Position numbers and translations under genes: made by a program
Shown here: one piece after another, positions 1-64,000 of the stretch
Numbering within the stretch: the first letter of the stretch is position 1
How the letters are laid out: every line of letters starts with the position of its first letter
Notes under the pieces: generated by a model
Seen by the model: only the letters and a program-made list of their open reading frames with translations
Told to the model about the DNA's origin: nothing
The model's database searches: none
Source: Brotaphodocola catenula
GTDB lineage: Bacteria; Bacillota; Clostridia; Lachnospirales; Lachnospiraceae
DNA: 64,000 bases
Reading direction: 5' to 3'
Assembly: GCA_020686985.1 (NCBI GenBank)
Contig: JAJEPU010000001.1
Coordinates: forward strand, 62,001-126,000

Positions 1-16
1 TGCGAAGGGCATTGGG

Positions 17-688
17 ATGTGTGCATTGGTTGCATGGACATTTTATCGGAGTCTGATTGCGTTTTTGATCCTTCTTCCGGCAGGGCTCTGTTATCCGTTT
101 TATGAGAGCAGGCGTTTAAAAGAAAAGAGAATTTTGACACTGGCTTCTCAGTTTAAGGAGAGCATGGTGATTCTTGCTTCTGCGTTGAGTGCCGGTTATT
201 CGATTGAGAATGCGCTCAGAGTCAGTCAGGAGGAGCTTGTGACGCTCTATGGAGCGGAGGGGATGATTACGAGAGAGTTTTCGTGTATGAATGATCAGAT
301 CCGGATGAACCGTTCGGTGGAGCAGGTGTTGGAAGATTTTGCACAGAGAAGTGGGATTGAGGATATTCGGAATTTCTCGGAGGTATTTTCTGTCGCCAAA
401 CGGAGCGGAGGAGATCTAAGTGGAATCATGCGCCACACCGCAGAGATGATCCGGGACAAGATGCAGGTAAAGGAGGAGATCCAGACGATGACGGCATCGA
501 GAAAATTTGAGCAGAGGATTATGAATCTGATTCCGTTCTTTATTGTATTTTATGTGGATGGGGCATCGCCAGGATTTTTTAAGCAGATGTATCAGACGAT
601 GATGGGAAGAGTGCTGATGAGTGGGTGTTTGATTGTCTATCTGATTTCTGTGTGGATGGCGAAACGAATTCTCGAGATTGAGGTTTAA
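17..688 (+). CDS. TadB-like type II secretion F-domain membrane protein (5' end may lie before the window)
   Basis: Inner-membrane platform protein of a Tad/Flp-type pilus, expected to couple the TadA ATPase to pilin assembly. The 223-residue reading has an N-terminal hydrophobic segment (about residues 10-27), a cytoplasmic T2SSF domain with the typical stretch LSAGYSIENAL (about 56-66) and a second F-type motif near AKRSGGDLS, then two C-terminal membrane segments (about 168-182 and 198-213). The frame stays open to base 2 of the window and family members often carry a few more N-terminal residues, so ATG 17 (weak AAGGG ahead of it) may be internal. It is followed 61 bases later by a second T2SSF gene, the usual tadB-tadC order. 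tadA and tadZ would be expected just upstream, outside the window. Confidence 0.8.
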   Translation: MCALVAWTFYRSLIAFLILLPAGLCYPFYESRRLKEKRILTLASQFKESMVILASALSAGYSIENALRVSQEELVTLYGAEGMITREFSCMNDQIRMNRSVEQVLEDFAQRSGIEDIRNFSEVFSVAKRSGGDLSGIMRHTAEMIRDKMQVKEEIQTMTASRKFEQRIMNLIPFFIVFYVDGASPGFFKQMYQTMMGRVLMSGCLIVYLISVWMAKRILEIEV

Positions 689-749
689 GACCTGAAATTT
701 GAGGGTTCGAGGGTTTTGAGAGCACATTATGTGGAAACGGGGGAGGCGA

Positions 750-1976
750 ATGGGGTTAAAGAAAGAACAAGAACGTTGGATTCTTCCGGGACTCTGTGTA
801 GTCGGGAGCCTTCTGCTCTATGTGGGTCTTACTTTTTTCTTGAAGGGGGAGAGTGAGATTGTCGGAAATCGTTTGGAGCGAGGCGGGTATGGGGATGGAA
901 GCTCTGTCTATGAAGTTGAGGTTGATGGTCTTTTGGAAGAACCCGTTGATCTGACTGTGGAAGTTGAACCGCGGATTTACACGGAGCAGGAGGCGGAGCG
1001 GGTATTTGAGGAGATCATGGAGGGAATGGAGGAGAAGATTCGCGGAAAGAATCCTTCTCTGATGGAAGTTAGGGAGGATTTGAAACTGCCGTCCCACTGG
1101 GAGGATTCCGGGGTTCGTCTTCTGTGGTATTCGGAGAATCCGGAGTGGATCAGTGCGGCAGGTAAGATTGAAAAAACGGTGGAGGAACCGCAGAACGTTC
1201 AGCTTCAGGTGCATATGAGTGCCGGAAAGTATCAGGCAGAATATCTGATATTTCTTCGTCTTATGCCAGCGATCCAGACGGATGAGGAAGCCCTCAGATC
1301 GGGATTAATCAAGGAAATTGCAAATCGGGAAGAGAGTGATCGGAGTGAACCGTGGATGGAGCTTCCTGAAATTTATGAGGGAAGAAAATTAACTTATCGG
1401 AAGAAAGAGGAAAATCTGTATGCAGTGATTCCGATTCTTGGAGTGGTGATGGCTGTCTTGCTTTTGAGTCAGGAGGGCGCGGAACAGAAGAAAAAAGAAA
1501 AACTTCGGGAAAAAGAACTGCTGATGGATTATGCGGAACTCGTGTCAAAGCTGATGGTTTTAATCGGTGCCGGACTAACGGTGAGAAGTGCGTGGGAGCG
1601 CATGGTCAGGGATTATGAGTCAGCTCTTGACGGAAAGCGGATCAAACGCCGGGTCGCCTATGAGGAGATGCGCCAGACTTCTTTTGAGCTTGCAAATGGA
1701 ATTGCGGAGTCTGTTGCATTTCGGGAATTCGGTCGCAGGTGTGGGGTACAGCAGTATCTGAAGCTCAGCAGTCTTTTAGAACAGAATCGTCGCTCGGGCA
1801 TGAAAAACCTGAGAGCAATTCTTACGGCAGAGATGGAGGATGCATTTGAGGCGCGCAAGAATCTGGCGAGGACAATAGGAGAAGAGGCGGGAACAAAACT
1901 GCTCGCACCACTGTTTATGATGCTTGGCATTGTGATGGTGATGATTATGGTGCCGGCAATGATGTCGATGGGATAG
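750..1976 (+). CDS. TadC-like type II secretion F-domain protein with extracytoplasmic insert
   Basis: Second platform protein of the Tad pilus. The 408-residue product has an N-terminal membrane segment (about residues 11-30), a roughly 190-residue hydrophilic, acidic region likely outside the membrane, a second membrane segment (about 223-240), a T2SSF domain (GAGLTVRSAWERMVRDYE) and a C-terminal membrane segment rich in Met and Val. TadC proteins usually lack the large N-terminal domain, but clostridial Tad clusters often have it. I chose ATG 750 because GGGGGAGG lies just before it; ATG 729 is in frame but has no ribosome binding site. Downstream is a 140-base gap and then the pilin gene. 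Confidence 0.78.
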   Translation: MGLKKEQERWILPGLCVVGSLLLYVGLTFFLKGESEIVGNRLERGGYGDGSSVYEVEVDGLLEEPVDLTVEVEPRIYTEQEAERVFEEIMEGMEEKIRGKNPSLMEVREDLKLPSHWEDSGVRLLWYSENPEWISAAGKIEKTVEEPQNVQLQVHMSAGKYQAEYLIFLRLMPAIQTDEEALRSGLIKEIANREESDRSEPWMELPEIYEGRKLTYRKKEENLYAVIPILGVVMAVLLLSQEGAEQKKKEKLREKELLMDYAELVSKLMVLIGAGLTVRSAWERMVRDYESALDGKRIKRRVAYEEMRQTSFELANGIAESVAFREFGRRCGVQQYLKLSSLLEQNRRSGMKNLRAILTAEMEDAFEARKNLARTIGEEAGTKLLAPLFMMLGIVMVMIMVPAMMSMG

Positions 1977-2119
1977 TAAATAGTAGGGAACGGAATTTGG
2001 AGTGGAGTTATTGCGAGGCATGAAAAAGCATGTGGTTTGGAATGTGATTTACAGAAATCAGATTGCAGTACATGAGTAGAAATTTCCCGAACTGTAACGA
2101 AATGAGAAAGGAGAAAAAG

Positions 2120-2293
2120 ATGAGAAACGAGTTTGTTGAATTTATGCGTCAGGAAGACGGTGTTGGCGTGATCGAGGTGGTTTTGATTCTGGTGGTGCTG
2201 ATTGGACTTGTAATCATCTTCAAGGAGCAGATCACCAAATTGTTAAACAATATTTTCAAGGAGATTGAGAAACAGTCGAAGGAAGTATACTGA
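2120..2293 (+). CDS. Flp-type small pilin subunit
   Basis: Very small (57 residues) putative major pilin of the Tad system. A short charged leader (MRNEFVEFMRQEDG) precedes a hydrophobic helix (VGVIEVVLILVVLIGLVII) and a basic/amphipathic tail, the architecture of Flp1-like pilins, in which a leader is cut by the A24 prepilin peptidase and a Glu sits early in the helix (here in VIEVV). An in-frame ATG 57 bases upstream lacks a ribosome binding site, whereas ATG 2120 follows AAAGGAG by six bases. The stop overlaps the start of the next gene (TGATG), so the two are translationally coupled. The candidate peptidase is the protein at 5486-5941. Confidence 0.78.
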   Translation: MRNEFVEFMRQEDGVGVIEVVLILVVLIGLVIIFKEQITKLLNNIFKEIEKQSKEVY

Positions 2294-4440
2294 TGCAAAA
2301 ACAAAAAAATGTGGGTGCTCAGGTCACAGTATTTCTCAGTCTGGTGATGATGTGTCTGTTCGCTTTCTTCTGCGTTCTATTGGAATCGGCGCGGACAGCT
2401 GGGGCGAGATGGTACCTGCGGACAGCCGTCTCTTCTGCAATGGATTCGGTCTTTGCACAATATCACAGGGAAGTTTGGGATTCCTATCGCCTTTTCTTTG
2501 CAGAGTATGATGTGCCGGAGAAGATGGAGGCAGATTTTGCCTCCTATCTTCAACCGTATCTTGAGGCGAAAAACTGGTATCCGATGGAGCTGGCATCTGT
2601 GACAGCGGAAAATCAGCTTTTTGCAGTGGATGATGATGCAGTCTATTTTGAAAAAGAGATTCTGGACTACATGAAATTTGGCTTCTGGAGAAGTGAATTT
2701 CAGGCAGAAGAGGCGAAAGACATCATCGAGAGAGGAAGGGATGCGGTGGCAGTCAAAGATACTGCCACCCTTTACCGGAAACATGCGAAGCAGGCACTCA
2801 AATTGGAAAAAGTACTTGAAGAGATCAGCGAGAATCTCAACTGTCAGGAAGAGTGGAAAAGAGAAGGTCTTTCCTGTCTGCAAGACTATGATGGATCGGG
2901 ATTTCGAGAGCAGGCAAGGTCGTTGATCAAGGAGCTTGAGAAAATGCCCGGTCTCGTGGAGAAATACCGAAAGCAGGCGGACAAGCTCGCGGAGGATCTT
3001 GCAGAGACTCGAAAAAAAGTTGAAGCAAAATCCGATGAGATGAGTGCAGAGAGCATGGAATTGATGATGGAGGAAATCCGAGAATATGAGGATTATGTCT
3101 CGGAAGACGGAGTTCGTCGGAGGGAAATCGAGGCACTCGAGGAAAAGTCGAGAGAGCAGATCGCGTTCGTGGAAGAAGTCATCGAAGAATCTCTGGAGGT
3201 TGAGCAAGAGATCGATGACTGGGAGAGCGATGATGAGGATGATGACGGACCAGATCTTGAGGAATTATGGAGTCCGGTGGAACGCCATTTTCGGAGACTG
3301 GAAATTCCGAGACTTTCTTTTTCCTATGGCGTAAAAGATAAAGAAAAGGAGAATCTGCTTGAAAAAGTTGAGGAGCTCTTTCGGGATGGAGTGCTCACTC
3401 TGTTGATTCCGGGGGACCGAAAGCTGTCTGAAAAAACGGTAGATTTGAGTGAGGTACCATCCGCAGAGCATGGGGAGAGCAATCGAAACGTCGGAATCGC
3501 GTCGCATTTTATAGTCAACCAATATGATGGCATATTCTTTAAAAATTTTTGCACCGGGCAAAAGAAAAATCAGTCAGATGGAGAGAACAGAGAGATTCAG
3601 GCAGTTCAGATTCAGGCAGTTCAGATTCAGCAGGGTCAGGCATCTGGAATAGAGGGTGTAGAAGTAAAATCAGGCAGAAAGGTTTCTTTAGATAAGGATT
3701 CGCAGGGAGATTCTAAGGACAGTGAGGAAAACAAAGATCCTGATGGGGATACCGATTCAGAGGAGACTATGGGAAATGCAAATGCTCATCCGACCGCTTT
3801 GGATTACGAAGTCGAATATCTGATTGCTGGAAAAGATTCTGATAAAGCAAACCTGATGGGAGCGCTGGAACGTCTTCTTGCGGTGCGAGAGGGACTGAAT
3901 TTGCTTCATATTCTCTCAGATTCTCAGAAGCGTTCTGAGGCGAGAAAGTTGGCGATGGAGATTACCGGACTGGCGAGCGCTTCCCCGCTGATTCTTGTGA
4001 CAACATTTCTTGTCATGTCTGTCTGGGCGCTCGGAGAATCTCTGATGGATATTCGGGGACTATTAGCGGGAAAAAAGACTCCGATCTGGAAGAAAAAAGA
4101 AGACTGGAAATTGGAGCTCTCCGCCCTGCTCTCAATCGGAGAAAATAAAAAGGTTGAAGATGGCGGTGGAAAGCGGGGACTTTCCTACCTGTCATGGCTA
4201 AAAATCTTGTTACTTCTCGGAAATGGCGTAACACAGGAATATCGGATGATGGATTTGATAGAAAAAAATATCCAACTTGGCCAAAGTGAATTTCATATGA
4301 GAGATTGTCTATATCAGAGTGAGATTTGGACGACGGTGGAAGCCAAAAGAGTGTTCTTTTCACTGGGATTTGTGGAGCGTCAGACCGGAGGGGGAGATCC
4401 AGTCTATCAGATGGAACTTCTGACAGAGCGAGCATATTAA
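2293..4440 (+). CDS. DUF5702 domain protein of the Tad cluster
   Basis: Large (715 residues) protein typical of clostridial Tad operons; role unknown, probably a minor pilin or envelope-anchored assembly factor. It opens with GAQVTVFLSLVMMCLFAFFC, a pseudopilin-like helix with a Glu soon after (LLESART), matching DUF5702 N-termini. Residues about 165-330 are highly charged and predicted coiled coil (long Glu/Lys runs, then an acidic patch DDWESDDEDDDG). A Gln-rich direct repeat (IQAVQ twice) and an acidic low-complexity stretch sit at about 430-495. The C-terminal third is more hydrophobic, with one likely membrane segment (ASPLILVTTFLVMSVWAL). Starts inside the stop codon of the pilin gene. 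Confidence 0.72.
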   Translation: MQKQKNVGAQVTVFLSLVMMCLFAFFCVLLESARTAGARWYLRTAVSSAMDSVFAQYHREVWDSYRLFFAEYDVPEKMEADFASYLQPYLEAKNWYPMELASVTAENQLFAVDDDAVYFEKEILDYMKFGFWRSEFQAEEAKDIIERGRDAVAVKDTATLYRKHAKQALKLEKVLEEISENLNCQEEWKREGLSCLQDYDGSGFREQARSLIKELEKMPGLVEKYRKQADKLAEDLAETRKKVEAKSDEMSAESMELMMEEIREYEDYVSEDGVRRREIEALEEKSREQIAFVEEVIEESLEVEQEIDDWESDDEDDDGPDLEELWSPVERHFRRLEIPRLSFSYGVKDKEKENLLEKVEELFRDGVLTLLIPGDRKLSEKTVDLSEVPSAEHGESNRNVGIASHFIVNQYDGIFFKNFCTGQKKNQSDGENREIQAVQIQAVQIQQGQASGIEGVEVKSGRKVSLDKDSQGDSKDSEENKDPDGDTDSEETMGNANAHPTALDYEVEYLIAGKDSDKANLMGALERLLAVREGLNLLHILSDSQKRSEARKLAMEITGLASASPLILVTTFLVMSVWALGESLMDIRGLLAGKKTPIWKKKEDWKLELSALLSIGENKKVEDGGGKRGLSYLSWLKILLLLGNGVTQEYRMMDLIEKNIQLGQSEFHMRDCLYQSEIWTTVEAKRVFFSLGFVERQTGGGDPVYQMELLTERAY

Positions 4441-4506
4441 GCCGATGCTTACAAAGACTAAAGAAATAGTTAGATGGTTGATAAAGATGAATGGAGGCGG
4501 AGTGGC

Positions 4507-5454
4507 ATGCCTTTTTCCATGGCAGTTTTTTCTTATATCAAAAAAATAAAAATCGTGACTCTCCAAGTACGAATCCTGATTATGAAAAAAAGATTGTGTT
4601 TATATTTAAAGTGTCGTGAGAAAAAGGTATGCCGGTCCGTCTCCGCATCTATGACGCTTGAGGCATCACTGGCGTTAAGTCTCTTTGTATTTGCATCTGT
4701 AAGTTTGATTCTGCCGATGAAGATCATGACAACTCAGAGAAGGATTCAGGCAGGATTGGAATCTGCATGTGAGGATCTCAGTAAATACGGTTATCTGGCA
4801 GATGCAATTTTTAAAGAAATGGCAGATCTTATTCCGGGCGCAGACGAGTCGGATCTGGAATTTGGAAAGAAAATTTTGGAGACAACGGCAGTGATTGCGT
4901 ATGGGAAGACAGTCGCAATGTCAAAAGTGGATACCGAGCAAATCCGGTCCGTGTCGATGATTCATTCTGCTGTCACAGAAAATGGAGAGATTGTGGATCT
5001 TGTGATGGAATACGAGATTCAGATGCCGTTTCCGGTTTTGGGATTAAAAAGCATTTCGACGACTGCGAGAAGCAGACGGCGCATGTGGACGGGAAGGAGC
5101 GGATTATCCTCCTTAAGCGGAGGCGAGGAGAGCAAGGAAGAAGATCCGATTGTATATGTCGGAAAGGCAAGCACGCGTTACCACTTAAGCCGGGAGTGCC
5201 ACTACCTTTCAAGTAAACTGACGGCTGTCCCATTTGAAGTGATCGGAGAAAAGCGAAATACGAATGGAGGAAAATATTACCCGTGTGCAGTTTGTGGATC
5301 AGGGGCATCCACAGGAAGCAGTGTTTATATTGCATCGAGTGGGAGCAGTTACCACACGACAAGGAGATGTCGATCGTTGATTGCATATGTGAGGGCAGTG
5401 CATTTATCGGAGGTAAAGCATCTGGGAGCATGTTCTTACTGTGGAAACAGGTAG
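4507..5454 (+). CDS. TadE-like pseudopilin with tandem Cys/His C-terminal motifs
   Basis: Likely minor pilin. The N-terminal half carries the clostridial TadE-type signature SASMTLEASLALSLFVFASV (about residues 40-60), a membrane helix preceded by a basic stretch and containing the early Glu. The C-terminal half has two similar units: YHLSRECHYLSSK...YPCAVCG and YHTTRRCRSLIA...GACSYCG, each with one Cys, a Leu pair and a CxxC, resembling small zinc-binding folds. I chose ATG 4507 (GGAGG then GGAG upstream) over ATG 4474, which has no ribosome binding site; ATG 4582 is also possible. The next gene starts 31 bases downstream. Confidence 0.7.
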   Translation: MPFSMAVFSYIKKIKIVTLQVRILIMKKRLCLYLKCREKKVCRSVSASMTLEASLALSLFVFASVSLILPMKIMTTQRRIQAGLESACEDLSKYGYLADAIFKEMADLIPGADESDLEFGKKILETTAVIAYGKTVAMSKVDTEQIRSVSMIHSAVTENGEIVDLVMEYEIQMPFPVLGLKSISTTARSRRRMWTGRSGLSSLSGGEESKEEDPIVYVGKASTRYHLSRECHYLSSKLTAVPFEVIGEKRNTNGGKYYPCAVCGSGASTGSSVYIASSGSSYHTTRRCRSLIAYVRAVHLSEVKHLGACSYCGNR

Positions 5455-5485
5455 TGGAGAAATGTGTAGGATAAGGAGGAATTTC

Positions 5486-5941
5486 GTGATAGGTATAGGA
5501 ATTTTTGCAGGCTTTCTTACCTTTTCTGCGATTCAGGATTTGCGAAAAAAGAGAGTTGCGGTATGGATATATATGCTTTTTGGAGGATTGGCATTATTGT
5601 GGGCGGGATGCCGGATTGTGAGAGCACGGGAAACGTATGTAATTTTGGATCATTTAGCCTCTATTTTGATTGGAATCGTGATTCTGCTTGCGGGAATATG
5701 GTCGGACGGTGCAGTTGGTTCGGGAGATGGATGGTTTTTCTGTGTGACAGGGGTGATTCTCGGATTTTGGGAGAATGTGATGTTGCTCTTATACGGAACT
5801 CTGCTCTGTGGACTTTTTTCATTGGGATATTTTTTCTGGGGAAAGATTCATCAAAGGGAGGGTGTGGGAAAGACGATGATTCCCTTTCTTCCATTTGTGG
5901 CAATTCCAGGGATCTGGCTGATTGTTGAGAGAATATCGTGA
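5486..5941 (+). CDS. A24-family prepilin peptidase (TadV/CpaA-like)
   Basis: Membrane aspartyl protease that would cut the leader peptides of the Flp-type pilins encoded just upstream. The 151-residue, very hydrophobic protein has the first catalytic-Asp region (FSAIQDLRKKRVAVWI, near residue 18) and the second GxGD motif (GAVGSGDGWFF), both required in this family. Length fits the short TadV class without the N-methylase domain. GTG 5486 is chosen because AAGGAGG lies six bases upstream; upstream in-frame ATGs have poor sites and would overlap the previous gene. Confidence is high on family, slightly lower on the start. Confidence 0.78.
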   Translation: MIGIGIFAGFLTFSAIQDLRKKRVAVWIYMLFGGLALLWAGCRIVRARETYVILDHLASILIGIVILLAGIWSDGAVGSGDGWFFCVTGVILGFWENVMLLLYGTLLCGLFSLGYFFWGKIHQREGVGKTMIPFLPFVAIPGIWLIVERIS

Positions 5942-6047
5942 ATATTTCAATAATTCAAGAGAATCAACCTGTCAACTCCCACATCGAAAGGAAGATCAGA
6001 ATTGAAAGAAAATTCTTTTATAACTTGAAAGTCGGTGTAAATGAAAA

Positions 6048-6470
6048 ATGAATATCAGAATCGAAAAAGAAAAGATCAGAGATACGAAGAAAAAGAAGGT
6101 TGCGAAAGCAAAAACGGAGAGAAGAAACGAAGAAAAAGGGAAAACATATGCAGAGCGGATGAGCAGATGGCATCATGATTTGCCAGCATCCTACACTGTG
6201 GAGACTGCCGGAGTGATGGCAGTTGTCCTGTTCACGATTATGATTTTGATGGGGCAGGCGCTTAGGCTCAGCGGGGAGACAAGGGGAATGTTTCAACTTC
6301 ATGAACAGGTCGAGAGAGTTCGCCATGAACCGGAACATAAGGAAGATAGAACGATCTCAATTCAATCAGGTGGAAATGGATGGAATCTCGAGATCACTGC
6401 TCCAGTGTTTCGCCCGGAGAATTTTTTGAGATTATGGAGTCTTGCGCAGGATGTGCAGTCTGGTAAGTAA
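6048..6470 (+). CDS. TadE-like small membrane protein of the Tad cluster
   Basis: 140 residues: a Lys/Arg/Glu-rich N-terminus (about 40 residues), then ASYTVETAGVMAVVLFTIMI, a pseudopilin-type helix with the characteristic Thr-Val-Glu just before the hydrophobic run, then a short polar domain. This matches the layout of small TadE/TadG-type proteins in clostridial Tad operons, but I cannot name a specific family. No convincing ribosome binding site precedes ATG 6048; an internal ATG near 6159 is an alternative that would remove most of the basic leader. The next gene follows after 12 bases. Confidence 0.6.
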   Translation: MNIRIEKEKIRDTKKKKVAKAKTERRNEEKGKTYAERMSRWHHDLPASYTVETAGVMAVVLFTIMILMGQALRLSGETRGMFQLHEQVERVRHEPEHKEDRTISIQSGGNGWNLEITAPVFRPENFLRLWSLAQDVQSGK

Positions 6471-6482
6471 AGGATTTTGTTT

Positions 6483-8111
6483 ATGAAAATCAGTTATCGA
6501 AGAGAGATGAAACATAATTATCTGATTCTGGATTCGGAAGATCTTGAATGGGATGGGTATGAATGTCGGATGCTTGTAGCAAATTCCATTGAAGGGATTT
6601 TGCGGTTTCAGCTTCGTCAGATCGATGAGAAGATTTACTTTTATTATGAGATTACGTCGAAACAGCCGTTGGCAAGGGTCTTAGAGGGAAGAACGATCCG
6701 AGTCGGGGAACTGCGCAGTTTTATTATCGGGATTGCGCAGATTGTTGATCGAATGGAAAAGTATCTTTTGAAAGAGAGTTCAGTGATGTTGACTCCGGAA
6801 TATCTCTACATAGAACCGGAAAATTTTCGTGTCTGGTTCTGTCTCATTCCGGGAATTCAGCGTAACTTCCCGGAAGATTATTCTAAACTTCTGGAATATC
6901 TGCTTGGAAAAGTCGATCATCAGGATAAGGATAGTGTTGTTTTGGCGTATGCGCTCTATCAGGAGACGCGAAAGGCAGATTATGGAATGAATGATATTCT
7001 CCGGATTTTGCAGACTTTTGGATATGGAAAATCGATGGGAAAGAGTGGTTTTGTGCGCCAAGAGCGCTCAAGTCCGGAGCAGGGGACAAGCTCTCGGGGC
7101 TGGGATAGAGGTCTGATTTTGGAGGATGAATCTGAGAATGGAGAGTGGGTGGACTGCCGATCAAATGATGGCATGAATGAGGAAGCGGGCAAGAGACAAC
7201 AGCGATTTATTTTTGAAGATGCAGAACGGAAAAACAAGGGTGAAAATAATCAGGATACCATTGATTCGTCTGAATGGAGAAATGGGGAGCAGAGCGGAAA
7301 GCGAATCGGAAGAAAAGAAAAAAGAGAGGCAAGGCGGGAAAGAAAACGGAGAAAAAAAGAAGAAAAGCAGAGAAAAAAGGAGATGAGACGGGAGAAAACT
7401 GAGGAGAGCGGGCAAAAGAAGAGACTGTGGGTGCGATTTAGGCGTTGGTGGAGGCGATTGTGGGGACGAGAGAAAGGAGTGCCAGATGATGATGAGTCAG
7501 TCTTAGAAAGCCAGTATCAGAGGGGAACGGAAGGACGATTTGCAGAGGGAGAATTTGCGGGTGAAGAGATTTTTCAGGATCAAGGATCTACTGGAGATTT
7601 GAATGTTAGAGGAGATGCATGGGGCGCGCAGAATGGTAATTCCTGGGAGAACATGTTTGCTCCGGAGGAGGACGGACTGATTGGAACAATAGAAGCCTCA
7701 AAATCATCCTCCAAGATAGATCAGGGAGAGATGGACTGGTCAAAGTGTTCATTCTCAAATGTTGAACAGGATACGCTGGTGCTTGGAGAGTTAAATTTTA
7801 ATCTTGCACAATCAAAAGAAAATCATCGTTTGCTTGCATTAGACCCAGGCTTGCCGGACATCGAACTTCGATATTATCCGTTTGTCATCGGGAAACAGGA
7901 AAATCTGGTGGACTTTGTGCTTGAGCGGGATGTGGTGAGTAGGCTTCATATGAAGATTGATCTGGTCGATTCGGAATATACCATTGAGGATCTGAATTCT
8001 ACGAATGGGACATTTGTCGCCGGAAAAATGCTTGAGGCAAATGAGACTGTTACGATTCGAGAGGGCGATGAGGTCAAGATTGCAGATTGTCGATACCGGT
8101 TTGTCCTATGA
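6483..8111 (+). CDS. DUF6382 and FHA domain protein
   Basis: 542 residues in three parts. Residues 1-180 match the DUF6382 type found at the end of clostridial Tad operons. About 200-430 is a hydrophilic linker with a very basic coiled-coil stretch (repeated KREARRERKRR-like runs, then RFRRWWRRLWGR) followed by acidic residues. About 440-542 is a forkhead-associated domain with the hallmarks VLERDVVSRLHMKI and DLNSTNGTFVAGK, the phosphothreonine-binding loops. It may sense a Ser/Thr kinase signal and link it to pilus assembly; that is inference. ATG 6483 follows AAAGGA by eight bases. It ends the operon. Confidence 0.75.
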   Translation: MKISYRREMKHNYLILDSEDLEWDGYECRMLVANSIEGILRFQLRQIDEKIYFYYEITSKQPLARVLEGRTIRVGELRSFIIGIAQIVDRMEKYLLKESSVMLTPEYLYIEPENFRVWFCLIPGIQRNFPEDYSKLLEYLLGKVDHQDKDSVVLAYALYQETRKADYGMNDILRILQTFGYGKSMGKSGFVRQERSSPEQGTSSRGWDRGLILEDESENGEWVDCRSNDGMNEEAGKRQQRFIFEDAERKNKGENNQDTIDSSEWRNGEQSGKRIGRKEKREARRERKRRKKEEKQRKKEMRREKTEESGQKKRLWVRFRRWWRRLWGREKGVPDDDESVLESQYQRGTEGRFAEGEFAGEEIFQDQGSTGDLNVRGDAWGAQNGNSWENMFAPEEDGLIGTIEASKSSSKIDQGEMDWSKCSFSNVEQDTLVLGELNFNLAQSKENHRLLALDPGLPDIELRYYPFVIGKQENLVDFVLERDVVSRLHMKIDLVDSEYTIEDLNSTNGTFVAGKMLEANETVTIREGDEVKIADCRYRFVL

Positions 8112-8208
8112 TCAGAATCACTGCGTTTTTTCGTTCCACTGTGGTTAGTGCAAAAAAGCACCACTGGCGATTTGTCCCTTCGTTGAGCAGATAACTCAAA
8201 AGAGGATT

Positions 8209-8263
8209 GTCTCCCTTCTCTTGAAAAATCTTGTGATTTTCCACCTTATAGAGAAAGGGAGAC
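8209..8263. repeat. Nested inverted repeat between convergent genes
   Basis: Arms 8209-8221 and 8250-8263 are a near-perfect inverted repeat (GTCTCCCTT...AAGGGAGAC core), and the loop holds a second perfect hairpin (AAAATC-TTGT-GATTTT, 8225-8240). It lies between the convergent FHA gene and sdaAA, so it could end transcription from both sides, but neither side has a clear T-run. It could also be a remnant of a small mobile repeat. Confidence 0.45.
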
Positions 8264-8275
8264 ATCGACTCTGGA

Positions 8276-9199
8276 TTATCCCAGACAACCATTGCAACTG
8301 TTGCAACCGGAATTTGATCCGAATACCTGCTCCAACAGTTTCTTTCCACTTGGGGTTGCGGCAAGTCCACCTTCAGCCGTCTCTTTGAGTGTGGAGGACA
8401 TTGCATCGCCGACCTTTTTCATTGCCCAGATGACTTCATCGGCTGGAATTGCGCTCTCGATGCCAGCGAGGGCAAGTTCGGCAGCAACGAAGGCTCCGGC
8501 AACACCGGAAGCGTTACGCTTGATACACGGGATCTCTACGAGACCGGCAACCGGATCGCAGACGAGACCAAGAATGTTTTTCAGGGCGATGGCGACAGCG
8601 TGTGCGATCATTTCCGGAGTACCGCCGGACAGCTCAGTGATAGCAGCGGCAGCCATGGCGGCGGCGGAACCGCACTCAGCCTGGCATCCACCTTCTGCTC
8701 CAGCAAGGCAGGCGTTGTCTGCAATTACCATGCCGACGGCGGATGCTGTGAACAGAGCCATGACACAATCATCATGGGAACAGCCCTTTTCTGCTTCCAT
8801 TGTGAGGACAGCGGCTGGAAGGATTCCACAGCTTCCAGCTGTCGGGGCAGCGACGATTCGACCCATTGCGGCATTGAGCTCGGATACAGCCAAAGCGCGG
8901 TAGAGCGCACTCGACATCAGAGAACCGGTCAGACTTTTGCCAGATTCAGAGACCTGGCGCATCTTGTAGGCACTTCCTCCGGTCAGTCCGCTGGTGCTTC
9001 GGATATCTTTCTCACTTCCCGGATCAATACAGGCAGTCATAACCTGATAGTTGTTTTCCATCTGACGGAAGATGTCCTCCTCAGAGCGCTCTAACTGATC
9101 CGCCTGCTGTTTTAAGACCAGTTCAGAAATGCGGGTCTTACTTTCTGTGGCAGTACGGACGATGGATGCGATGGTGTGATAATCAAAATGAAATTCCAT
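8276..9199 (-). CDS. sdaAA: L-serine dehydratase, iron-sulfur-dependent, alpha subunit
   Basis: Converts L-serine to pyruvate and ammonia together with the beta subunit. The 307-residue protein carries family signatures such as GLTGGSAYKMRQ, APTAGSCGILPAA, GGCQAECGSA and GLVCDPVAGLVEIPC, which hold cysteines expected to bind the [4Fe-4S] cluster, and a Cys-rich C-terminus (GCNSCNGCLG). It is the downstream gene of a two-gene operon; 23 bases separate it from sdaAB. A TTG at 9226 would extend it, but ATG 9199 has an upstream AAGGAG (13 bases away, rather long) and matches usual N-termini. Confidence 0.93.
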   Translation of the reverse strand: MEFHFDYHTIASIVRTATESKTRISELVLKQQADQLERSEEDIFRQMENNYQVMTACIDPGSEKDIRSTSGLTGGSAYKMRQVSESGKSLTGSLMSSALYRALAVSELNAAMGRIVAAPTAGSCGILPAAVLTMEAEKGCSHDDCVMALFTASAVGMVIADNACLAGAEGGCQAECGSAAAMAAAAITELSGGTPEMIAHAVAIALKNILGLVCDPVAGLVEIPCIKRNASGVAGAFVAAELALAGIESAIPADEVIWAMKKVGDAMSSTLKETAEGGLAATPSGKKLLEQVFGSNSGCNSCNGCLG

Positions 9200-9222
9200 A
9201 ATCGTTTTCAGTCTCCTTCCGG

Positions 9223-9882
9223 TCAAATTGGTTTCAGCATGGTGCTGGAGTAGATGTTATCCAGCTTCTGAATTCGATCATTCAGATTTGGATCAATCGT
9301 TCCTTCCAGTTCGATGGTCATGACAGCTTCTCCCCCTTTTTCATTGCGGGAAAGACGGAAATTGCAGATATTGGCACCGGTTTGTGCAACTTCCTCTGTT
9401 ACGGAAGCGATCGTTCCGGGAGCGTCGCGGTGGAGGACGATCAGGGTTGTGTACTGGCCGGTAATCGAAACATCCATGCCGTTGACTTTTGTCACAAGAA
9501 TATTTCCACCGCCGATGCTGCTTCCCTGAAGACTGACTGTGCGGTTGTTGGCATCTGTCAGAGTAATCAGAGCTGTATTTGGGTGGGCACCATCAATTTC
9601 GCCGGTTGTAATTTCAACTTCAAGTCCTTCTTTTACCGCAAGGTCAGGTGCAAAGCGAATTCTCTCATCATCGGTATTCATACCCATAATACCGGCGATC
9701 AAAGCCTTGTCTGTACCATGACCACGATAGGTTTTTGCGAAGGAACCGTGAAGAAGGATGGAAGCGTGAACTGCCGGAGCACCGAGCAGGGCGCGTGTAA
9801 TACGCCCGATTCGTGCAGCGCCAGCAGTGTGAGAACTGGAGGGACCGATCATAACCGGTCCGAGAATATCGAATACATTCAT
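9223..9882 (-). CDS. sdaAB: L-serine dehydratase, iron-sulfur-dependent, beta subunit
   Basis: Partner of SdaAA. 219 residues, starting NVFDILGPVMIGPSSSHTAG, the signature of the serine-binding beta domain (the SSSHTAGA motif). The C-terminal part (about 145-219) is an ACT regulatory domain (TLIVLHRDAPGTIASVTE...). It is the first gene of the minus-strand operon. The 5' flank up to about 9950 is AT-rich with no other gene. Confidence 0.93.
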   Translation of the reverse strand: MNVFDILGPVMIGPSSSHTAGAARIGRITRALLGAPAVHASILLHGSFAKTYRGHGTDKALIAGIMGMNTDDERIRFAPDLAVKEGLEVEITTGEIDGAHPNTALITLTDANNRTVSLQGSSIGGGNILVTKVNGMDVSITGQYTTLIVLHRDAPGTIASVTEEVAQTGANICNFRLSRNEKGGEAVMTIELEGTIDPNLNDRIQKLDNIYSSTMLKPI

Positions 9883-10150
9883 TATCTGCGTGCCTCTCTA
9901 AAGTGTAAGGATTATGACTAAAAATAGTCGTTGAGTATCCTTTTATTATAGACGGAAAGTCTCATAAAAGAAAGGAAAAAGGCGAAAATTATGAAAATCT
10001 TTTTCAAATAAACAGAGAGTGTATTTTTCTGTTATTTTATGGGAGAATGAAATGAAGAATATAATTGTGGTTGAAGATAAAAAAATATCTAAACAGTATG
10101 AAAAAAGATTTGTAGTAGTGGATAAAGAAACATAAAAATAACAAATCTCC

Positions 10151-10179
10151 TTGACATAAACAGAATTTACGGCTATACT
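10151..10179 (+). promoter_or_regulatory. Sigma-A promoter of the PTS glucose gene
   Basis: TTGACA (10151-10156), a 17-base spacer and TATACT (10174-10179) form a near-consensus vegetative promoter. Transcription would start about 10186, leaving a leader of about 210 bases that begins with the antiterminator target. The 9883-10150 stretch upstream is AT-rich and I see no gene in it. Confidence 0.8.
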
Positions 10180-10198
10180 TGTCACGAAAATAAATAAC

Positions 10199-10285
10199 GG
10201 GCGTGTTACTGGTTATGCAGGCATCAACCTTTAGAGAACATTTTCCAAGTATGGTGTGTTCTCTATGGTTGGTGCCTTTTTGTTT
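10199..10285 (+). promoter_or_regulatory. RAT antiterminator site overlapping an intrinsic terminator
   Basis: Bases 10199-10230 (core GTTACTGGTTATGCAGGC) match the ribonucleic antiterminator (RAT) pattern bound by BglG/SacY/LicT/GlcT proteins: two half-sites around a short loop. Its 3' half is also the 5' arm of a long terminator, GGCATCAACC...GGTTGGTGCC followed by T5 at about 10277-10281. The arrangement implies that sugar-dependent binding of the antiterminator at 12757-13572 prevents termination ahead of the PTS gene. Confidence 0.82.
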
Positions 10286-10398
10286 CATAGGAATGATTTC
10301 TGGGAACCCGGGAAATCCTAGAAGGTGTTTGAAACTTATTTTTGCGGAACAAAGAATGCAGACCGTGACAGAGCCTGACTAAAACAAGGAGAAAGAAA

Positions 10399-12636
10399 AT
10401 GAAAGACAAGGTATTTGGGGTGCTCCAGCGAGTGGGGCGGAGTTTCATGCTTCCGATTGCAGTTCTTCCGGTTGCAGGACTGTTGCTGGGAATCGGCAGT
10501 TCCTTCACGAACGAGACGACAATTGCGACATACGGACTTCAGGGACTTTTGGGAAATGGAACCCTTCTTCATGCTCTGCTCGTCATCATGAGCAAGGCAG
10601 GAAATGTGATTTTTGATAACCTTCCGATTATTTTTGCAGTTGGTGTTGCGATCGGAATGGCTCAGGCAGAGAAGGAAGTAGCAGCATTGTCTGCGATGAT
10701 CGCTTTTTTTGTCATGCATGCATCAATCAATGCGACGTTACTGATTTCAGGAAAGATTCTTGCAGATGGATCGATAGCAAGTGATGTTCTCGAGGGAACG
10801 ATTGCGGGTGTATGTGGAATCCAGAGTTTGCAGATGGGTGTATTTGGTGGAATTATTGTGGGACTCGGAGTGTCTGCACTTCATAACCGTTATCATAAGA
10901 TTGTGCTTCCGAATGCACTTTCGTTCTTCGGTGGTTCTCGCTTTGTTCCGATCATCTCGACTGTTGTGTATGTGGGTGTCGGAATTCTGATGTGCTTTAT
11001 CTGGCCGACCGTTCAGAACGGAATTTTCGCTCTCGGCGGACTGGTTACGGGAACTGGATACTTCGGAACCCTGATTTTCGGAATCATCAAACGTGCACTG
11101 ATTCCGTTTGGTCTTCATCATGTTTTCTATATGCCATTCTGGCAGACTGCTGTTGGCGGAACGATGATGGTAGATGGCAATCTTGTTCAGGGTGGTCAGA
11201 ACATCTTTTTTGCACAGCTCGCATCTTCTGATGTGACACATTTCAGTGCAGAGGCAACCCGTTACTTCTCGGGTGAGTTTATTTTCATGATTTTTGGACT
11301 TCCGGGTGCGGCACTTGCGATGTACCGCTGTGCAAAGCCGGAGAAGAAGAAAGCAGCAGGCGGTCTTCTGCTGAGTGCGGCACTTGCCTGTATGTTTACC
11401 GGAATCACAGAGCCGATCGAGTTCTCTTTCCTGTTTGTAGCACCGATGCTCTTTGCTGTTCAGGTAGTTCTTGCAGGAAGTGCCTACATGATCGCTCATA
11501 TTTTAAATATTGCAGTTGGACTGACGTTCTCGGGTGGTCTTCTGGACCTGTTCATCTTCGGTGTTCTTCAGGGAAATGCGAAGACGAGCTGGATGCGTAT
11601 TATTCCGGTGGGAGTGATTTATTTTCTTCTGTATTACTTCATTTTTAGTTTTCTGATCAAGAAGTTTGATCTGAAGACTCCGGGTCGTGAGGACGATGAC
11701 GAGGAGACAAAGCTGTATACAAAGGCGGATGTCAATGCACAGAGAAATGGCGGAAATTCCGGAAGTAATGCAGGTGTTTCCGGCGGATCAAATGCAAATG
11801 GAAATTCGGATGAGAAGAGCGTGATGATTGCGAGAGGTCTCGGTGGCAAGAAAAATATTGTCTCCGTGGACTGCTGTGCAACGAGACTGCGCTGTACGGT
11901 TTCTGATTCGGATCTTGTTGATGAAAAGATGCTTAAGGCAACCGGTGCAGTCGGAGTTGTAAAGAAAGGTCAGGGTGTTCAGGTTATTTACGGACCGCAG
12001 GTAACGGTGATCAAGTCCAATCTCGAGGCGTATCTTGAAACTGCTTCCGAGGAGGAGACGGAACCGACTGTAAGCGTAAATAATATGGCAGCAGAGACTG
12101 TGGATACACAGAAGGATAGCAAAACGAGCAAAGACCATGCAGAGACTGAGACGACAGCAGAAGAGAAGGCAACTGAGAAAGAGGTTCATGAACTCTGCTC
12201 TCCGTTTCGTGGAACTTTAAAACCGATCACAGAAGCACCGGATGAGGCATTTGCGAGCAAGGCAATGGGAGATGGATATTTTGTAATGCCGGAGGATGGA
12301 ACGGTTGTGGCACCGGAGGACGGTGAGGTTATGTTTGTTTTCCCGAGCAAGCATGCGATCGGAATGAAAGCTTCTGATGGAACCGAGTATCTGCTTCACA
12401 TTGGTGTCGACACCGTAAAACTTGACGGAAAAGGATTTGAGGTTTTCGTCAGCGATGGACAGAAAGTGAAAAAGGGCGACAAGCTGATGGAATTCGATCC
12501 GAAATTCATCAGAGAGAATGCGGTGAGCGATGCCTGCATCGTGATTTTCACCGGTCTGACAGAGGGACAGCAGTTGAAACTGGAAGGGGAGAAGACAGTG
12601 AAACGGCTGGAGAAAGTTGGTCAGATCTGCAAGTAG
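10399..12636 (+). CDS. ptsG: PTS glucose-family transporter, EIICBA in one chain
   Basis: Phosphotransferase permease that imports and phosphorylates a hexose, probably glucose. Domains in order: EIIC membrane channel (about 1-430), a linker rich in Asn/Gly/Ser (about 445-470), EIIB (about 472-550) with the phospho-Cys in VDCCATRLR (Cys493, with an unusual extra Cys492), a linker rich in Glu/Thr, and EIIA (about 600-745) with the active His in LLHIGVDTVKLDGKGFE (His667). 745 residues is long for the family because of the two linkers. The gene sits behind a RAT/terminator leader and is followed by its likely antiterminator. Substrate is inferred from family only. Confidence 0.9.
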   Translation: MKDKVFGVLQRVGRSFMLPIAVLPVAGLLLGIGSSFTNETTIATYGLQGLLGNGTLLHALLVIMSKAGNVIFDNLPIIFAVGVAIGMAQAEKEVAALSAMIAFFVMHASINATLLISGKILADGSIASDVLEGTIAGVCGIQSLQMGVFGGIIVGLGVSALHNRYHKIVLPNALSFFGGSRFVPIISTVVYVGVGILMCFIWPTVQNGIFALGGLVTGTGYFGTLIFGIIKRALIPFGLHHVFYMPFWQTAVGGTMMVDGNLVQGGQNIFFAQLASSDVTHFSAEATRYFSGEFIFMIFGLPGAALAMYRCAKPEKKKAAGGLLLSAALACMFTGITEPIEFSFLFVAPMLFAVQVVLAGSAYMIAHILNIAVGLTFSGGLLDLFIFGVLQGNAKTSWMRIIPVGVIYFLLYYFIFSFLIKKFDLKTPGREDDDEETKLYTKADVNAQRNGGNSGSNAGVSGGSNANGNSDEKSVMIARGLGGKKNIVSVDCCATRLRCTVSDSDLVDEKMLKATGAVGVVKKGQGVQVIYGPQVTVIKSNLEAYLETASEEETEPTVSVNNMAAETVDTQKDSKTSKDHAETETTAEEKATEKEVHELCSPFRGTLKPITEAPDEAFASKAMGDGYFVMPEDGTVVAPEDGEVMFVFPSKHAIGMKASDGTEYLLHIGVDTVKLDGKGFEVFVSDGQKVKKGDKLMEFDPKFIRENAVSDACIVIFTGLTEGQQLKLEGEKTVKRLEKVGQICK

Positions 12637-12690
12637 GATTTAAGAAAGTATTTGAATAAAGGGAGTATTTTTTATAATACCTTCTGCACA

Positions 12691-12718
12691 TTGCGGTTCT
12701 TCTGATATCATGTATAAT
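12691..12718 (+). promoter_or_regulatory. Promoter of the antiterminator gene
   Basis: TTGCGG (12691-12696), a 16-base spacer and TATAAT (12713-12718), 38 bases before the start codon of the BglG-family gene. It suggests the regulator is made independently of read-through from the PTS gene. Confidence 0.6.
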
Positions 12719-12756
12719 GATAATTAGAGAAGGCAGGTGCGGGAGGTATTTTTATT

Positions 12757-13572
12757 ATGTATCGAATTGTGAAGGTTCTGAATAACAACGGAATTTTGGT
12801 TTTAGATGATGAATCAAAGCAGGAACAGATTTTGCTCGGAAATGGAGTTGGATTTGGACATCGGATGGGAGAGCGCATGAAGGAGCTCCCGAATGCGAGG
12901 CGATATGAGCTTGTCTCGGAGAAGACTTCAGCTTTGACGCGAGTCAACGGAATTGATCCGATTTTTATTGAAGTGTCTGGAAGGATCATCGAGGAGGCAG
13001 AGAAAGTTTTGGGGGCGCTTCATCATGATATTTTGATTCCGATGGCAGATCATATTGCGATGGCGGTTGCGCGTGCGAAAGAGAACAAAGAAATTCCGAA
13101 TCCGTTTCGCCAGGATATTGAGGCGCTGTTTGAGGAAGAGTATCAGACGGCGAGACGGGGGAGTCAGATCATTGAGGAGATGACGGGAGTTCGTTTGGGG
13201 GAGGATGAGACCGGTTACATCACGCTTCACATTCACTCAGGACGCACAGAGGAAAATGTGGCAGAGTCGCTTGAGACGGCGCGGATGGTCAATGAGTGTC
13301 TGTCAATGATTGAGACAGGAATGAAGAAAAAACTTCCACTTGGATCGCTTGGCTATAATCGACTTGTGAGTCATGTCCGTTACATGATTGCGCGTGCGCG
13401 AAGGGGCGAGAAAGCGAATCTTGATATGGAGGATTATGCAAAGGGAACCTTCCCTCATGAGTATGAGCTTGCGGATCAGATCTGTCGGAAATTGGAAAAA
13501 GAGAGCAGGCTGAAATTCGAGCGGGAGGAGACCGGATATCTGGCAATTCATATCAAGAGAGTCATGGGATGA
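12757..13572 (+). CDS. licT: BglG/LicT-family transcription antiterminator
   Basis: RNA-binding antiterminator controlled by PTS phosphorylation. Residues 1-56 form the CAT RNA-binding domain (MYRIVKVLNNNGILVLDDES, GNGVGFG), followed by two PRD domains (about 65-165 and 172-271) containing the conserved His residues, for example HHDILIPMADHIAMAV and ITLHIHSGR in PRD1 and HVRYMIARA and LAIHIKR in PRD2. The obvious target is the RAT at 10199-10230 ahead of the adjacent PTS gene; whether it is functionally GlcT or LicT cannot be told by eye. Confidence 0.88.
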   Translation: MYRIVKVLNNNGILVLDDESKQEQILLGNGVGFGHRMGERMKELPNARRYELVSEKTSALTRVNGIDPIFIEVSGRIIEEAEKVLGALHHDILIPMADHIAMAVARAKENKEIPNPFRQDIEALFEEEYQTARRGSQIIEEMTGVRLGEDETGYITLHIHSGRTEENVAESLETARMVNECLSMIETGMKKKLPLGSLGYNRLVSHVRYMIARARRGEKANLDMEDYAKGTFPHEYELADQICRKLEKESRLKFEREETGYLAIHIKRVMG

Positions 13573-13603
13573 GGGATTAAGAGATTATGTAAAAAAGTCA
13601 GTC

Positions 13604-13632
13604 TTGATTTGAAACGCCTCCTATGCTATACT
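13604..13632 (+). promoter_or_regulatory. Promoter of queT
   Basis: TTGATT (13604-13609), a 17-base spacer and TATACT (13627-13632). Transcription would start at about 13639, directly ahead of the pseudoknot-forming leader. Confidence 0.7.
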
Positions 13633-13639
13633 CGTATCC

Positions 13640-13715
13640 GTTGTCAAAACCCGCAAAAACCAAGGTCTTAAAGGGCTTACGCCGGGAATCGAGTGTTCGT
13701 GACCTTCCACTCGTA
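13640..13715 (+). promoter_or_regulatory. Candidate preQ1 riboswitch (class III-like pseudoknot)
   Basis: The leader of queT can form three helices: CCCG 13650-13653 with CGGG 13683-13686; hairpin CGAGTG 13690-13695 with CACTCG 13708-13713; and a pseudoknot AAGGTC 13662-13667 with GACCTT 13701-13706 in that hairpin's loop. A-rich joining strands (CGCAAAAACC) fit preQ1 pseudoknots. Class III preQ1 riboswitches are known ahead of queT in clostridial relatives and have this embedded extra helix. The pairing is seen directly; the class is inferred from memory of the consensus. Confidence 0.65.
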
Positions 13716-13744
13716 AAACAAAACTAGAGGAGAGAAAATAGAAT

Positions 13745-14254
13745 ATGAGTAGTTCTAAAAACAACGTGCAGTTTATGACAGAGGCTGCGATGATCGCAGC
13801 AATTTACACCGTGTTGACACTGGTGCTGGCACCGATCTCTTATGGTCCGGTACAGTTTCGTGTATCAGAGGCACTCTGTGTGCTTCCGTACTTTACGTCG
13901 GCAGGAATTCCGGGACTTTTCCTTGGATGCCTGATTTCAAATGGTGTTGGTATGGCAATGGGAACCACGATTCTTCCAGATGTGGTATTTGGAAGTCTGG
14001 CAACCCTGATCGGAGCAATCGGTTCCTATGTACTTCGCAAAAATAAGTGGCTGGTATGCATTCCGCCGATTGTGGCCAATGCGCTGATTATTCCATTTGT
14101 TCTGCGTTATGCATATGGTTCTCCAGATCTGATTCCGTTTATGATGCTGACGGTCGGAATCGGAGAGGTGCTTGCAGTCGGTGTTCTCGGAAATCTGCTC
14201 CTGACTGCACTGGAAAAATACAGTGGACGCATTTTCAGAAAGAATCATATTTAA
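13745..14254 (+). CDS. queT: QueT-family queuosine precursor transporter (ECF S component)
   Basis: Membrane substrate-binding subunit of an energy-coupling factor transporter for a queuosine precursor such as preQ1. 169 residues with about five hydrophobic segments and the QueT pattern: MTEAAMIAAIYTVLTLVLAP, YGPVQFRVSEALCVLP and FGSLATLIGA. It is a single gene with its own promoter and a pseudoknot leader, ending in a terminator. Shared ECF ATPases are not in this window. Confidence 0.87.
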   Translation: MSSSKNNVQFMTEAAMIAAIYTVLTLVLAPISYGPVQFRVSEALCVLPYFTSAGIPGLFLGCLISNGVGMAMGTTILPDVVFGSLATLIGAIGSYVLRKNKWLVCIPPIVANALIIPFVLRYAYGSPDLIPFMMLTVGIGEVLAVGVLGNLLLTALEKYSGRIFRKNHI

Positions 14255-14293
14255 GGTTTATACCCAAAGAACCAAGCGGAACCCGCTTAACAC

Positions 14294-14340
14294 AAAAAGC
14301 CGTACAACCTGGAGAAAATTTCGGGAAGTACGGCTTTTTT
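14294..14340 (+). terminator. Intrinsic terminator after queT
   Basis: AAAAAGCCGTAC (14294-14305) pairs with GTACGGCTTTTTT (14328-14340), with a T6 tail on the plus strand and an A5 that gives a T-run on the minus strand, so it can serve both queT and the converging gene at 14364-15062. Confidence 0.85.
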
Positions 14341-14363
14341 GCATGGTTAAATTATTAGAGCAT

Positions 14364-15062
14364 CTAGAGCATCTGCATATAAGCAAGCAATTTGTTGATT
14401 GCAATCGCACCGACGATGATAAGCACAATCAGGATCACAGCGGAAATTTTGAGGAAAAACCGCTTGTAATAGAGATAGGCCTCTGCAAAATCCTGCTGTT
14501 CAAGTGAGGTTGGAATCTTTCCGGTGGCGAGTCGGCGAAGATAAATCCAACCGCAAATCGGAATGTTCATGCACATGAAGGTGTAGAACCATGAGCGAAT
14601 ATCGTTTTCCAGATATTCATCATCATCCTCGTCGCGATAATCGTCTTTATAATCTTCTTCATCGCCATACACATCAGGGAAAATGTCGTCATCTTCTTCA
14701 TCAATCACTCCATGAGCGTTTCTTAAAAACATAAATTTTTGATGCGTATTTTGAGACGGCGTGGGCGTCGTATTGGAAGCGGAATCTGGGTCAGAAACCG
14801 GAATTTCACCAGGTACCTTTGTTGGTATCTCGCCAGATACTTTTGCAGATGTTTCATTCGATACATTTGCAGGCATTTTGTTCGCCACGTTAACGTTAGT
14901 GGGCATTTCACCAGATTCTTCCACAGGCGCTTTTTGATTTTGGTTTGGCTTCACGAGGGAAGCTCCCGGATATGGCTGAGGTTCCCGATTAGGTTTCACC
15001 GGATCTGCGATTCCCGAAGGAGTTTGAAATGCCTTGAAATTCGTTTTGTTTGTCTTGTTCAT
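14364..15062 (-). CDS. Acidic small membrane protein downstream of the class A PBP
   Basis: Unrecognised family. 232 residues: a Pro/Asn-rich N-terminus, a degenerate short repeat at about 50-85 (units like SGEMPTNV, NKMPANV, SGEIPTKV, PGEIPV), a strongly acidic stretch at about 122-155 (EEDDD, DEDDDEYLEND), a hydrophobic region near 165-180 (TFMCMNIPICGWIYLRRLA) and a C-terminal membrane helix (about 207-228). It starts 15 bases after the PBP gene ends and is probably co-transcribed with it, so a role in cell-wall synthesis is possible but only by position. ATG 15062 is preceded by AAAGGATGG; an upstream TTG is less likely. Confidence 0.7.
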   Translation of the reverse strand: MNKTNKTNFKAFQTPSGIADPVKPNREPQPYPGASLVKPNQNQKAPVEESGEMPTNVNVANKMPANVSNETSAKVSGEIPTKVPGEIPVSDPDSASNTTPTPSQNTHQKFMFLRNAHGVIDEEDDDIFPDVYGDEEDYKDDYRDEDDDEYLENDIRSWFYTFMCMNIPICGWIYLRRLATGKIPTSLEQQDFAEAYLYYKRFFLKISAVILIVLIIVGAIAINKLLAYMQML

Positions 15063-15076
15063 CTCATTCCATCCTT

Positions 15077-17932
15077 TCAATTCTCATCCGGGTTTGCAGT
15101 GACCGTGGAGCCTGTGACTCCGGGACCGCCGGTCAGGCCACTGCTGGTATTCCATTTGCGGGATTCCTGACGAAGCGACTGTTCGAGCTTCGTCTGCTCA
15201 TTGCCGATCTGTTGTTGATCCTGAGCCTGTTTTGCATTTTCCTCGCGCTCTTTCTGTGCCTGCATGCTCTGCCACTGGCTTGCAGTCGGGAGAGTGGAGA
15301 CGCGGGCAATCGCGCTGTTTAAGCGATCGCTGTATTCTTTTGCCTTATCGAGATCCTGAACTTCCGGCAATTTGTCGATTGCGGTCTGAATCAGGGAGGA
15401 TGCATTCGGAGCCTGATACTCCAGATTTTCGACGTCCTCAAGGGCAGTCAGGAAGTCCTGACGGCGTGTCTCGGCTTCGAGTTCCTTGCGTTTCTTCACA
15501 GCCTCTTCCTCAGCCTTCTTCTGGGCATCGGCTTTCTCTCTTGCCTTCTGCTGTTCATAGCGGTCGATCGTGTCCTTCATGTCTGCGATGATCGGAGTGA
15601 AGGTGTCGTACTTCTTTTCGACACGCTCAAGAAAATCTGCGCGCTCCTCGCCCTCGTCGACCTGATTGATCTTTGCGAGAAGGGAGGTGTACTGATTCTT
15701 CACCCAGTAAGTATCCTCGACGGTCTCGATCGTCTTGTCCTCAAAGGAGGTGACGGAATTTGTGAGCTCCTCAACGAGCTTCTGCTGTTCCTTGTCATGG
15801 AGGCTCTGCTCGGCGCGCAGGTCAGCGGTTGTGCTCATGTAGTCGACGATGCCGGTCTTCTTGTCAGCCTGTTCGACAACCGTCGTCGGCATCTCCCAGT
15901 CGAGAGGTTCCTTGCCGACGTGAATCTGATCCATGACATTCTTCCAGATTTTTCCGGCATATGTGCTTCCGTAGACACCCGGCATTGCGCGCGGGGTGTC
16001 GTAGCCGACCCAGACAGCCGTGGTGTAGTAGCGGGTGTATCCGCAGAACCAGGTGTCCTTACTGCTGTTTGTTGTTCCGGTCTTTCCGGCACACGGCATA
16101 TCGTTTGCGAGTGCGAGACCGCGACCGGTTCCGTAGCTCTCGGTCATCGTTCCTTTGAGGATGTCGGTCAGCATGAAGGCGGAATCTTCCTGATAAACGC
16201 GGTTTGCGTGTTCCTTCATATCTTTTGTCAGCTCGCCCTTCTGCTCGTGCTCGATTTTCACGATGCAGGTGCGGTCATTGTATACACCATTGTTTGCGAG
16301 TGTGCTGTATCCCTTTGCCATGTCGACGATGCGGACACCGTTTGTGAAACCGCCGATGCTGATGGACGGTGCACTCTTATCAATGTAGGAGAGTTTCTGA
16401 AATTCCATCTCTCCGAGATAATTGAGTCCGTACTCGACACCGACATCACAGAGCACCTGCCAGGCGACGGTATTTAAGCTTCGGTTTAAGGCCTCGCGGA
16501 CTGTCACATTTCCAAAGTAGTTTCCACCGCTGTTGGAAGGACCATCAGTCCACTTGTGGTCATTGACAATGCGCGCCGGATAGTACTCACCGGTGTCAAA
16601 TGCTGGACCATAGTCAAGAAGAGGCTTGATCGTACTTCCCGGCTGGCGGGCACTCAAGTAAGCGCGGTTGTAAATATCCTCGGTACCGCGTCCGCCGACG
16701 ATGGCGACGACGTAGTTGCTCTGGTTGTCGACGATGACGCCGGCTCCCTGAAGCGCAAATTTGCCATTGTCCTGAAGCTCCGTGTAGGAGGCGAGTGTCT
16801 TGTCGATCTCGACCTGAAGCTCTGCCTGAATTTGGCTGTCGAGGGAGGTGTAGATTCGGTATCCGCCGGAACGGATCTCGTCGTTCTTGTCGTTGTATGC
16901 CGTCTGGTAGGCATCCATGTATGCCTTGTAGTCATCCTTGTCGGAGAAGGTGTAGCGGAATTCAAATCCGTCGAGGGACATCAGGTAGAGAGCTGCACAG
17001 TGAATTGCGTAACTGCTCTGGTAGTTCTCATCTGTTCCCTCAGACTCTTCCTGAACGATGTTCAACGGCTGAGCTGTGTAGGAATCATACTGCTCCTGCG
17101 TCAGATTTCCGACTTCAAGCATGCTTAAGAGGACATCGTTTCGCTTTTTTAAAGATTCCTCCGGGTGCTTGACCGGGTCGTAGGCGGAAGGGCTGTTGCT
17201 GATGCCGACGAGAACTGCCGCCTCATAAGGTTGCAGATCTTCGGCGTTCTTTCCAAAATAGTACCGGCTTGCGGCCTGGACTCCGTAACAGTGGTGACCG
17301 TAGAAGTTCGTGTTGCAGTAAAACTCCATGATGTCTGCCTTGGAGTATTTCTTTTCGATCTCCGGTGCGAGAAGAATCTCCACGATCTTTCGTGTGAAAC
17401 TGCGCTCCTGTGTCAGGTAGGTATTTTTCACAACCTGCTGGGTGATTGTGCTTCCGCCCTGCCTGATTTCGCCCTTATTCTTTACAAGGGAGAGGCCTGC
17501 ACGAAAAGTTGCGATCCAGTCCACTCCGGAGTGGCTCTTAAATCGCCGGTCCTCCTGTGCGATGTAGGCGTTCTGGATGTTCATGCTGATCTGGCTGATC
17601 GGGACATACTCGTAGTGTCCTGCGTTGATCAGACCGATCTGGCGGCCATCCTTGTCGTAGACTTCCGTGTCCGAAAGCATGCTGAAATCGGAGCGCTGCA
17701 TCTGCGCCAGCTTGTCGTAGGCGACGGAACGGCAGTGATCCAGTTCGGGGCGGACTTTTGCATAAATGAGGAGCGCCACAAGCGCACCGACGATCATGAC
17801 GCTTGCCAAGATTTGAAACATGCCATTAAAAAGCCAGCCAAGGATTCCAAGGATGCTTGCCGGAATTCTTGAGAGCTTTTTTGGTGGCCGTTGCCCGCTG
17901 TGTGGTGACTGATTTGTGCTGTTGTTTTTCAT
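15077..17932 (-). CDS. Class A penicillin-binding protein (transglycosylase/transpeptidase)
   Basis: Bifunctional peptidoglycan synthase. 951 residues: a cytoplasmic basic tail, one membrane anchor (about 38-58), a GT51 glycosyltransferase domain with the catalytic-Glu motif AQEDRRFKSHSGVD and GGSTITQQVVKN, then a transpeptidase domain with SxxK (RQPGSTIKPL), SxN (NRSLNTVA) and KTG (GKTGTTNSS). The C-terminal 200 residues form a Lys/Glu/Gln-rich extension, probably coiled coil, ending in Gly/Thr-rich sequence. All catalytic motifs are intact. First gene of a minus-strand pair. Confidence 0.93.
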   Translation of the reverse strand: MKNNSTNQSPHSGQRPPKKLSRIPASILGILGWLFNGMFQILASVMIVGALVALLIYAKVRPELDHCRSVAYDKLAQMQRSDFSMLSDTEVYDKDGRQIGLINAGHYEYVPISQISMNIQNAYIAQEDRRFKSHSGVDWIATFRAGLSLVKNKGEIRQGGSTITQQVVKNTYLTQERSFTRKIVEILLAPEIEKKYSKADIMEFYCNTNFYGHHCYGVQAASRYYFGKNAEDLQPYEAAVLVGISNSPSAYDPVKHPEESLKKRNDVLLSMLEVGNLTQEQYDSYTAQPLNIVQEESEGTDENYQSSYAIHCAALYLMSLDGFEFRYTFSDKDDYKAYMDAYQTAYNDKNDEIRSGGYRIYTSLDSQIQAELQVEIDKTLASYTELQDNGKFALQGAGVIVDNQSNYVVAIVGGRGTEDIYNRAYLSARQPGSTIKPLLDYGPAFDTGEYYPARIVNDHKWTDGPSNSGGNYFGNVTVREALNRSLNTVAWQVLCDVGVEYGLNYLGEMEFQKLSYIDKSAPSISIGGFTNGVRIVDMAKGYSTLANNGVYNDRTCIVKIEHEQKGELTKDMKEHANRVYQEDSAFMLTDILKGTMTESYGTGRGLALANDMPCAGKTGTTNSSKDTWFCGYTRYYTTAVWVGYDTPRAMPGVYGSTYAGKIWKNVMDQIHVGKEPLDWEMPTTVVEQADKKTGIVDYMSTTADLRAEQSLHDKEQQKLVEELTNSVTSFEDKTIETVEDTYWVKNQYTSLLAKINQVDEGEERADFLERVEKKYDTFTPIIADMKDTIDRYEQQKAREKADAQKKAEEEAVKKRKELEAETRRQDFLTALEDVENLEYQAPNASSLIQTAIDKLPEVQDLDKAKEYSDRLNSAIARVSTLPTASQWQSMQAQKEREENAKQAQDQQQIGNEQTKLEQSLRQESRKWNTSSGLTGGPGVTGSTVTANPDEN

Positions 17933-18012
17933 AACATATACCTCGTTGAAATACAGTGGTGTGCAGTAACTGTAAGGATTTGGAACAGTTACTTACAAAG
18001 TACAGAAGTATT

Positions 18013-18041
18013 ATAATACAAAACGAAAGAAAACGGTACAA
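18013..18041 (-). promoter_or_regulatory. Promoter of the class A PBP gene
   Basis: On the minus strand, TTGTAC (plus 18036-18041), a 17-base spacer and TATTAT (plus 18013-18018), about 80 bases before the start codon. The rest of 17933-18220, between the divergent PBP and murC genes, is AT-rich; I see no gene there. Confidence 0.6.
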
Positions 18042-18220
18042 AAACGAGGAAAACAAAGAAAAACATTGACTTTCTTTTCAAAAGGAAGTAAAAAAATAGG
18101 TGAAATCAAATAGAAAAACAAAGTAAGAAAATAATGAAAATGATGAGAAAATTTGACTGGAATCGACAGAAATAATTTTTTAACAGTCAAAAAGAATCAG
18201 GAAAGAAGAGGACATTTCAT

Positions 18221-19600
18221 ATGTATCAGATAGATTTCAAAAAACCGCTGGCAGTACATTTTATCGGAATCGGAGGAATCAGCATGAGCGGACTTGCTGA
18301 GATTCTTCTTGAGGAAGAATTTCATATCAGCGGTTCGGATGCTCACGAGTCGGAGCTGACGGATCAGCTTGCCTCTCACGGCGCAAAAATCATGTATGGA
18401 CAGCGTGCAGAGAACATCACGGACGAAGTAGAGCTTGTTGTATACACGGCAGCTGTACACCCGGACAACCCGGAGTTTCAGGAGGCACAGCGCCGGGGAA
18501 TTCCGATGATGACCCGCGCAGACCTTCTCGGTCAGATTATGAAGAACTACGGTCAGGCGATTGCAGTTGCAGGAACGCACGGAAAGACGACAACGACCTC
18601 AATGATCACGGAGATTCTGCTTGAGGCAAAGAAAGATCCGACTGTCACTGTTGGAGGAATTCTCCATGCGATCGGAGGAAATATCCGTGTCGGCAAGTCG
18701 GATCTGTTTGTCGCAGAGGCATGTGAGTATACGAACAGCTTTCTTTCTTTCTTCCCGACAATTGAGGTGATTCTGAACGTGGAGGCAGATCATCTCGACT
18801 TCTTCAAGGATCTCGATGATATCCGCCATTCATTCCGTCTGTTTGCCGAGAAACTTCCGGAGAGTGGTCTTCTCGTCATCAGCAGTGACATTGCAAATTA
18901 TCAGGAGCTGACCGCAGGTCTCAGATGCCGGATCGTGACGGTGGGACACAGCGCCGAGAGCGATTACAGTGCAACTGATATTACTTATGATGAGTATGCG
19001 CGCCCGTCGTTCACCCTCGTCGAGAGAGGACAGAAGGCAGGACGGATTACGCTGAGTGTTCCGGGAGAGCATAATGTATACAATGCTCTGTCTGCGATTG
19101 CAGTTGCAAAGGAACTCGGAATCAGCGAGGAGGAGAGTGCGGTAGGTCTGAAAGCATTCACCGGAACCGATCGCCGTTTTGAGAAAAAGGGAGAGCTTGC
19201 CGGAATCACGATCATTGATGACTATGCGCACCATCCGCAGGAGATCTCTGCGACGCTTTCCGCGGCAAAGAATTATCCGCACAAGAAGCTGTGGTGTGTC
19301 TTCCAGCCTCACACCTACACGAGAACGAAGGCATTCCTGGATGAGTTTGCAGAAGCCCTCAGCGGTGCCGATGAGGTGATTTTGGCGAAGATCTATCCGG
19401 CGAGAGAGACCGATACGTTAGGCATCAGTTCCCGGGATATTGCGGACAGACTGGAGAAAATGGGCAAGAAGGTTCATTATTTCGAGACTTTCGACGAAAT
19501 TGAAACATTTATTTTAGAAAATTGTTCCACCGGTGATTTGTTGATAACTATGGGGGCCGGAGACATTGTAAAAGTTGGGGAAAAGCTCCTCGGCAAGTAG
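18221..19600 (+). CDS. murC: UDP-N-acetylmuramate--L-alanine ligase
   Basis: Cytoplasmic Mur ligase adding L-Ala to UDP-MurNAc. 459 residues, full length. N-terminal Rossmann motif HFIGIGGISMSGLA, ATP-binding P-loop AVAGTHGKTTTTSM, central-domain motifs AEACEYTNSFLSF and NVEADHLDFF, and the C-terminal DDYAHHPQEI and QPHTYTRTKAF signatures. The gene is alone on the plus strand, divergent from the PBP gene. A consensus DnaA box begins right after its stop codon. Confidence 0.95.
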   Translation: MYQIDFKKPLAVHFIGIGGISMSGLAEILLEEEFHISGSDAHESELTDQLASHGAKIMYGQRAENITDEVELVVYTAAVHPDNPEFQEAQRRGIPMMTRADLLGQIMKNYGQAIAVAGTHGKTTTTSMITEILLEAKKDPTVTVGGILHAIGGNIRVGKSDLFVAEACEYTNSFLSFFPTIEVILNVEADHLDFFKDLDDIRHSFRLFAEKLPESGLLVISSDIANYQELTAGLRCRIVTVGHSAESDYSATDITYDEYARPSFTLVERGQKAGRITLSVPGEHNVYNALSAIAVAKELGISEEESAVGLKAFTGTDRRFEKKGELAGITIIDDYAHHPQEISATLSAAKNYPHKKLWCVFQPHTYTRTKAFLDEFAEALSGADEVILAKIYPARETDTLGISSRDIADRLEKMGKKVHYFETFDEIETFILENCSTGDLLITMGAGDIVKVGEKLLGK

Positions 19601-19609
19601 TTATCCACA
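19601..19609 (+). promoter_or_regulatory. DnaA box (TTATCCACA) at the murC stop
   Basis: Exact match to the consensus DnaA-binding 9-mer, starting on the base after the murC stop codon. It lies about 150 bases from a denser DnaA-box cluster and next to a hairpin whose arms also hold near-box sequences (AATCCACATA). Confidence 0.6.
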
Positions 19610-19610
19610 A

Positions 19611-19656
19611 AATCCACATAATTTCCGGTTTTTTGGTGCCGGAGATTATGTGGATT
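19611..19656 (+). terminator. Long hairpin after murC
   Basis: Arms 19611-19628 and 19639-19656 pair almost perfectly (AATCCACATAATTTCCGG against CCGGAGATTATGTGGATT). A T6 run lies in the loop rather than after the stem, so it is an unusual terminator, if it is one. Confidence 0.5.
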
Positions 19657-19755
19657 ATTTAATCTACATAACATAATGTCTAAAAATTCTGCAAACCCTT
19701 TATTTATAAGGAATTTCTGGCTTTTTTCTCCTGGATTTTCAGAAACTCAAAAAAG

Positions 19756-19799
19756 TTATCCACAATATCCACAATATCCACAATCGAGAGTGTGGATAA
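19756..19799 (+). promoter_or_regulatory. Cluster of four DnaA-box-like 9-mers
   Basis: Three head-to-tail 9-mers (TTATCCACA 19756-19764, ATATCCACA 19765-19773, ATATCCACA 19774-19782) are followed by one inverted consensus box (TGTGGATAA 19791-19799). It lies about 180 bases ahead of the DnaD-domain and helicase-loader genes, suggesting DnaA-controlled transcription or a DnaA-titration site. Confidence 0.68.
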
Positions 19800-19878
19800 G
19801 TGCTCCTATTTCTTTTTTTTTCAAGATGTGATACACTAAAAAAAATAAAAATCGTAGCATTTACAGGGTTTAAAAATG

Positions 19879-19904
19879 GGGTCTGGCATCGAGGTGCCAG
19901 ACCC
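19879..19904 (+). other. Perfect 10-bp hairpin in the leader of the DnaD gene
   Basis: GGGTCTGGCA (19879-19888) and TGCCAGACCC (19895-19904) pair perfectly around a 6-base loop, flanked by further AGGG/CCCT pairing. No T-run follows. It lies between a possible -10 (TACACT near 19830) and the start codon at 19982, so it may be a leader-RNA structure. Nothing else is seen in 19800-19981. Confidence 0.45.
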
Positions 19905-19981
19905 GTGTTGCCCTTAGAAAACGATGGAAAATAAAGGAAGCGAAAACAAGATAACCGATACGGGAAAGGACTGAGAAGACA

Positions 19982-21898
19982 ATGGATTTGACATGCAAAT
20001 TTCAGATAGAGGCAACGATGGTTGCAAATGAATTTATAGACCGATATATGGCAGATGCGAATGGAGAGTATGTGAAGGTATATCTCTATCTGCTCCGTCA
20101 CGCCTCCGAAAAACTGGATGTCGGAACCATTGCGGATGCCCTCAACCACACGGAGGCGGATGTGAAGCGGGCTGTGCTCTACTGGCAGAAAGTCGGTGCA
20201 GTCAAGGGGGCAACTGCGCTTGTAGGTCCGAAGAATGCGACAATCTCAGCGAGAAAGAGCGGGGCGAAGAGCGTATCTTCATCCAGAGCGAGAAAGAGCG
20301 CAGTACTCACGATGGAGGATCTCTTTGCATCCGAGGATCAGGAACCTCCGGAGCGGGAGCGCAGTGCTGGATCAGGGAGCAACTCAGAAGTCTTGCAGAT
20401 GATTCAGAGTGTGCAGAACGGTCCGGTGGATCAGGCAGAAGATTCTCTGAGCCAGCAGACGAGACGGGCGGTTGCAGTTGAGGAAAGTAGCAGTGTAAAT
20501 ACCTCGGTGCGGTCGGCGGTGGCGACTGCAAATCGTTCTGAGAGTGCAAGTCAGGATGGTGGAAAGTTTACGCTCGGGACGAGGGGATTTCAGATGGCAC
20601 GTCCCTCGCTTGGCGGTCTGTCTGCACTCTTTGGGGAAGTGCCGATTGAGCAGGTGAGAGAGAACAGTGCAAGAGTCATCGGTCAGAGAAGAGGACTGGA
20701 GGTGGAGTCTCAGCTTTCGACACAGGAGGAGGCAACCCCAACTTCGCTGAAAGAACAGGAAAATCAACAGGCGCAAATAGAGCCGTTGGAGCAGACAATT
20801 CAGACAACTCAAACATCTCAGATCAATCAGATAACTCAGACGGAACCGTTAAATCAGATAAGTCAGGCAGGTCAGGCGAATCAGACTGGTCAGACAACTC
20901 AGATGATTCAGCTGGAGTTGCTCGATCTGATCAATCAGCAGGAAGAGCATAATCCGAAAGAGCAGAGTCAGAAAGAGACGGGGGAGAGCAGTCGGGTGAA
21001 GACGAAAAAAGCAGAGAAATCGTCTGCTGTTGAGCCGGAGCGTGAAAATCTCAATGTCGGAGAGGGAATGAGAACGAGCGGAATCTGGGGACGAGAGCCG
21101 AGAATCCGGGATGCAGTGCCGATTGCCTCAGAGGGATCAGCGAGCACAGATCCGCTTATCGCAAGTCTGCTGTCTGCAAAGCCGGAGGAAGAAGGTGCAA
21201 AGGAGACTGAGAAAGAGGAGGAGTCCCTGAGTGCTCAGCTTGAGAATGATGAGGAATTCTCCCAGCTTCTCTACATTGCGCAGAGATATTTGAATCGAAT
21301 TTTTACACCGAGAGATGTAGATATTTTTGCGAACCTCTATGAGGGACTTCATCTGTCTGCGGAGATGCTTGAATATCTCGTCGAGTACTGCGTACAGAAT
21401 GGTCACACGAGCGTGCGCTACATTGAGGCAGTCGGCATGAACTGGCATGAGAAGGGATTTCAGACTGTCGAGGAGGCGAAGGCATACTCGACCGGATTCA
21501 CGAAGGATTCGTTTGCCGTGATGCGCGCCTTCGGTCTGAATGATCGCAAGCCCGGGGACGGGGAGCGGGAGATGATTGAGAAGTGGTTTAAGACCTACGG
21601 ATTTTCCCGTGAGCTTGTCATTGAGGCGTGCAGAAGAACGATGGAAGCCACGCATAAGCCGAGTTTCCGATATGCCGATAAAATTCTCTCTGATTGGCGG
21701 GAAGCCGGCGTAAAGAGCATGGAAGATGTGAACCAGATCGATGAGAAACGACGGACGACACAGAGTACGCAGAACCGGCAGAGTCCGAGGGCAACGGTGA
21801 AGGCTCCGGTCAACCGTTTTCATAATTTTGAGCAGAGAAGCACAGACTATGATTCTCTGGTGCTCGATCAGGTAAAGGGCTGGCTTGGAGAACAGTAG
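19982..21898 (+). CDS. DnaD-domain replication initiation protein
   Basis: Primosome protein expected to help load the replicative helicase. 638 residues, much longer than B. subtilis DnaD (about 230). The N-terminal winged-helix region (FIDRYMADANGEYVKVYLYLLR, residues about 19-40) and the C-terminal DnaB_2/DnaD domain (about 430-585, ending SFRYADKILSDWREAG) are clear. Between them lies a 300-residue low-complexity linker with Ser/Arg-rich and then Gln/Thr/Ile-rich repeats. It forms an operon with the helicase loader 112 bases downstream. The start ATG 19982 has only a weak site (AAAGGA, 11 bases away). Confidence 0.82.
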   Translation: MDLTCKFQIEATMVANEFIDRYMADANGEYVKVYLYLLRHASEKLDVGTIADALNHTEADVKRAVLYWQKVGAVKGATALVGPKNATISARKSGAKSVSSSRARKSAVLTMEDLFASEDQEPPERERSAGSGSNSEVLQMIQSVQNGPVDQAEDSLSQQTRRAVAVEESSSVNTSVRSAVATANRSESASQDGGKFTLGTRGFQMARPSLGGLSALFGEVPIEQVRENSARVIGQRRGLEVESQLSTQEEATPTSLKEQENQQAQIEPLEQTIQTTQTSQINQITQTEPLNQISQAGQANQTGQTTQMIQLELLDLINQQEEHNPKEQSQKETGESSRVKTKKAEKSSAVEPERENLNVGEGMRTSGIWGREPRIRDAVPIASEGSASTDPLIASLLSAKPEEEGAKETEKEEESLSAQLENDEEFSQLLYIAQRYLNRIFTPRDVDIFANLYEGLHLSAEMLEYLVEYCVQNGHTSVRYIEAVGMNWHEKGFQTVEEAKAYSTGFTKDSFAVMRAFGLNDRKPGDGEREMIEKWFKTYGFSRELVIEACRRTMEATHKPSFRYADKILSDWREAGVKSMEDVNQIDEKRRTTQSTQNRQSPRATVKAPVNRFHNFEQRSTDYDSLVLDQVKGWLGEQ

Positions 21899-22010
21899 AA
21901 AGTCCTACTGTTCTAAGAGAGCGCCGAGAAAAAGCTGGAAAAGAAAAAGCTAGAAAAGAAAAAGCTGAAAAAACAAAGAGCAAGACAAGAGAAAGTGAGA
22001 GGAGTGACAG

Positions 22011-23003
22011 ATGGCACTGAGCAATTCCCAGTACAATGCGCTGATGCGGGAGTATGAGCAACAGCAGAGAAAGGACAGGGTTGAGAGAGACGCGCGGGTT
22101 CAGGAGGTTTACCGCCGGATTCCTCAGATTGAGAAACTCGATCAGGAGATTGCGGGGAGCGGGGCGGAGTGCGCGAGAATGGCTCTGCATGGAGACCCGA
22201 ATGCGCGCGAGACACTCCGGAGAAAACTTTCTGATTTGAGGGAGCAGAAGCAGATTCTTTTGACAGCAGGAGGATACCCGGCAGATTACATGGAGATGAG
22301 ATACCGCTGTCGGGACTGTCAGGATACCGGCTATGCGAATGGTCATCGTTGTCACTGCTTTGAGAGAAAACGGCTTCAGGTTCTCTACGCACAGTCGAAT
22401 ATTGAGGAAGTTTTGAAGCGTGAGAATTTTAATACATTGACGTTTGCCTATTATGACGATCAGCAGCTGCTTCCGGGGTTGAATCGCACGGTGCTCTCCT
22501 ACATGCAACTCGTCGTGAAACGCTGTCAGGAAGTTGCAGAGAATTTTCCAAACAGTGGACAGAACATTCTGTTTACGGGAAGCACCGGAGTTGGAAAGAC
22601 ATTTCTGACAAACTGCATTGCGAAGGCGCTGATGGACCGGTATGTGTCGGTGATCTATCTGTCGTCGCCGGATCTGTTTGAGATTTTTTCCAAATATAAG
22701 TTCAACCGGGGGGCAGAGGAGGACTGTGAGGAGGCATACCGTCACATTCTGGAGTGCGAGATGTTGATCATTGATGATCTGGGAACTGAGGTCAATAATA
22801 CCTTTGTCTCCTCTCAGCTCTTCTACTGCATCAATGAGAGAATCAACCGCAAGAAAGGCACGATCATCTCGACGAATTTGTCGATGGATATGATGCGGGA
22901 TACCTACTCAGACCGCGTGACCTCGAGAATTATGAGTAGCTATATGATGATTCCGCTTTATGGCGGGGACATTCGAGTGAAAAAAACAATGACATCCGTG
23001 TGA
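22011..23003 (+). CDS. DnaC/DnaI-type helicase loader ATPase
   Basis: AAA+ ATPase that loads DnaB onto DNA. 330 residues: an N-terminal helical region, a zinc-binding segment (YRCRDCQDTGYANGHRCHCF, about residues 100-119), Walker A FTGSTGVGKTFLT, Walker B MLIIDDLGTE, and sensor regions (IISTNLS; DRVTSRI). The Cys cluster plus AAA+ layout matches clostridial DnaC/DnaI. It follows the DnaD-domain gene, its usual partner. GAGAGGAG precedes ATG 22011 by six bases. Confidence 0.88.
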   Translation: MALSNSQYNALMREYEQQQRKDRVERDARVQEVYRRIPQIEKLDQEIAGSGAECARMALHGDPNARETLRRKLSDLREQKQILLTAGGYPADYMEMRYRCRDCQDTGYANGHRCHCFERKRLQVLYAQSNIEEVLKRENFNTLTFAYYDDQQLLPGLNRTVLSYMQLVVKRCQEVAENFPNSGQNILFTGSTGVGKTFLTNCIAKALMDRYVSVIYLSSPDLFEIFSKYKFNRGAEEDCEEAYRHILECEMLIIDDLGTEVNNTFVSSQLFYCINERINRKKGTIISTNLSMDMMRDTYSDRVTSRIMSSYMMIPLYGGDIRVKKTMTSV

Positions 23004-23205
23004 GAATTTGTATGAAGATAGAAAAAAGGCAAAGTTTCCGTGATTGGCTTGACTTCATCGGTGCATAATGTTATAAAGGATACGTTAATAATTGCGAGAA
23101 AAGAAGAAAATGAAGCAATTAATCACCTTGCGAGAACGTGGTTTGCGGAGCGTCTGAACAGAAACGGTTCCGGGCGCGTTTTTCACATTATATATGGAGG
23201 ATGAA

Positions 23206-24378
23206 ATGATCTACGAAGAGAAAACCATTGAGACCATTCCGGTTGGCCCGCTGGGCCTGATTCCGCTGAAGAGCTGTGCTGAGCTGGGCGCCAAAGTTGA
23301 CGCATGGCTGGTAGAATGGCGCAAGGAGCGGGAGAGCGAGCACAAGTCTACAATCGCATTTGCGGGATATCAGAAGGATTCCTATATCATTGAGGCAAAG
23401 ACCCCGCGTTTTGGTTCCGGTGAGGCAAAGGGAACGATTGAGGAGTCTGTCCGTGGTGATGATCTGTATTTCCTGGTGGATGTATGCAACAACAGCCTGA
23501 CTTATTCTCTGTGCGGAATGACGAATCACATGTCTCCGGACGATCATTTTCAGGATCTGAAGCGTGTCATTGCAGCAACGACGGGAAAGGCACGCCGTAT
23601 CAATGTTATCATGCCGTTCCTCTATGAGAGCCGTCAGCACAAGCGCTCGAGCAGAGAGTCTCTTGACTGCGCACTTGCTCTTCAGGAGCTGACCCGCATG
23701 GGCGTTGAGAACATCATCACGTTTGATGCACATGATCCTCGTGTCCAGAATGCGATTCCGTTAAAGGGATTCGAGACGGTTCAGCCGATCTACCAGTTCA
23801 TCAAGTATCTGCTCAAGACCGAGACAGATCTTCAGATCGACAGCGATCACATGATGGTCATCAGCCCGGATGAGGGTGGTATGGGCCGTGCAGTTTATTT
23901 TGCAAATGTGCTCGGACTGGACATGGGTATGTTCTACAAGCGTCGTGACTACACGAAGATTGTCAATGGACGCAACCCGATCGTTGCACACGAATTCCTC
24001 GGCTCAAGCGTAGAGGGCAAGGACGTCATCATCGTTGACGATATGATTTCTTCCGGCGAGAGCATGCAGGATGTCGCAAAGGAACTCAAGCGCAGAAAGG
24101 CAAGAAAAGTCTTCATCTGTGCAACCTTTGGTCTGTTCACGAACGGTCTTGCAAAGTTTGATGAGTACTATGAGAACGGTATCATTGACCGGATTCTGAC
24201 GACGAATCTCGTTTACCAGACTCCGGAGCTTCTGTCCCGTCCGTATTATATCAATGTGGATATGAGCAAGTATATTGCGCTGATTATCGATAACCTGAAT
24301 CACGACGATTCTCTGAGCGAGCTGTTGAATCCGACGAAGCGAATCAATCGTCTTCTGGAGCAGTATCGCAGTAAATAG
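23206..24378 (+). CDS. prs: Ribose-phosphate pyrophosphokinase (PRPP synthase)
   Basis: Makes PRPP from ribose 5-phosphate and ATP for purine, pyrimidine, His and Trp synthesis. 390 residues, longer than the usual 310-320 but typical of the Lachnospiraceae form. Visible motifs include the HDPRVQN region (TFDAHDPRVQN), SPDEGGMGRA, the flexible-loop area RRDYTKIVNG and the PRPP-binding loop DVIIVDDMISSGES. ATG 23206 is chosen because GGAGG lies five bases upstream; ATG 23194 overlaps that site. The 23004-23205 gap holds a weak hairpin (TAATTGC/GCAATTA) but no gene. Confidence 0.9.
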   Translation: MIYEEKTIETIPVGPLGLIPLKSCAELGAKVDAWLVEWRKERESEHKSTIAFAGYQKDSYIIEAKTPRFGSGEAKGTIEESVRGDDLYFLVDVCNNSLTYSLCGMTNHMSPDDHFQDLKRVIAATTGKARRINVIMPFLYESRQHKRSSRESLDCALALQELTRMGVENIITFDAHDPRVQNAIPLKGFETVQPIYQFIKYLLKTETDLQIDSDHMMVISPDEGGMGRAVYFANVLGLDMGMFYKRRDYTKIVNGRNPIVAHEFLGSSVEGKDVIIVDDMISSGESMQDVAKELKRRKARKVFICATFGLFTNGLAKFDEYYENGIIDRILTTNLVYQTPELLSRPYYINVDMSKYIALIIDNLNHDDSLSELLNPTKRINRLLEQYRSK

Positions 24379-24500
24379 GCGAAAGTCCAAAGAGAAGGTG
24401 TCGGTGAGACAGAGAGAATCAGGTTCCTGTTTGCAGGATTTTTGAACAGTGTGAACAGGGAAACATCAAATATCAGCGCCGGAAAGCAGGTTTGACTGAG

Positions 24501-25151
24501 ATGAAGGAAGACAGAAAAAAAGAAAAATTTCCGGGCGAAGAGCCAAACGAGCCGGAGTGCGAGGAGAACAAAGTAGATGGACAGCCGGAAGCTCCCGAGA
24601 ACTGGGATATTCCGCATGGCGAGAAGAAGACGAGCTGGAAACGTGAAGTCTGGGAGTGGCTGAAAATCATCGTCTCGGCGGCTGTGATTGCGTGGGCGCT
24701 GAATACATTTATCATTGCCAACAGCGAAGTGCCGAGCGGTTCGATGGAGAACACGATTATGACGGGAGACCGCGTGATCGGTTCGAGACTCAGCTACAAG
24801 TTTGAAGATCCGCAGAGAGGCGACATTGTGATCTTCCGCTTCCCGGACAATGAGAAGATTTTCTATGTGAAGAGAATCATCGGTATGCCCGGGGACACGA
24901 TCGATATTGTGGATGGAAAGGTTTACTTAAACGGTTCAAGTGAACCGATGGATGAGCCGTACATTCGCGAGCCGATGGAGCCTGAGCCAGCGATGCATTT
25001 TGAGGTGCCGGAGGACTCCTATTTTATGATGGGAGACAACCGAAACTATTCGCTGGATGCGCGCAGATGGCAGAATACCTATGTGAAGCGGGAAAAGATC
25101 ATTGCAAAAGTATTGTTCCGATATTTCCCGAAGCCGGGTATGCTCAAATAG
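24501..25151 (+). CDS. lepB: Signal peptidase I
   Basis: Membrane serine/lysine protease removing signal peptides. 216 residues: charged N-terminus, one membrane anchor (about 55-75), catalytic Ser in NSEVPSGSMENTI, catalytic Lys in FYVKRIIGMPGDT, and the C-terminal box FMMGDNRNYSLDAR. Full length for the Gram-positive SipS type. A TTG nine bases upstream is less likely than ATG 24501. A terminator follows. Confidence 0.92.
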   Translation: MKEDRKKEKFPGEEPNEPECEENKVDGQPEAPENWDIPHGEKKTSWKREVWEWLKIIVSAAVIAWALNTFIIANSEVPSGSMENTIMTGDRVIGSRLSYKFEDPQRGDIVIFRFPDNEKIFYVKRIIGMPGDTIDIVDGKVYLNGSSEPMDEPYIREPMEPEPAMHFEVPEDSYFMMGDNRNYSLDARRWQNTYVKREKIIAKVLFRYFPKPGMLK

Positions 25152-25202
25152 TGTTTTAAGTGCGTTAGAAGATCGCGGAACAAGGATTCAAAAAATGAGA
25201 GA

Positions 25203-25250
25203 GTGGATACAGAGCAGGTTTTAAAAATCTGTTTTGTATCCGCTTTTTTA
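25203..25250 (+). terminator. Intrinsic terminator after lepB
   Basis: GTGGATAC (25203-25210) pairs with GTATCCGC (25236-25243), extended by CAG/CTG inside, followed by T6. It separates lepB from the converging RpiR-type gene. Confidence 0.8.
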
Positions 25251-25265
25251 GTTTGGGCAGAAAAA

Positions 25266-26072
25266 TCAATCTTTCTCATTCGGGAAAATGGATGCTTCTT
25301 CTGTCGGATGAGAGGTGGAGAAAATGTGTCTCTTTTTGAGGGTCACAAGTTCGATCAGGATCTGCGCAATCGCGAAGAGACCGATTCTGGGGTTTGTGTC
25401 GACATTGGCGAGCTCCTGATTATGATCGTTTGAGAAGAACGCAAACGAGCTCAGAGAGACGAGAGGGCTGTCCCGTTCACAGGTGAGAAGAATCGTTTTG
25501 ATGCCTCGCTCGAAGGCCGTCTCCATGATGGACTGATAGTACTGGGTATCTCCGTGCGCGCTGACAATCAATAAAACCGAATCCCGGCTCATTTGTCCGA
25601 TCAGACTGCCGAGAAGGCGTTGCCATTCGATCAGAATACAGCTGTAATCAAGGCTTGAGAGCACCGTATGCAGGTAACTTGCAATCAGAGAGCTCAGATT
25701 GGAACCGCAGATGTAGATTGTGCGGTCGCTGCTCAGAAGATTGGCGACTTCCTGAAGCGCATCGAGATCGAGCTGTTCGAGATTGTCACGAAAGAGCGCA
25801 AGAGAGTGTTCAATGATGTTATCGGAGAAGAGTGCAGAATTTTTCTGTTCCTTGAGCTGTTGGCGGAGCTGATATTTAAACTCATTGAAACCTTTGAATC
25901 CGAGCTTCTGGCAGAAGCGGACGATCGTTGCGCTTGAGGTATAGAGCTGATCGCTCATCTCCTCGAGGTTCATATAGAGGCACTGAGGAAAATGATTCTC
26001 AAACCAGTCGAGAATCTCGGACTCGGTCGGAGTCAGAAAGAGTGAATGGGCCTGTTCAAAGATCGGAATCAT
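25266..26072 (-). CDS. RpiR-family transcriptional regulator (copy 1)
   Basis: 268 residues: N-terminal helix-turn-helix (LTPTESEILDWF...SDQLYTSSATIVRFCQKLGFKG) and a C-terminal SIS sugar-phosphate-binding domain (IYICGSNLSSLIASYL...LLIVSAHGDTQYY). It overlaps the second RpiR gene by 17 bases, indicating one transcript. AAAGGAG lies six bases before ATG 26072. The likely target is the divergent 6-phospho-glucosidase/PTS operon; the inducer would be its sugar phosphate. Confidence 0.85.
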   Translation of the reverse strand: MIPIFEQAHSLFLTPTESEILDWFENHFPQCLYMNLEEMSDQLYTSSATIVRFCQKLGFKGFNEFKYQLRQQLKEQKNSALFSDNIIEHSLALFRDNLEQLDLDALQEVANLLSSDRTIYICGSNLSSLIASYLHTVLSSLDYSCILIEWQRLLGSLIGQMSRDSVLLIVSAHGDTQYYQSIMETAFERGIKTILLTCERDSPLVSLSSFAFFSNDHNQELANVDTNPRIGLFAIAQILIELVTLKKRHIFSTSHPTEEASIFPNEKD

Positions 26073-26880
26073 GGGAATCTCCTTTCTGTTTGTAGTCGAG
26101 ATAGCAGTTGATGATCGCGCAGATGATGTAGAAAATTGGCAGACGCGAAGTGAACTCTGCACCGCTGTTTTCTCTCTGGTCGGTGAAAAATCGATAGTTG
26201 ATGTCAGCAAGGGAGGCGATGCTGTTGCTTGAGTACGGAGTGATTGCGAGGATCGGAATGTTGTTTGTGCTTGCAACTCGCGCAAGGCGCTCGGTCGGAC
26301 CAAAATTTCCAGAGGTGCTGACAAGAATCAGCAGGGCTTTTCGGTTCACTGAGTACAGAAGATGCTCGCACATCCGCGCGGAGGCAGTTCGGTAGACATT
26401 CTGACGACCGATCGAGAAGAGCAGTTTCTCAAAGTAGTCGCATGGGATCTCCGTGATTCCGGCGGGCGAAAAGATGTAGATTGGACAATCACTGTCAAAG
26501 AAGGCGAAGGTGCGCTCGAGGAGATCCTGAGAGATAAGATGGGAGGTCCCGGAAATGTTGTTGAACATCGCGGAGATCATGACCTGACGTTCCATGGAGA
26601 TCGAGGTCGGAAGTTTCTCGGACGCGGAATCGACACTTTCCTGATCCGGCTGCTTGGATGCATTTGTGCGGAGTGCATACTTGAACTCGGCAAAGCCTGA
26701 GAAGCCGAGCTTTCGACAGAAGCGGAGCACGGTCGCCGGGGAGTAGGAAATCACCCTCGAAAATTCGTGGATGCTCATCTCGCAGGTCTCTGAACTGTGA
26801 CCGTACACATACTGAAGAATTTTCAGTTCATTTTTGCTCAGGCTCTGAATAATTTGATCGTTTAACTGAAGCGGAAACAT
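26056..26880 (-). CDS. RpiR-family transcriptional regulator (copy 2)
   Basis: 274 residues with the same layout as its neighbour: HTH_6 domain (LSKNELKILQYVYGH...FSRVISYSPATVLRFCRKLGFSGF) and a SIS domain (IYIFSPAGITEIP...LLILVSTSGNFGPTERL). First gene of the minus-strand pair; AAGGAGG lies five bases before ATG 26880. It is divergent from the glucosidase operon across an intergenic region that holds two perfect palindromes. Confidence 0.86.
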   Translation of the reverse strand: MFPLQLNDQIIQSLSKNELKILQYVYGHSSETCEMSIHEFSRVISYSPATVLRFCRKLGFSGFAEFKYALRTNASKQPDQESVDSASEKLPTSISMERQVMISAMFNNISGTSHLISQDLLERTFAFFDSDCPIYIFSPAGITEIPCDYFEKLLFSIGRQNVYRTASARMCEHLLYSVNRKALLILVSTSGNFGPTERLARVASTNNIPILAITPYSSNSIASLADINYRFFTDQRENSGAEFTSRLPIFYIICAIINCYLDYKQKGDSHDSDL

Positions 26881-27000
26881 GAAATCCTCCTTTTTCGGGA
26901 TACTTTTGTGCATTTTTAAAAAACGTGGGAATCTTGCATAAATCCTATCTTTTCTGTTTTTTATTTTATGGCAAAAACATCCTATTTGTCAATGAAAAAA

Positions 27001-27017
27001 ATTACTATAAGAGTAAT
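27001..27017. promoter_or_regulatory. Palindrome between the rpiR pair and the glucosidase operon
   Basis: Perfect inverted repeat ATTACT-ATAAG-AGTAAT (27001-27017), a candidate operator for one of the divergent RpiR regulators. Confidence 0.5.
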
Positions 27018-27048
27018 AAATGATAAAATGTGGGACTTGAATCAGAAC

Positions 27049-27063
27049 AAATAGAAACTATTT
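27049..27063. promoter_or_regulatory. Palindrome overlapping the -35 of the glucosidase promoter
   Basis: Perfect inverted repeat AAATAG-AAA-CTATTT (27049-27063). Its last three bases are the start of the -35 element TTTACA, the position expected of a repressor site. Confidence 0.55.
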
Positions 27064-27089
27064 ACATCTTATTGAGAAACGTGTATGAT
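27061..27089 (+). promoter_or_regulatory. Promoter of the 6-phospho-alpha-glucosidase/PTS operon
   Basis: TTTACA (27061-27066), a 17-base spacer and TATGAT (27084-27089), about 50 bases before the start codon of the GH4 gene. Confidence 0.65.
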
Positions 27090-27139
27090 GATGTCAACAG
27101 AAACGAAGAAGGTATCTCGAGAGAGAGAAAGGAGTAGCA

Positions 27140-28465
27140 ATGAAGAGTTATAATGTATGTATCGTAGGTGGAGGAAGCACTTATACACTGGGATTCTTAA
27201 AGTCCTTCGTAAGACTGAGAGAGGAATTCCCGTTAAAGAAACTGGTTCTGTTTGATATCGATGCAGAGCGTCAGGAGCCGATCGGAAAGTATGGTGAGAT
27301 CCTGTTCAGAGAGCGTTTCCCGGAGCTTGACTTCTCCTACACGACCGACATCAAGGAAGCATACGAGGGAATGGATTTCGTATTCATGCAGATGAGAGCT
27401 GGCGGTCTTCCGATGCGTGCAAAAGATGAGCACATTCCGCTGTCCATGGGAATGATCGGACAGGAGACCTGTGGTGCCGGTGGAATGGCTTACGGCCTGC
27501 GTTCCTGCGTAGACATGATCAAGGCTGTTCATGACATTCGTAACTATGCTCCGGATGCATGGATCTTAAACTACTCCAACCCGGCAGCTATCGTAGCAGA
27601 GGCACTGCGCAGAGAGTTCCCGGATGATAAGAGAATCTTAAACATCTGTGACCAGCCGGAGAACGTAGTACGTTCCTGCAGCCGTCTGCTTGGATGCAAC
27701 TGGGAGGATCTTGATCCAGTATACTTCGGACTGAATCACTATGGTTGGTTCACCCACATCTATGATGCACATACCGGAGAGGACCTGCTTCCGAAGATCC
27801 GTGAGATGATCGCAAAGAACGGCTTCCTTCCGCAGGATGCAGAGCAGAGAGATCAGTCCTGGCTGGATACTTATGGAATGGTACAGACCATCATGTCTGA
27901 CTTCCCGGATTACCTGCCGAACACCTATGACCAGTACTATCTGTATCCGGATTACAAGGTACAGCACCTTAATCCGAACTTCACCAGAGCAGATGAGGTT
28001 ATGGCTGGACGTGAGAAGAGAGTCTTCAGCGAGTGTGCAGAAGTTATCAAGGAAGGTAAGTTAGGAGATCGCTTCCACGCTATCTCCGATGCACATGCAG
28101 AGATGATGATCAAGGTTGCAGAGGCAATCGCATACAACAAGAACAGCCGTCACATCTTGATCGTTGAGAACAACGGTGCAATCGCAAACATGCAGGACGA
28201 TGCAATGGTTGAGGTTGTTTGTGAGCTGGGTATCAACGGACCGCGCCCGATGAGAGTCGGCAACATCCCGCAGTTCTATCTTGGTCTTCTTGTAAACCAG
28301 GTATCCAGCGAGAAGCTGATCGTAGATGCTTACTATGAGCACTCCTATGAGAAGGCTCTTCAGGCATTCACCCTGAACCGTCTGGTCGGCGATGCAAAGA
28401 AGGCTAGAAAGGTTCTGGATGCCCTGATCGAGGCAAACAAGGGAATGTGGCCGGAGTTAAAGTAA
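27140..28465 (+). CDS. Family 4 glycosidase, 6-phospho-alpha-glucosidase type
   Basis: Cleaves a phosphorylated disaccharide, probably maltose 6-phosphate or a relative, inside the cell using NAD and a divalent metal. 441 residues. N-terminal Rossmann motif CIVGGGSTYTLGF, GH4 signatures GQETCGAGGMAYGLRS, NYSNPAAIV, metal-site Cys in NICDQPENV and His in GLNHYGWFTHI. It is closest in pattern to GlvA/MalH-type enzymes; the length fits. AAAGGAG lies five bases before the ATG. It pairs with the PTS permease downstream and with the divergent RpiR regulators. Confidence 0.9.
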   Translation: MKSYNVCIVGGGSTYTLGFLKSFVRLREEFPLKKLVLFDIDAERQEPIGKYGEILFRERFPELDFSYTTDIKEAYEGMDFVFMQMRAGGLPMRAKDEHIPLSMGMIGQETCGAGGMAYGLRSCVDMIKAVHDIRNYAPDAWILNYSNPAAIVAEALRREFPDDKRILNICDQPENVVRSCSRLLGCNWEDLDPVYFGLNHYGWFTHIYDAHTGEDLLPKIREMIAKNGFLPQDAEQRDQSWLDTYGMVQTIMSDFPDYLPNTYDQYYLYPDYKVQHLNPNFTRADEVMAGREKRVFSECAEVIKEGKLGDRFHAISDAHAEMMIKVAEAIAYNKNSRHILIVENNGAIANMQDDAMVEVVCELGINGPRPMRVGNIPQFYLGLLVNQVSSEKLIVDAYYEHSYEKALQAFTLNRLVGDAKKARKVLDALIEANKGMWPELK

Positions 28466-28682
28466 TTGTTAAGTGTTTTGTAAGTTGCTCTTTTGAGTAA
28501 ATATATGAGAAACATATGACATCATGGGGGCATCAGAGCAGACATCATTGAAGAGACCGAAGAAGCTGTAGGGACACAGAAATCTGGGAGAAAAGAGGAC
28601 TGTGTGCACAACGTATAGAATATTAAATAATTATTAAGGCAAATGTAACACAACAGAGGGGAAGCAGAAAACATGTGAAAGG

Positions 28683-28706
28683 CGCCACGGTTTGGGAGCC
28701 GTGGCG
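28683..28706 (+). other. Perfect hairpin just before the PTS ribosome binding site
   Basis: CGCCACGG (28683-28690) and CCGTGGCG (28699-28706) pair perfectly; GGGAGG of the downstream gene begins two bases later. It could tune translation or stabilise the downstream part of the transcript. The preceding 28466-28682 shows no gene. Confidence 0.45.
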
Positions 28707-28719
28707 TGGGAGGTTTAGT

Positions 28720-30720
28720 ATGAACAAGAGCAAAGTCATGAACTTCTTCTCAGACCTTGGCCGAAGCCTGCTGATGCCGATTGCGGCATTGGCGGCTTGT
28801 GGTATTGTTCTGGGACTCAGTGCTGCACTGTTAAAGGCACAGGTACAGGCTGCTGTACCGGTATTGTCGGTAGGAATTCTTCACTTCATCATCACGACAA
28901 TCAACAAGGTATCCGGCATTGTATTCACCCTGATCCCGGTTCTGTTTGCAATCTCGATTGCATTCGGACTTGCTAAGGAAGAGAAGGAAATTGCGGCGTT
29001 TGCGGGTTTCATCGGATATTATACATTCCTGGTGGCATCCGCTTGTATGATTAATTCTGGTTTTATGGATTTCAGTGCACTGAAAATATCCACGATTCTT
29101 GGCGTTGAGACGATGGATATGGGTGCAGTTGCCGGTATGATCACTGGTATCGTGACGGCAGCACTTCACAACAAGTATCACAAAGTAACATTCCCGGTAG
29201 CTATATCGTTCTACGGTGGAAAACGTTTTGTGGCACTCGTTGTAATTCTGGCTATGACAGCTGTTGGACTTATTGCTCCGCTTGTATGGGCTCCGGTTTC
29301 CATGGGAATCGATGCACTCGGCGGTCTGATTTCCGCTGCAGGTCTGGCAGGAATATTCTGTTATGGATTCTTAGAGCGTCTGCTGATCCCGACCGGTCTG
29401 CATCACGTTCTGAATGGTATCTTCCGTACCACTGCAATCGGTGGTGTGTTCCAGGGTGTTGAGGGATGCTTAAATATCTTCCTTCAGTTCGTAGATAAGG
29501 TAGATCTGTCTGAGCTTCAGCCGTTCACCGTATTCCTTGGACAGGGCAAGATGCCGATGATGATGTTTGGTCTTCCGGGTGCAGCACTTGCAATTTATCG
29601 CACCGCACCGGCAGAGAAGAAGGCACGCGTAAAAGCACTGATGATCGCAGGCGTTGCAGCCAGCGTAGTATCCGGAATCACCGAGCCGATGGAGTTCTCC
29701 TTCATGTTCGTAGCACCGGCACTGTTCGTCTTCCATGCAATCATGGGTGGTATTTCCTTCATGCTGATGGCAGCATTCAAGGTTATCGTTGGTAATACCG
29801 GTGGTGGTCTGATCGACTTCTTTATCTGGGGTGTTTTCCAGCCGGGTTCTCACTGGTATTGGATCGTGATTGTAGGACCGTTCTTCTTCATCATTTACTA
29901 CCTGGTATTCAAGACTTATCTGACCAAGAAGAATCTGTCTATCGATGTTGCAGATGAGGATTCCGAGGAAGAGACTGAGACTGCTGGCACTGCATCGATC
30001 GGCAACAAACAGCTTGCACAGGCACTTGAGATCATCGAGGGTCTTGGTGGCAAGGACAACATCAAGGTAGTTAACAACTGCCTGACCAGACTGAGAGTAG
30101 ACGTAAAGGATATGTCCGCAGTCGATGAGCCGAGACTGAAGAAAACTGGTGCAATGGGCTTCGTTCACTCAAGCGATGTTCACATTCAGGTTATTTACGG
30201 ACCGAAGGTTGAGGGAATCGCTGCAAATGTGCGTGAGGCATTGAAGAAAGAGACAAAATCTGCACCGAAGCAGGCAGAGTTTTCTGCACCGATCACAGGA
30301 AATGTGATTCCGATGGAGCAGGTTCCAGACCCGGCATTCTCTCAGAAGATGATGGGCGACGGATTTGCAATTGAGCCGACAGAGGGCATTGTTCAGTCTC
30401 CGGTAGACGGAATTGTAGAAGTAGTATTCCCGACCGGACATGCCGTTGGACTTCGTTCCGATGATGGTTCTGAGATTCTGATTCATCTTGGAATCGACAC
30501 GGTAGAGCTGAACGGAAAAGGATTTGAGGTTTCTGTAAAGCAGGGCGACCGTGTAAAGAGTGGAGATGTTCTTGTAAAAGTAGATCTCGACTATGTGAAG
30601 AGTGCAGGTAAGAAGACCGTATCTCCGGTGATTTTCACAAGCGGAGAGAAGATTACACTTCTGAAGAAGGGCATGGTATCAAGGGGAGAAAAATCCGTGA
30701 TCCGAATTGAGAAGGCGTAA
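28720..30720 (+). CDS. PTS alpha-glucoside/maltose-type transporter, EIICBA
   Basis: Imports and phosphorylates the disaccharide cleaved by the neighbouring GH4 enzyme. 666 residues: EIIC (about 1-415), EIIB (about 432-510) with phospho-Cys in VVNNCLTRLRVDV (Cys454), and EIIA (about 522-666) with active His in LIHLGIDTVELNGKGFE (His589). The EIIC is of the glucose superfamily, MalX/GlvC-like. ATG 28720 has GGGAGG six bases upstream; an earlier in-frame ATG at 28675 lies inside the leader hairpin region and has no site. Confidence 0.9.
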   Translation: MNKSKVMNFFSDLGRSLLMPIAALAACGIVLGLSAALLKAQVQAAVPVLSVGILHFIITTINKVSGIVFTLIPVLFAISIAFGLAKEEKEIAAFAGFIGYYTFLVASACMINSGFMDFSALKISTILGVETMDMGAVAGMITGIVTAALHNKYHKVTFPVAISFYGGKRFVALVVILAMTAVGLIAPLVWAPVSMGIDALGGLISAAGLAGIFCYGFLERLLIPTGLHHVLNGIFRTTAIGGVFQGVEGCLNIFLQFVDKVDLSELQPFTVFLGQGKMPMMMFGLPGAALAIYRTAPAEKKARVKALMIAGVAASVVSGITEPMEFSFMFVAPALFVFHAIMGGISFMLMAAFKVIVGNTGGGLIDFFIWGVFQPGSHWYWIVIVGPFFFIIYYLVFKTYLTKKNLSIDVADEDSEEETETAGTASIGNKQLAQALEIIEGLGGKDNIKVVNNCLTRLRVDVKDMSAVDEPRLKKTGAMGFVHSSDVHIQVIYGPKVEGIAANVREALKKETKSAPKQAEFSAPITGNVIPMEQVPDPAFSQKMMGDGFAIEPTEGIVQSPVDGIVEVVFPTGHAVGLRSDDGSEILIHLGIDTVELNGKGFEVSVKQGDRVKSGDVLVKVDLDYVKSAGKKTVSPVIFTSGEKITLLKKGMVSRGEKSVIRIEKA

Positions 30721-30772
30721 ATTAAGTACTAAAAGGTTAATGACAGTTTGAGGGCTGTATAATTTGAATTAG

Positions 30773-30823
30773 AAAGTGCCACAGAATGGTAAGGGAAATC
30801 CAGAAGTTCTGTGGCACTTTTTT
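30773..30823 (+). terminator. Intrinsic terminator after the PTS gene
   Basis: AAAGTGCCACAGAA (30773-30786) pairs with TTCTGTGGCACTTTTTTT (from 30807), a 14-bp stem with a T-run. A dispersed hairpin repeat starts directly in its tail. Confidence 0.88.
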
Positions 30824-30876
30824 ATATGATAGGAAATTGCGTCCTATTATACAAAAAATGCTCTGCGAGGATGCTT
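30819..30876 (+). repeat. Dispersed hairpin repeat, copy 1
   Basis: TATATGATAGGA (30823-30834), loop AATTGCG, then TCCTATTATA, followed by GCTCTGCGAGGATGCTTAT. A second copy with the same core lies at 38175-38234; both abut the T-run of a terminator. Roughly three quarters of the 58 positions agree. Probably a small non-autonomous repeat. Confidence 0.6.
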
Positions 30877-30923
30877 ATTATAAGGACGATAAATTGACAG
30901 AACATCTCAGGAGAGTATAATGA

Positions 30924-31052
30924 AAGAGCGTCTTTACGGCAGTCAATGGTCAGGAAGCGATCGAGATGTTTGAAAAATCGGAAATCAGGTATTACGACAT
31001 TGAGAAAATTCCTTGCGAACCGAATTTGTCCGGAGTAGAGAGTGTGAAATAG
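30924..31052 (+). pseudogene. Remnant of a response-regulator receiver domain
   Basis: A short frame reads FTAVNGQEAIEMFEKSE followed by IRYYDIEKIP and stops at 31050-31052. The first part matches the middle of receiver domains from hybrid histidine kinases, but the phospho-acceptor region is gone and there is no start with a ribosome binding site. A decayed fragment. The rest of 30877-31116 shows no gene. Confidence 0.5.
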
Positions 31053-31116
31053 TAATTAATATACAAAGAAAAGAGTGCGGAATTAACGCACAGAGAAAAA
31101 TGAGGAGGAGAATGAG

Positions 31117-32448
31117 ATGGCAGTGGTAGATATGACAGAGGGAAAAATCCCGCAACATTTGCTTGGATATTCGATTCCTCTGGTGTTGGGAAATCTGTTT
31201 CAGCTGACTTACAATGCGGTGGATTCGATCATCGCGGGACGATTTATCGGAAAGGAAGCACTGGCTTCTGAGGGAATGGCGAGTCCGGTTATGAATATTG
31301 TCATTCTTGGAATATCGGGCATCTGTATGGGTGCCGGTGTACTGATGAGTGAATTTTTTGGTGGAAAGCAGTATGAGAAACTAAAGCGGGAGATGGCGAC
31401 TGCGGTTTTGTTTGGGCTGTATTTTTCGCTTGCAGTAATTGCGCTCGGGATTTTCTTCACACCGTGGTTGCTTAGAGCGCTCAATGTGCCCGAGGAGCTG
31501 ATGAAGATGACATCTATTTATCTGAGAATCATCTTTCTCGGAGCGCCGTTTACCTACTTCTATAACGCGCTGGCATCGGCACTCAAGAGTGTGGGAGATT
31601 CAAAAACTCCGCTGAAATTTTTGATGTTTTCCTCGATTTTGAATGGGGTTCTTGATCTGATTTTTATCGGAATCCTCGGTTTTGGAATCGTGTGCTCGGC
31701 AGTCACGACGGTTGTCGCGGAGGCAGTCTCAGCCGGACTCTCGATCTGGTATGTATACCGGAAGATTCCGCTTCTCCAGTTGAAGAGAGGCGAGTTTCGG
31801 ATGGATATGGGGCTTTTGAAGACGACGCTTCAGTATGGAACGGTGACAGCACTTCAGCAGTCGTGCCAGCCGGTCGGAAAACTTCTGATTCAGGGATCGG
31901 TCAATACGCTCGGAGTCAACACGATTGCAGCTTTCAATGCGGTAAACCGGGTCGATGATTTTGCATGCATGCCGGAGCAGAGCATTTCCCATGGAATCAC
32001 GACCTTCGTCGCACAGAATCGTGGGGCAAAGAAGGAGGAGAGACTTCATAAAGGATTTCGCGATGGACTCTGCCTTGAGTTTTTCTACTGGGTGCTGATT
32101 TGTGGGACGGTGTTACTGCTTCGAAAACCGATTGTCGGACTCTTTGTGACCGGGAAGGATGCGAAGGCGATTGTGATGATCGGTGCGCAGTATCTCGGAA
32201 CGATGGCGTTCTTTTATATTTTTCCGGCATTTACGAATGGATTTCAGGGATTTTATCGCGGAATGGGAATGATGAAGATGACGCTTCTCGGAACGTTTAT
32301 TCAGACGACGCTGAGAGTGATTTTTACATGGATTCTTGCTCCGAGAATGGGAATCTATGGAGTTGCGATCGCATGTGCCTGCGGATGGAGTGTGATGCTT
32401 CTCGTGGAGATTCCGTATTACTTTAAGGTGAGACGGGCGATGAAGTGA
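31117..32448 (+). CDS. MATE-family multidrug/sodium efflux protein
   Basis: Integral membrane antiporter, 443 residues with about 12 hydrophobic segments. Motifs typical of the family: NLFQLTYNAVDSIIAGRFIG at the start, GMGAGVLMSEFFGGK-type loop (read as CMGAGVLMSEFFGGKQYEK), and a second half with QQSCQPVGKLLIQG and GFQGFYRGMGMMKMTL. Substrate cannot be deduced. A Glu/Lys-poor core and full length suggest it is intact. A bidirectional terminator separates it from the converging DUF4317 gene. Confidence 0.88.
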   Translation: MAVVDMTEGKIPQHLLGYSIPLVLGNLFQLTYNAVDSIIAGRFIGKEALASEGMASPVMNIVILGISGICMGAGVLMSEFFGGKQYEKLKREMATAVLFGLYFSLAVIALGIFFTPWLLRALNVPEELMKMTSIYLRIIFLGAPFTYFYNALASALKSVGDSKTPLKFLMFSSILNGVLDLIFIGILGFGIVCSAVTTVVAEAVSAGLSIWYVYRKIPLLQLKRGEFRMDMGLLKTTLQYGTVTALQQSCQPVGKLLIQGSVNTLGVNTIAAFNAVNRVDDFACMPEQSISHGITTFVAQNRGAKKEERLHKGFRDGLCLEFFYWVLICGTVLLLRKPIVGLFVTGKDAKAIVMIGAQYLGTMAFFYIFPAFTNGFQGFYRGMGMMKMTLLGTFIQTTLRVIFTWILAPRMGIYGVAIACACGWSVMLLVEIPYYFKVRRAMK

Positions 32449-32477
32449 GGAGCTGACAAAATTTCAGGTAAAGAGTT

Positions 32478-32535
32478 AAAAAAATAAAAAACGGCTCCAG
32501 GTAGGTCGAAAAGGCGACCGGAGCCGTTCGTTTAT
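32478..32535. terminator. Bidirectional terminator between MATE and DUF4317 genes
   Basis: CGGCTCC (32492-32498) pairs with GGAGCCG (32520-32526) and an inner GGTCG/CGACC stem lies between. On the minus strand it is followed by a long T-rich tract (the A-rich bases 32478-32490), so it best serves the DUF4317 gene. Confidence 0.78.
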
Positions 32536-32617
32536 TAAAATTGCCGTTCACATATTAAATTGCTGTTCACACATTCAAGTCGATGCTCAAACAATTCTGT
32601 ATTCCAGAAACTATGAA

Positions 32618-33775
32618 TTAATTTTCTGTATTCTTTTCTGTAGTTATTCCACCATTCTGGTTTACAAGAATTCCATTTACCTCGATTCCGCCGTCGATCG
32701 TGATGACGAGACACTGGCGACCATCGATCTCTCTCGTCTCGACGAGGTCGGTGCGCTCCGGATTGACTTTGACGACGACATCCGGTGTCTTTACCTCAAA
32801 GGCGCGAGTACTTGCGATGTTGGAAGCGTAGATCGAGGCGCGCTCGCCGGCAGTCTCATCGAAGTTCTGGTCGAAGTTTTCAAGCTGCTCTTCCTCGACT
32901 CCACTGTTTTCGAGCAGAGTCTTGACCTGATACTTGTCGAGAACGACTGGTTCCGGATCGTCCTTGTGCTCGGAGATCAGTTCATTGAGGTTCTCATGGA
33001 TTGTCTTGACCGTCTCATAGTCGCAGGCATCTCCGAGCGTGTCCGCAATGATCGCCTGAAACGATTCTTTCTGGCTTCCTGCCGGGAGCGGGAGCGGACA
33101 GCCGAGAATCCGCTCGACAACGCTGTCGTGTAGATCCTCACTCTTCCTTGTGTAGAGAAGGGTTGAATGGAGATCAGTCGAGCGATCGTTGAATGCGGGG
33201 AAGAGGAAGCCCCATTCCGGCATTCCGACAACCCAGTCACGGATACGGTTCTGGAAGTTGCTCTCGATCTCATTGTAACTGAGCCCCGGCTTGGAGAGAT
33301 CGACCGGGCAGATCGAACAGAGAATGTAGCTGTAAACCTCGTCGGAGGCATCCTCCATCTCAATTCCGTCGGAGGTGCGTCCCGGGATGTCATAGGCATC
33401 GTGAATCAGCAGGATCAGGAAGTTGCCGACATAGTCATAGCTCTCGATAATCTGGTCGTAGAATGTGTCGAGCAGTTCATCATCAGTCAGACGTGTAGCG
33501 CGCAGTTTCATCAGCAGCTCATGCGGGGTACCCTCGCCCTCGGCAGAGAGTGGAAATTCCAGATTCAGAAGATTTTTTCCGAGTGTTCCGGAGAGATTTT
33601 TTCTCAAAATCTCGAAATATTTGAACATATCCTCTTCGGGGAGGGAGAGAAAAGCCTCCTTCAAGGTCGCTTTTTTATTCTTTTCTCCGTCCACATAACA
33701 GCCACAGATGCGGGAGATCGAGCAACTGTTGGGGGTGAACTGGCGCTTGATTTCAGAAATTTCTTTTTTAATCAT
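32618..33775 (-). CDS. DUF4317 family protein
   Basis: Cytosolic protein of unknown function common in Clostridia. 385 residues starting MIKKEISEIKRQFTPNSCSI, which together with RICGCYVDGEKNK is the family's N-terminal signature; the C-terminus carries CLVITIDGGIEVNG. No membrane segment or signal peptide. ATG 33775 matches the family start, with AAAGGAG 11 bases upstream; the frame is open further upstream but without a site. It stands alone on the minus strand. Confidence 0.8.
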   Translation of the reverse strand: MIKKEISEIKRQFTPNSCSISRICGCYVDGEKNKKATLKEAFLSLPEEDMFKYFEILRKNLSGTLGKNLLNLEFPLSAEGEGTPHELLMKLRATRLTDDELLDTFYDQIIESYDYVGNFLILLIHDAYDIPGRTSDGIEMEDASDEVYSYILCSICPVDLSKPGLSYNEIESNFQNRIRDWVVGMPEWGFLFPAFNDRSTDLHSTLLYTRKSEDLHDSVVERILGCPLPLPAGSQKESFQAIIADTLGDACDYETVKTIHENLNELISEHKDDPEPVVLDKYQVKTLLENSGVEEEQLENFDQNFDETAGERASIYASNIASTRAFEVKTPDVVVKVNPERTDLVETREIDGRQCLVITIDGGIEVNGILVNQNGGITTEKNTEN

Positions 33776-34001
33776 AATAAGATAATCTCCTTTTTCATAT
33801 TTCGTATGTTTCCTTTTACAGGAAAAGTTCCCATCAAAAGTCACCTTTTCATTTTAGTATAATTTTGAGAAAAAGACAATCTTGGTTCCCGTCTGCCGGT
33901 GGAAATTTTCTGTGTGAAAAACTTTGAAGGACGGCAACATCAATCTTGAGATCGAAAAAAGATTGGTTGCCGGTTCCTGTGTATGGATACTGTGTTCATT
34001 G

Positions 34002-34030
34002 TGGACGTTTGGCGCTTGGTATGGTATAAT
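34002..34030 (+). promoter_or_regulatory. Promoter of the gdpP-rplI operon
   Basis: TGGACG (34002-34007), a 17-base spacer and TATAAT (34025-34030). The start codon of gdpP is 64 bases further on. The rest of 33776-34001 shows no gene. Confidence 0.6.
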
Positions 34031-34093
34031 CAGGGGTAAAGCGTATGATATGACTGTTGGAATTCTCAGGAATTCGGCAAGGAGAACAAAAGT

Positions 34094-36136
34094 ATGAAAG
34101 AGAATATCGTGGTAAAGGGACAGCTCAAGGGATATCTGTCCTGGCCCATTGTGCTTTCTGTCTTTCTGGTATGCGGGAATATCGCACTGTTTCTGGTAAG
34201 CCGTGTGGGCGCACTGGTGATGATTCCATTTACCGTGTGCTACATAGGAACGGCGGTCTGGATTTATGTGTACAGTCACAAGCGAATTCTTGGCGGTCTG
34301 GTGGAGTTTTCTTCCGAATATGCGTGGATTCAGAAGCAGTTGCTGACGGATATGGTGATCCCATATGCGCTGGCAGATGAAGATGGACGACTGCTTTGGA
34401 TGAACCGCTCATTTCAGGAAGCGATACAGACAGAAAAAGGAAACAGAAAAAGCCTTCTTTCCATTTTTCCCAACCTGACTCGGAATGATCTGGTGCCGGA
34501 TGATGGAATGGTTCTGGTTCATACCTCTTATGGGGACAAGAAATTTCGACTGGATATTCAGCCGATCTATGTGAGCAGTTCCGAGGAGGAGGAAAAGGAA
34601 GCACTGGTCAGCAGACAGAAACTGCTTGCGATCTATCTGTTCGATGAGACAGAAATGTTGCGTTGTTTGCAGGAGATCACGGATGAGAAGATGGTTGCCG
34701 GACTGATCTACCTCGACAATTACGATGAGGCACTTGAGAGTGTGGAGGAAGTACGTCGTTCTCTGCTGACAGCTCTGATTGACCGAAAGATCAACAAGTA
34801 CATCAGTGCGATGGACGGTGTGGTAAAGACGCTGGAGAAAGACAAGTATTTCTTTATCATCAAGCAGAAATATGTTCAGCAACTTCAGGAGGAGAGATTC
34901 TCGATTCTGGAGGATGTAAAGACCGTCAACATCGGAAATGAGATGGCGGTGACGCTGAGCATTGGCATCGGTATGAATGGAGACACTTACGCGCAGAATT
35001 ATGATTATGCGCGTGTTGCGATTGATATGGCACTTGGTCGTGGCGGAGATCAGGCAGTTCTGAAAGATGGAAGCCGGATTCAGTATTACGGCGGAAAATC
35101 TCAACAGCTTGAGAAGGCGACCCGCGTCAAGGCACGTGTCAAGGCACATGCGATGCGAGAGTTAATGGAGACGAAGGATCGCCTCCTGATTATGGGACAT
35201 CGGATCGGTGATATTGACTGTTTTGGCTCTTCGATCGGTATTTTCCGAATTGCGACAGCGCTGAATAAGAAGGCGCATATCGTGATCAACGAGGTCACGA
35301 CTTCGGTAAAACCGATGATGGATCGATTTGTCGATAACCCGGAGTATCCGGATGATATGTTCCTGTCGGGAGCGCAGGCCGCGGAGCTTGTGGATGCCAA
35401 CACAATGCTTGTCGTTGTGGACGTAAACCGTCCGAGCATCACCGATGCCCCGGAACTGCTCAAGATGGTGAAGACGATCGTTGTTCTCGACCATCACAGA
35501 CAGAGCAGTGAGATCATCTCAAATGCGGTACTCTCGTATGTGGAACCGTATGCATCCTCCGCATGTGAAATGGTTGCAGAGGTGCTTCAGTACATCGCAG
35601 ACGGAATCAAGATCAAGTCGGCGGAGGCAGATGCGATGTATGCCGGCATTGTCATTGATACGAATAACTTTACCAATCAGACGGGCGTTCGCACGTTTGA
35701 GGCAGCCGCTTACTTACGGCGCTGTGGAGCAGATGTGACGCGAGTTCGCAAGCTGTTCCGCGATAATATGGTAGATTACAGAGCAAAGGCGGAGACAATC
35801 GCTTCTGCGGAGGTCTACCGGGATGCATTCTCAATTGGAGAATGTCCGGCGGAAGGACTTGAGAGTCCGACTGTTGTCGGTGCCCAGGCAGCAAACGAAC
35901 TGCTTGAGATCAAGGGCATCAAGGCTTCTGTGGTGCTCACAGAGCTTCACGGAGTCATCTATGTCAGCGCACGCTCGATTGATGAGGTCAACGTGCAGGT
36001 GATGATGGAACAGCTGGGAGGCGGAGGTCATCGAACGATTGCAGGCGCTCAGCTGAAAGAAATGACGGTCGAGGAGGCAAAACGCCGTGTCAAGGCGGTC
36101 ATCGACCAGATGTTAGAGAAGGGAGATATTTCATAA
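34094..36136 (+). CDS. gdpP: GdpP-type cyclic-di-AMP phosphodiesterase (DHH family)
   Basis: Membrane-bound phosphodiesterase that degrades c-di-AMP. 680 residues: two membrane helices (about 15-60), a PAS-like region, a degenerate GGDEF domain (about 170-310) and a C-terminal DHH/DHHA1 catalytic unit with [30 protein letters not shown] and [12 protein letters not shown], which hold the metal-binding residues. Stop and rplI start overlap (TAATG), and the gdpP-rplI-dnaB order is the one found in Bacillus. AAGGAG lies nine bases before the ATG. Confidence 0.92.
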
Positions 36137-36582
36137 TGGAAATTGTATTACTGGAAGACGTAAAAGCACTTGGAAAAAAGGGACAGATTGTAAAGGTAAA
36201 TGACGGATATGCGCGCAATTTCATCCTGCCGAAGAAGCTCGGTGTTGAGGCGACCGCAAAGAACTTAAACGATCTGAAACTTCAGAAGGCAAATGCAGAG
36301 AAGATTGCAGCAGAACAGCTCGCTGAGGCAAAGGCACTCGCAGAGAAGATCGGAGAGCTTTCCGTAACCCTGAAGATGAAAGCGGGAGAGGGCGGAAGAG
36401 CCTTCGGTTCTATCTCCAGCAAGGAGATTGCAGTCGCAGCAAAGGATCAGCTTGGCTTGGAGATTGACAAGAAGAAGATGGTTCTTCCGGAAGCAATCAA
36501 GACCTTCGGTACGCATGAGGTTCCTGTAAAACTGCACAAAGATGTAACTGCAAAGCTGACGGTTAAGGTAACGGAAGCATAA
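36136..36582 (+). CDS. rplI: Large-subunit ribosomal protein L9
   Basis: 148 residues with the L9 N-terminal signature [21 protein letters not shown] and [14 protein letters not shown], a long connecting helix and the C-terminal rRNA-binding domain ([10 protein letters not shown]...). Translationally coupled to gdpP by a one-base overlap. Confidence 0.97.
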
Positions 36583-36625
36583 GCATATTAAGGCAATATG
36601 CAGAAATGCAGAGTGCCGGGCAGAT

Positions 36626-36672
36626 ATGCAGACGGATTTTAGGCGCGAGGAGCGCGTGGGTCCTGTCTGCAT
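36626..36672 (+). other. Hairpin between rplI and dnaB
   Basis: ATGCAGAC (36626-36633) pairs with GTCTGCAT (36665-36672), with an inner CGCG/CGCG helix. No T-run follows, so it may attenuate or process the transcript between the two genes rather than end it. Confidence 0.45.
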
Positions 36673-36713
36673 AAATGTTTTGGTGCAAAGAGGAATACAG
36701 GAGAAACAAATGT

Positions 36714-38045
36714 ATGGATGAACCTTTGATGAAAAGGGTGGCTCCTCACAGCATTGAGGCAGAGCAGTCGGTGATCGGCTCCATGTTGATGGACAGGGAG
36801 GCGATCATTGCTGCCTCTGAGATCGTGACGGCTTCTGATTTTTATCAGACGCAGTACGGTATCATGTTTGAGACGATGGTAGAGCTTTTTAATGAGGGCA
36901 AGCCGGTCGATCTGATCACGCTTCAGGACCGTTTGAAGGAAAAGGATGTACCTCCGGAAGTCAGCAGTCTTGACTTTGTCCGCGACATCATCACAACAGT
37001 GCCGACGTCTGCGAATGTGCGGTCTTACGCCAATATTGTTCGTGAGAAAGCTGTTTTGAGAAAACTGATCCATGTAAATGAGACGATTGCGAATACCTGT
37101 TATGCAGGTAAGGAGCCTCTGGATCAGATTCTTGCGACTACGGAGAAGACGATTTTTGATCTGCTTCAGAGCCGTGGAGGTGGAGAGTTTGTGCCGATCC
37201 GCCAGGTCGCTCTGAATGTGTTGGAGAAGATTGAGGTCGCCTCTAAGAGTCAGGGAAGTGTAACCGGAATCCCGACCGGATTTATTGATCTGGATTACAA
37301 AACTTCCGGTATGCAACCGTCCGACCTTGTATTGATTGCGGCACGTCCGTCTATGGGAAAGACGGCATTTGTGCTGAATCTGGTCGATCATGTGGCGGTG
37401 CGCAAAGGTCTGCCGTGCATGGTGTTCAGTCTGGAGATGTCCAAGGAGCAGTTGGTTAACCGTATGCTGGCGATGGAGTCGAATGTTGACGCACAGAAAC
37501 TTAGAAACGGAAATCTGACGGACTCCGACTGGGATGCGGTTGTCGAGGGAATCGGTGTGATCGGCAATTCCAATCTGATCATTGACGATACCCCGGGTAT
37601 CTCGATCACAGAACTGCGCTCAAAGTGCAGAAAGATGAAACTTGAGCATGGACTCAGCATGATTATCATCGATTACCTTCAGCTGATGAGCGGAAGCGGA
37701 AAATCAAGTGATAACCGTCAGCAGGAAATTTCAGAGATTTCGAGATCGTTGAAGGCGTTAGCGCGTGAGATGAACGCTCCGGTGCTTGCACTGTCTCAGC
37801 TTAGCCGTGCCTGTGAGACGAGAACAGATCACCGTCCGATGCTTTCTGACCTTCGAGAATCCGGAGCAATCGAGCAGGATGCCGATGTCGTGATGTTTTT
37901 GTATCGTGATGATTATTATAATAAAGACACCGATACACCGAACATTGCGGAAGTCATCATCGCAAAACAGAGAAATGGCCCGATCGGAACCGTCAATCTG
38001 CTCTGGCAACCGGAGTTCACAAAGTTTGTCAATCTGGCAAAATAG
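36714..38045 (+). CDS. dnaB: Replicative DNA helicase DnaB
   Basis: Hexameric fork helicase. 443 residues: N-terminal domain (VAPHSIEAEQSVIGSMLMD), RecA-like C-terminal domain with Walker A IAARPSMGKTAFVLN, the FSLEMSKEQLVNRM motif, Walker B LSMIIIDYLQLMSG, and LSQLSRACETR...RPMLSDLRESGAIEQDAD. ATG 36714 gives the standard DnaB N-terminus; AGGAG lies ten bases upstream. Its loader genes are at 19982-23003. Confidence 0.95.
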   Translation: MDEPLMKRVAPHSIEAEQSVIGSMLMDREAIIAASEIVTASDFYQTQYGIMFETMVELFNEGKPVDLITLQDRLKEKDVPPEVSSLDFVRDIITTVPTSANVRSYANIVREKAVLRKLIHVNETIANTCYAGKEPLDQILATTEKTIFDLLQSRGGGEFVPIRQVALNVLEKIEVASKSQGSVTGIPTGFIDLDYKTSGMQPSDLVLIAARPSMGKTAFVLNLVDHVAVRKGLPCMVFSLEMSKEQLVNRMLAMESNVDAQKLRNGNLTDSDWDAVVEGIGVIGNSNLIIDDTPGISITELRSKCRKMKLEHGLSMIIIDYLQLMSGSGKSSDNRQQEISEISRSLKALAREMNAPVLALSQLSRACETRTDHRPMLSDLRESGAIEQDADVVMFLYRDDYYNKDTDTPNIAEVIIAKQRNGPIGTVNLLWQPEFTKFVNLAK

Positions 38046-38112
38046 GTTGGTCGCGCAGAATATATTTACGAGTTTTTGCGGGCATCGATTTGAAATGAGA
38101 AAAATATAGCGG

Positions 38113-38179
38113 AAAAGACATGGGCAGTCAAATGGGAATGAAAGAGAACATTCCTGTCTGACTGTCCATGTCTTTTTTT
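38113..38179 (+). terminator. Intrinsic terminator after dnaB
   Basis: Arms starting AAAAGACATGGGCAGTCA (38113-38130) and TGACTGTCCATGTC (38159-38172) pair over about 17 bases, followed by T7. The second copy of a dispersed hairpin repeat begins in the T-run. Confidence 0.88.
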
Positions 38180-38234
38180 ATATGATAGGAAATTGCGTCC
38201 TATCATATAAAAACGCTCCGCAAGAATCCTCACA
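38175..38234 (+). repeat. Dispersed hairpin repeat, copy 2
   Basis: Perfect 12-bp palindrome TATATGATAGGA-AATTGCG-TCCTATCATATA (38179-38209) followed by CGCTCCGCAAGAATCCTCAC; same core and position (terminator T-run) as the copy at 30819-30876. The remaining 38235-38398 shows no gene. Confidence 0.6.
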
Positions 38235-38398
38235 TGTATTCATAATTCTTCTCAAGGAGTCATATGTTTCTAGTAGTGCAGAAAGGCAGGGATTGTGTAT
38301 CTGTCTGTATATGCCAGAGTATTTATTTCTGGCAGATCTTTGACATATCCCTGTCAGGGCAAATCTGAAAAATATGAGAGACCATAAGGAGAGAAAGT

Positions 38399-39082
38399 AT
38401 GGACGGGACACATTATTCCATATCGGAGGCGGGAAAGCTCGTGGGTGTTGAGTCCCATGTTCTTCGGTACTGGGAGGACGAGCTTCAACTGAAAATACCT
38501 CGTAATGGGAAGGACTATCGGTATTATACAGATCTGCATATTCAGCTGTTGAAAAAGGTGAAGGAACTGAAAGAAAAGGGGTATCAGCTCAAGGCGATCG
38601 AGCAGGTATTGAAACGTATGCTTGACGGGGAGGAAGACGTCAATCCGGATGAAATTTTGAGACAGAATGCAGTCAATATTTTAAAGGAAGGGAAAACGGG
38701 GGAAGTCATGGCAGTGGAAGAGAAGAAGAGTGTCAAAGAGGGTGGGGGAAAGCAGGAGCTTTCTGCTCTGTCTCCGGAAGAGAAGATGCAACGGTTCCAA
38801 CAGCTTATGAATCATATTATTGGGAATGCAGTCGGACAGGCTGTCAAGGAAAACAGTGAGGCGATCAGCGGGGAAATCAGCCGTCAAGTCAATGACCGGA
38901 TGGTGCAGGAGTTTGAGTACATGATGAGGATCAGCGATGAGAGGGAAGAGGAGCGCTTTAAGATGCTCGATGAGAGTCTGCGCGCGTACCAGAAAAATGG
39001 GAAGAGCAAGGCGGAGGCAGCCGTGACGAGGATGCCGTTTTTCAGAAAGAAAAAATTCGGGAGAAGCGGAAAGAAGATGTGA
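38399..39082 (+). CDS. MerR-type DNA-binding protein
   Basis: Putative transcriptional regulator, 227 residues. The N-terminal winged helix is MerR-like: YSISEAGKLVGVESHVLRYWEDEL then YRYYTDLHIQLLKKVKELKEKGYQL, followed by a dimerisation helix. The C-terminal half is a long charged helical region ending in a basic tail (FFRKKKFGRSGKK); no effector domain is recognised. It stands alone; AAGGAG lies seven bases before the ATG. Targets unknown. Confidence 0.78.
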   Translation: MDGTHYSISEAGKLVGVESHVLRYWEDELQLKIPRNGKDYRYYTDLHIQLLKKVKELKEKGYQLKAIEQVLKRMLDGEEDVNPDEILRQNAVNILKEGKTGEVMAVEEKKSVKEGGGKQELSALSPEEKMQRFQQLMNHIIGNAVGQAVKENSEAISGEISRQVNDRMVQEFEYMMRISDEREEERFKMLDESLRAYQKNGKSKAEAAVTRMPFFRKKKFGRSGKKM

Positions 39083-39092
39083 ATAAATTCAA

Positions 39093-39133
39093 ATAAAAAA
39101 ATCCCCTTTCGCACGACAATACGAAAGGGGATT
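39093..39133 (-). terminator. Terminator for the ferredoxin gene
   Basis: CCCCTTTCG and CGAAAGGGG pair around a short loop (about 39103-39130); on the minus strand the stem is followed by a T7 run (plus-strand A-run 39095-39101). Confidence 0.82.
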
Positions 39134-39152
39134 ATGTAGGTTAATTGAAAAA

Positions 39153-39347
<195 letters not shown>

Positions 39348-39480
39348 TTATACATTCGTTGTTACTTTATTCTATCCCATTTTTGAAAAATATTCAAGAG
39401 GAAAATGTTGCACAAATGGATAAAATCAGGTACAATTTTCAGTTAGCTTCAGGTAACTTATGGCAGAACGGGAATAGAGC

Positions 39481-39509
39481 TTGCTAATTTTGGGAAAAAG
39501 TATTATAGT
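39481..39509 (+). promoter_or_regulatory. Promoter of the DUF1858 gene
   Basis: TTGCTA (39481-39486), a 17-base spacer and TATAGT (39504-39509), 38 bases before the start codon. Confidence 0.65.
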
Positions 39510-39547
39510 ATGAGTACATCCGCGAATTCTATAAGGAGGAAATTGAC

Positions 39548-39766
39548 ATGGAGAATAAAGAGACCATTCAGATCAGCAAGGATATGCTGATTGGTGAGCT
39601 GATCCAGATGCATGAGCTGATCGCTCCGATGCTGATGCGTGCAGGTATGCATTGCCTTGGATGCCCGTCTTCTCAGATGGAGAGTCTTGAGGAAGCATGC
39701 ATGGTTCACGGCATTGACTGTGATGATCTGGTTACCGGTATCAATGAGGTACTGGCTACTTTATAA
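39548..39766 (+). CDS. DUF1858 domain protein (hybrid-cluster-associated redox disulfide type)
   Basis: 72 residues: [20 protein letters not shown] followed by [18 protein letters not shown], the layout of the stand-alone DUF1858 family in which a CxxC (here CLGC) sits after the first helix pair. Function unknown; a disulfide redox or metal role has been proposed for the family. AAGGAGG lies eight bases upstream of the ATG. Two other DUF1858-like domains occur in this window, at the N-termini of the proteins at 48984-50018 and 50713-51912, which lack the CxxC. Confidence 0.88.
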
Positions 39767-39793
39767 GAAAATTGATAAAGTAAGATTTTCTGA

Positions 39794-39828
39794 AAAAAGG
39801 ACACCCGAGTATTTCGGAGGTCCTTTTT
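39794..39828 (+). terminator. Intrinsic terminator after the DUF1858 gene
   Basis: AAAAAGGAC and GTCCTTTTT pair around a small inner CGA/TCG helix, giving a stem with T5 on both strands. Confidence 0.7.
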
Positions 39829-39947
39829 GTGTTGTGTACGTCGAAGACGTGACTGTGACTCTTTGCTTTTCCTTTTTTCTCTTGCAATTGGGTGTATTCT
39901 CTAACAATTTCTTAGGAATATTATAATGCGATCAAAAATAAAAATCA

Positions 39948-40021
39948 ACGCCGTGTATCCCGCAATTCATCCCACCACCTACACATTTGTTTAGAGGTGG
40001 GGGATTTCTTGCTCATGGCGT
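39948..40021. mobile_element. Solo IS200/IS605-type end hairpin
   Basis: A 74-base imperfect palindrome: outer ACGCCGTG/CATGGCGT, then GCAATTCATCCC...GATTTCTTGC, and a core CCCACCACCT/AGGTGGGG. The GCAATTCATC...TTCTTGC frame around a GGTGGG hairpin resembles the right ends (and TnpB guide-RNA ends) of IS200/IS605-family elements in Firmicutes, as I recall them. No tnpA or tnpB is nearby, so this is a leftover or minimal derivative. It abuts the mecA stop and may now act as its terminator. Confidence 0.5.
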
Positions 40022-40022
40022 G

Positions 40023-40829
40023 TTAAATCAGAGCCATTTTCTCGAGTGCATGTGCACGAACGATGATTTCATAATGCTCCTGATAGTAGGCTTCACTGGC
40101 GGATTCCGGTTTCACGCGGGTTCCGTATTCAGATAAGATGTTGCAGATCCGGCTGAATCCAAGTGGATCCATATCCTTACTGCTGAGTACCAGATAATAC
40201 TGGGAAGTTCCCGGCTTCTTGTACAGGGTGTTGATGCCCTGTGGAATTGAGACGGTTACTCGGGCGGCTTCGGAGACCTGATCAAGGCTGTCGAAACGAT
40301 AGATGCGGGTCTGAACAGGCAGGGCTTTCTGAATTGCCTGTAAAGCGTTTTTCGTCTCACTCTGAGTAGAATTAAGAGAATTCGGATCAGAATCCTGTGT
40401 CGTCGCGATGCCGGAAAGTTCCGGATCGGGCGCTTCGGAAATCGCCTGAAGCTCTTTGTTTAAGTATTCCATCAGATCGTCAGCTCCCTCAAGAAATTCA
40501 CCGGCGAATCTGGTTGAGGACTCCGGGTCTTCCTCGGAAAGCTGAGAAAACTTGGAAAAACGGGTGTCAAGTTCTTCTGGATCTTCTATCTTGGTAATGA
40601 CCAGCATAACGCTCTCGCCGGAAAGCGGAATTGCTTCAACCATCAACGGAATATCATCTTCCGCATCAAATCCTACTTCAGTGGAGGCCTTTTGAATCAT
40701 CTCACGGAATAGACTGCGGGCTTTCTCACTTCCATAAGCCAACTCTCCCAGGTTTAAGTTGCGTGTGCTCAGATCGGTACTGGTCAGGGTGCAACGTATC
40801 TGGTTGTCATTAATTCGCTCTATCCTCAT
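40023..40829 (-). CDS. mecA: MecA-type ClpC adaptor protein
   Basis: Adaptor that delivers substrates to the ClpC ATPase. 268 residues. The N-terminus MRIERINDNQIRCTLTSTDL matches the MecA substrate-binding domain; the C-terminal domain (about 165-260) has IYRFDSLDQVSEAARV, TLYKKPGTSQYYLVLS and ILSEYG, the ClpC-binding fold. A variable acidic linker joins them. GGAG lies seven bases before the ATG. Confidence 0.85.
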   Translation of the reverse strand: MRIERINDNQIRCTLTSTDLSTRNLNLGELAYGSEKARSLFREMIQKASTEVGFDAEDDIPLMVEAIPLSGESVMLVITKIEDPEELDTRFSKFSQLSEEDPESSTRFAGEFLEGADDLMEYLNKELQAISEAPDPELSGIATTQDSDPNSLNSTQSETKNALQAIQKALPVQTRIYRFDSLDQVSEAARVTVSIPQGINTLYKKPGTSQYYLVLSSKDMDPLGFSRICNILSEYGTRVKPESASEAYYQEHYEIIVRAHALEKMALI

Positions 40830-40873
40830 AAGATCACTCCTCTCTATAAAAAAGATGCTATTTGCTCAATTTA

Positions 40874-40903
40874 ATTATAGTATATGATACGGGGAAAAAT
40901 CAA
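40874..40903 (-). promoter_or_regulatory. Promoter of mecA
   Basis: On the minus strand, TTGATT (plus 40898-40903), an 18-base spacer and TATAAT (plus 40874-40879), about 45 bases before the start codon. Confidence 0.6.
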
Positions 40904-41016
40904 TTCCTATGTGTAAATTTTATAAAAAGTTAAGGTTATCGTGTTGCAATACACAGGCAGAAATTTCCTGAAATAAAAATCCACTACAATTCGTGTAACG
41001 CATGAACAAACAGTAA

Positions 41017-41125
41017 CTATTTTGTTTCTGTCGAGCTGCGCTCTCTGAGTATGAGATAAATCGTTTGGAAAAGTTCGTTCATATCGATCGGTTTGGCGAT
41101 GTGCCTGTTCATTCTGGTAGAGAGG
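41017..41125 (-). pseudogene. Remnant of a hybrid-kinase receiver domain C-terminus
   Basis: The minus-strand frame ending at 41017-41019 reads MNRHIAKPIDMNELFQTIYL, the classic end of a receiver domain with the conserved Lys-Pro pair, then RERSSTETK and a stop. Upstream on that strand the frame dissolves into a purine-rich low-complexity tract, so only the last 36 or so codons survive. Nothing else in 40904-41016 is recognised. Confidence 0.6.
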
Positions 41126-41249
41126 GAGATAATGGGGAATAATGGGAAATAATGGGAAAGATAATAAGAACGATAATGGGAAGAATAAAAGAAAGAATAA
41201 TGAAGAATAACAGAAAGGGTAATAGAAAGAGTAACAGAAAGAGTAACAG
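41126..41249. repeat. Purine-rich short tandem repeat tract
   Basis: Irregular head-to-tail copies of units such as AATAATGGGAA and AGAAAGAGTAAC with only A, G and T on the plus strand over most of the tract. Probably slippage-generated sequence between the receiver remnant and the large inverted repeat. Confidence 0.6.
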
Positions 41250-41391
41250 GGCGCCGACGGCTGAAGTAAATCCATAGGGACTCGCTCTCGCTCCGATTCA
41301 ACGCAGCGGTGCATAGGACTGCAAAATACGCAGTCCAAACACCGGCGTTTCATACGGGTCCCTAATGGATTTCTTACAGCCTTACGGCGCC
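41250..41391. repeat. Large inverted-repeat (MITE-like) element before the pilus locus
   Basis: Arms of about 33 bases, 41250-41281 (starting GGCGCCGACGGCTGAAG) and 41358-41391 (ending ACAGCCTTACGGCGCC), pair imperfectly. Inside, AACGC/GCGTT, CGGTG/CACCG and GGACTGC/GCAGTCC nest in order, so the whole 142 bases can fold into one long hairpin. No open frame. Non-autonomous transposon or structured RNA are both possible. The pilus promoter starts 22 bases beyond it. Confidence 0.6.
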
Positions 41392-41412
41392 GTGAGTTTT
41401 TTGAGTTTTCAG

Positions 41413-41442
41413 TTGACAGCGAGTGGGGGAATAGACTATAAT
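41413..41442 (+). promoter_or_regulatory. Promoter of the sortase/pilus operon
   Basis: TTGACA (41413-41418), an 18-base spacer and TATAAT (41437-41442), leaving a leader of about 140 bases before ATG 41589 that is AT-rich and without clear structure. Confidence 0.75.
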
Positions 41443-41588
41443 CCAACTATCAGAGAAAAATAAGAATTAAGTTTTTCTTTTTCAGAAGAATTCTAAAAAG
41501 TCGGTTAGATCTAATTATAAATCACTAAATCATTCAATAAAAAATCAAAGTAAAAAAATAAATAAACGTAGACCCCAAAAGGAGATGA

Positions 41589-44027
41589 ATGAATTTGAAA
41601 AAGTTGATCTACTGGATGTTTTGCCCAAAAGTGAAAAACATGTTAGGGCGTAGATTGAGGCGAGGGATTTTGCTGACGGTATTTTTTATTCTATTTGTAG
41701 TCCCACCTTTGCCTGTATTTGCGATGCATACAAGAGATGTGCATGATCGAGATCAGGTGAATCAGAAAAGCATTCAGAAAATAATAGTAAGTAATGATAG
41801 AGCAGAAGTGATAAATCAATATGCCACTGGATCAAATACAAAAGGAAAAGATGATCAAAAAAAAGAAGAAATAAGATCGGATGAAGATGATGGCAATGGC
41901 AGTTTAGGAAATGAAGATAATTGTTCGAATGAGATAATAAAAGCATCAGATAGTGACTGGGATGACAAGGATTTGCAGGAAAAAATAGAGGATAAGAAAT
42001 TAGAAAACGAGAATCCTCAGGAAAATTTTGAAGATACAGTAACAAACGATCAAGAATCAGAAAATCTATATTTCAACACATCAGAAAATCAAAAAAATTC
42101 AGAACAGAAAACAGAATCTATAAGTGAAAATCAAATAAGAGATTTAAAGGATTATGTACTCAGCAGAGGAAGTACAAATGAATTGGCAAATTTTAATGTT
42201 TCTCTGTTAGATGCAGGAGAAATAACAATCGAGCCGGATGATAACGGCATCTATCATGTCTATGAGAATGATCTTTATTATCTGAACGTTCATTTTTATG
42301 CACCTATGGGAATTCCGGAAAAAGGTATTTATCAATATATTATGCCAGAAGGAATAAAAGCAATTCAAATTTTATCGCAAAATATTCGAGCAAGTGATGG
42401 AGCAGAAATTGGAATTTTAGAAATATTGGAATCAGGAAAAATTTTGAGTATCAGTATGAAAGAAAATAAAAAGATTCGATTGAATGTGACATTTTCTTGT
42501 ACGGTTGACTTTGAAAGAGAGAATCCTGCAATCAAAATTGAATCGCATAAAGATGGAAGTATTGCGAAAACAGGATATTTTAATGGATTAACGGGACAAT
42601 TTGAGTGGACGATCACAGCCCAGATTCCGGCATATGCTGGTGGAAAGGCGAAGGAGTGGTCTATTAGGGATATTATGTATGACCCACTCTGGGGAGATGC
42701 TTACACATGGAATTTAGAACAAATAAAAAATGTATATATAATTTGTAATGGAAAGAAAGAAGTGCTTTTAGATAAAAATATAGCAATGGAAAATCAAAAA
42801 AATATGGCATATGAATGGATTAGTACGACCGATCCACCTCGTTTATATATTCTTAATAAAACTACTAAAGATACATGTGAAGGATATTGTAAACATTGGT
42901 ATTTTACAGATCTTGTTACAATTATTGTTCATTATGAAAGTTCTTTAGAAGAAAGTAGTGAGTGGTTATCCGAAATTGAAGAGGAATCTAGTTTATATAA
43001 TGATGCTTGGTTAAATAATAAAAGTATTACAACAGAAATAAATCTTTCACCCTTATTCAGTAAATCTCATTCCTCAGATTCATCTAAATACACAATCACA
43101 TTAAATCCAGATTTTTATGATTTAAGTCGGCAAGAGGTTGTTATTGACGACGTTATGACGGGCAACGCTTATTATGTGACAGGCTCGATGACGGTGCTTG
43201 TGACGGACAAAAATGGGGTTACGTTTCCGCTTCAATATGGAACAGATTTTACAGTGGAAAAAGTGGATGGAAGTGCTCAGCACATTCGGATTCATGTTGC
43301 GAATCCGGGGGCGTATTGTTATCAGTTCACCTATAAGACAGTAGCCAAAAGTGATGGCGGGGCGGGTGAAGTGAAAAATGAAGCGCAGGTTACTTTGTGG
43401 GGGCGGGAGTTTTGTGCAGAGGATTACAGTTTTAGCTCTAGTGCAGAGGAATATTTTGTGCGAATGAAAAAGAGTGAGGAAGATAGTGGTAGGGCGGTCC
43501 CTGGTGCTCTTTATGGACTTTATTCGTCTACGGGAGAGTTGATGGTGCAAGGAGTTACGGATGCGCTGGGAGAGTGTCTGTTTCGTGGAGATCCGGTGAA
43601 CGGTTTTCTCTTGGATCGAGATTGTCTGTATTATCTGCAAGAGATAGAAGCTCCGGATGGGTATGAAAAAAATGAAACGAGAACATGGTTCTATTTTGCA
43701 GAATCGGATTATGAACAGTCGATTCGTCCGCTGTTGGAAGAGGCACGTTTTACAGGAGTCTATGGTGCAGAGGATGAAGAGGCGATAGAGATTGAAGAGG
43801 GACAGGATGAAAGTCTTTCGAGTTGGATTCTGGTGACGGACCGGAGAATAAAGACATATACACTTCCTCAGACCGGCGGAGTCGGGACGGATGAATATAT
43901 AACAGTTGCTTTTCTGATATTTGCAGGAATGGGAAGTGTATTTGATATTGTTTTCAGTGTTTCGGAACCAATCGAACAGGTGAAGGAGACTGGAAAAAAG
44001 AAGAAAGTAGAGGAGGATCAAAGATGA
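41589..44027 (+). CDS. LPXTG surface adhesin / pilus tip-type protein
   Basis: 812-residue cell-wall-anchored protein, first of the pilus operon and likely the tip or ancillary pilin. A signal peptide with a long basic N-region (RRLRRGILLTVFFILFVVP, about 22-40) is followed by a highly acidic Asn/Glu/Lys-rich stretch (about 60-200), an unrecognised beta-rich middle, a SpaA/Cna-B-type domain near 640-725 (VPGALYGLYSSTGELMV; YYLQEIEAPDGYEK holds the E-box Glu), and sorting signal LPQTGG (Leu759) with membrane helix and charged tail. The first 1.5 kb is clearly more AT-rich than the last third. AAAAGGAG precedes ATG 41589. Its stop overlaps the next start (ATGA). Confidence 0.83.
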   Translation: MNLKKLIYWMFCPKVKNMLGRRLRRGILLTVFFILFVVPPLPVFAMHTRDVHDRDQVNQKSIQKIIVSNDRAEVINQYATGSNTKGKDDQKKEEIRSDEDDGNGSLGNEDNCSNEIIKASDSDWDDKDLQEKIEDKKLENENPQENFEDTVTNDQESENLYFNTSENQKNSEQKTESISENQIRDLKDYVLSRGSTNELANFNVSLLDAGEITIEPDDNGIYHVYENDLYYLNVHFYAPMGIPEKGIYQYIMPEGIKAIQILSQNIRASDGAEIGILEILESGKILSISMKENKKIRLNVTFSCTVDFERENPAIKIESHKDGSIAKTGYFNGLTGQFEWTITAQIPAYAGGKAKEWSIRDIMYDPLWGDAYTWNLEQIKNVYIICNGKKEVLLDKNIAMENQKNMAYEWISTTDPPRLYILNKTTKDTCEGYCKHWYFTDLVTIIVHYESSLEESSEWLSEIEEESSLYNDAWLNNKSITTEINLSPLFSKSHSSDSSKYTITLNPDFYDLSRQEVVIDDVMTGNAYYVTGSMTVLVTDKNGVTFPLQYGTDFTVEKVDGSAQHIRIHVANPGAYCYQFTYKTVAKSDGGAGEVKNEAQVTLWGREFCAEDYSFSSSAEEYFVRMKKSEEDSGRAVPGALYGLYSSTGELMVQGVTDALGECLFRGDPVNGFLLDRDCLYYLQEIEAPDGYEKNETRTWFYFAESDYEQSIRPLLEEARFTGVYGAEDEEAIEIEEGQDESLSSWILVTDRRIKTYTLPQTGGVGTDEYITVAFLIFAGMGSVFDIVFSVSEPIEQVKETGKKKKVEEDQR

Positions 44028-45562
44028 ACCAAAACGTTAGGGAGAGTTCTGTGTGGTACAAGTGGGGATGTAGGATGATGGCATGGATTTCAATGGTGAT
44101 TTGTATTGGAATCATGATGATGGGAATCACGGCGTTGGCGGGAACGATGCATACGATTACTGCGCCGGACAATGGACATGAGTATGAAGTCTATCAGATT
44201 TTCACGGGCGATGAGACCGAAGGGATTTTATCGAATGTAAAGTGGGGAGAAAATGGAAGTGGAGAGTGTGGAGCCGGAGTTCCGGATTCTATTTTGAAGG
44301 AGATTGAGGAGGCAAGTGGAACAGATGCAGAGAAACTCGCGGTGATTAAAAAGTATGCCAGAATCAAGAAAGAAGAGGCATTTAAGATGATCTCGGAAGA
44401 AAGGGTTTTAAGTGTTCCGTCTGGATATTATCTGATGAAGGATAAGGATGGTTCTCAGGCGGGAAAGAATGATGCGTATACAACTTGGCTCGTGAAGGTT
44501 GTGGGTGATGTGAAGATGGCTCCGAAAGCGGACAAGCCTTCTTCAGAAAAGAAAGTGAAGGATCGAAATGACACGCTGGGAGAAGAATCTGGATGGCAGG
44601 ATTCCGCAGATTATGATGTGGAAGATCTGGTTCCGTTTCAGCTGACCGGAAAAGTAGCGTCAAATTATGATTCTTATTTGAGCTATCGTTTTGTTTTTCA
44701 TGATCAGCAGTCAGAGGGGCTTGATTTTCAGGTGGATACAGTGCGGGTGTTTGTGGACGAAAAGGAGATTACACAGGGATTTTCTGTGCAGACGTCGACA
44801 GAGGATGGGGATGCGTTTGAGGTAGTGTTTGAAAACATGAAGACAATCCCGGAAGTAAAAGCGGGAAGCACGGTGACGGTTGAATATAAATCACGGTTGA
44901 CGGATCAGGCAGTTTTAGGAGCAGAGGGAAATCCCAATACGATGTATCTGGAATACTCAAACAATCCGAATCAGGGACAGGAGGGAGAGACTGGAAAGAC
45001 ACCGGAGGATACGGTAATTGTTTTTACCTACAAGATTGTTGTAAAGAAGTTGGATGAGACAGGAAAAGCGTTGGAAGGTGCGGAATTTATTCTGGAAAAA
45101 CAGTTGCCAGATCGTGATGAGGGAGATGAAAACTGGCAGTCATTTGTGGCGGAAAAGAATACAACGGGAACCGTTTTTACATTTCGGGGATTAGATGACG
45201 GTGCATATCGATTGACAGAGTCGATCACACCGGCAGGATACAATACGGTTCCGGCTCTCTATTTTACGATTACAGCAGATCACCAGATTCTGTCAGATTC
45301 GCCGATTTTGGAAAATTTGAATGGAGAGACGGCGACAGGAGAGATCACATTTGTCATTGACAAGGAGGAAGGATTTCTCGAGACAACGGTTGTCAACAAA
45401 CATGGAGTGTCACTTCCGGAGACAGGTGGACGCGGAACTTTTCTGTTTTATGCAGTTGGTGGTGTTTTGATCTTTGCATCGATGGGAGCAGGAATGATGT
45501 ATCTGATGAAAAATTCGTCGAGAGGAGGGGAGGATGACGAGCATAAAGAGACGATGGATTAG
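44024..45562 (+). CDS. Major pilin backbone subunit (SpaA-type, LPETG)
   Basis: 512 residues. Signal peptide/anchor at about 16-40, then an N-terminal domain starting HTITAPDNGHEYEVYQIFTG, a pilin-type motif region with the candidate linking Lys in VKMAPKADKPSSEKKVKD, two Cna-B/SpaA isopeptide domains (the second with KKLDETGKALEGAEFILEKQ and E-box YRLTESITPAGYN), and a sorting signal LPETGG (Leu464) with membrane helix. This is the standard backbone-pilin layout; the adjacent class C sortase would polymerise it. GGAGG lies seven bases before the ATG. Confidence 0.9.
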   Translation: MNQNVRESSVWYKWGCRMMAWISMVICIGIMMMGITALAGTMHTITAPDNGHEYEVYQIFTGDETEGILSNVKWGENGSGECGAGVPDSILKEIEEASGTDAEKLAVIKKYARIKKEEAFKMISEERVLSVPSGYYLMKDKDGSQAGKNDAYTTWLVKVVGDVKMAPKADKPSSEKKVKDRNDTLGEESGWQDSADYDVEDLVPFQLTGKVASNYDSYLSYRFVFHDQQSEGLDFQVDTVRVFVDEKEITQGFSVQTSTEDGDAFEVVFENMKTIPEVKAGSTVTVEYKSRLTDQAVLGAEGNPNTMYLEYSNNPNQGQEGETGKTPEDTVIVFTYKIVVKKLDETGKALEGAEFILEKQLPDRDEGDENWQSFVAEKNTTGTVFTFRGLDDGAYRLTESITPAGYNTVPALYFTITADHQILSDSPILENLNGETATGEITFVIDKEEGFLETTVVNKHGVSLPETGGRGTFLFYAVGGVLIFASMGAGMMYLMKNSSRGGEDDEHKETMD

Positions 45563-46256
45563 AAGATTTCTGAAGTTTGTGCCTGTGATGCTGTTTGTTG
45601 TTGGAGTGTCGCTGATGCTTTATCCATATGTCAGCGATTGTTGGAATCGGTGGCATCAGTCGCGTGCGATTGCGGGATATGCAGATGCTGTTTCGCAGGA
45701 AAAGCGAGAAGATCTTGAGAACATGTGGAAGCAGGCAAGGATTTACAATATGGAGTTAAAGAGAAAGAAGAATCGTTATTATCTGAGTGAGGAGGATCAG
45801 ATTCGCTATCACCAGCTCCTAAATCTGACTGGAAATGGAATCATGGGCTATATTGAGATCCCCTCGATTCGGTGTTCGCTTCCGATTTATCATGGGACGG
45901 ATGAGTCGGTTCTTCAGGTTGCGACGGGTCATATCGAGGGAAGTTCTCTTCCTGTGGGAGGAGCCGGGAGTCACTGTGTGATTTCCGGTCACAGGGGGCT
46001 TCCGTCGGCAAGACTGTTTTCAGGTCTTGATCAGCTAAAAACCGGCGATTTTTTTAATCTGCGGGTGCTCAATCGGACGTTGCAGTATCAGATCGATGAG
46101 ATTAATATCGTGCTTCCGGATGACATTGGAAAATTGGAGATTGACCCCGAAAAGGATTTCTGCACGCTTGTTACCTGTACCCCTTATGGGGTGAATTCTC
46201 ATCGGCTTCTGGTTCGGGGAAGTCGTGTGGAAAAACAAAACGGAGATAGAGATTAA
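45534..46256 (+). CDS. srtC: Class C sortase (pilus polymerase)
   Basis: Membrane transpeptidase that links pilins through their LPXTG motif. 240 residues: N-terminal anchor (about 13-31), a helical region with YADAVSQ, beta-barrel domain IPSIRCSLPIYHGTDESVL, catalytic His in CVISGHRGLPSARLF, catalytic Cys in CTLVTCTPYGVNSHRLLVRG and the Arg in the same stretch. The TPYGVNxHRLLVRG ending is diagnostic of class C. Its start lies inside the pilin gene (29-base overlap) with GGAGG five bases upstream. The class C lid motif (DP-type) is not obvious. Confidence 0.92.
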   Translation: MTSIKRRWIRRFLKFVPVMLFVVGVSLMLYPYVSDCWNRWHQSRAIAGYADAVSQEKREDLENMWKQARIYNMELKRKKNRYYLSEEDQIRYHQLLNLTGNGIMGYIEIPSIRCSLPIYHGTDESVLQVATGHIEGSSLPVGGAGSHCVISGHRGLPSARLFSGLDQLKTGDFFNLRVLNRTLQYQIDEINIVLPDDIGKLEIDPEKDFCTLVTCTPYGVNSHRLLVRGSRVEKQNGDRD

Positions 46257-46349
46257 GAAAAAACAGTAATAGAGAGAAAAAACAGGGAAAGAAAAAATCA
46301 AGAAAACGTAGAAAAGAAGGTCATAAAAAGAAAAAGATGGGGAGATAAA

Positions 46350-48179
46350 ATGCGAAGGATCATGACACTTATCGCAGGTGGAGTGTGCGTAGGGATTTTG
46401 TGTGTGATGATATTTTTTCATATGCAGGGAATTCAGGTGTTGGCGATGACGGAGAATCTTTCAGAAAGTCCCATAGAGGGAAAGAAGATCGGATCTGTGA
46501 TCTTGGAATATGGACGGGAAAAGCCGATTCAGCATGCAGGTTTTTCAATCTTTCAGGTGGCAGAGAAAATTCAGGTATCAGAGAAAATTCAGGTGGCGGA
46601 GAAAACGGAAAATGGAAGTTACCGGAAAACGGGAGACTTTGAAACGTGTCCGGTTCAGATTGAACTTGAGGATGTTTCGCGGTGGAGGGAGACCGCGGAA
46701 ACATTGGAGATTTATGTGCTGAGGGATCGGTTGACTCCGCTGAGAAAAGGGGAGACAGATCTGAATGGGCGATTGAAATTTGAAAATCTGGGAGCAGGAG
46801 TTTATCTGATTGTTGGAGAGAAAAAGATAGAGGGGAAAAAGACCTATATTCCGGAGCCGATTTTACTTGTCCTGGCAAGAGATGGCAAATTACCGGAAAA
46901 TAAGGCATCGGAGAAGGTTGCATCAGGAAACGAAAAGTCGGAGAACGGAAAATCAGAGAATATGGATGAAGGAGGAGCTTATCAGGTGACGGTGCATCCG
47001 AAGTACCGGGAAGAAGAGAAAGCGCGGTCTTCAAATCGGGATCATGATGATGCTTCGGAAACCATTCGAGTAAGGGCAATGAAAGTCTGGGAGGACGAGA
47101 AGACAAGGGCTTACCCGGAAATCAGGCAACAGGATATTCAGGCGCATCCGACACAGGTAACGGTACAGCTTTTGAGGGATGGTGTATTCATGGAAAATGC
47201 CGTGTTGTCGGAGGACAATCAATGGAGTTATATGTGGGAAAATCTGGATGCAGACAGGGTTTGGAAGGTGGCAGAGGAAGTTCCGGAAGGATATGTCGTC
47301 TCGATTCGTCAGGAGGGAGAGACATTTCTGCTGACAAATCGGAAGGAGAATAGATATTTGCCTGGGGAGTCTGAAACTTCGGTGGAGGAACCAGATCTGC
47401 CGGATGCCGAAAAACTTCCGCAAACAGGAAGCTCGTGGTATCTGGTCTTGATTTTGGGAGCGATCGGAATTTTACTTGTGAGATGTTGTGGAAAGATTGA
47501 AAAAAGAAGAAAGGCGGATGACGGAAAAAAAGAGAGAAAAAGAGAGAAAACAGAAGAGAAGACGGGGGAGAAAAAATGGCGAAGCATTTGGGTGTGGATG
47601 CTAAGAATTTTTGGGACATGCTGTATGATTTTGGCTGGGATTTTTGCGGGAAAGAATAGTTCTGATGAGATTCAAGCGTATAATCATGTCAAGGAGAGTC
47701 AACGAAAACTGGGGGTGGAAGAACAAGCAAAGAAAAAGCAGGAACAACCACTCTATCTGCTTGACCCGGCTCGGGTGATGCCGGAGAAAGTGGTGGATGG
47801 GAAAGCCTATATTGGGGTATTGGAGATTCCTTCTCTTGGGCGTGAACTTCCCGTGATGAGTGAGTGGACGGATGAGAGACTAAAGCAGGCTCCGTGCCGA
47901 TATGCGGGTTCGGCGTATCTGCAAAATCTGGTGATTGCCGGTCATAATTATCGCGCGCATTTTTCTGGAATCGGAAATCTGAAAAAAGGAGATTCGGTGA
48001 TTTTTACAGATATGGACGGAAATCGATTTTTCTATGAGGTGACAGAAATTGAAATTTTAAATGCAGAAGAGACGGAGAGAATGACAGAGAGCTGGTGGGC
48101 GTTGACTCTGTTTACCTGTACTGTCGGAGGTGGACGGCGCATTGCCGTGCGCTGTGACGCGTTGGTGCAGGATGAGTAG
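46350..48179 (+). CDS. Fusion of an LPXTG surface protein with a sortase
   Basis: 609 residues in one uninterrupted frame. Part 1 (1-400): signal/anchor helix (about 5-32), a SpaA-like region (RLKFENLGAGVYLIVGEKK), a Cna-B-type domain (IRVRAMKVWEDEKTR...VTVQLLRDG), sorting signal LPQTG (Leu356-Gly360), membrane helix and a Lys/Arg/Glu tail. Part 2 (about 413-609): a second membrane helix and a sortase domain with VLEIPSLGRELPVMSEW, His532 in VIAGHNYRAHF, Cys590 in LFTCTVGG and Arg596/597. The sortase looks like class D or B-type, not class C. An internal in-frame ATG at 47598 could give free sortase, but no good ribosome binding site precedes it. GGGGAG precedes ATG 46350. It ends the pilus operon. 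Confidence 0.85.
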   Translation: MRRIMTLIAGGVCVGILCVMIFFHMQGIQVLAMTENLSESPIEGKKIGSVILEYGREKPIQHAGFSIFQVAEKIQVSEKIQVAEKTENGSYRKTGDFETCPVQIELEDVSRWRETAETLEIYVLRDRLTPLRKGETDLNGRLKFENLGAGVYLIVGEKKIEGKKTYIPEPILLVLARDGKLPENKASEKVASGNEKSENGKSENMDEGGAYQVTVHPKYREEEKARSSNRDHDDASETIRVRAMKVWEDEKTRAYPEIRQQDIQAHPTQVTVQLLRDGVFMENAVLSEDNQWSYMWENLDADRVWKVAEEVPEGYVVSIRQEGETFLLTNRKENRYLPGESETSVEEPDLPDAEKLPQTGSSWYLVLILGAIGILLVRCCGKIEKRRKADDGKKERKREKTEEKTGEKKWRSIWVWMLRIFGTCCMILAGIFAGKNSSDEIQAYNHVKESQRKLGVEEQAKKKQEQPLYLLDPARVMPEKVVDGKAYIGVLEIPSLGRELPVMSEWTDERLKQAPCRYAGSAYLQNLVIAGHNYRAHFSGIGNLKKGDSVIFTDMDGNRFFYEVTEIEILNAEETERMTESWWALTLFTCTVGGGRRIAVRCDALVQDE

Positions 48180-48182
48180 AAT

Positions 48183-48211
48183 TCAGAAGGGGAGAGACAA
48201 GCCCCTTCTGA
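48183..48211. terminator. Symmetric hairpin between converging genes
   Basis: TCAGAAGGGG (48183-48192) and CCCCTTCTGA (48202-48211) pair perfectly, ending two bases before the stop of the Crp/Fnr gene on the other strand. No strong T-run, but the position fits a shared terminator. Confidence 0.65.
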
Positions 48212-48212
48212 G

Positions 48213-48887
48213 TTATATGATTTCTTGAAGCGCGGAGAGATCCAAGATGCGGATCTGTCGTTTTTCGAGGGAGATCATTCCTTCCGCCTGCATGTTTGAG
48301 AGCTCCCTTGAGAGGGAGGGGCGGGCAACGCCGAGGTAATCTGCCATCTTTTCTCGGTTCATTGAGAACGTGTAGTCGGGATCAGAATGTGTATGTTGAA
48401 GAAGCATCCGGGCGATTTTCTGGCGAAGCGAAGCTCCGGAGATGATGCGGATTTTCTGGTTCAGATAGTATGCTTTTCCGGCGAAGACGGGGAGAAGATT
48501 TGCAATCAGCCGGTAGCTGAAGGAATTCTGGTTTACGGCATCCACATCAAAGAATGCCTTTGGAATCAGGAGAACGTCAGCAGTCGAATCTGCCAGAGCG
48601 AAGTAGTCGTATTCTTTTTTGTTTAGGAAGAGAAAAACCTCCCCGAACATTTCTCCGTGCTCCTGAAATGTCGCAACGATGTTACGTTTTCCTCCGAGGG
48701 AGTCATTGCCGATAACGATCGAGCCGGAGAGCAGAACCATCATGTAGCGGGGCAGTTCTCCCTGATGAAAGAGATAGGTGTCCTTCGGGTAGGAGACAAT
48801 GCGCGCCTGACTGACGAGAAGACATTCCTCAATCTCTGCCTCTGACATTCCCGCAAAGAGGGGACACTGATTCAGATTAAATTTCAT
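48213..48887 (-). CDS. Crp/Fnr-family transcriptional regulator
   Basis: 224 residues: N-terminal cyclic-nucleotide-type beta barrel (FHQGELPRYMMVLLSGSIVI; HGEMFGEVFLF), dimer helix, and a C-terminal HTH (NREKMADYLGVARPSLSRELSNMQAEGMISLEKRQI). There is no FNR-type N-terminal Cys cluster, so the signal is unknown; single cysteines could allow heme or redox sensing, as in HcpR-like members, but that is inference. AAAGGAGG precedes the ATG by seven bases. It lies 96 bases downstream of, and on the same strand as, the DUF1858/GTPase/ATPase cluster, its probable regulon. Confidence 0.85.
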   Translation of the reverse strand: MKFNLNQCPLFAGMSEAEIEECLLVSQARIVSYPKDTYLFHQGELPRYMMVLLSGSIVIGNDSLGGKRNIVATFQEHGEMFGEVFLFLNKKEYDYFALADSTADVLLIPKAFFDVDAVNQNSFSYRLIANLLPVFAGKAYYLNQKIRIISGASLRQKIARMLLQHTHSDPDYTFSMNREKMADYLGVARPSLSRELSNMQAEGMISLEKRQIRILDLSALQEII

Positions 48888-48983
48888 AACGGAACCTCCT
48901 TTCGCTCACGGAATCGTGGATTTTCAGTACGCTCTGTATTTAAGTCAATGCTCGTAGAGAATTACTGCGCGTTATACTCTAAG

Positions 48984-50018
48984 TTACACGAGATTTTGCA
49001 CAAGATCAAGGTTGAGGGAGAGTCCCTGGCGGAGTTGCTGGCGGGCATTTCCCATCATTGCATCGAGTTCTTCTAAGCGCTTCAGGAGTTCCTTTTCCTC
49101 TGAAGTTGTGGTGAGAACTTTGTGGATTCCGCCGTTCTGGATTACGATTCGTCGGTCTGCCATCAGTGCAAGCAGAGGATCGTGAGTCGCCATCAAAACG
49201 ATTTTGTCCTGAGAGACGAGGACATCTAGCGCCTTCTTGCGGTCGATTCCGGCATTCTCGATCTCGTCGATCAGGACGATCGGGGAAGCACTTAAAATTG
49301 CCGTGTCTGCAATCATCAGGGCGCGGGACTGACCACCACTCAAGGCGGTGACAGGGGTGTCCGCAGTGAAGGACTCACCGGCGAGCTGATTGGCAGATTC
49401 GAGGATCTGTTCTGCAATTTCTCTGCTGTTCTCGATCATTCGGCTCTGTGCGTGAAGCTCGAGAAATTCGCCGGCTTTTAAATCCATGACAAAGTTCATG
49501 TTCTGGGAGAGCTGGGCGACGAGTTTGTTGTTTGCAGAGTAGCGCCATTTCGGATCAGGACGTTCACCATTGATTCGGATACTGCGTCTGGTCGGGGTGT
49601 CGTTCTGGGCAGCCCACTCGATATCTGCGAGCAGACGACTTTTTCCAGAACCGGTCGGTCCGACAATCGAGATGATCTGCCCCGGAAGAATCGTGAGTTC
49701 GTCAAACCCCTCTGGCACATGGCTCTTGTCCGTTCCCGGAAGAATCGTGAGGGAGCGAACCTGGTTGTCCGTCTGAATTCCGAGAAATTCAGCCATCTGA
49801 TGAATATATATATCGAACTGTTCCGGGAGTTCGGCGCAGTCGAGTGCTTTCTCCTCGATCTCATCCTGGTCAAGTTGTGCAAGATATTCCGGAAAAGTCA
49901 GGGATTCTGAGCCTTTCGTATCAAGTCGGTTTTGAAGAAAGAACTCTTCTGTAAACGGGTATTTCTCGAGCAGTTCTGCGATCGTGAAACGACTGATCAG
50001 ACTTGTCTGTTTGTGCAT
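48984..50018 (-). CDS. Soluble ABC-type ATPase with DUF1858-like N-terminus
   Basis: 344 residues. The N-terminal 70 residues resemble a DUF1858 fold (FTIAELLEKYPFTEEFFLQNRLD). An ABC domain follows with Walker A VGPTGSGKSRLL, signature ALSGGQSRALMIAD, Walker B PIVLIDEIENAG and H-loop MATHDP. No membrane segment and no permease gene in the cluster. The start ATG 50018 (GGAG eight bases upstream) overlaps the end of the GTPase gene, so translation is coupled. Function unknown; context suggests cofactor or metal handling rather than transport. Confidence 0.8.
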   Translation of the reverse strand: MHKQTSLISRFTIAELLEKYPFTEEFFLQNRLDTKGSESLTFPEYLAQLDQDEIEEKALDCAELPEQFDIYIHQMAEFLGIQTDNQVRSLTILPGTDKSHVPEGFDELTILPGQIISIVGPTGSGKSRLLADIEWAAQNDTPTRRSIRINGERPDPKWRYSANNKLVAQLSQNMNFVMDLKAGEFLELHAQSRMIENSREIAEQILESANQLAGESFTADTPVTALSGGQSRALMIADTAILSASPIVLIDEIENAGIDRKKALDVLVSQDKIVLMATHDPLLALMADRRIVIQNGGIHKVLTTTSEEKELLKRLEELDAMMGNARQQLRQGLSLNLDLVQNLV

Positions 50019-50716
50019 GATTCGTTCTCCTTCCAATCCATTTTTCGGCTGTTGCCAAGCTGGAATTTTTCACCGATTCTTCGTTCGCCGAGACAGTAGG
50101 AACACATCGCAGACGGCATTGAGAAACGCAGCTTCATGCCCTGAACGCTCTCAACGTTCTGTTCCTTGTTGTAGAGCAGAGTGCTGAGCTCGTGTGCACC
50201 CTGTCCACTCAGACCATTGACATGGATGACCATTGCACGCGGATTGACGGCACTTACACGGGCGGAGAAGACCTCTCGCTCTGCCTGGGAGACGATGTCG
50301 CCCTTGGTGATGACGACGATGTCAGCCGACTTGAGGAGCGGTCCGATCTTTTTCGGCGTGTTGATTCCCGAGAGGTTGTCGATGACGCAGACTCCGGTGA
50401 TTTCCTCAAGATAAGGGGAGCAACGATTGCAAAGCCCTGCGGATTCGGTGATCAGAAGATCAAGTCCCTCGCAATTTCCCCAGTTTACGACATCCTCAAT
50501 GTTTGAGGCAAAGAAGTGGTCGGGGCAGAGACCGCCGGAGAGTCCTTTTTTGACGGGGATTCCTGCTTTCTCGTACAGGATGTCATCATCAGTGAACAGA
50601 CAGTCAAATTTTACAACGCCGACCTTCTTTCCATCTGCCTGAAAGGAGGCGATCGTCTTTAAGATTACTGAGGTCTTGCCGGATGAGGGCGGACCAGAAA
50701 AAATAATCAGATTCAT
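49997..50716 (-). CDS. G3E-family GTPase (CobW/HypB/UreG-like)
   Basis: 239 residues. P-loop FSGPPSSGKTSVIL at the N-terminus, the G3E hallmark ITESAGLCNRC (Walker B with Glu and a following CxxC), and a guanine-specificity-like VITKGD. The C-terminal part has another CxxC in MCSYCLGERRIGEKF. G3E proteins insert metals or cofactors (Ni, Co, Zn) into target enzymes; the cysteines fit metal binding, but the target is unknown. It overlaps the neighbours on both sides (4 bases with the upstream gene, 22 with the downstream one). Confidence 0.83.
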   Translation of the reverse strand: MNLIIFSGPPSSGKTSVILKTIASFQADGKKVGVVKFDCLFTDDDILYEKAGIPVKKGLSGGLCPDHFFASNIEDVVNWGNCEGLDLLITESAGLCNRCSPYLEEITGVCVIDNLSGINTPKKIGPLLKSADIVVITKGDIVSQAEREVFSARVSAVNPRAMVIHVNGLSGQGAHELSTLLYNKEQNVESVQGMKLRFSMPSAMCSYCLGERRIGEKFQLGNSRKMDWKENESCTNRQV

Positions 50717-51912
50717 TTCGTTTCCTCCGATGCTTCAAAAAATATGCGCTCTGTCTCTTTTAAGAGAGAGCCGATATCGTGTGAGTAGATGAAATCCCAG
50801 CCCGGCCACAGGAAGGTCTCTTCTGGCGAGAGTCCATTGTCAACATCCGGGTGTGCGGATGGGAATTTTCCGCCGGCACAGAAGACTTCGCCCATCTCTT
50901 TGGAGGCGAGATAAGAGATAAATTCCTGAGACTTCTCAGAAGAGGAGGCCTTGCTCAGCAGGAAAATCGGGCTTAAAATCGCACCATCTGACGGCCATAC
51001 AGGAGTCAGAGTGTTGTTTTCGCGGTTCATCAGCGTGAAAAAATACGGCATGACGGTGACTGCCGGGAAGGAGGCTTTCTTTGCCTTTGTTCCGGTCTTG
51101 ACCATCTCTGCGGGATGCATTGCACTCATCAGATTGCGACCGAGGGCGCGAACTCCGTCCTCCCCGTAATGGCTGTAAATGCCGAGCAGGAGTGCGTTGA
51201 AGAGATCAAGATCCCGAACCGGCATTGCGATCGAATTCTCAAATTCCGGGGAGAGCAGATCACTCCAGCTTTGTGGAAACTCGCGTCCATCGAGGACGGA
51301 TTCATTTACCATGAAGACAGCAGGAACGCCTGCAAGGATGGTGTACTGATGTTTCGGATCTTTCAGTTGAAGATGTTCATTGTCAAAGCAGGAGTTGAGC
51401 TTTTCCATTCCGGTTAAGTCGGCGAAGACACCGGCGTCGGAATAGTGTCCGAGGAGACTGCGGTCAAAGAAGAGACCGAATCCGGCCGACAGATAAATAT
51501 CTGCGAGATCATCGGCACTCTTGCTGTTTTTTACCTGTTCCTCGATGTGATCAAGTCCCATGCTTGCAGCCTGAAGATCACAGCTGACATCCGCGAGATG
51601 TTCTTCAATCCAGTTGTTGAGCTTTTCCATCAGCTGAATGCGGATCGGGCAGGGAAGCACACCGGTCACGCGGAGAGCATCTGGATTTTCGCGGGTGCGA
51701 CGGATTACGTCGACGAGCGTCTGCTCTGTTTTTTCTACATCGAGATGGCGGGTCTTTAAAGCCATTTCAAGGGAGACAGAGCGTCCCATCAGCTTTCGCA
51801 GGGCATCGTTTTTGAGAGATTCGTAGCCCATCTCCACGAGCGGTTCAATCAACTCCGGGTACTGTTCGGTTATATTGTAAACTTTATCGGTAAGAGAAAA
51901 ATATGGATTCAA
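50713..51912 (-). CDS. Signal-less solute-binding-type protein with N-terminal DUF1858 domain
   Basis: 399 residues. Residues 1-70 form a DUF1858-like domain (LTDKVYNITEQYPELIEPLVEMGYES; ALRKLMGRSVSLEMALKTRHLD). The rest resembles family 1/6 extracellular solute-binding proteins (DLADIYLSAGFGLFFDRSLLG; YTILAGVPAVFMVNESVLDGR; EFISYLASKEMGEVF). There is no signal peptide or lipobox, so it should be cytosolic, which is unusual for this fold. TTG 51912 is the best start: AAGGAGG lies eight bases upstream; upstream in-frame codons have no site. First gene of the three-gene cluster. Confidence 0.8.
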   Translation of the reverse strand: MNPYFSLTDKVYNITEQYPELIEPLVEMGYESLKNDALRKLMGRSVSLEMALKTRHLDVEKTEQTLVDVIRRTRENPDALRVTGVLPCPIRIQLMEKLNNWIEEHLADVSCDLQAASMGLDHIEEQVKNSKSADDLADIYLSAGFGLFFDRSLLGHYSDAGVFADLTGMEKLNSCFDNEHLQLKDPKHQYTILAGVPAVFMVNESVLDGREFPQSWSDLLSPEFENSIAMPVRDLDLFNALLLGIYSHYGEDGVRALGRNLMSAMHPAEMVKTGTKAKKASFPAVTVMPYFFTLMNRENNTLTPVWPSDGAILSPIFLLSKASSSEKSQEFISYLASKEMGEVFCAGGKFPSAHPDVDNGLSPEETFLWPGWDFIYSHDIGSLLKETERIFFEASEETK

Positions 51913-51970
51913 ATCAGTTTCCTCCTTATGCTTGTCTGTACTTGACTTAGTTTGCTTTTTAACTATTTTT

Positions 51971-51999
51971 ACTATACGCATTCTAACAGAAAAAGTCCA
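51971..51999 (-). promoter_or_regulatory. Promoter of the DUF1858/GTPase/ATPase operon
   Basis: On the minus strand, TGGACT (plus 51994-51999), a 17-base spacer and TATAGT (plus 51971-51976), about 59 bases before the TTG start. Confidence 0.6.
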
Positions 52000-52004
52000 G
52001 AGAG

Positions 52005-52024
52005 TATGTAACAAATGTTACGAA
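52005..52024. promoter_or_regulatory. Crp/Fnr-type palindrome
   Basis: GTAAC-AAAT-GTTAC (52008-52021) is a perfect inverted repeat of the kind bound by HcpR-like Crp/Fnr proteins (TTGTAAC-type half-sites). It lies directly upstream of the -35 of the minus-strand operon; its centre would be near -50. Confidence 0.55.
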
Positions 52025-52036
52025 AATGGATTATGG

Positions 52037-52133
52037 AGAAATGTTCCTGTATATGGGCAGAAATGTTCCGGATTGACAATTTTACAGGATGTCATATTTA
52101 TAGGATGCCATACTTATAGGATGCTGTAATAGT
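52037..52133. repeat. Two sets of short direct repeats in a divergent regulatory region
   Basis: AGAAATGTTCC occurs at 52037-52047 and again at 52059-52069, a 22-base period (two helical turns). Three copies of a 16-base unit starting AGGATG follow at 52086, 52102 and 52118. They sit between the minus-strand operon and the nucleotidyltransferase gene (intergenic 51913-52250), which otherwise holds no gene. Confidence 0.55.
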
Positions 52134-52180
52134 AACCATTTTTTTTGAAATACAATAAGAATTTTGAGGAAAAGATAAAA

Positions 52181-52209
52181 TTGCTATTTTTGATTACTTA
52201 TGTTATAGT
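52181..52209 (+). promoter_or_regulatory. Promoter of the nucleotidyltransferase gene
   Basis: TTGCTA (52181-52186), a 17-base spacer and TATAGT (52204-52209), 41 bases before the start codon. Confidence 0.65.
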
Positions 52210-52250
52210 GAAAATCAGAGAAAGCAATACACGGAAAGGAAAAAAAGACA

Positions 52251-53174
52251 ATGAGAGACACAACTCTGGTTATTATGGCAGCCGGAATCGGAAGCAGATT
52301 CGGCGGTGGAATCAAACAGCTCGCACCGGTAGGACCGAACGGAGAAATCATCATGGACTACTCCATCCATGACGCTTTAGAGGCTGGATTCAATAAGATC
52401 GTTTTCATCATCCGCAAGGATTTGGAGAAGGATTTCAAGGAGATCATCGGAAATCGTATTGAGAAAGTGGCAAAAGTAGAGTATGCATTCCAGGAGCTTG
52501 ATGAGCTTCCGGAGGGATATTCCGTACCGGCAGGTCGTACAAAGCCGTGGGGAACCGGTCAGGCAGTGCTTTGCGCGAAGGATCTTGTAAACGAGCCGTT
52601 CCTTGTAATCAATGCAGATGATTACTACGGCAAAGAGGGATTCAAGAAGATCCATGATTACATGGTAAATGAGATGGACCCGGATGCGGATCCGTATGAT
52701 ATGTGCATGGGTGGATTCATTCTGGAGAACACACTGAGCGATAACGGAACCGTAACCCGTGGTGTCTGCGAGGTAAATCCGGATGGAACTCTGAAGGACG
52801 TAACAGAGACCTTCGAGATTCAGTGGAAGGATGGCGTGCTTGGTGCAGTTGACGGCAAGGGCAATGCAGTTACCGTAGATCCTCATCAGCATGTATCCAT
52901 GAATATGTGGGGACTTCCGCCAAAGTTCTTCGATGAGCTTGAGACCGGTTTCCCGAAGTTCCTCGACAACATTGAGGAGGGCAATCTCAAGGCTGAGTAT
53001 CTGCTTCCGACGATCATTGACCAGATGATTAAGAGCGGACGTGGTTCTGTAAAGGTTCTTGAGACCCGCGACAAGTGGTTTGGTGTGACTTATCAGGCAG
53101 ATAAGCAGACTGTGGTGGATTCGATCCGCAAGCTGATTGCAGACGGTGTTTACAAGGAGCATCTGTATGACTAA
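52251..53174 (+). CDS. Sugar-phosphate nucleotidyltransferase
   Basis: 307 residues with the NTP-transferase signature [18 protein letters not shown], the nucleotide-binding [11 protein letters not shown] and the metal-binding [13 protein letters not shown]. It transfers a nucleotidyl group to a sugar phosphate or related substrate, but the exact sugar cannot be read from the sequence; the pattern is not that of canonical GalU, RfbA or GlgC. AAGGAAAAAAAGACA precedes the ATG. The next gene starts inside its last codons. Confidence 0.83.
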
Positions 53175-53925
53175 ATTGATTTCCTGGAATGTCAACGGAA
53201 TCCGTGCCTGCGTGGGCAAGGGGTTTTTAGACTTTTTTCAGGAGGCGGATGCAGATATTTTCTGCCTTCAGGAGACGAAACTTCAGGAGGGACAGATTGA
53301 TCTTGAACTGCCGGGGTATCATCAGTACTGGAACTATGCCAAGAAAAAGGGATATTCCGGAACGGCGATGTTTACCCGAACAGAACCGATTTCTGTGACC
53401 TATGGAATCGGGATCGAGGAGTATGACGGAGAGGGACGCGTCATCACGGCGGAATTTCCGGAGTACTATGTTGTAACCTGTTACACGCCGAATTCTCAGA
53501 GTGAGCTTGCCCGGTTGGACTATCGAATGGGATGGGAGGACGCATGGCTTTCGTGGCTGAAAAAGCTCGAGGAGAAGAAGCCGGTGATTTTCTGTGGCGA
53601 TCTGAACGTGGCACACAAGGAGATTGATCTGAAAAATCCGAAGACGAATCGAAAGAATGCCGGATTTACCGACGAGGAGCGCGAGAAATTTTCCCGTCTT
53701 CTCGATGCAGGATTTATCGACACATACCGCTATTTCTATCCGGATCAGGAGGGCGTGTATTCCTGGTGGTCTTATCGTTTCAAGGCGAGAGAAAAGAATG
53801 CAGGGTGGAGAATCGACTATTTCTGTGTTTCAGAGTCTTTAAAAGACCATCTTGAGAGCGCATCGATTCACACAGAGGTGTTGGGATCAGATCACTGTCC
53901 GGTGGAATTGAATCTGAAAGAATAG
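53167..53925 (+). CDS. xth: Exodeoxyribonuclease III
   Basis: AP endonuclease/3'-5' exonuclease for base-excision repair. 252 residues: [29 protein letters not shown] (metal-binding Glu), [39 protein letters not shown] and the catalytic [12 protein letters not shown] 53167 overlaps the end of the nucleotidyltransferase gene by eight bases with AAGGAG seven bases upstream. A terminator follows at about 54002-54068. Confidence 0.94.
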
Positions 53926-54001
53926 CAATTTTGGCATAAAAAAGATAAGTTCTGCATAAAAAGAACAATGTTGCTGGATGTTGCTAGAAAACGGAGATTT
54001 C

Positions 54002-54068
54002 AAAGGGGCCGTCATAAAACAGCAAAAACAGTGTGATCTGTGTGCCGTTTTGTGACGGCCCTTTTTTT
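54002..54068 (+). terminator. Intrinsic terminator after the exonuclease gene
   Basis: GGGGCCGTCA near 54004-54013 pairs with TGACGGCCC near 54053-54061 across a loop with internal AAAACAG/CTGTGT pairing, followed by T7. Confidence 0.82.
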
Positions 54069-54179
54069 CCATCAAATATTGAAATCGTGGACTGCCATGT
54101 TTGCTGACGTAGAAGACAGAGAAGATAAAAACTTTACATGTGGTAATTCATAATCATAAAAGAAGGGGGGGAGCTGGAG

Positions 54180-56414
54180 ATGCATTCATTTAAGATTGAC
54201 AACAGTGTGAGGGGAGACGCAGTGCTGGGACTTACAAAGGTAGACGGAGGCATTCGTGTGGCAGTGGTAGCCGATGCGAAGGAGTGTGCCCTGCTCTTGT
54301 ATCTGTCGGGATCTCATTCACGGCAGAGAGAGGAGAAGAAAGAGACGGCGCGGATTGCATTTCCGGAAGAGGGAAAGATAGGCAATGTCTGGACGATGAC
54401 CGTTCTAGGGGAAGATTTGGATCGCTATGACTATGCATTTGAGGCAGATGGGGTTCGTTTTGAAGATCCTCACGGGCGCTCGTTTGAGGGACATGAGCGC
54501 TGGGGAAAGAAAGAGCTGGGAAACATTCTGCTGAAAACACCGGTATCTCAGCCGGAGTTTGACTGGGAGGATGATGAGCGTCAGGGGATTTCCTACGAGG
54601 ATGTGATTGTGTATCGGCTTCATGTGCGCGGTTTCACCCGCCATGCCTCATCTGGTGTGGAGAACAGAGGAACCTTTGCCGGAATTGTGGAAAAGATTCC
54701 TTATCTCAAGGAACTTGGAGTGACAACGGTCGAACTCATGCCAGCAACCGAGTTTAATGAGGTGATGATGCGCCCGAGGCAGATCCAGCATCGCTATCAG
54801 GAGCGATCGAAAGAAATGAAAACGGGCTTGTCATCATCCTTGGAAATGGAGTCTTCGGAGACTGCGTCCTCGGAAACCACATCGAGGAAAACGGATCTGA
54901 ATTCGAGCACATCTGTCATGGAGGCGGATGGTCGCTTAAATTACTGGGGATATGGACCGTCGTTTCTGTTTGCTCCGAAGGCATCCTATGCGGGCAGGGG
55001 AAAAAATCCAGTCACGGAATTCAAGAACCTTGTAAAGACGCTTCACCGGGAGAATCTTGGCATTGTGGTTGAGCTTTTCTTTACAGGCGAGGAGACACCT
55101 GCCGATGTCGTGGAAGTGGCAAGATTTTGGGTGAGGGAATTCCATGTCGATGGACTCCACATCAGCGGGACAGCCCCGATCGCGCTTCTCGCCTCCGACC
55201 CGTATCTCTCTGACACGATGCTCTGGGCGACGAGTTGGGATGGAATTGAGATTGCGGGAAGCGGGCAGAAGAAAAATGGGAAGACCGATCCGTTCCAGAG
55301 AAGACTCGCAGAGAGCCAGATTTTCAAGAAGCAGTTTGCACAGACCCGACAGGTAAGCCGTGGCAAGGTGCAGGAAGCGGAAAACGGCAAAGCTGCAAGC
55401 GCGGATAAAGCAAACAGTGCGGAAAAAGCGAAAGATGCCGGAAAAGAGAATGGCTCTGAAAAAAATGCAGAAATGATGGGATTAGCGGTGGAGCCAAAGA
55501 GACGGACGAGAGTTCTTGGCGAGTACAACGATGGCTTTCTCGTTGATATGAGACGCGTCCTCAAGGGCGATGAGGGGCAGATGGGTGCGCTGGCATTTCG
55601 CAGCCGCAGAAATCCCGATACCTTCGGTGTGTTGAACTACATGGCATCTAACAATGGATTTACGATGGCAGATATGGTTTCTTACGACCAGAAACACAAT
55701 GAGGCGAACGGGGAGGAGAATCGCGACGGAACGGATTACAACTGTTCGTGGAACTGTGGTGCAGAGGGTTCGGTTCGTAGAAAGAAGATCCGTCAGCTTC
55801 GCAAAAAACAGCTCAGGAATGCGGTTCTGCTTCTGATGCTGAGTCAGGGAACTCCGCTTCTGCTTGCCGGGGATGAATTTGGCAATTCGCAGGACGGAAA
55901 CAACAACGCTTACTGTCAGGACAATGAGATCTCATGGCTGAACTGGAATAACCAGAAGACGAACGCGGATCAGCTCGAATTTGTAAAGCATGCGATCGCA
56001 TTCCGAAAAGAGCATCCGGTGTTTCATCAGCCGACAGAGCCGAAACTCATGGATTCGCTTGCCTGCGGTCAGCCGGATGTCTCCTATCATGGAATCAGTG
56101 CGTGGAAGCCGGAATTTGACAATTTCCGCAGACAGTTTGGAATTCTCTACTGTGGGGACTATGCGAGAAAGGCGGACGGGACACCGGACGATACGTTCTT
56201 CGTCATCTACAATATGCACTGGGAACCGCATGAATTTGCGCTTCCAACGCTGTCAGCAGGAAAAAAATGGCAGGTAGTATTTCAGACCGCAGATGAGGCT
56301 CAGAATGGCTTCTATGAGGCCGGAAAAGAGCCGGAACTCAAGTCTCAGAAAAAGTTTATGGCGCCCTCGCGAAGCATTGCTGTGTTTATCGGAAAAACCG
56401 TGGAAAAACCTTGA
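54180..56414 (+). CDS. GlgX-like GH13 protein lacking the catalytic residues (pseudoenzyme)
   Basis: 744 residues with the glycogen-debranching layout: CBM48-like N-terminus (DRYDYAFEADG), GH13 barrel (VYRLHVRGFTRHASSG; GVTTVELMPATEF; YWGYGPSFLFAPKASYA) and C-terminal landmarks AGDEFGNSQDGNNNAYCQDN. All four catalytic regions are altered: region I reads VVELFFTGEE (296-305), region II VDGLHIS with Ser329 in place of the nucleophile Asp, region III LWATSW with Thr351 in place of the acid Glu, and region IV MASNNGF with Asn491-Asn492 in place of His-Asp. Low-complexity insertions lie near 205-245 and 395-435. The frame is intact, so it is probably a binding or regulatory protein, not a decayed gene. 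Confidence 0.8.
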   Translation: MHSFKIDNSVRGDAVLGLTKVDGGIRVAVVADAKECALLLYLSGSHSRQREEKKETARIAFPEEGKIGNVWTMTVLGEDLDRYDYAFEADGVRFEDPHGRSFEGHERWGKKELGNILLKTPVSQPEFDWEDDERQGISYEDVIVYRLHVRGFTRHASSGVENRGTFAGIVEKIPYLKELGVTTVELMPATEFNEVMMRPRQIQHRYQERSKEMKTGLSSSLEMESSETASSETTSRKTDLNSSTSVMEADGRLNYWGYGPSFLFAPKASYAGRGKNPVTEFKNLVKTLHRENLGIVVELFFTGEETPADVVEVARFWVREFHVDGLHISGTAPIALLASDPYLSDTMLWATSWDGIEIAGSGQKKNGKTDPFQRRLAESQIFKKQFAQTRQVSRGKVQEAENGKAASADKANSAEKAKDAGKENGSEKNAEMMGLAVEPKRRTRVLGEYNDGFLVDMRRVLKGDEGQMGALAFRSRRNPDTFGVLNYMASNNGFTMADMVSYDQKHNEANGEENRDGTDYNCSWNCGAEGSVRRKKIRQLRKKQLRNAVLLLMLSQGTPLLLAGDEFGNSQDGNNNAYCQDNEISWLNWNNQKTNADQLEFVKHAIAFRKEHPVFHQPTEPKLMDSLACGQPDVSYHGISAWKPEFDNFRRQFGILYCGDYARKADGTPDDTFFVIYNMHWEPHEFALPTLSAGKKWQVVFQTADEAQNGFYEAGKEPELKSQKKFMAPSRSIAVFIGKTVEKP

Positions 56415-56439
56415 CAAAGCAAGGTAAAACAGATATAAA
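56411..56439 (+). promoter_or_regulatory. Promoter of the HU gene
   Basis: TTGACA (56411-56416), a 17-base spacer and TATAAA (56434-56439). The -35 overlaps the stop codon of the preceding gene. Confidence 0.75.
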
Positions 56440-56512
56440 TGGAAGAGTACATTTTTTAATACAAGATAGTAACCTGAAACGGTACTATGGACCATTCTAG
56501 GAGGAAATGATA

Positions 56513-56788
56513 ATGAACAAGACAGAATTAGTTGCAGCAGTAGCAGAGCAGGCAGGTCTTTCCAAGAAAGACGCAGAGGCAGCAGTAAAGGCATTTACTG
56601 ATGTTGTTTCTGATGCACTGAAGAAGGGAGATAAGATCCAGCTGGTTGGTTTTGGTACTTTTGAGGTATCTGAGAGAGCAGCAAGAGAGGGCAGAAACCC
56701 GAAGACTGGCGAGAGCATGAAGATCGAGGCTTGCAAGACCCCGAAGTTCAAAGCTGGTAAGGCTCTGAAGGATCTGGTAAACGCATAA
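56513..56788 (+). CDS. hup: HU family DNA-binding protein
   Basis: Nucleoid protein, 91 residues: MNKTELVAAVAEQAGLSKKDAE, VGFGTFEVSERAAREGRNPKTGE, PKFKAGKALKDLVN. AGGAGG lies eight bases before ATG 56513. It heads the hup-yabO-yabP-yabQ-divIC-spoIIE-tilS block. Confidence 0.96.
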   Translation: MNKTELVAAVAEQAGLSKKDAEAAVKAFTDVVSDALKKGDKIQLVGFGTFEVSERAAREGRNPKTGESMKIEACKTPKFKAGKALKDLVNA

Positions 56789-57019
56789 GTTTATAACGAA
56801 CGAAAATATATAAAATCTCTGCTTATTTCCTGGTAACGGTACAGCTCCTGTGAACTTGCAAAGTGACTTTTGATATAGTTACTTCGTTTCGCAGTGAAAA
56901 GTCTGAGATTTTAATAAAACGCGTAAAATAATTCCCTCTATGTGCGACTTGCATGGTATGTGCGACTGCATGATAGGGGGAATTTTGTTTTACAGATTAG
57001 AGAAATAAGGAGGAACGAT

Positions 57020-57259
57020 ATGCGATTAGATAAATATCTGAAAGTTTCCCGTATCATCAAGAGAAGAACCGTGGCAAACGAGGCGTGCGACAGCGGGCGT
57101 GTGATGCTCAACGACAAGGTTGCAAGAGCCAGCGCAGAGGTGAAAGCCGGGGACGTGATTGAGATTGCGTTCGGCAACAAGTCGGTCAAGGTGCGCGTGA
57201 CGAGCGTGCAGGAGTCGATTCGCAAGGAGGATGCGAAAGAGATGTTCGAGTATCTATAA
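57020..57259 (+). CDS. rqcP: S4-domain RNA-binding protein (RqcP/YabO type)
   Basis: 79 residues consisting of one S4 domain (MRLDKYLKVSRIIKRRTVANEACDSGRVMLND). In Bacillus the equivalent, RqcP, helps ribosome quality control with RqcH. AAGGAGG lies just before ATG 57020. Position after hup and ahead of yabP matches the standard order, although two unrelated genes are inserted before yabP here. Confidence 0.9.
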   Translation: MRLDKYLKVSRIIKRRTVANEACDSGRVMLNDKVARASAEVKAGDVIEIAFGNKSVKVRVTSVQESIRKEDAKEMFEYL

Positions 57260-57279
57260 AATTGTCCTTCCAGAAAAAC

Positions 57280-57307
57280 TTGCTGTTTTAAAGATTTGTG
57301 TTATAGT
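57280..57307 (+). promoter_or_regulatory. Promoter of a structured non-coding region
   Basis: TTGCTG (57280-57285), a 16-base spacer and TATAGT (57302-57307). Transcription would start near 57314, immediately before strong RNA hairpins. Confidence 0.6.
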
Positions 57308-57313
57308 AAGAGG

Positions 57314-57450
57314 GAAGTGTAACGGTTTCGCAGACCTTTGCAGAAATTGCAAAGACTGCGGATCGTTATAAACCGTTGCGGATGAACGTTATTCTTGGGA
57401 AAACGTATCACGGTCAGTCGGGATGAGAAATCGCTTCTGCGATTTCTAAA
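57314..57450 (+). ncRNA. Candidate structured RNA upstream of the ECF gene
   Basis: Downstream of the promoter, AACGGTTT (57321-57328) can pair with AAACCGTT (57370-57377) and inside it CGCAG/CTGCG and CTTTGCA/TGCAAAG form a tight hairpin; a second perfect 9-bp hairpin AGAAATCGC-TTCT-GCGATTTCT lies at 57426-57447. No convincing protein is encoded: a 68-codon frame from TTG 57395 has no ribosome binding site. It could be a leader of the ECF gene or a small RNA. It resembles no riboswitch class I can name. The remaining 57451-57835 shows nothing clear. Confidence 0.5.
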
Positions 57451-57835
57451 TTCGTATTACTTGGATGAATCAATCAGAGAATTTCAGATTTGGATCATGA
57501 TTCAGAGACAGGCATGGATGTATAGACCTCTTGAGGCTGTAACAGGATGTGCGGATGGATCTGAGCGAGAGTGTTTCAAAACAGGGAAAAAGTTTTCATG
57601 AAAAATCTGTGTGTAATCCAGGTAAGTGATTTCTGTATGTCAGGTATCTGTATGCAGAATTCTGTCTGAAACTGTGTGATCTTTATTTTCATTAATTTCT
57701 AAAAAAATGAAATTTGTATTCTTGAGAGTCGTTTGTTTCGTATGTGTATCCCCGAAAAAATAAATATTCTGAAAAGCAGGGGAACGCCCCGCAGATTTGT
57801 GGTGCGCCGTTTTATCAGAGCAAAAGGAGAACAAA

Positions 57836-58468
57836 ATGAAAGCAGTCACAAAAAACACAATTACTCTTGAACAATCCCGTTCCCGGACATCCTTTATGGT
57901 GAAGCTGGCGATGATGGTTGCCATCATCTTTGTCATGGCATTTTCACCGCTCGGTTACCTTAGAACCCCGGGACTTACGATTACATTTCTGACTGTGCCG
58001 GTTGCAGTCGGAGCGATCATTCTCGGACCGGTCGCCGGTGCTGTCTGCGGTTGTGCTTTCGGTATGACGAGCATGATCATGGCACTGACCGGTGGTTCCG
58101 CATTCAGTGCAGCCCTTCTTCAGATTAACCCGTTTGGACTTTTATTTACTCTGCTTGTACCGCGTATTCTGGAAGGCTGGCTCTGCGGTCTGATCTTCCA
58201 GGTGGTAAAAAAAGTATCGAAAAATGGTGCCTTTGTTGTGGCAAGCCTGTCCTGCCCGCTTCTCAATACTCTGCTCTTTATGAGCTCTCTGGTTGTATTC
58301 TTCTACAATACCGACTACATCCAGAATATTGCATCCGGTCTTGGAGCAGGCAATCCGTTCATCTTTGTTACTCTGTTTGTAGGTCTTCAGGGTGCGATTG
58401 AGGCAGTTGTCTGCACTCTGCTTGGAAGTGCCGTATCGAGAGCACTGGCAGTTGCACTGAGAAAGTAA
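57836..58468 (+). CDS. ECF transporter S component (substrate unknown)
   Basis: Membrane vitamin-binding subunit, 210 residues, about six hydrophobic segments. Family features: SFMVKLAMMVAIIFVMAFSPLGYL-type start, TITFLTVPVAVGAIILGPVAGAVCGCAFG and PRILEGWLCGL. The pattern is closest to pantothenate/PanT-like S components, but the vitamin cannot be fixed. AAAAGGAG lies six bases before ATG 57836. It and the next gene interrupt the yabO-yabP order. Confidence 0.82.
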   Translation: MKAVTKNTITLEQSRSRTSFMVKLAMMVAIIFVMAFSPLGYLRTPGLTITFLTVPVAVGAIILGPVAGAVCGCAFGMTSMIMALTGGSAFSAALLQINPFGLLFTLLVPRILEGWLCGLIFQVVKKVSKNGAFVVASLSCPLLNTLLFMSSLVVFFYNTDYIQNIASGLGAGNPFIFVTLFVGLQGAIEAVVCTLLGSAVSRALAVALRK

Positions 58469-58474
58469 AAAATG

Positions 58475-58525
58475 AAAGGAGCGTGCCCGAACCTGTATGG
58501 TTCAGATAGGGCATGCTCCTTTTTT
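58475..58525 (+). terminator. Intrinsic terminator after the ECF gene
   Basis: AAAGGAGCGTGCCC (58475-58488) pairs with GGGCATGCTCCTTTTTT (58509-58525), inner GAACC/GGTTC loop helix, T6 tail. Confidence 0.88.
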
Positions 58526-58682
58526 ACTTCTTAATATGCGATCATTATGATAAAAAATGAAACTGCGAAACGGTTAGAATGTTGCGAAACGATTTTGATG
58601 AAAACGAAAAAATAAAAATCAAGAATCAAAAAATAAAAAAATAGAAGCAGAAAAATAAAAACGAAAGAAGAGGGAAAACATT

Positions 58683-59639
58683 ATGAAGTTGAGTTCTTTG
58701 GTAAAAGAGATTCCGATCACAGAAATGCAGGGACTTCGGATTGGAAATGCGCAGGATTTTGAGGCGATGACCGGAGTCACGGTTCTGATGTTTGATGAGG
58801 GCGCAAAAGTGGGAACGGACATCAGCGGGGGCGGTCCGGCGTCGAGAGAGACTCCTCTGACTTCCCCGATCACGGCGGACAATCCGATCAATGCGATTGT
58901 GCTGTCGGGAGGCTCTGCATTTGGTCTCTCTGCAAGCGACGGAGTCATGCAGTATCTCGAGGAGCATGAGATCGGATATGAGACTGGATTTGCAAAAGTT
59001 CCGCTCGTCTGTCAGTCGTGTATCTACGATCTCGGAATCGGACGTTCTGATATTCGCCCGACTGCGAAGATGGGATATGAGGCATGTGAGAATGCAGAAC
59101 TCAACCAGCCAAAGAGCGGAATCATCGGTGGCGGAACCGGAGCAAGCGTTGGAAAAATCTACGGAAGAGAGTATGCAACGAAGACGGGAATCGGAATCTG
59201 TGCGGTTCAGATCGGAGAGCTTCAGGTCGGAGCAATCGTTGTGCTCAATGCGCTCGGAGACATTTTTGATCCGTCGACCGGGGAGAAGGTTGCAGGTCCG
59301 AAACTGCCGGGAATCGAGGGATTTGCGGACAGCAGAGAACAGCTCTACAAGCTCAGCATGAAGACCGATCTGTTTGCGGGAAAAGGCGGAAATACGACAA
59401 TCGGTGCGATTGTCACAAATGGCGATTTTTCCAAGGCAGAGCTCAACAAGATTGCGTCAATGACGCGCTGTGGCTATGCGCGCTGCATCAACCCGGTCGG
59501 CACGATGGCGGACGGAGACTCGATCTATGCGGCATCGATCGGCAAGGTTTCGGCAGACTTAAATATGGTGGGAACTTTGGCGGCGGAAGTCATGGAACAG
59601 GCGATTTTGACAGCAGTGAAAGAGTCCGCAAAGAATTAA
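58683..59639 (+). CDS. P1-family (DmpA-type) peptidase
   Basis: N-terminal-nucleophile hydrolase, 318 residues. Motifs: TDISGGGPASRET, NAIVLSGGSAFGLSASDGV, GGGTGASVGKI, QVGAIVVLNALGDI and GGNTTIGAIVTN, in which the Thr of GNTTIG is expected to be the autocatalytic cleavage residue (DmpA uses a Ser at the matching place). Likely an aminopeptidase; substrate unknown. Single gene between the ECF transporter and yabP. Confidence 0.87.
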   Translation: MKLSSLVKEIPITEMQGLRIGNAQDFEAMTGVTVLMFDEGAKVGTDISGGGPASRETPLTSPITADNPINAIVLSGGSAFGLSASDGVMQYLEEHEIGYETGFAKVPLVCQSCIYDLGIGRSDIRPTAKMGYEACENAELNQPKSGIIGGGTGASVGKIYGREYATKTGIGICAVQIGELQVGAIVVLNALGDIFDPSTGEKVAGPKLPGIEGFADSREQLYKLSMKTDLFAGKGGNTTIGAIVTNGDFSKAELNKIASMTRCGYARCINPVGTMADGDSIYAASIGKVSADLNMVGTLAAEVMEQAILTAVKESAKN

Positions 59640-59760
59640 GGAGTCATAAAAATCTAAATCTGCAAAGCCTTTTTCAGATCAAAGCATCGATGAAACGAAA
59701 AGAGTACTGTGAAAAACGATTCTCCCATATACTGAAATCAGGAAAAGGAGATCTGCTGTC

Positions 59761-60045
59761 ATGGAAGAAAAGAAGGAAATCCGCTCTCACTCCTGCCTGA
59801 TGTCGAATCGAAACAGTGTGGCGCTGACCGGGGTGAGGGAGGTTGTCTCGTTTGACGAGAATCAGGTAATTATGGATACAGACCTCGGTCTTTTGACAAT
59901 AAAGGGGAAAGATCTGCACGTAAGTCGGTTGACGGTGGAAAAAGGAGAAGTTGATGTCGATGGGACGGTCGATCAGCTCATTTACTCCTCGAATGAGGCT
60001 TACCGGAAAGAGGGGCAGTCTCTTCTCGCCCGCCTTTTCCGATGA
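59761..60045 (+). CDS. yabP: Sporulation protein YabP
   Basis: 94 residues: NRNSVALTGVREVVSFDENQV, DLGLLTIKGKDLHVSRLTVEKGEVDVDG, the YabP/YqfC domain. In Bacillus it is needed for spore cortex/coat assembly. AAAGGAG precedes the ATG, and the stop overlaps the yabQ start (ATGA). Confidence 0.93.
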   Translation: MEEKKEIRSHSCLMSNRNSVALTGVREVVSFDENQVIMDTDLGLLTIKGKDLHVSRLTVEKGEVDVDGTVDQLIYSSNEAYRKEGQSLLARLFR

Positions 60046-60440
60046 GTTGGATTTGGGAGAGAAGTGCGGGGCAGATCGGCACACTGTTTAGTGAAGCTGT
60101 TTTTCATGAGACACATGCATGCTGGCGCAGTCTGGTTGTCGGAGTTGTGCTGATGATGGTCTATGACATTTTTCGGCTCGTTCGCCTTCTTGTGAAGCAC
60201 CGCGCATGGCTGATCGGGGTGGAGGATGTAATTTACTGGGTGTTTGCGTCATTTACCGTGTTCGGACTTTTCTATCTTGAGAATGACGGAGCCCTCCGCT
60301 TTTACATGATCGGAGCTGTGATTTTTGGGATGATTTTGTATGATCGAATGGTCAGTACAAATTTTTTTAGAGTATTGAAAAAGGCTGGGAGATGCTTTAG
60401 AATAAAGATACGAAAAAAAACACAGAAACAGAGCAGGTGA
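60042..60440 (+). CDS. yabQ: Spore cortex biosynthesis protein YabQ
   Basis: 132 residues with about four hydrophobic segments: WRSLVVGVVLMMVYDIFRLVR at the start of the YabQ domain and DVIYWVFASFTVFGLFY in the middle. Membrane protein of the forespore; coupled to yabP by a 4-base overlap. A short basic C-terminus follows. Confidence 0.9.
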   Translation: MSWIWERSAGQIGTLFSEAVFHETHACWRSLVVGVVLMMVYDIFRLVRLLVKHRAWLIGVEDVIYWVFASFTVFGLFYLENDGALRFYMIGAVIFGMILYDRMVSTNFFRVLKKAGRCFRIKIRKKTQKQSR

Positions 60441-60444
60441 TGAA

Positions 60445-60771
60445 ATGGGCAGGCGGAAGCGTGTGCGCAAAAAGAAAAAAGATCGGTGGAGCAATCGCCT
60501 TGCGATCATCGGAATCACCGTGGTTGTGGCGAGTCTGGCTTTTGCAGTAAATGTAAAAAGCACCTCGATGAAGAAAAAGGATCTGGAATATCAGGTAAAG
60601 GAAGCATCTCTGATCAAACAGAAAACACAAGAGGAAGAACGGGCGAAAGAACTCGAAGCATACCGGGTTTATGTACAGACCAAACAGTATATTGAGCAGG
60701 TTGCAAAAGAAAAACTGGGTCTTGTCAATCCGGATGAGATTCTTTTGAAACCATCTGAGAAAAAAGAGTAA
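60445..60771 (+). CDS. divIC: DivIC/FtsB-type septum formation initiator
   Basis: 108 residues: a very basic N-terminus (RRKRVRKKKKDRWSNR), one membrane helix (about 20-40), a coiled-coil (YQVKEASLIKQKTQEEERAKELEA) and the C-terminal YIEQVAKEKLGLVNPDEILL motif typical of the FtsB/DivIC family. Works with FtsL/DivIB at the division septum. Directly follows yabQ (gap of four bases). Confidence 0.9.
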   Translation: MGRRKRVRKKKKDRWSNRLAIIGITVVVASLAFAVNVKSTSMKKKDLEYQVKEASLIKQKTQEEERAKELEAYRVYVQTKQYIEQVAKEKLGLVNPDEILLKPSEKKE

Positions 60772-60893
60772 CACCATAACACTGTAATACCGGAATAAAA
60801 AGAAAATCTGAAAAATCTTTGGAAAATCCTTAAAATTCGCCGGTCATAGAATCCTCTCCTGTCACATATAATGTGGCTTAGGAGGGGATTTTT

Positions 60894-62297
60894 GTGTGGA
60901 AACGGGAACGACGCCGGGATATGGCGGATGTGAATATTTATACGGCAGGAAGGCTGAGCGGAATGGCGCGTTCTCTGGGCTTGTTGGCGCGTTCCTGTCT
61001 GGATGGCATAGAGGGAGAAAAGGGTCTGACGAGGGAGGATGCCCAAAGCGCAATGCAGATGGCACGGGCGATGGTGTGCGGGGATTGCAGTCGCTGTAAT
61101 CTTTACAGCAGTAGCGAGAAGTCGGATAGCTATTATCTCTACTACCTGCTTCATGCGTTTGAACAGAAAGGTCAGGTCGATGAGGAGGACATGCCCAGAC
61201 TTTTTCTTGAGGCATGCCGGAGAAAAGAGGATTACATGGCACAGCTGAACCGAAATTTGGGACGGGCATCGATGAATCTTGAGTGGAAAAATCGTTTCCT
61301 CGAGAGCCGTGACACGGTTATGGTACAGTTTCGGGAGCTTGCGGTGATTCTTGATGAGTTTGCTCACCAGATGGAGAGGGCAACGGATGTGACGCAGGCG
61401 AAGGAGGAGACAGTTCGCAGGAAGTTTCACCTTCACCGGATCGCTGTGGAAAATATGCTTCTTCTCGAGTATGAGAATCACCAGAGGGAGGCATATCTGA
61501 CGGTTCATGCGATCGGGAGGCGCTGTGTCACGGCAAAGGAGGCGGCGGAACTGTTCGGTGAGGTTGTCGGCGGAAACTGGTACGCTCCGCCGGATACGAG
61601 GACGCTGATCAATCGACAGAGTGCATCGATCCGGTTTGCAGAGTCAGGGCAGTATCAGATGCGGTACGGGACTGCGCGGATTCCAAAGAGCGGGGAGAGT
61701 GTCTGCGGGGACAATTACGTCTGGTCGGAGCAGGTACCTGGTCAGGTGATTTTGGGACTCTCCGACGGGATGGGGAGTGGAACAAGTGCGAGTCAGGAGA
61801 GCGGAAAGATTGTCGAGCTGATTGGGCAGTTGCTGGAGACGGGATTTTCTGCCCGCGCTTCGATGAAGATGGCAAACACGGTTCTGCTCTTGACCGGCAG
61901 ACAACAGCATCCGGCGACGATTGATCTTGCCTGTGTCGATCTGCATAATGGAGTGCTTGAGGCGATGAAAATGGGAGCGGTTGCGACGTTTGTGCTCAGC
62001 GATGGAAAGGCAGAGATCCTTGAGGCGGGTGAGCTTCCCGCCGGGGTTCTGCCGGGAGCTGAGCCGTCCCTGCTTTCGCGAAAACTCTGGGATGGAGATC
62101 GAATTGTGATGATGACGGACGGGGTGTTGGAGGCCTGTCCGGGTGTATACAAAGAACAGTGTATGCAGGGTTTTCTCGAGGAGGTTTCCGCAAAAAGCCC
62201 GCAGGATCTGGCCGAGCGGATCCTTGACTTTGCGAGCCAGGACGGAGGACGGGACGACATGACAGTGTTTGTCGCGGGAATCTGGAAAAAGCGCTGA
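60894..62297 (+). CDS. spoIIE: SpoIIE-type PP2C phosphatase without the membrane domain
   Basis: Dephosphorylates SpoIIAA to activate the forespore sigma factor. 467 residues: a central helical region (about 5-230, with CGDCSRC and DLYYLL-like segments) and a PP2C domain with GDNYVWSE, ILGLSDGMGSGTSASQES, MTDGVLEACPG and GGRDDMTVFVAG, so the metal-binding Asp residues are present. The ten-helix N-terminal membrane domain of Bacillus SpoIIE (about 330 residues) is absent. GTG 60894 is chosen for the AGGAGGGG eight bases upstream; ATG 60921 is an alternative. The noncanonical size is noted in the findings. Confidence 0.85.
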   Translation: MWKRERRRDMADVNIYTAGRLSGMARSLGLLARSCLDGIEGEKGLTREDAQSAMQMARAMVCGDCSRCNLYSSSEKSDSYYLYYLLHAFEQKGQVDEEDMPRLFLEACRRKEDYMAQLNRNLGRASMNLEWKNRFLESRDTVMVQFRELAVILDEFAHQMERATDVTQAKEETVRRKFHLHRIAVENMLLLEYENHQREAYLTVHAIGRRCVTAKEAAELFGEVVGGNWYAPPDTRTLINRQSASIRFAESGQYQMRYGTARIPKSGESVCGDNYVWSEQVPGQVILGLSDGMGSGTSASQESGKIVELIGQLLETGFSARASMKMANTVLLLTGRQQHPATIDLACVDLHNGVLEAMKMGAVATFVLSDGKAEILEAGELPAGVLPGAEPSLLSRKLWDGDRIVMMTDGVLEACPGVYKEQCMQGFLEEVSAKSPQDLAERILDFASQDGGRDDMTVFVAGIWKKR

Positions 62298-62333
62298 AAG
62301 AAAAATTTAGATAAAGAAAAAGCAGATAAAGAA

Positions 62334-62385
62334 AAAGCGGTCAGACAGCATATCGTTTGAGATGTGTGTCCGATCGTTTTTTTAC
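62334..62385 (+). terminator. Probable terminator after spoIIE
   Basis: AAAAAGCGGTCAGACA pairs imperfectly with TGTGTGTCCGATCG, followed by T7 (about 62377-62383). Just upstream, the unit AGATAAAGAAAAAGC occurs twice in tandem. Confidence 0.55.
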
Positions 62386-62414
62386 GTGTTTGCAGGTTTT
62401 CTTTGCAAAGTTTT

Positions 62415-62442
62415 TTGCAAAATTGGAGATTTTTTGTATAAT
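62415..62442 (+). promoter_or_regulatory. Promoter of tilS
   Basis: TTGCAA (62415-62420), a 16-base spacer and TATAAT (62437-62442), 83 bases before the tilS start. Confidence 0.65.
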
Positions 62443-62525
62443 GAGGGTTGCATATGATTGGATATTAAGTGAAAATTGGAGATTTATTTTGAGGAGACAT
62501 CAAGAAAGAGGAGAACAGTTCAGTT

Positions 62526-64000
62526 ATGAAAAATAAGGTGATTCGGTTTATCAGGGAGACTCATATGCTGAAACCGGGGGACCGGGTGATTGTGGCAGTG
62601 TCGGGAGGGGCAGATTCGATCTGTCTTCTTTCGATTCTCGACCAACTTCGCGCGGTGATTCCGGTTTCTCTTCGTGTGATTCATGTCCACCACGGTCTGA
62701 GAGGAATTGAGGCAGATCGCGATGAGGCGTGGGTGCAGGAAGTCTGCGGGCGCATGGAGATCCCGTTTTTTTCGGTTCATCGGGATGTGCGCACCTATGC
62801 CGGGGAACATGGAATGTCGGAGGAGGAGGCAGGACGCATTCTGCGCTACGAGGCATTTGAGCAGATGGCGAGAGAGTGGGATGAGGAGAATTCCAAACTT
62901 CATTTGATTGAAAATCCCAAGAATCGCACAGATCGTGTAAGCTCTGTAAGTTTTGCAAAAATCGCGCTCGCGCATCATCAGGAGGATCAGGCAGAGACGA
63001 TTCTTCACCATCTGCTTCGAGGAAGCGGGCTTCGCGGGTTGTCCGGCATGCATCCGGTTCAGGGACGCAGAATTCGTCCGCTCCTGTGCGCAGGGCGCGA
63101 GGAGATTCGCGAGTACTTGAAGAGCCAGAAACTTTTCTGGTGTGAGGACTCGACAAATGAGTCCGGCGATTACACTCGCAACCGGATTCGCAGGGAACTG
63201 CTTCCGCTGATGGAGAGTCTCGTGAATACGCGGGCGCAGGAGAATCTTTTGCATGCGGGAGAGCTGTTTGAACAGGCGGATGAGTATCTGGAACAGCAGG
63301 CGTTTGTTATCTGGGAACATGCCGGAATGGAGAATGTAGAGGGCGAGGAGGATGCGCCCACTGGTGCAGTCGCAGGAATCGCGCTTGACGCATTTCGGGG
63401 AGAAGCGCCGATCATCCGCTCCTATCTGATTCGGCTTTTGCTCGACCACGCGCAGCCGGGATGGAAGGACATCACGAGACGCCATTTTGACGGTCTTGAT
63501 CATCTCGCATTCGGCTCAGTTGGGGGCAGTGCGGATCTTCCGGGAGATCTGCGCGCGCAGACCGGATACCATTATCTCTGGATCTGTAAGACAGACAAAA
63601 ACGGCGAGAGAGAAGCAACAGAAAAGGGAAAATCGGGGAAAAACAAAGACAAAAGTGAGGAGATTTCCGAGGAGAAAAATCTGGAAGAAAAGAAACTTCC
63701 GACTCTGCAAATGCGGATTTTTCCACATGAAAAAGGTGCTGAATTTCCGAAAAACCTGTATACGAAATGGTTTGATTATGATAAAATTAAAAGTGCACTT
63801 TCGGTACGTTTCCGTGAAGAGGGTGATTATCTGAGTATTCCGGGCGGAAAGCGAAAGGCGATAACCCGATACATGATTGATGAGAAGATTCCGAGGCATC
63901 TGCGCGATCAGATTCCACTTCTTGCTGAGGGCAGTCATGTGCTCTGGGTGATTGGGTACCGAATCAGTGAATATTATAAGATTACGGATGATACAAAAAC
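62526..64000 (+). CDS. tilS: tRNA(Ile)-lysidine synthase, 3' end cut by the window
   Basis: Modifies C34 of tRNA-Ile(CAU) to lysidine. Open from ATG 62526 to the window end (about 491 codons, no stop reached). The PP-loop motif VAVSGGADSICLLSIL marks the ATP pyrophosphatase domain; HVHHGLRG, ALAHHQEDQAETILHHLLRGSG and STNESGDYTRNRIRRELLP are standard. The C-terminal substrate domain begins near residue 420 (VRFREEGDYLSIPGGKRKAITRYMIDEKIP). An acidic/Lys-rich insertion (about 360-395) is longer than usual. GAGGAG is 12 bases before the ATG. Confidence 0.93.
   Translation, partial: MKNKVIRFIRETHMLKPGDRVIVAVSGGADSICLLSILDQLRAVIPVSLRVIHVHHGLRGIEADRDEAWVQEVCGRMEIPFFSVHRDVRTYAGEHGMSEEEAGRILRYEAFEQMAREWDEENSKLHLIENPKNRTDRVSSVSFAKIALAHHQEDQAETILHHLLRGSGLRGLSGMHPVQGRRIRPLLCAGREEIREYLKSQKLFWCEDSTNESGDYTRNRIRRELLPLMESLVNTRAQENLLHAGELFEQADEYLEQQAFVIWEHAGMENVEGEEDAPTGAVAGIALDAFRGEAPIIRSYLIRLLLDHAQPGWKDITRRHFDGLDHLAFGSVGGSADLPGDLRAQTGYHYLWICKTDKNGEREATEKGKSGKNKDKSEEISEEKNLEEKKLPTLQMRIFPHEKGAEFPKNLYTKWFDYDKIKSALSVRFREEGDYLSIPGGKRKAITRYMIDEKIPRHLRDQIPLLAEGSHVLWVIGYRISEYYKITDDTK

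Follow-up and report, generated by a model that had tools for sequence, protein, structure and literature searches.

We found that one open reading frame of the gut bacterium Brotaphodocola catenula probably encodes an in-frame fusion of a base pilin with its anchoring sortase, in which the sortase half would cut the LPQTG motif of the pilin half, in cis or in trans, and anchor the pilus. The frame occupies positions 46350..48179 (+) of the window, the whole 64,000-nucleotide stretch analysed here, and runs through 609 codons (609 aa). A first-pass annotation, made from this DNA alone, had described an uninterrupted 609-codon frame with a signal helix, a Cna-B-type domain, LPQTG at residues 356-360 and a sortase domain, and this anatomy was borne out by the open frame, the position of the motif and matches to the Pfam families Cna_B and Sortase. 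To our knowledge, known systems keep a sortase and its substrate on separate chains.

From the N-terminus, the protein is ordered as signal helix, pilin domains including Cna_B, LPQTG, first transmembrane segment (TM1), basic loop, second transmembrane segment (TM2) and sortase, and all coordinates below are on the forward strand. The signal helix (residues 1-36; 46350..46457) is a hydrophobic segment that AlphaFold2 modelled as a helix over residues 2-37. The first pilin domain (residues 48-175; 46491..46874) is beta-rich in the same model, with a SpaA match below the cut-off, and the Cna_B domain (residues 244-330; 47079..47339) matched PF05738 with 39 bits against a cut-off of 22.3. Between the two lies an HPK motif, noted by eye, with a candidate lysine for accepting the shaft pilin. 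The LPQTG sorting motif (47415..47429), which lacks the second glycine found in the other pilins, is followed by TM1 (residues 365-381; 47442..47492), recognised by hydropathy and covered by an AlphaFold2 helix at residues 363-393. Next comes the fusion junction, a basic loop of 35 residues with a net charge of +7 (47493..47597) that hydropathy and charge predict to be cytoplasmic, and then TM2 (residues 417-433; 47598..47648), a hydrophobic segment at the position of the N-terminal anchor of separate sortases, several of whose alignments start at residues 417-422. The sortase catalytic domain (residues 491-602; 47820..48155) belongs to the sortase superfamily, matching PF04203 with 68.2 bits against a cut-off of 26.6. 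His532, Cys590, Arg596 and Arg597 all lie where the first-pass annotation had placed them; the first two and Arg597 are invariant across four aligned fused proteins, but Arg596 is not.

The features of an LPXTG anchor are present, namely a signal helix (called as a signal peptide from hydropathy and the model only), the motif, a transmembrane segment and basic residues after it. The sorting signal is not C-terminal; 249 residues, including the second transmembrane segment and the sortase, follow LPQTG. The anchor model TIGR01167 (cut-off 15.9) scored 12.8 bits in the protein scan and 17.9 bits in the genome scan, scores that weigh little because this short model also rose above threshold for 9 of 14 control genomes.

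The AlphaFold2 model, built from 57 aligned sequences, had an overall mean pLDDT of 72.9 and a pTM of 0.46, so the relative placement of the two halves is not fixed by it. Helices spanned both membrane segments, the sortase domain was confident, and the first pilin domain had high pLDDT over most of its length with a dip at residues 74-85; the Cna_B region was modelled poorly with low confidence, and confidence was also low around LPQTG (pLDDT under 50 at residues 351-359). The leading Foldseek matches were class C, A and E sortases. When searched by sequence against solved structures, the pilin part matched the collagen adhesin 1d2p and the enzyme part matched the Bacillus anthracis sortase 2kw8. 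Among the NCBIfam models, the sortase reached the general model TIGR01076 (43.6 bits against 39.35) and missed every class-specific cut-off for classes C, D, E and GN: class D gave 41.6 bits (cut-off 165), SrtD 52.2 (140), class C 43.1 (160), class E 34.1 (160) and class GN 36.5 (158.25).

The fusion is the fourth gene of a run. It follows a large ancillary (tip-type) pilin ending in LPQTGG (41589..44027, +; Pfam SpaA above cut-off), a backbone pilin with LPETGG (44024..45562, +; PF16569 and TIGR04226 above cut-off) and a class C sortase, the pilus polymerase (45534..46256, +). The adjacent class C enzyme had been proposed in the first-pass annotation, and its assignment was confirmed by NF033745 (class_C_sortase) at 264.8 bits against a cut-off of 160. 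The pilin half has the marks of a base pilin, being a Cna_B pilin within the operon whose signal is distinct from that of the other pilins. Four Sortase-family matches were detected in the genome. Besides the fusion and its class C neighbour there are two on contig C27, which scored 175.5 and 116.4 bits against the class B cut-off of 153.75, so that one passes and one misses. Since these other sortases are one class C and two class B-like enzymes, the genome showed no class A-type anchoring sortase on a chain of its own; at 98.82% completeness and with 112 contigs, the assembly may lack a further sortase. The two class B-type enzymes on contig C27 belong to a second surface locus (L003, L004), which also encodes an LPKTG protein and a pilin-like protein in which no LPXTG was seen by eye.

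To place the fusion among its relatives, the window protein was searched at E values up to 1e-5, which gave matches in 97 of 397 family genomes (among the matches listed) and in 12 of 24 genus genomes, its own included. A search with four fused proteins at E values up to 1e-10 gave matches in 115 of 392 order genomes and 95 of 391 class genomes (again among the matches listed). These genome sets overlap, and at most three candidates per genome were scored for the family, order and class. In the collected loci, 319 ORFs, a number that counts duplicates and class C sortases, matched a sortase profile made from the four fused proteins, and 141 distinct sortase domains with at least 100 bits and at least 100 residues were retained. 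These comprised 106 split cases, 7 fused cases, 25 without a recognised partner and 3 at a contig edge, a split case being one in which an LPxTG-type ORF ends up to 600 nt upstream of the sortase. At least 7 of the 28 partnerless or edge domains adjoin a pilin whose motif the pattern missed (LIQTG-like or APQTG), and these were not moved to the split count. The base pilins of L045, L050, L051, L091, L155 and L166 carry a signal without proline (LIQTG, LIHTG or LIQSG) followed by QL-x-WP.

The usual layout in the relatives is a base pilin gene that overlaps or adjoins a separate sortase gene. The two genes overlapped in 73 of the 106 split pairs, lay 0-30 nt apart in 14 and were further apart in 19; the overlap is overstated, because the upstream-most ATG, GTG or TTG was taken as the sortase start. 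Only 18 of the 106 pairs share a reading frame. In the window's own genus, 24 further domains (a count that leaves out three short contig-end or partial pieces) included 21 split cases, 2 without a recognised partner, 1 at a contig edge and no second fusion. A scan of contigs across named genomes with the single window protein found no relative, and a scan with the four-protein alignment, in which the best 80 of 573 relatives were taken with one domain each, gave 72 split cases, 2 fused ones, among which G227 reappeared, and 6 others; 10 of these best 80 were identical to domains among the 141. The fused fractions are not prevalences, because sequences entered the sample by their resemblance to the fusion and the matches listed were retrieved only in part. 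The first-pass annotation had suggested looking for the fusion in related genomes; the outcome is mixed, with no second fusion in the genus but fused proteins in five other lineages, so two separate genes are not universal.

Several long frames were considered as further fusions and rejected. The frames of 549-629 aa at L035 (G294), L036 (G058), L037 (G368) and L095 (G397) have a stop between a pilin and a sortase in the same frame; in G058 and G368 a sortase start directly follows that stop. The sortase ORFs of L068-L070 (412-433 codons) are not LPXTG fusions; all three extend C-terminally past the catalytic domain, which makes them another type of extended sortase. In G098 the sortase is spread over two frames and was left as pieces outside the 141.

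The pilins of these loci carry two kinds of sorting signal. Among the 106 base pilins, only 1 has a second glycine after the motif and 95 have a tryptophan within the five residues past it; the 79 other LPxTG-type ORFs from these loci show the reverse, with a second glycine in 78 and such a tryptophan in none. In most base pilins the motif is LPQTG and a Trp-rich stretch comes after it (LPQTG-x-LWWP, with the consensus QLWWPVP), whereas the other pilins read LPxTGG; the signal of the window protein, LPQTGSSWYL, has drifted away from LWWP. Because the motifs of base and other pilins segregate, the small sortase looks dedicated to the base pilin, as judged from gene order and motif statistics. 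The division fits two enzymes with two substrates, in which the class C sortase would serve LPxTGG and the base-pilin sortase LPQTG-x-LWWP. The earlier idea of a tethered wall-anchoring enzyme agrees with this picture, as in relatives this sortase mostly has a gene of its own, next to a base pilin that bears a distinct type of signal.

Fused proteins were found in five other lineages. G227 (L075) encodes one of 527 aa with LPQTG and a tight hairpin, G031 (L041) one of 443 aa with LPQTG, and G012 (L040) one of 437 aa with FPQTG, in a genome that also has two split pairs. Three species of one genus (L169-L171) have fused proteins of 1019-1034 aa with LPEAG, which lacks the threonine, and in the one scanned with Pfam (L170) no Cna_B was found. 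An Oscillospiraceae genome (L221) has a frame of 556 codons from stop to stop with LPQTG, its start not being settled. All eight fused proteins run from an N-terminal helix and a surface part through the motif, TM1, the loop and TM2 to the sortase, and in each of them the two parts meet between the membrane segments, on the side predicted to be cytoplasmic. Since both ends of the junction are predicted to be cytoplasmic, the halves outside would be undisturbed by the fusion. At 35 residues, the loop of the window protein is longer than those of the other fused proteins (7-17 residues). Proteins with LPQTG or FPQTG carry a net +2 to +7 in the loop and those with LPEAG 0 to +1, so that the positive-inside argument is weak for the latter. 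Fused proteins of the same layout in other genera and in another family argue that the fusion is beyond chance. At L221:1630-4758, the Oscillospiraceae backbone pilin is apparently split by an ORF (2845-4174), which we take to resemble an IscB-type RNA-guided nuclease.

The fusion likely arose repeatedly, judging from trees of the sortase domains. The fewest changes between fused and split labels were 5 (141 rows), 5 (77 rows) and 6 (78 rows), of which well-supported branches forced 2, 3 and 3, respectively; the 77-row tree used columns near the junction. The fused rows formed one group in none of 200 bootstrap trees in the 77-row and 78-row sets, in which the bootstraps had not settled. Holding them as one clade was not rejected in the quick 141-row tree (p-AU 0.589, the held tree scoring better) or in the careful 78-row tree (p-AU 0.083). 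A single origin for all fusions is thus not supported by the trees, although the one-clade constraint passes the AU test. In addition, the different surface part of L169-L171 speaks for more than one fusion event.

In the mechanism that we propose, polymerisation of the LPxTGG pilins would fall to the neighbouring class C sortase, and the base pilin would join the pilus last, ending the polymer. The membrane hairpin would hold the sortase half beside the base pilin, and the sortase half would cut LPQTG between Thr and Gly and join the pilus to the peptidoglycan precursor, remaining after the cut as a two-helix membrane enzyme. We infer from the sequence both the action of the sortase on LPQTG and the wall anchoring. 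Self-cleavage of the window protein is plausible by analogy, since artificial sortase-target fusions cleave themselves (PMC2901362), and the chemistry is therefore possible. Cleavage in trans between copies fits the sequence equally well as cleavage in cis. A closely related account, which overlaps with ours and to which we give a substantial but minority chance, is that the fusion is real and the sortase acts mainly in trans, copies cutting each other while the tether only sets how much enzyme there is and keeps it where pili are assembled. Action in trans would be implied by the common state, in which sortase and pilin have separate genes, and the model does not fix how LPQTG lies with respect to the active site, residues 351-359 being poorly resolved; against this, the high local concentration in a tethered pair favours cleavage in cis or between neighbours.

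Next to be weighed is a base-calling or assembly error, with two overlapping genes in the living genome as in the genus mates. We regard such an error as unlikely, while giving it real weight. The junction holds GGGGGAG and an out-of-frame ATG (47576) at 47564..47578 (+), where a separate sortase would start, and this stretch is a possible remnant of a former sortase start. Across the four genes, 7 of the 126 ATGs that lie out of frame carry a 5-base ribosome site of this sort, two of the seven being the true starts of the next genes, and the in-frame start candidates at 47592 and 47598 have no 5-base site upstream. Near the junctions of six other fused proteins (L075, L041, L040, L169-L171) no 5-base site was found, though L075, L169 and L171 have weaker matches of 4 bases. 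With no other fusion in the genus and this out-of-frame site and ATG, the window fusion looks young, unless it reflects a base-calling error; a young fusion and an error would look alike, and the sequence pattern fits both. The split state of the genus mates (21 of 24 domains), the overlap of most split pairs together with their mostly different frames, and the long loop, as if both gene ends had been kept, also speak for an error. Against it stand an intact frame with no other damage and the presence of this architecture in five other lineages, one of which retains it across three species.

We consider it distinctly improbable that cleavage of the sorting signal has been lost and that the fusion serves as a membrane-anchored pilus root whose sortase acts on other pilins. 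The LPEAG motif of L169-L171 and the drift of the window signal downstream of its motif are in keeping with such a loss, but LPQTG (FPQTG in L040) and TM1 are kept in the window protein, L075, L041, L040 and L221, and a class C enzyme is already there for the LPxTGG pilins. A slippage switch in the basic loop that toggles between fused and unfused products is very improbable: the loop DNA has A and G runs and the out-of-frame start, and control of pilus expression by replication slippage is reported for Bifidobacterium breve (PMC9187656), but a strong start of this kind is absent from the six other fused proteins checked.

The preferred reading, a base pilin fused in frame to its anchoring sortase, may extend beyond the window. 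It is conceivable, at a little under even chances, that base pilins have repeatedly absorbed their dedicated anchoring sortase, giving a self-anchoring, self-cutting pilus root that leaves a two-helix sortase behind. The pairing of sortases with substrates is usually hard to tell from sequence, and a natural fusion names the enzyme-substrate pair outright. Together with the motif split, the fusion makes sortase-substrate assignment in Clostridia pili directly testable, and it provides a naturally occurring candidate for a membrane sortase that processes itself. What is new is the joining, as the enzymes and substrates are already known. No natural sortase-substrate fusion was described in the titles and abstract openings that made up the literature searched, or in the part of the literature searched on pili of the same bacterial group. 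PMC10924467 was considered as a precedent and rejected, as the part consulted concerns Tat-dependent sortase substrates and not a fusion.

The nearest known counterparts are the split pairs of base pilin and dedicated sortase in Lachnospiraceae and other Clostridia, which have a homologous sortase, an LPQTG base pilin and the same gene order, but as two genes, mostly overlapping or close, instead of one. Class C and class D sortases share the Pfam domain of the window enzyme, and the class D (SrtD) and class C models gave the best class-type NCBIfam scores, although the enzyme stays below their class-specific cut-offs. In group B Streptococcus (GBS) pilus 2a, two-step assembly with a minor pilin as the wall anchor is established: class C enzymes polymerise the pilus and SrtA acts only on the minor pilin (PMC3186789). 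The likeness lies in the use of class C sortases for the shaft and another sortase for the LPXTG of the terminal pilin (AP2) (PMC3186789), and the difference is that SrtA is there a general housekeeping enzyme on a separate chain, whereas here the enzyme is encoded beside the base pilin and, in the window, within its chain. The engineered BISOP fusions likewise hold sortase and target in one chain that is cut at the expected site, but they are artificial, carry SrtA at the N-terminus of the target and serve protein purification (PMC2901362). If the mechanism holds, the self-anchoring root would be the natural counterpart of such an engineered self-cleaving sortase fusion.
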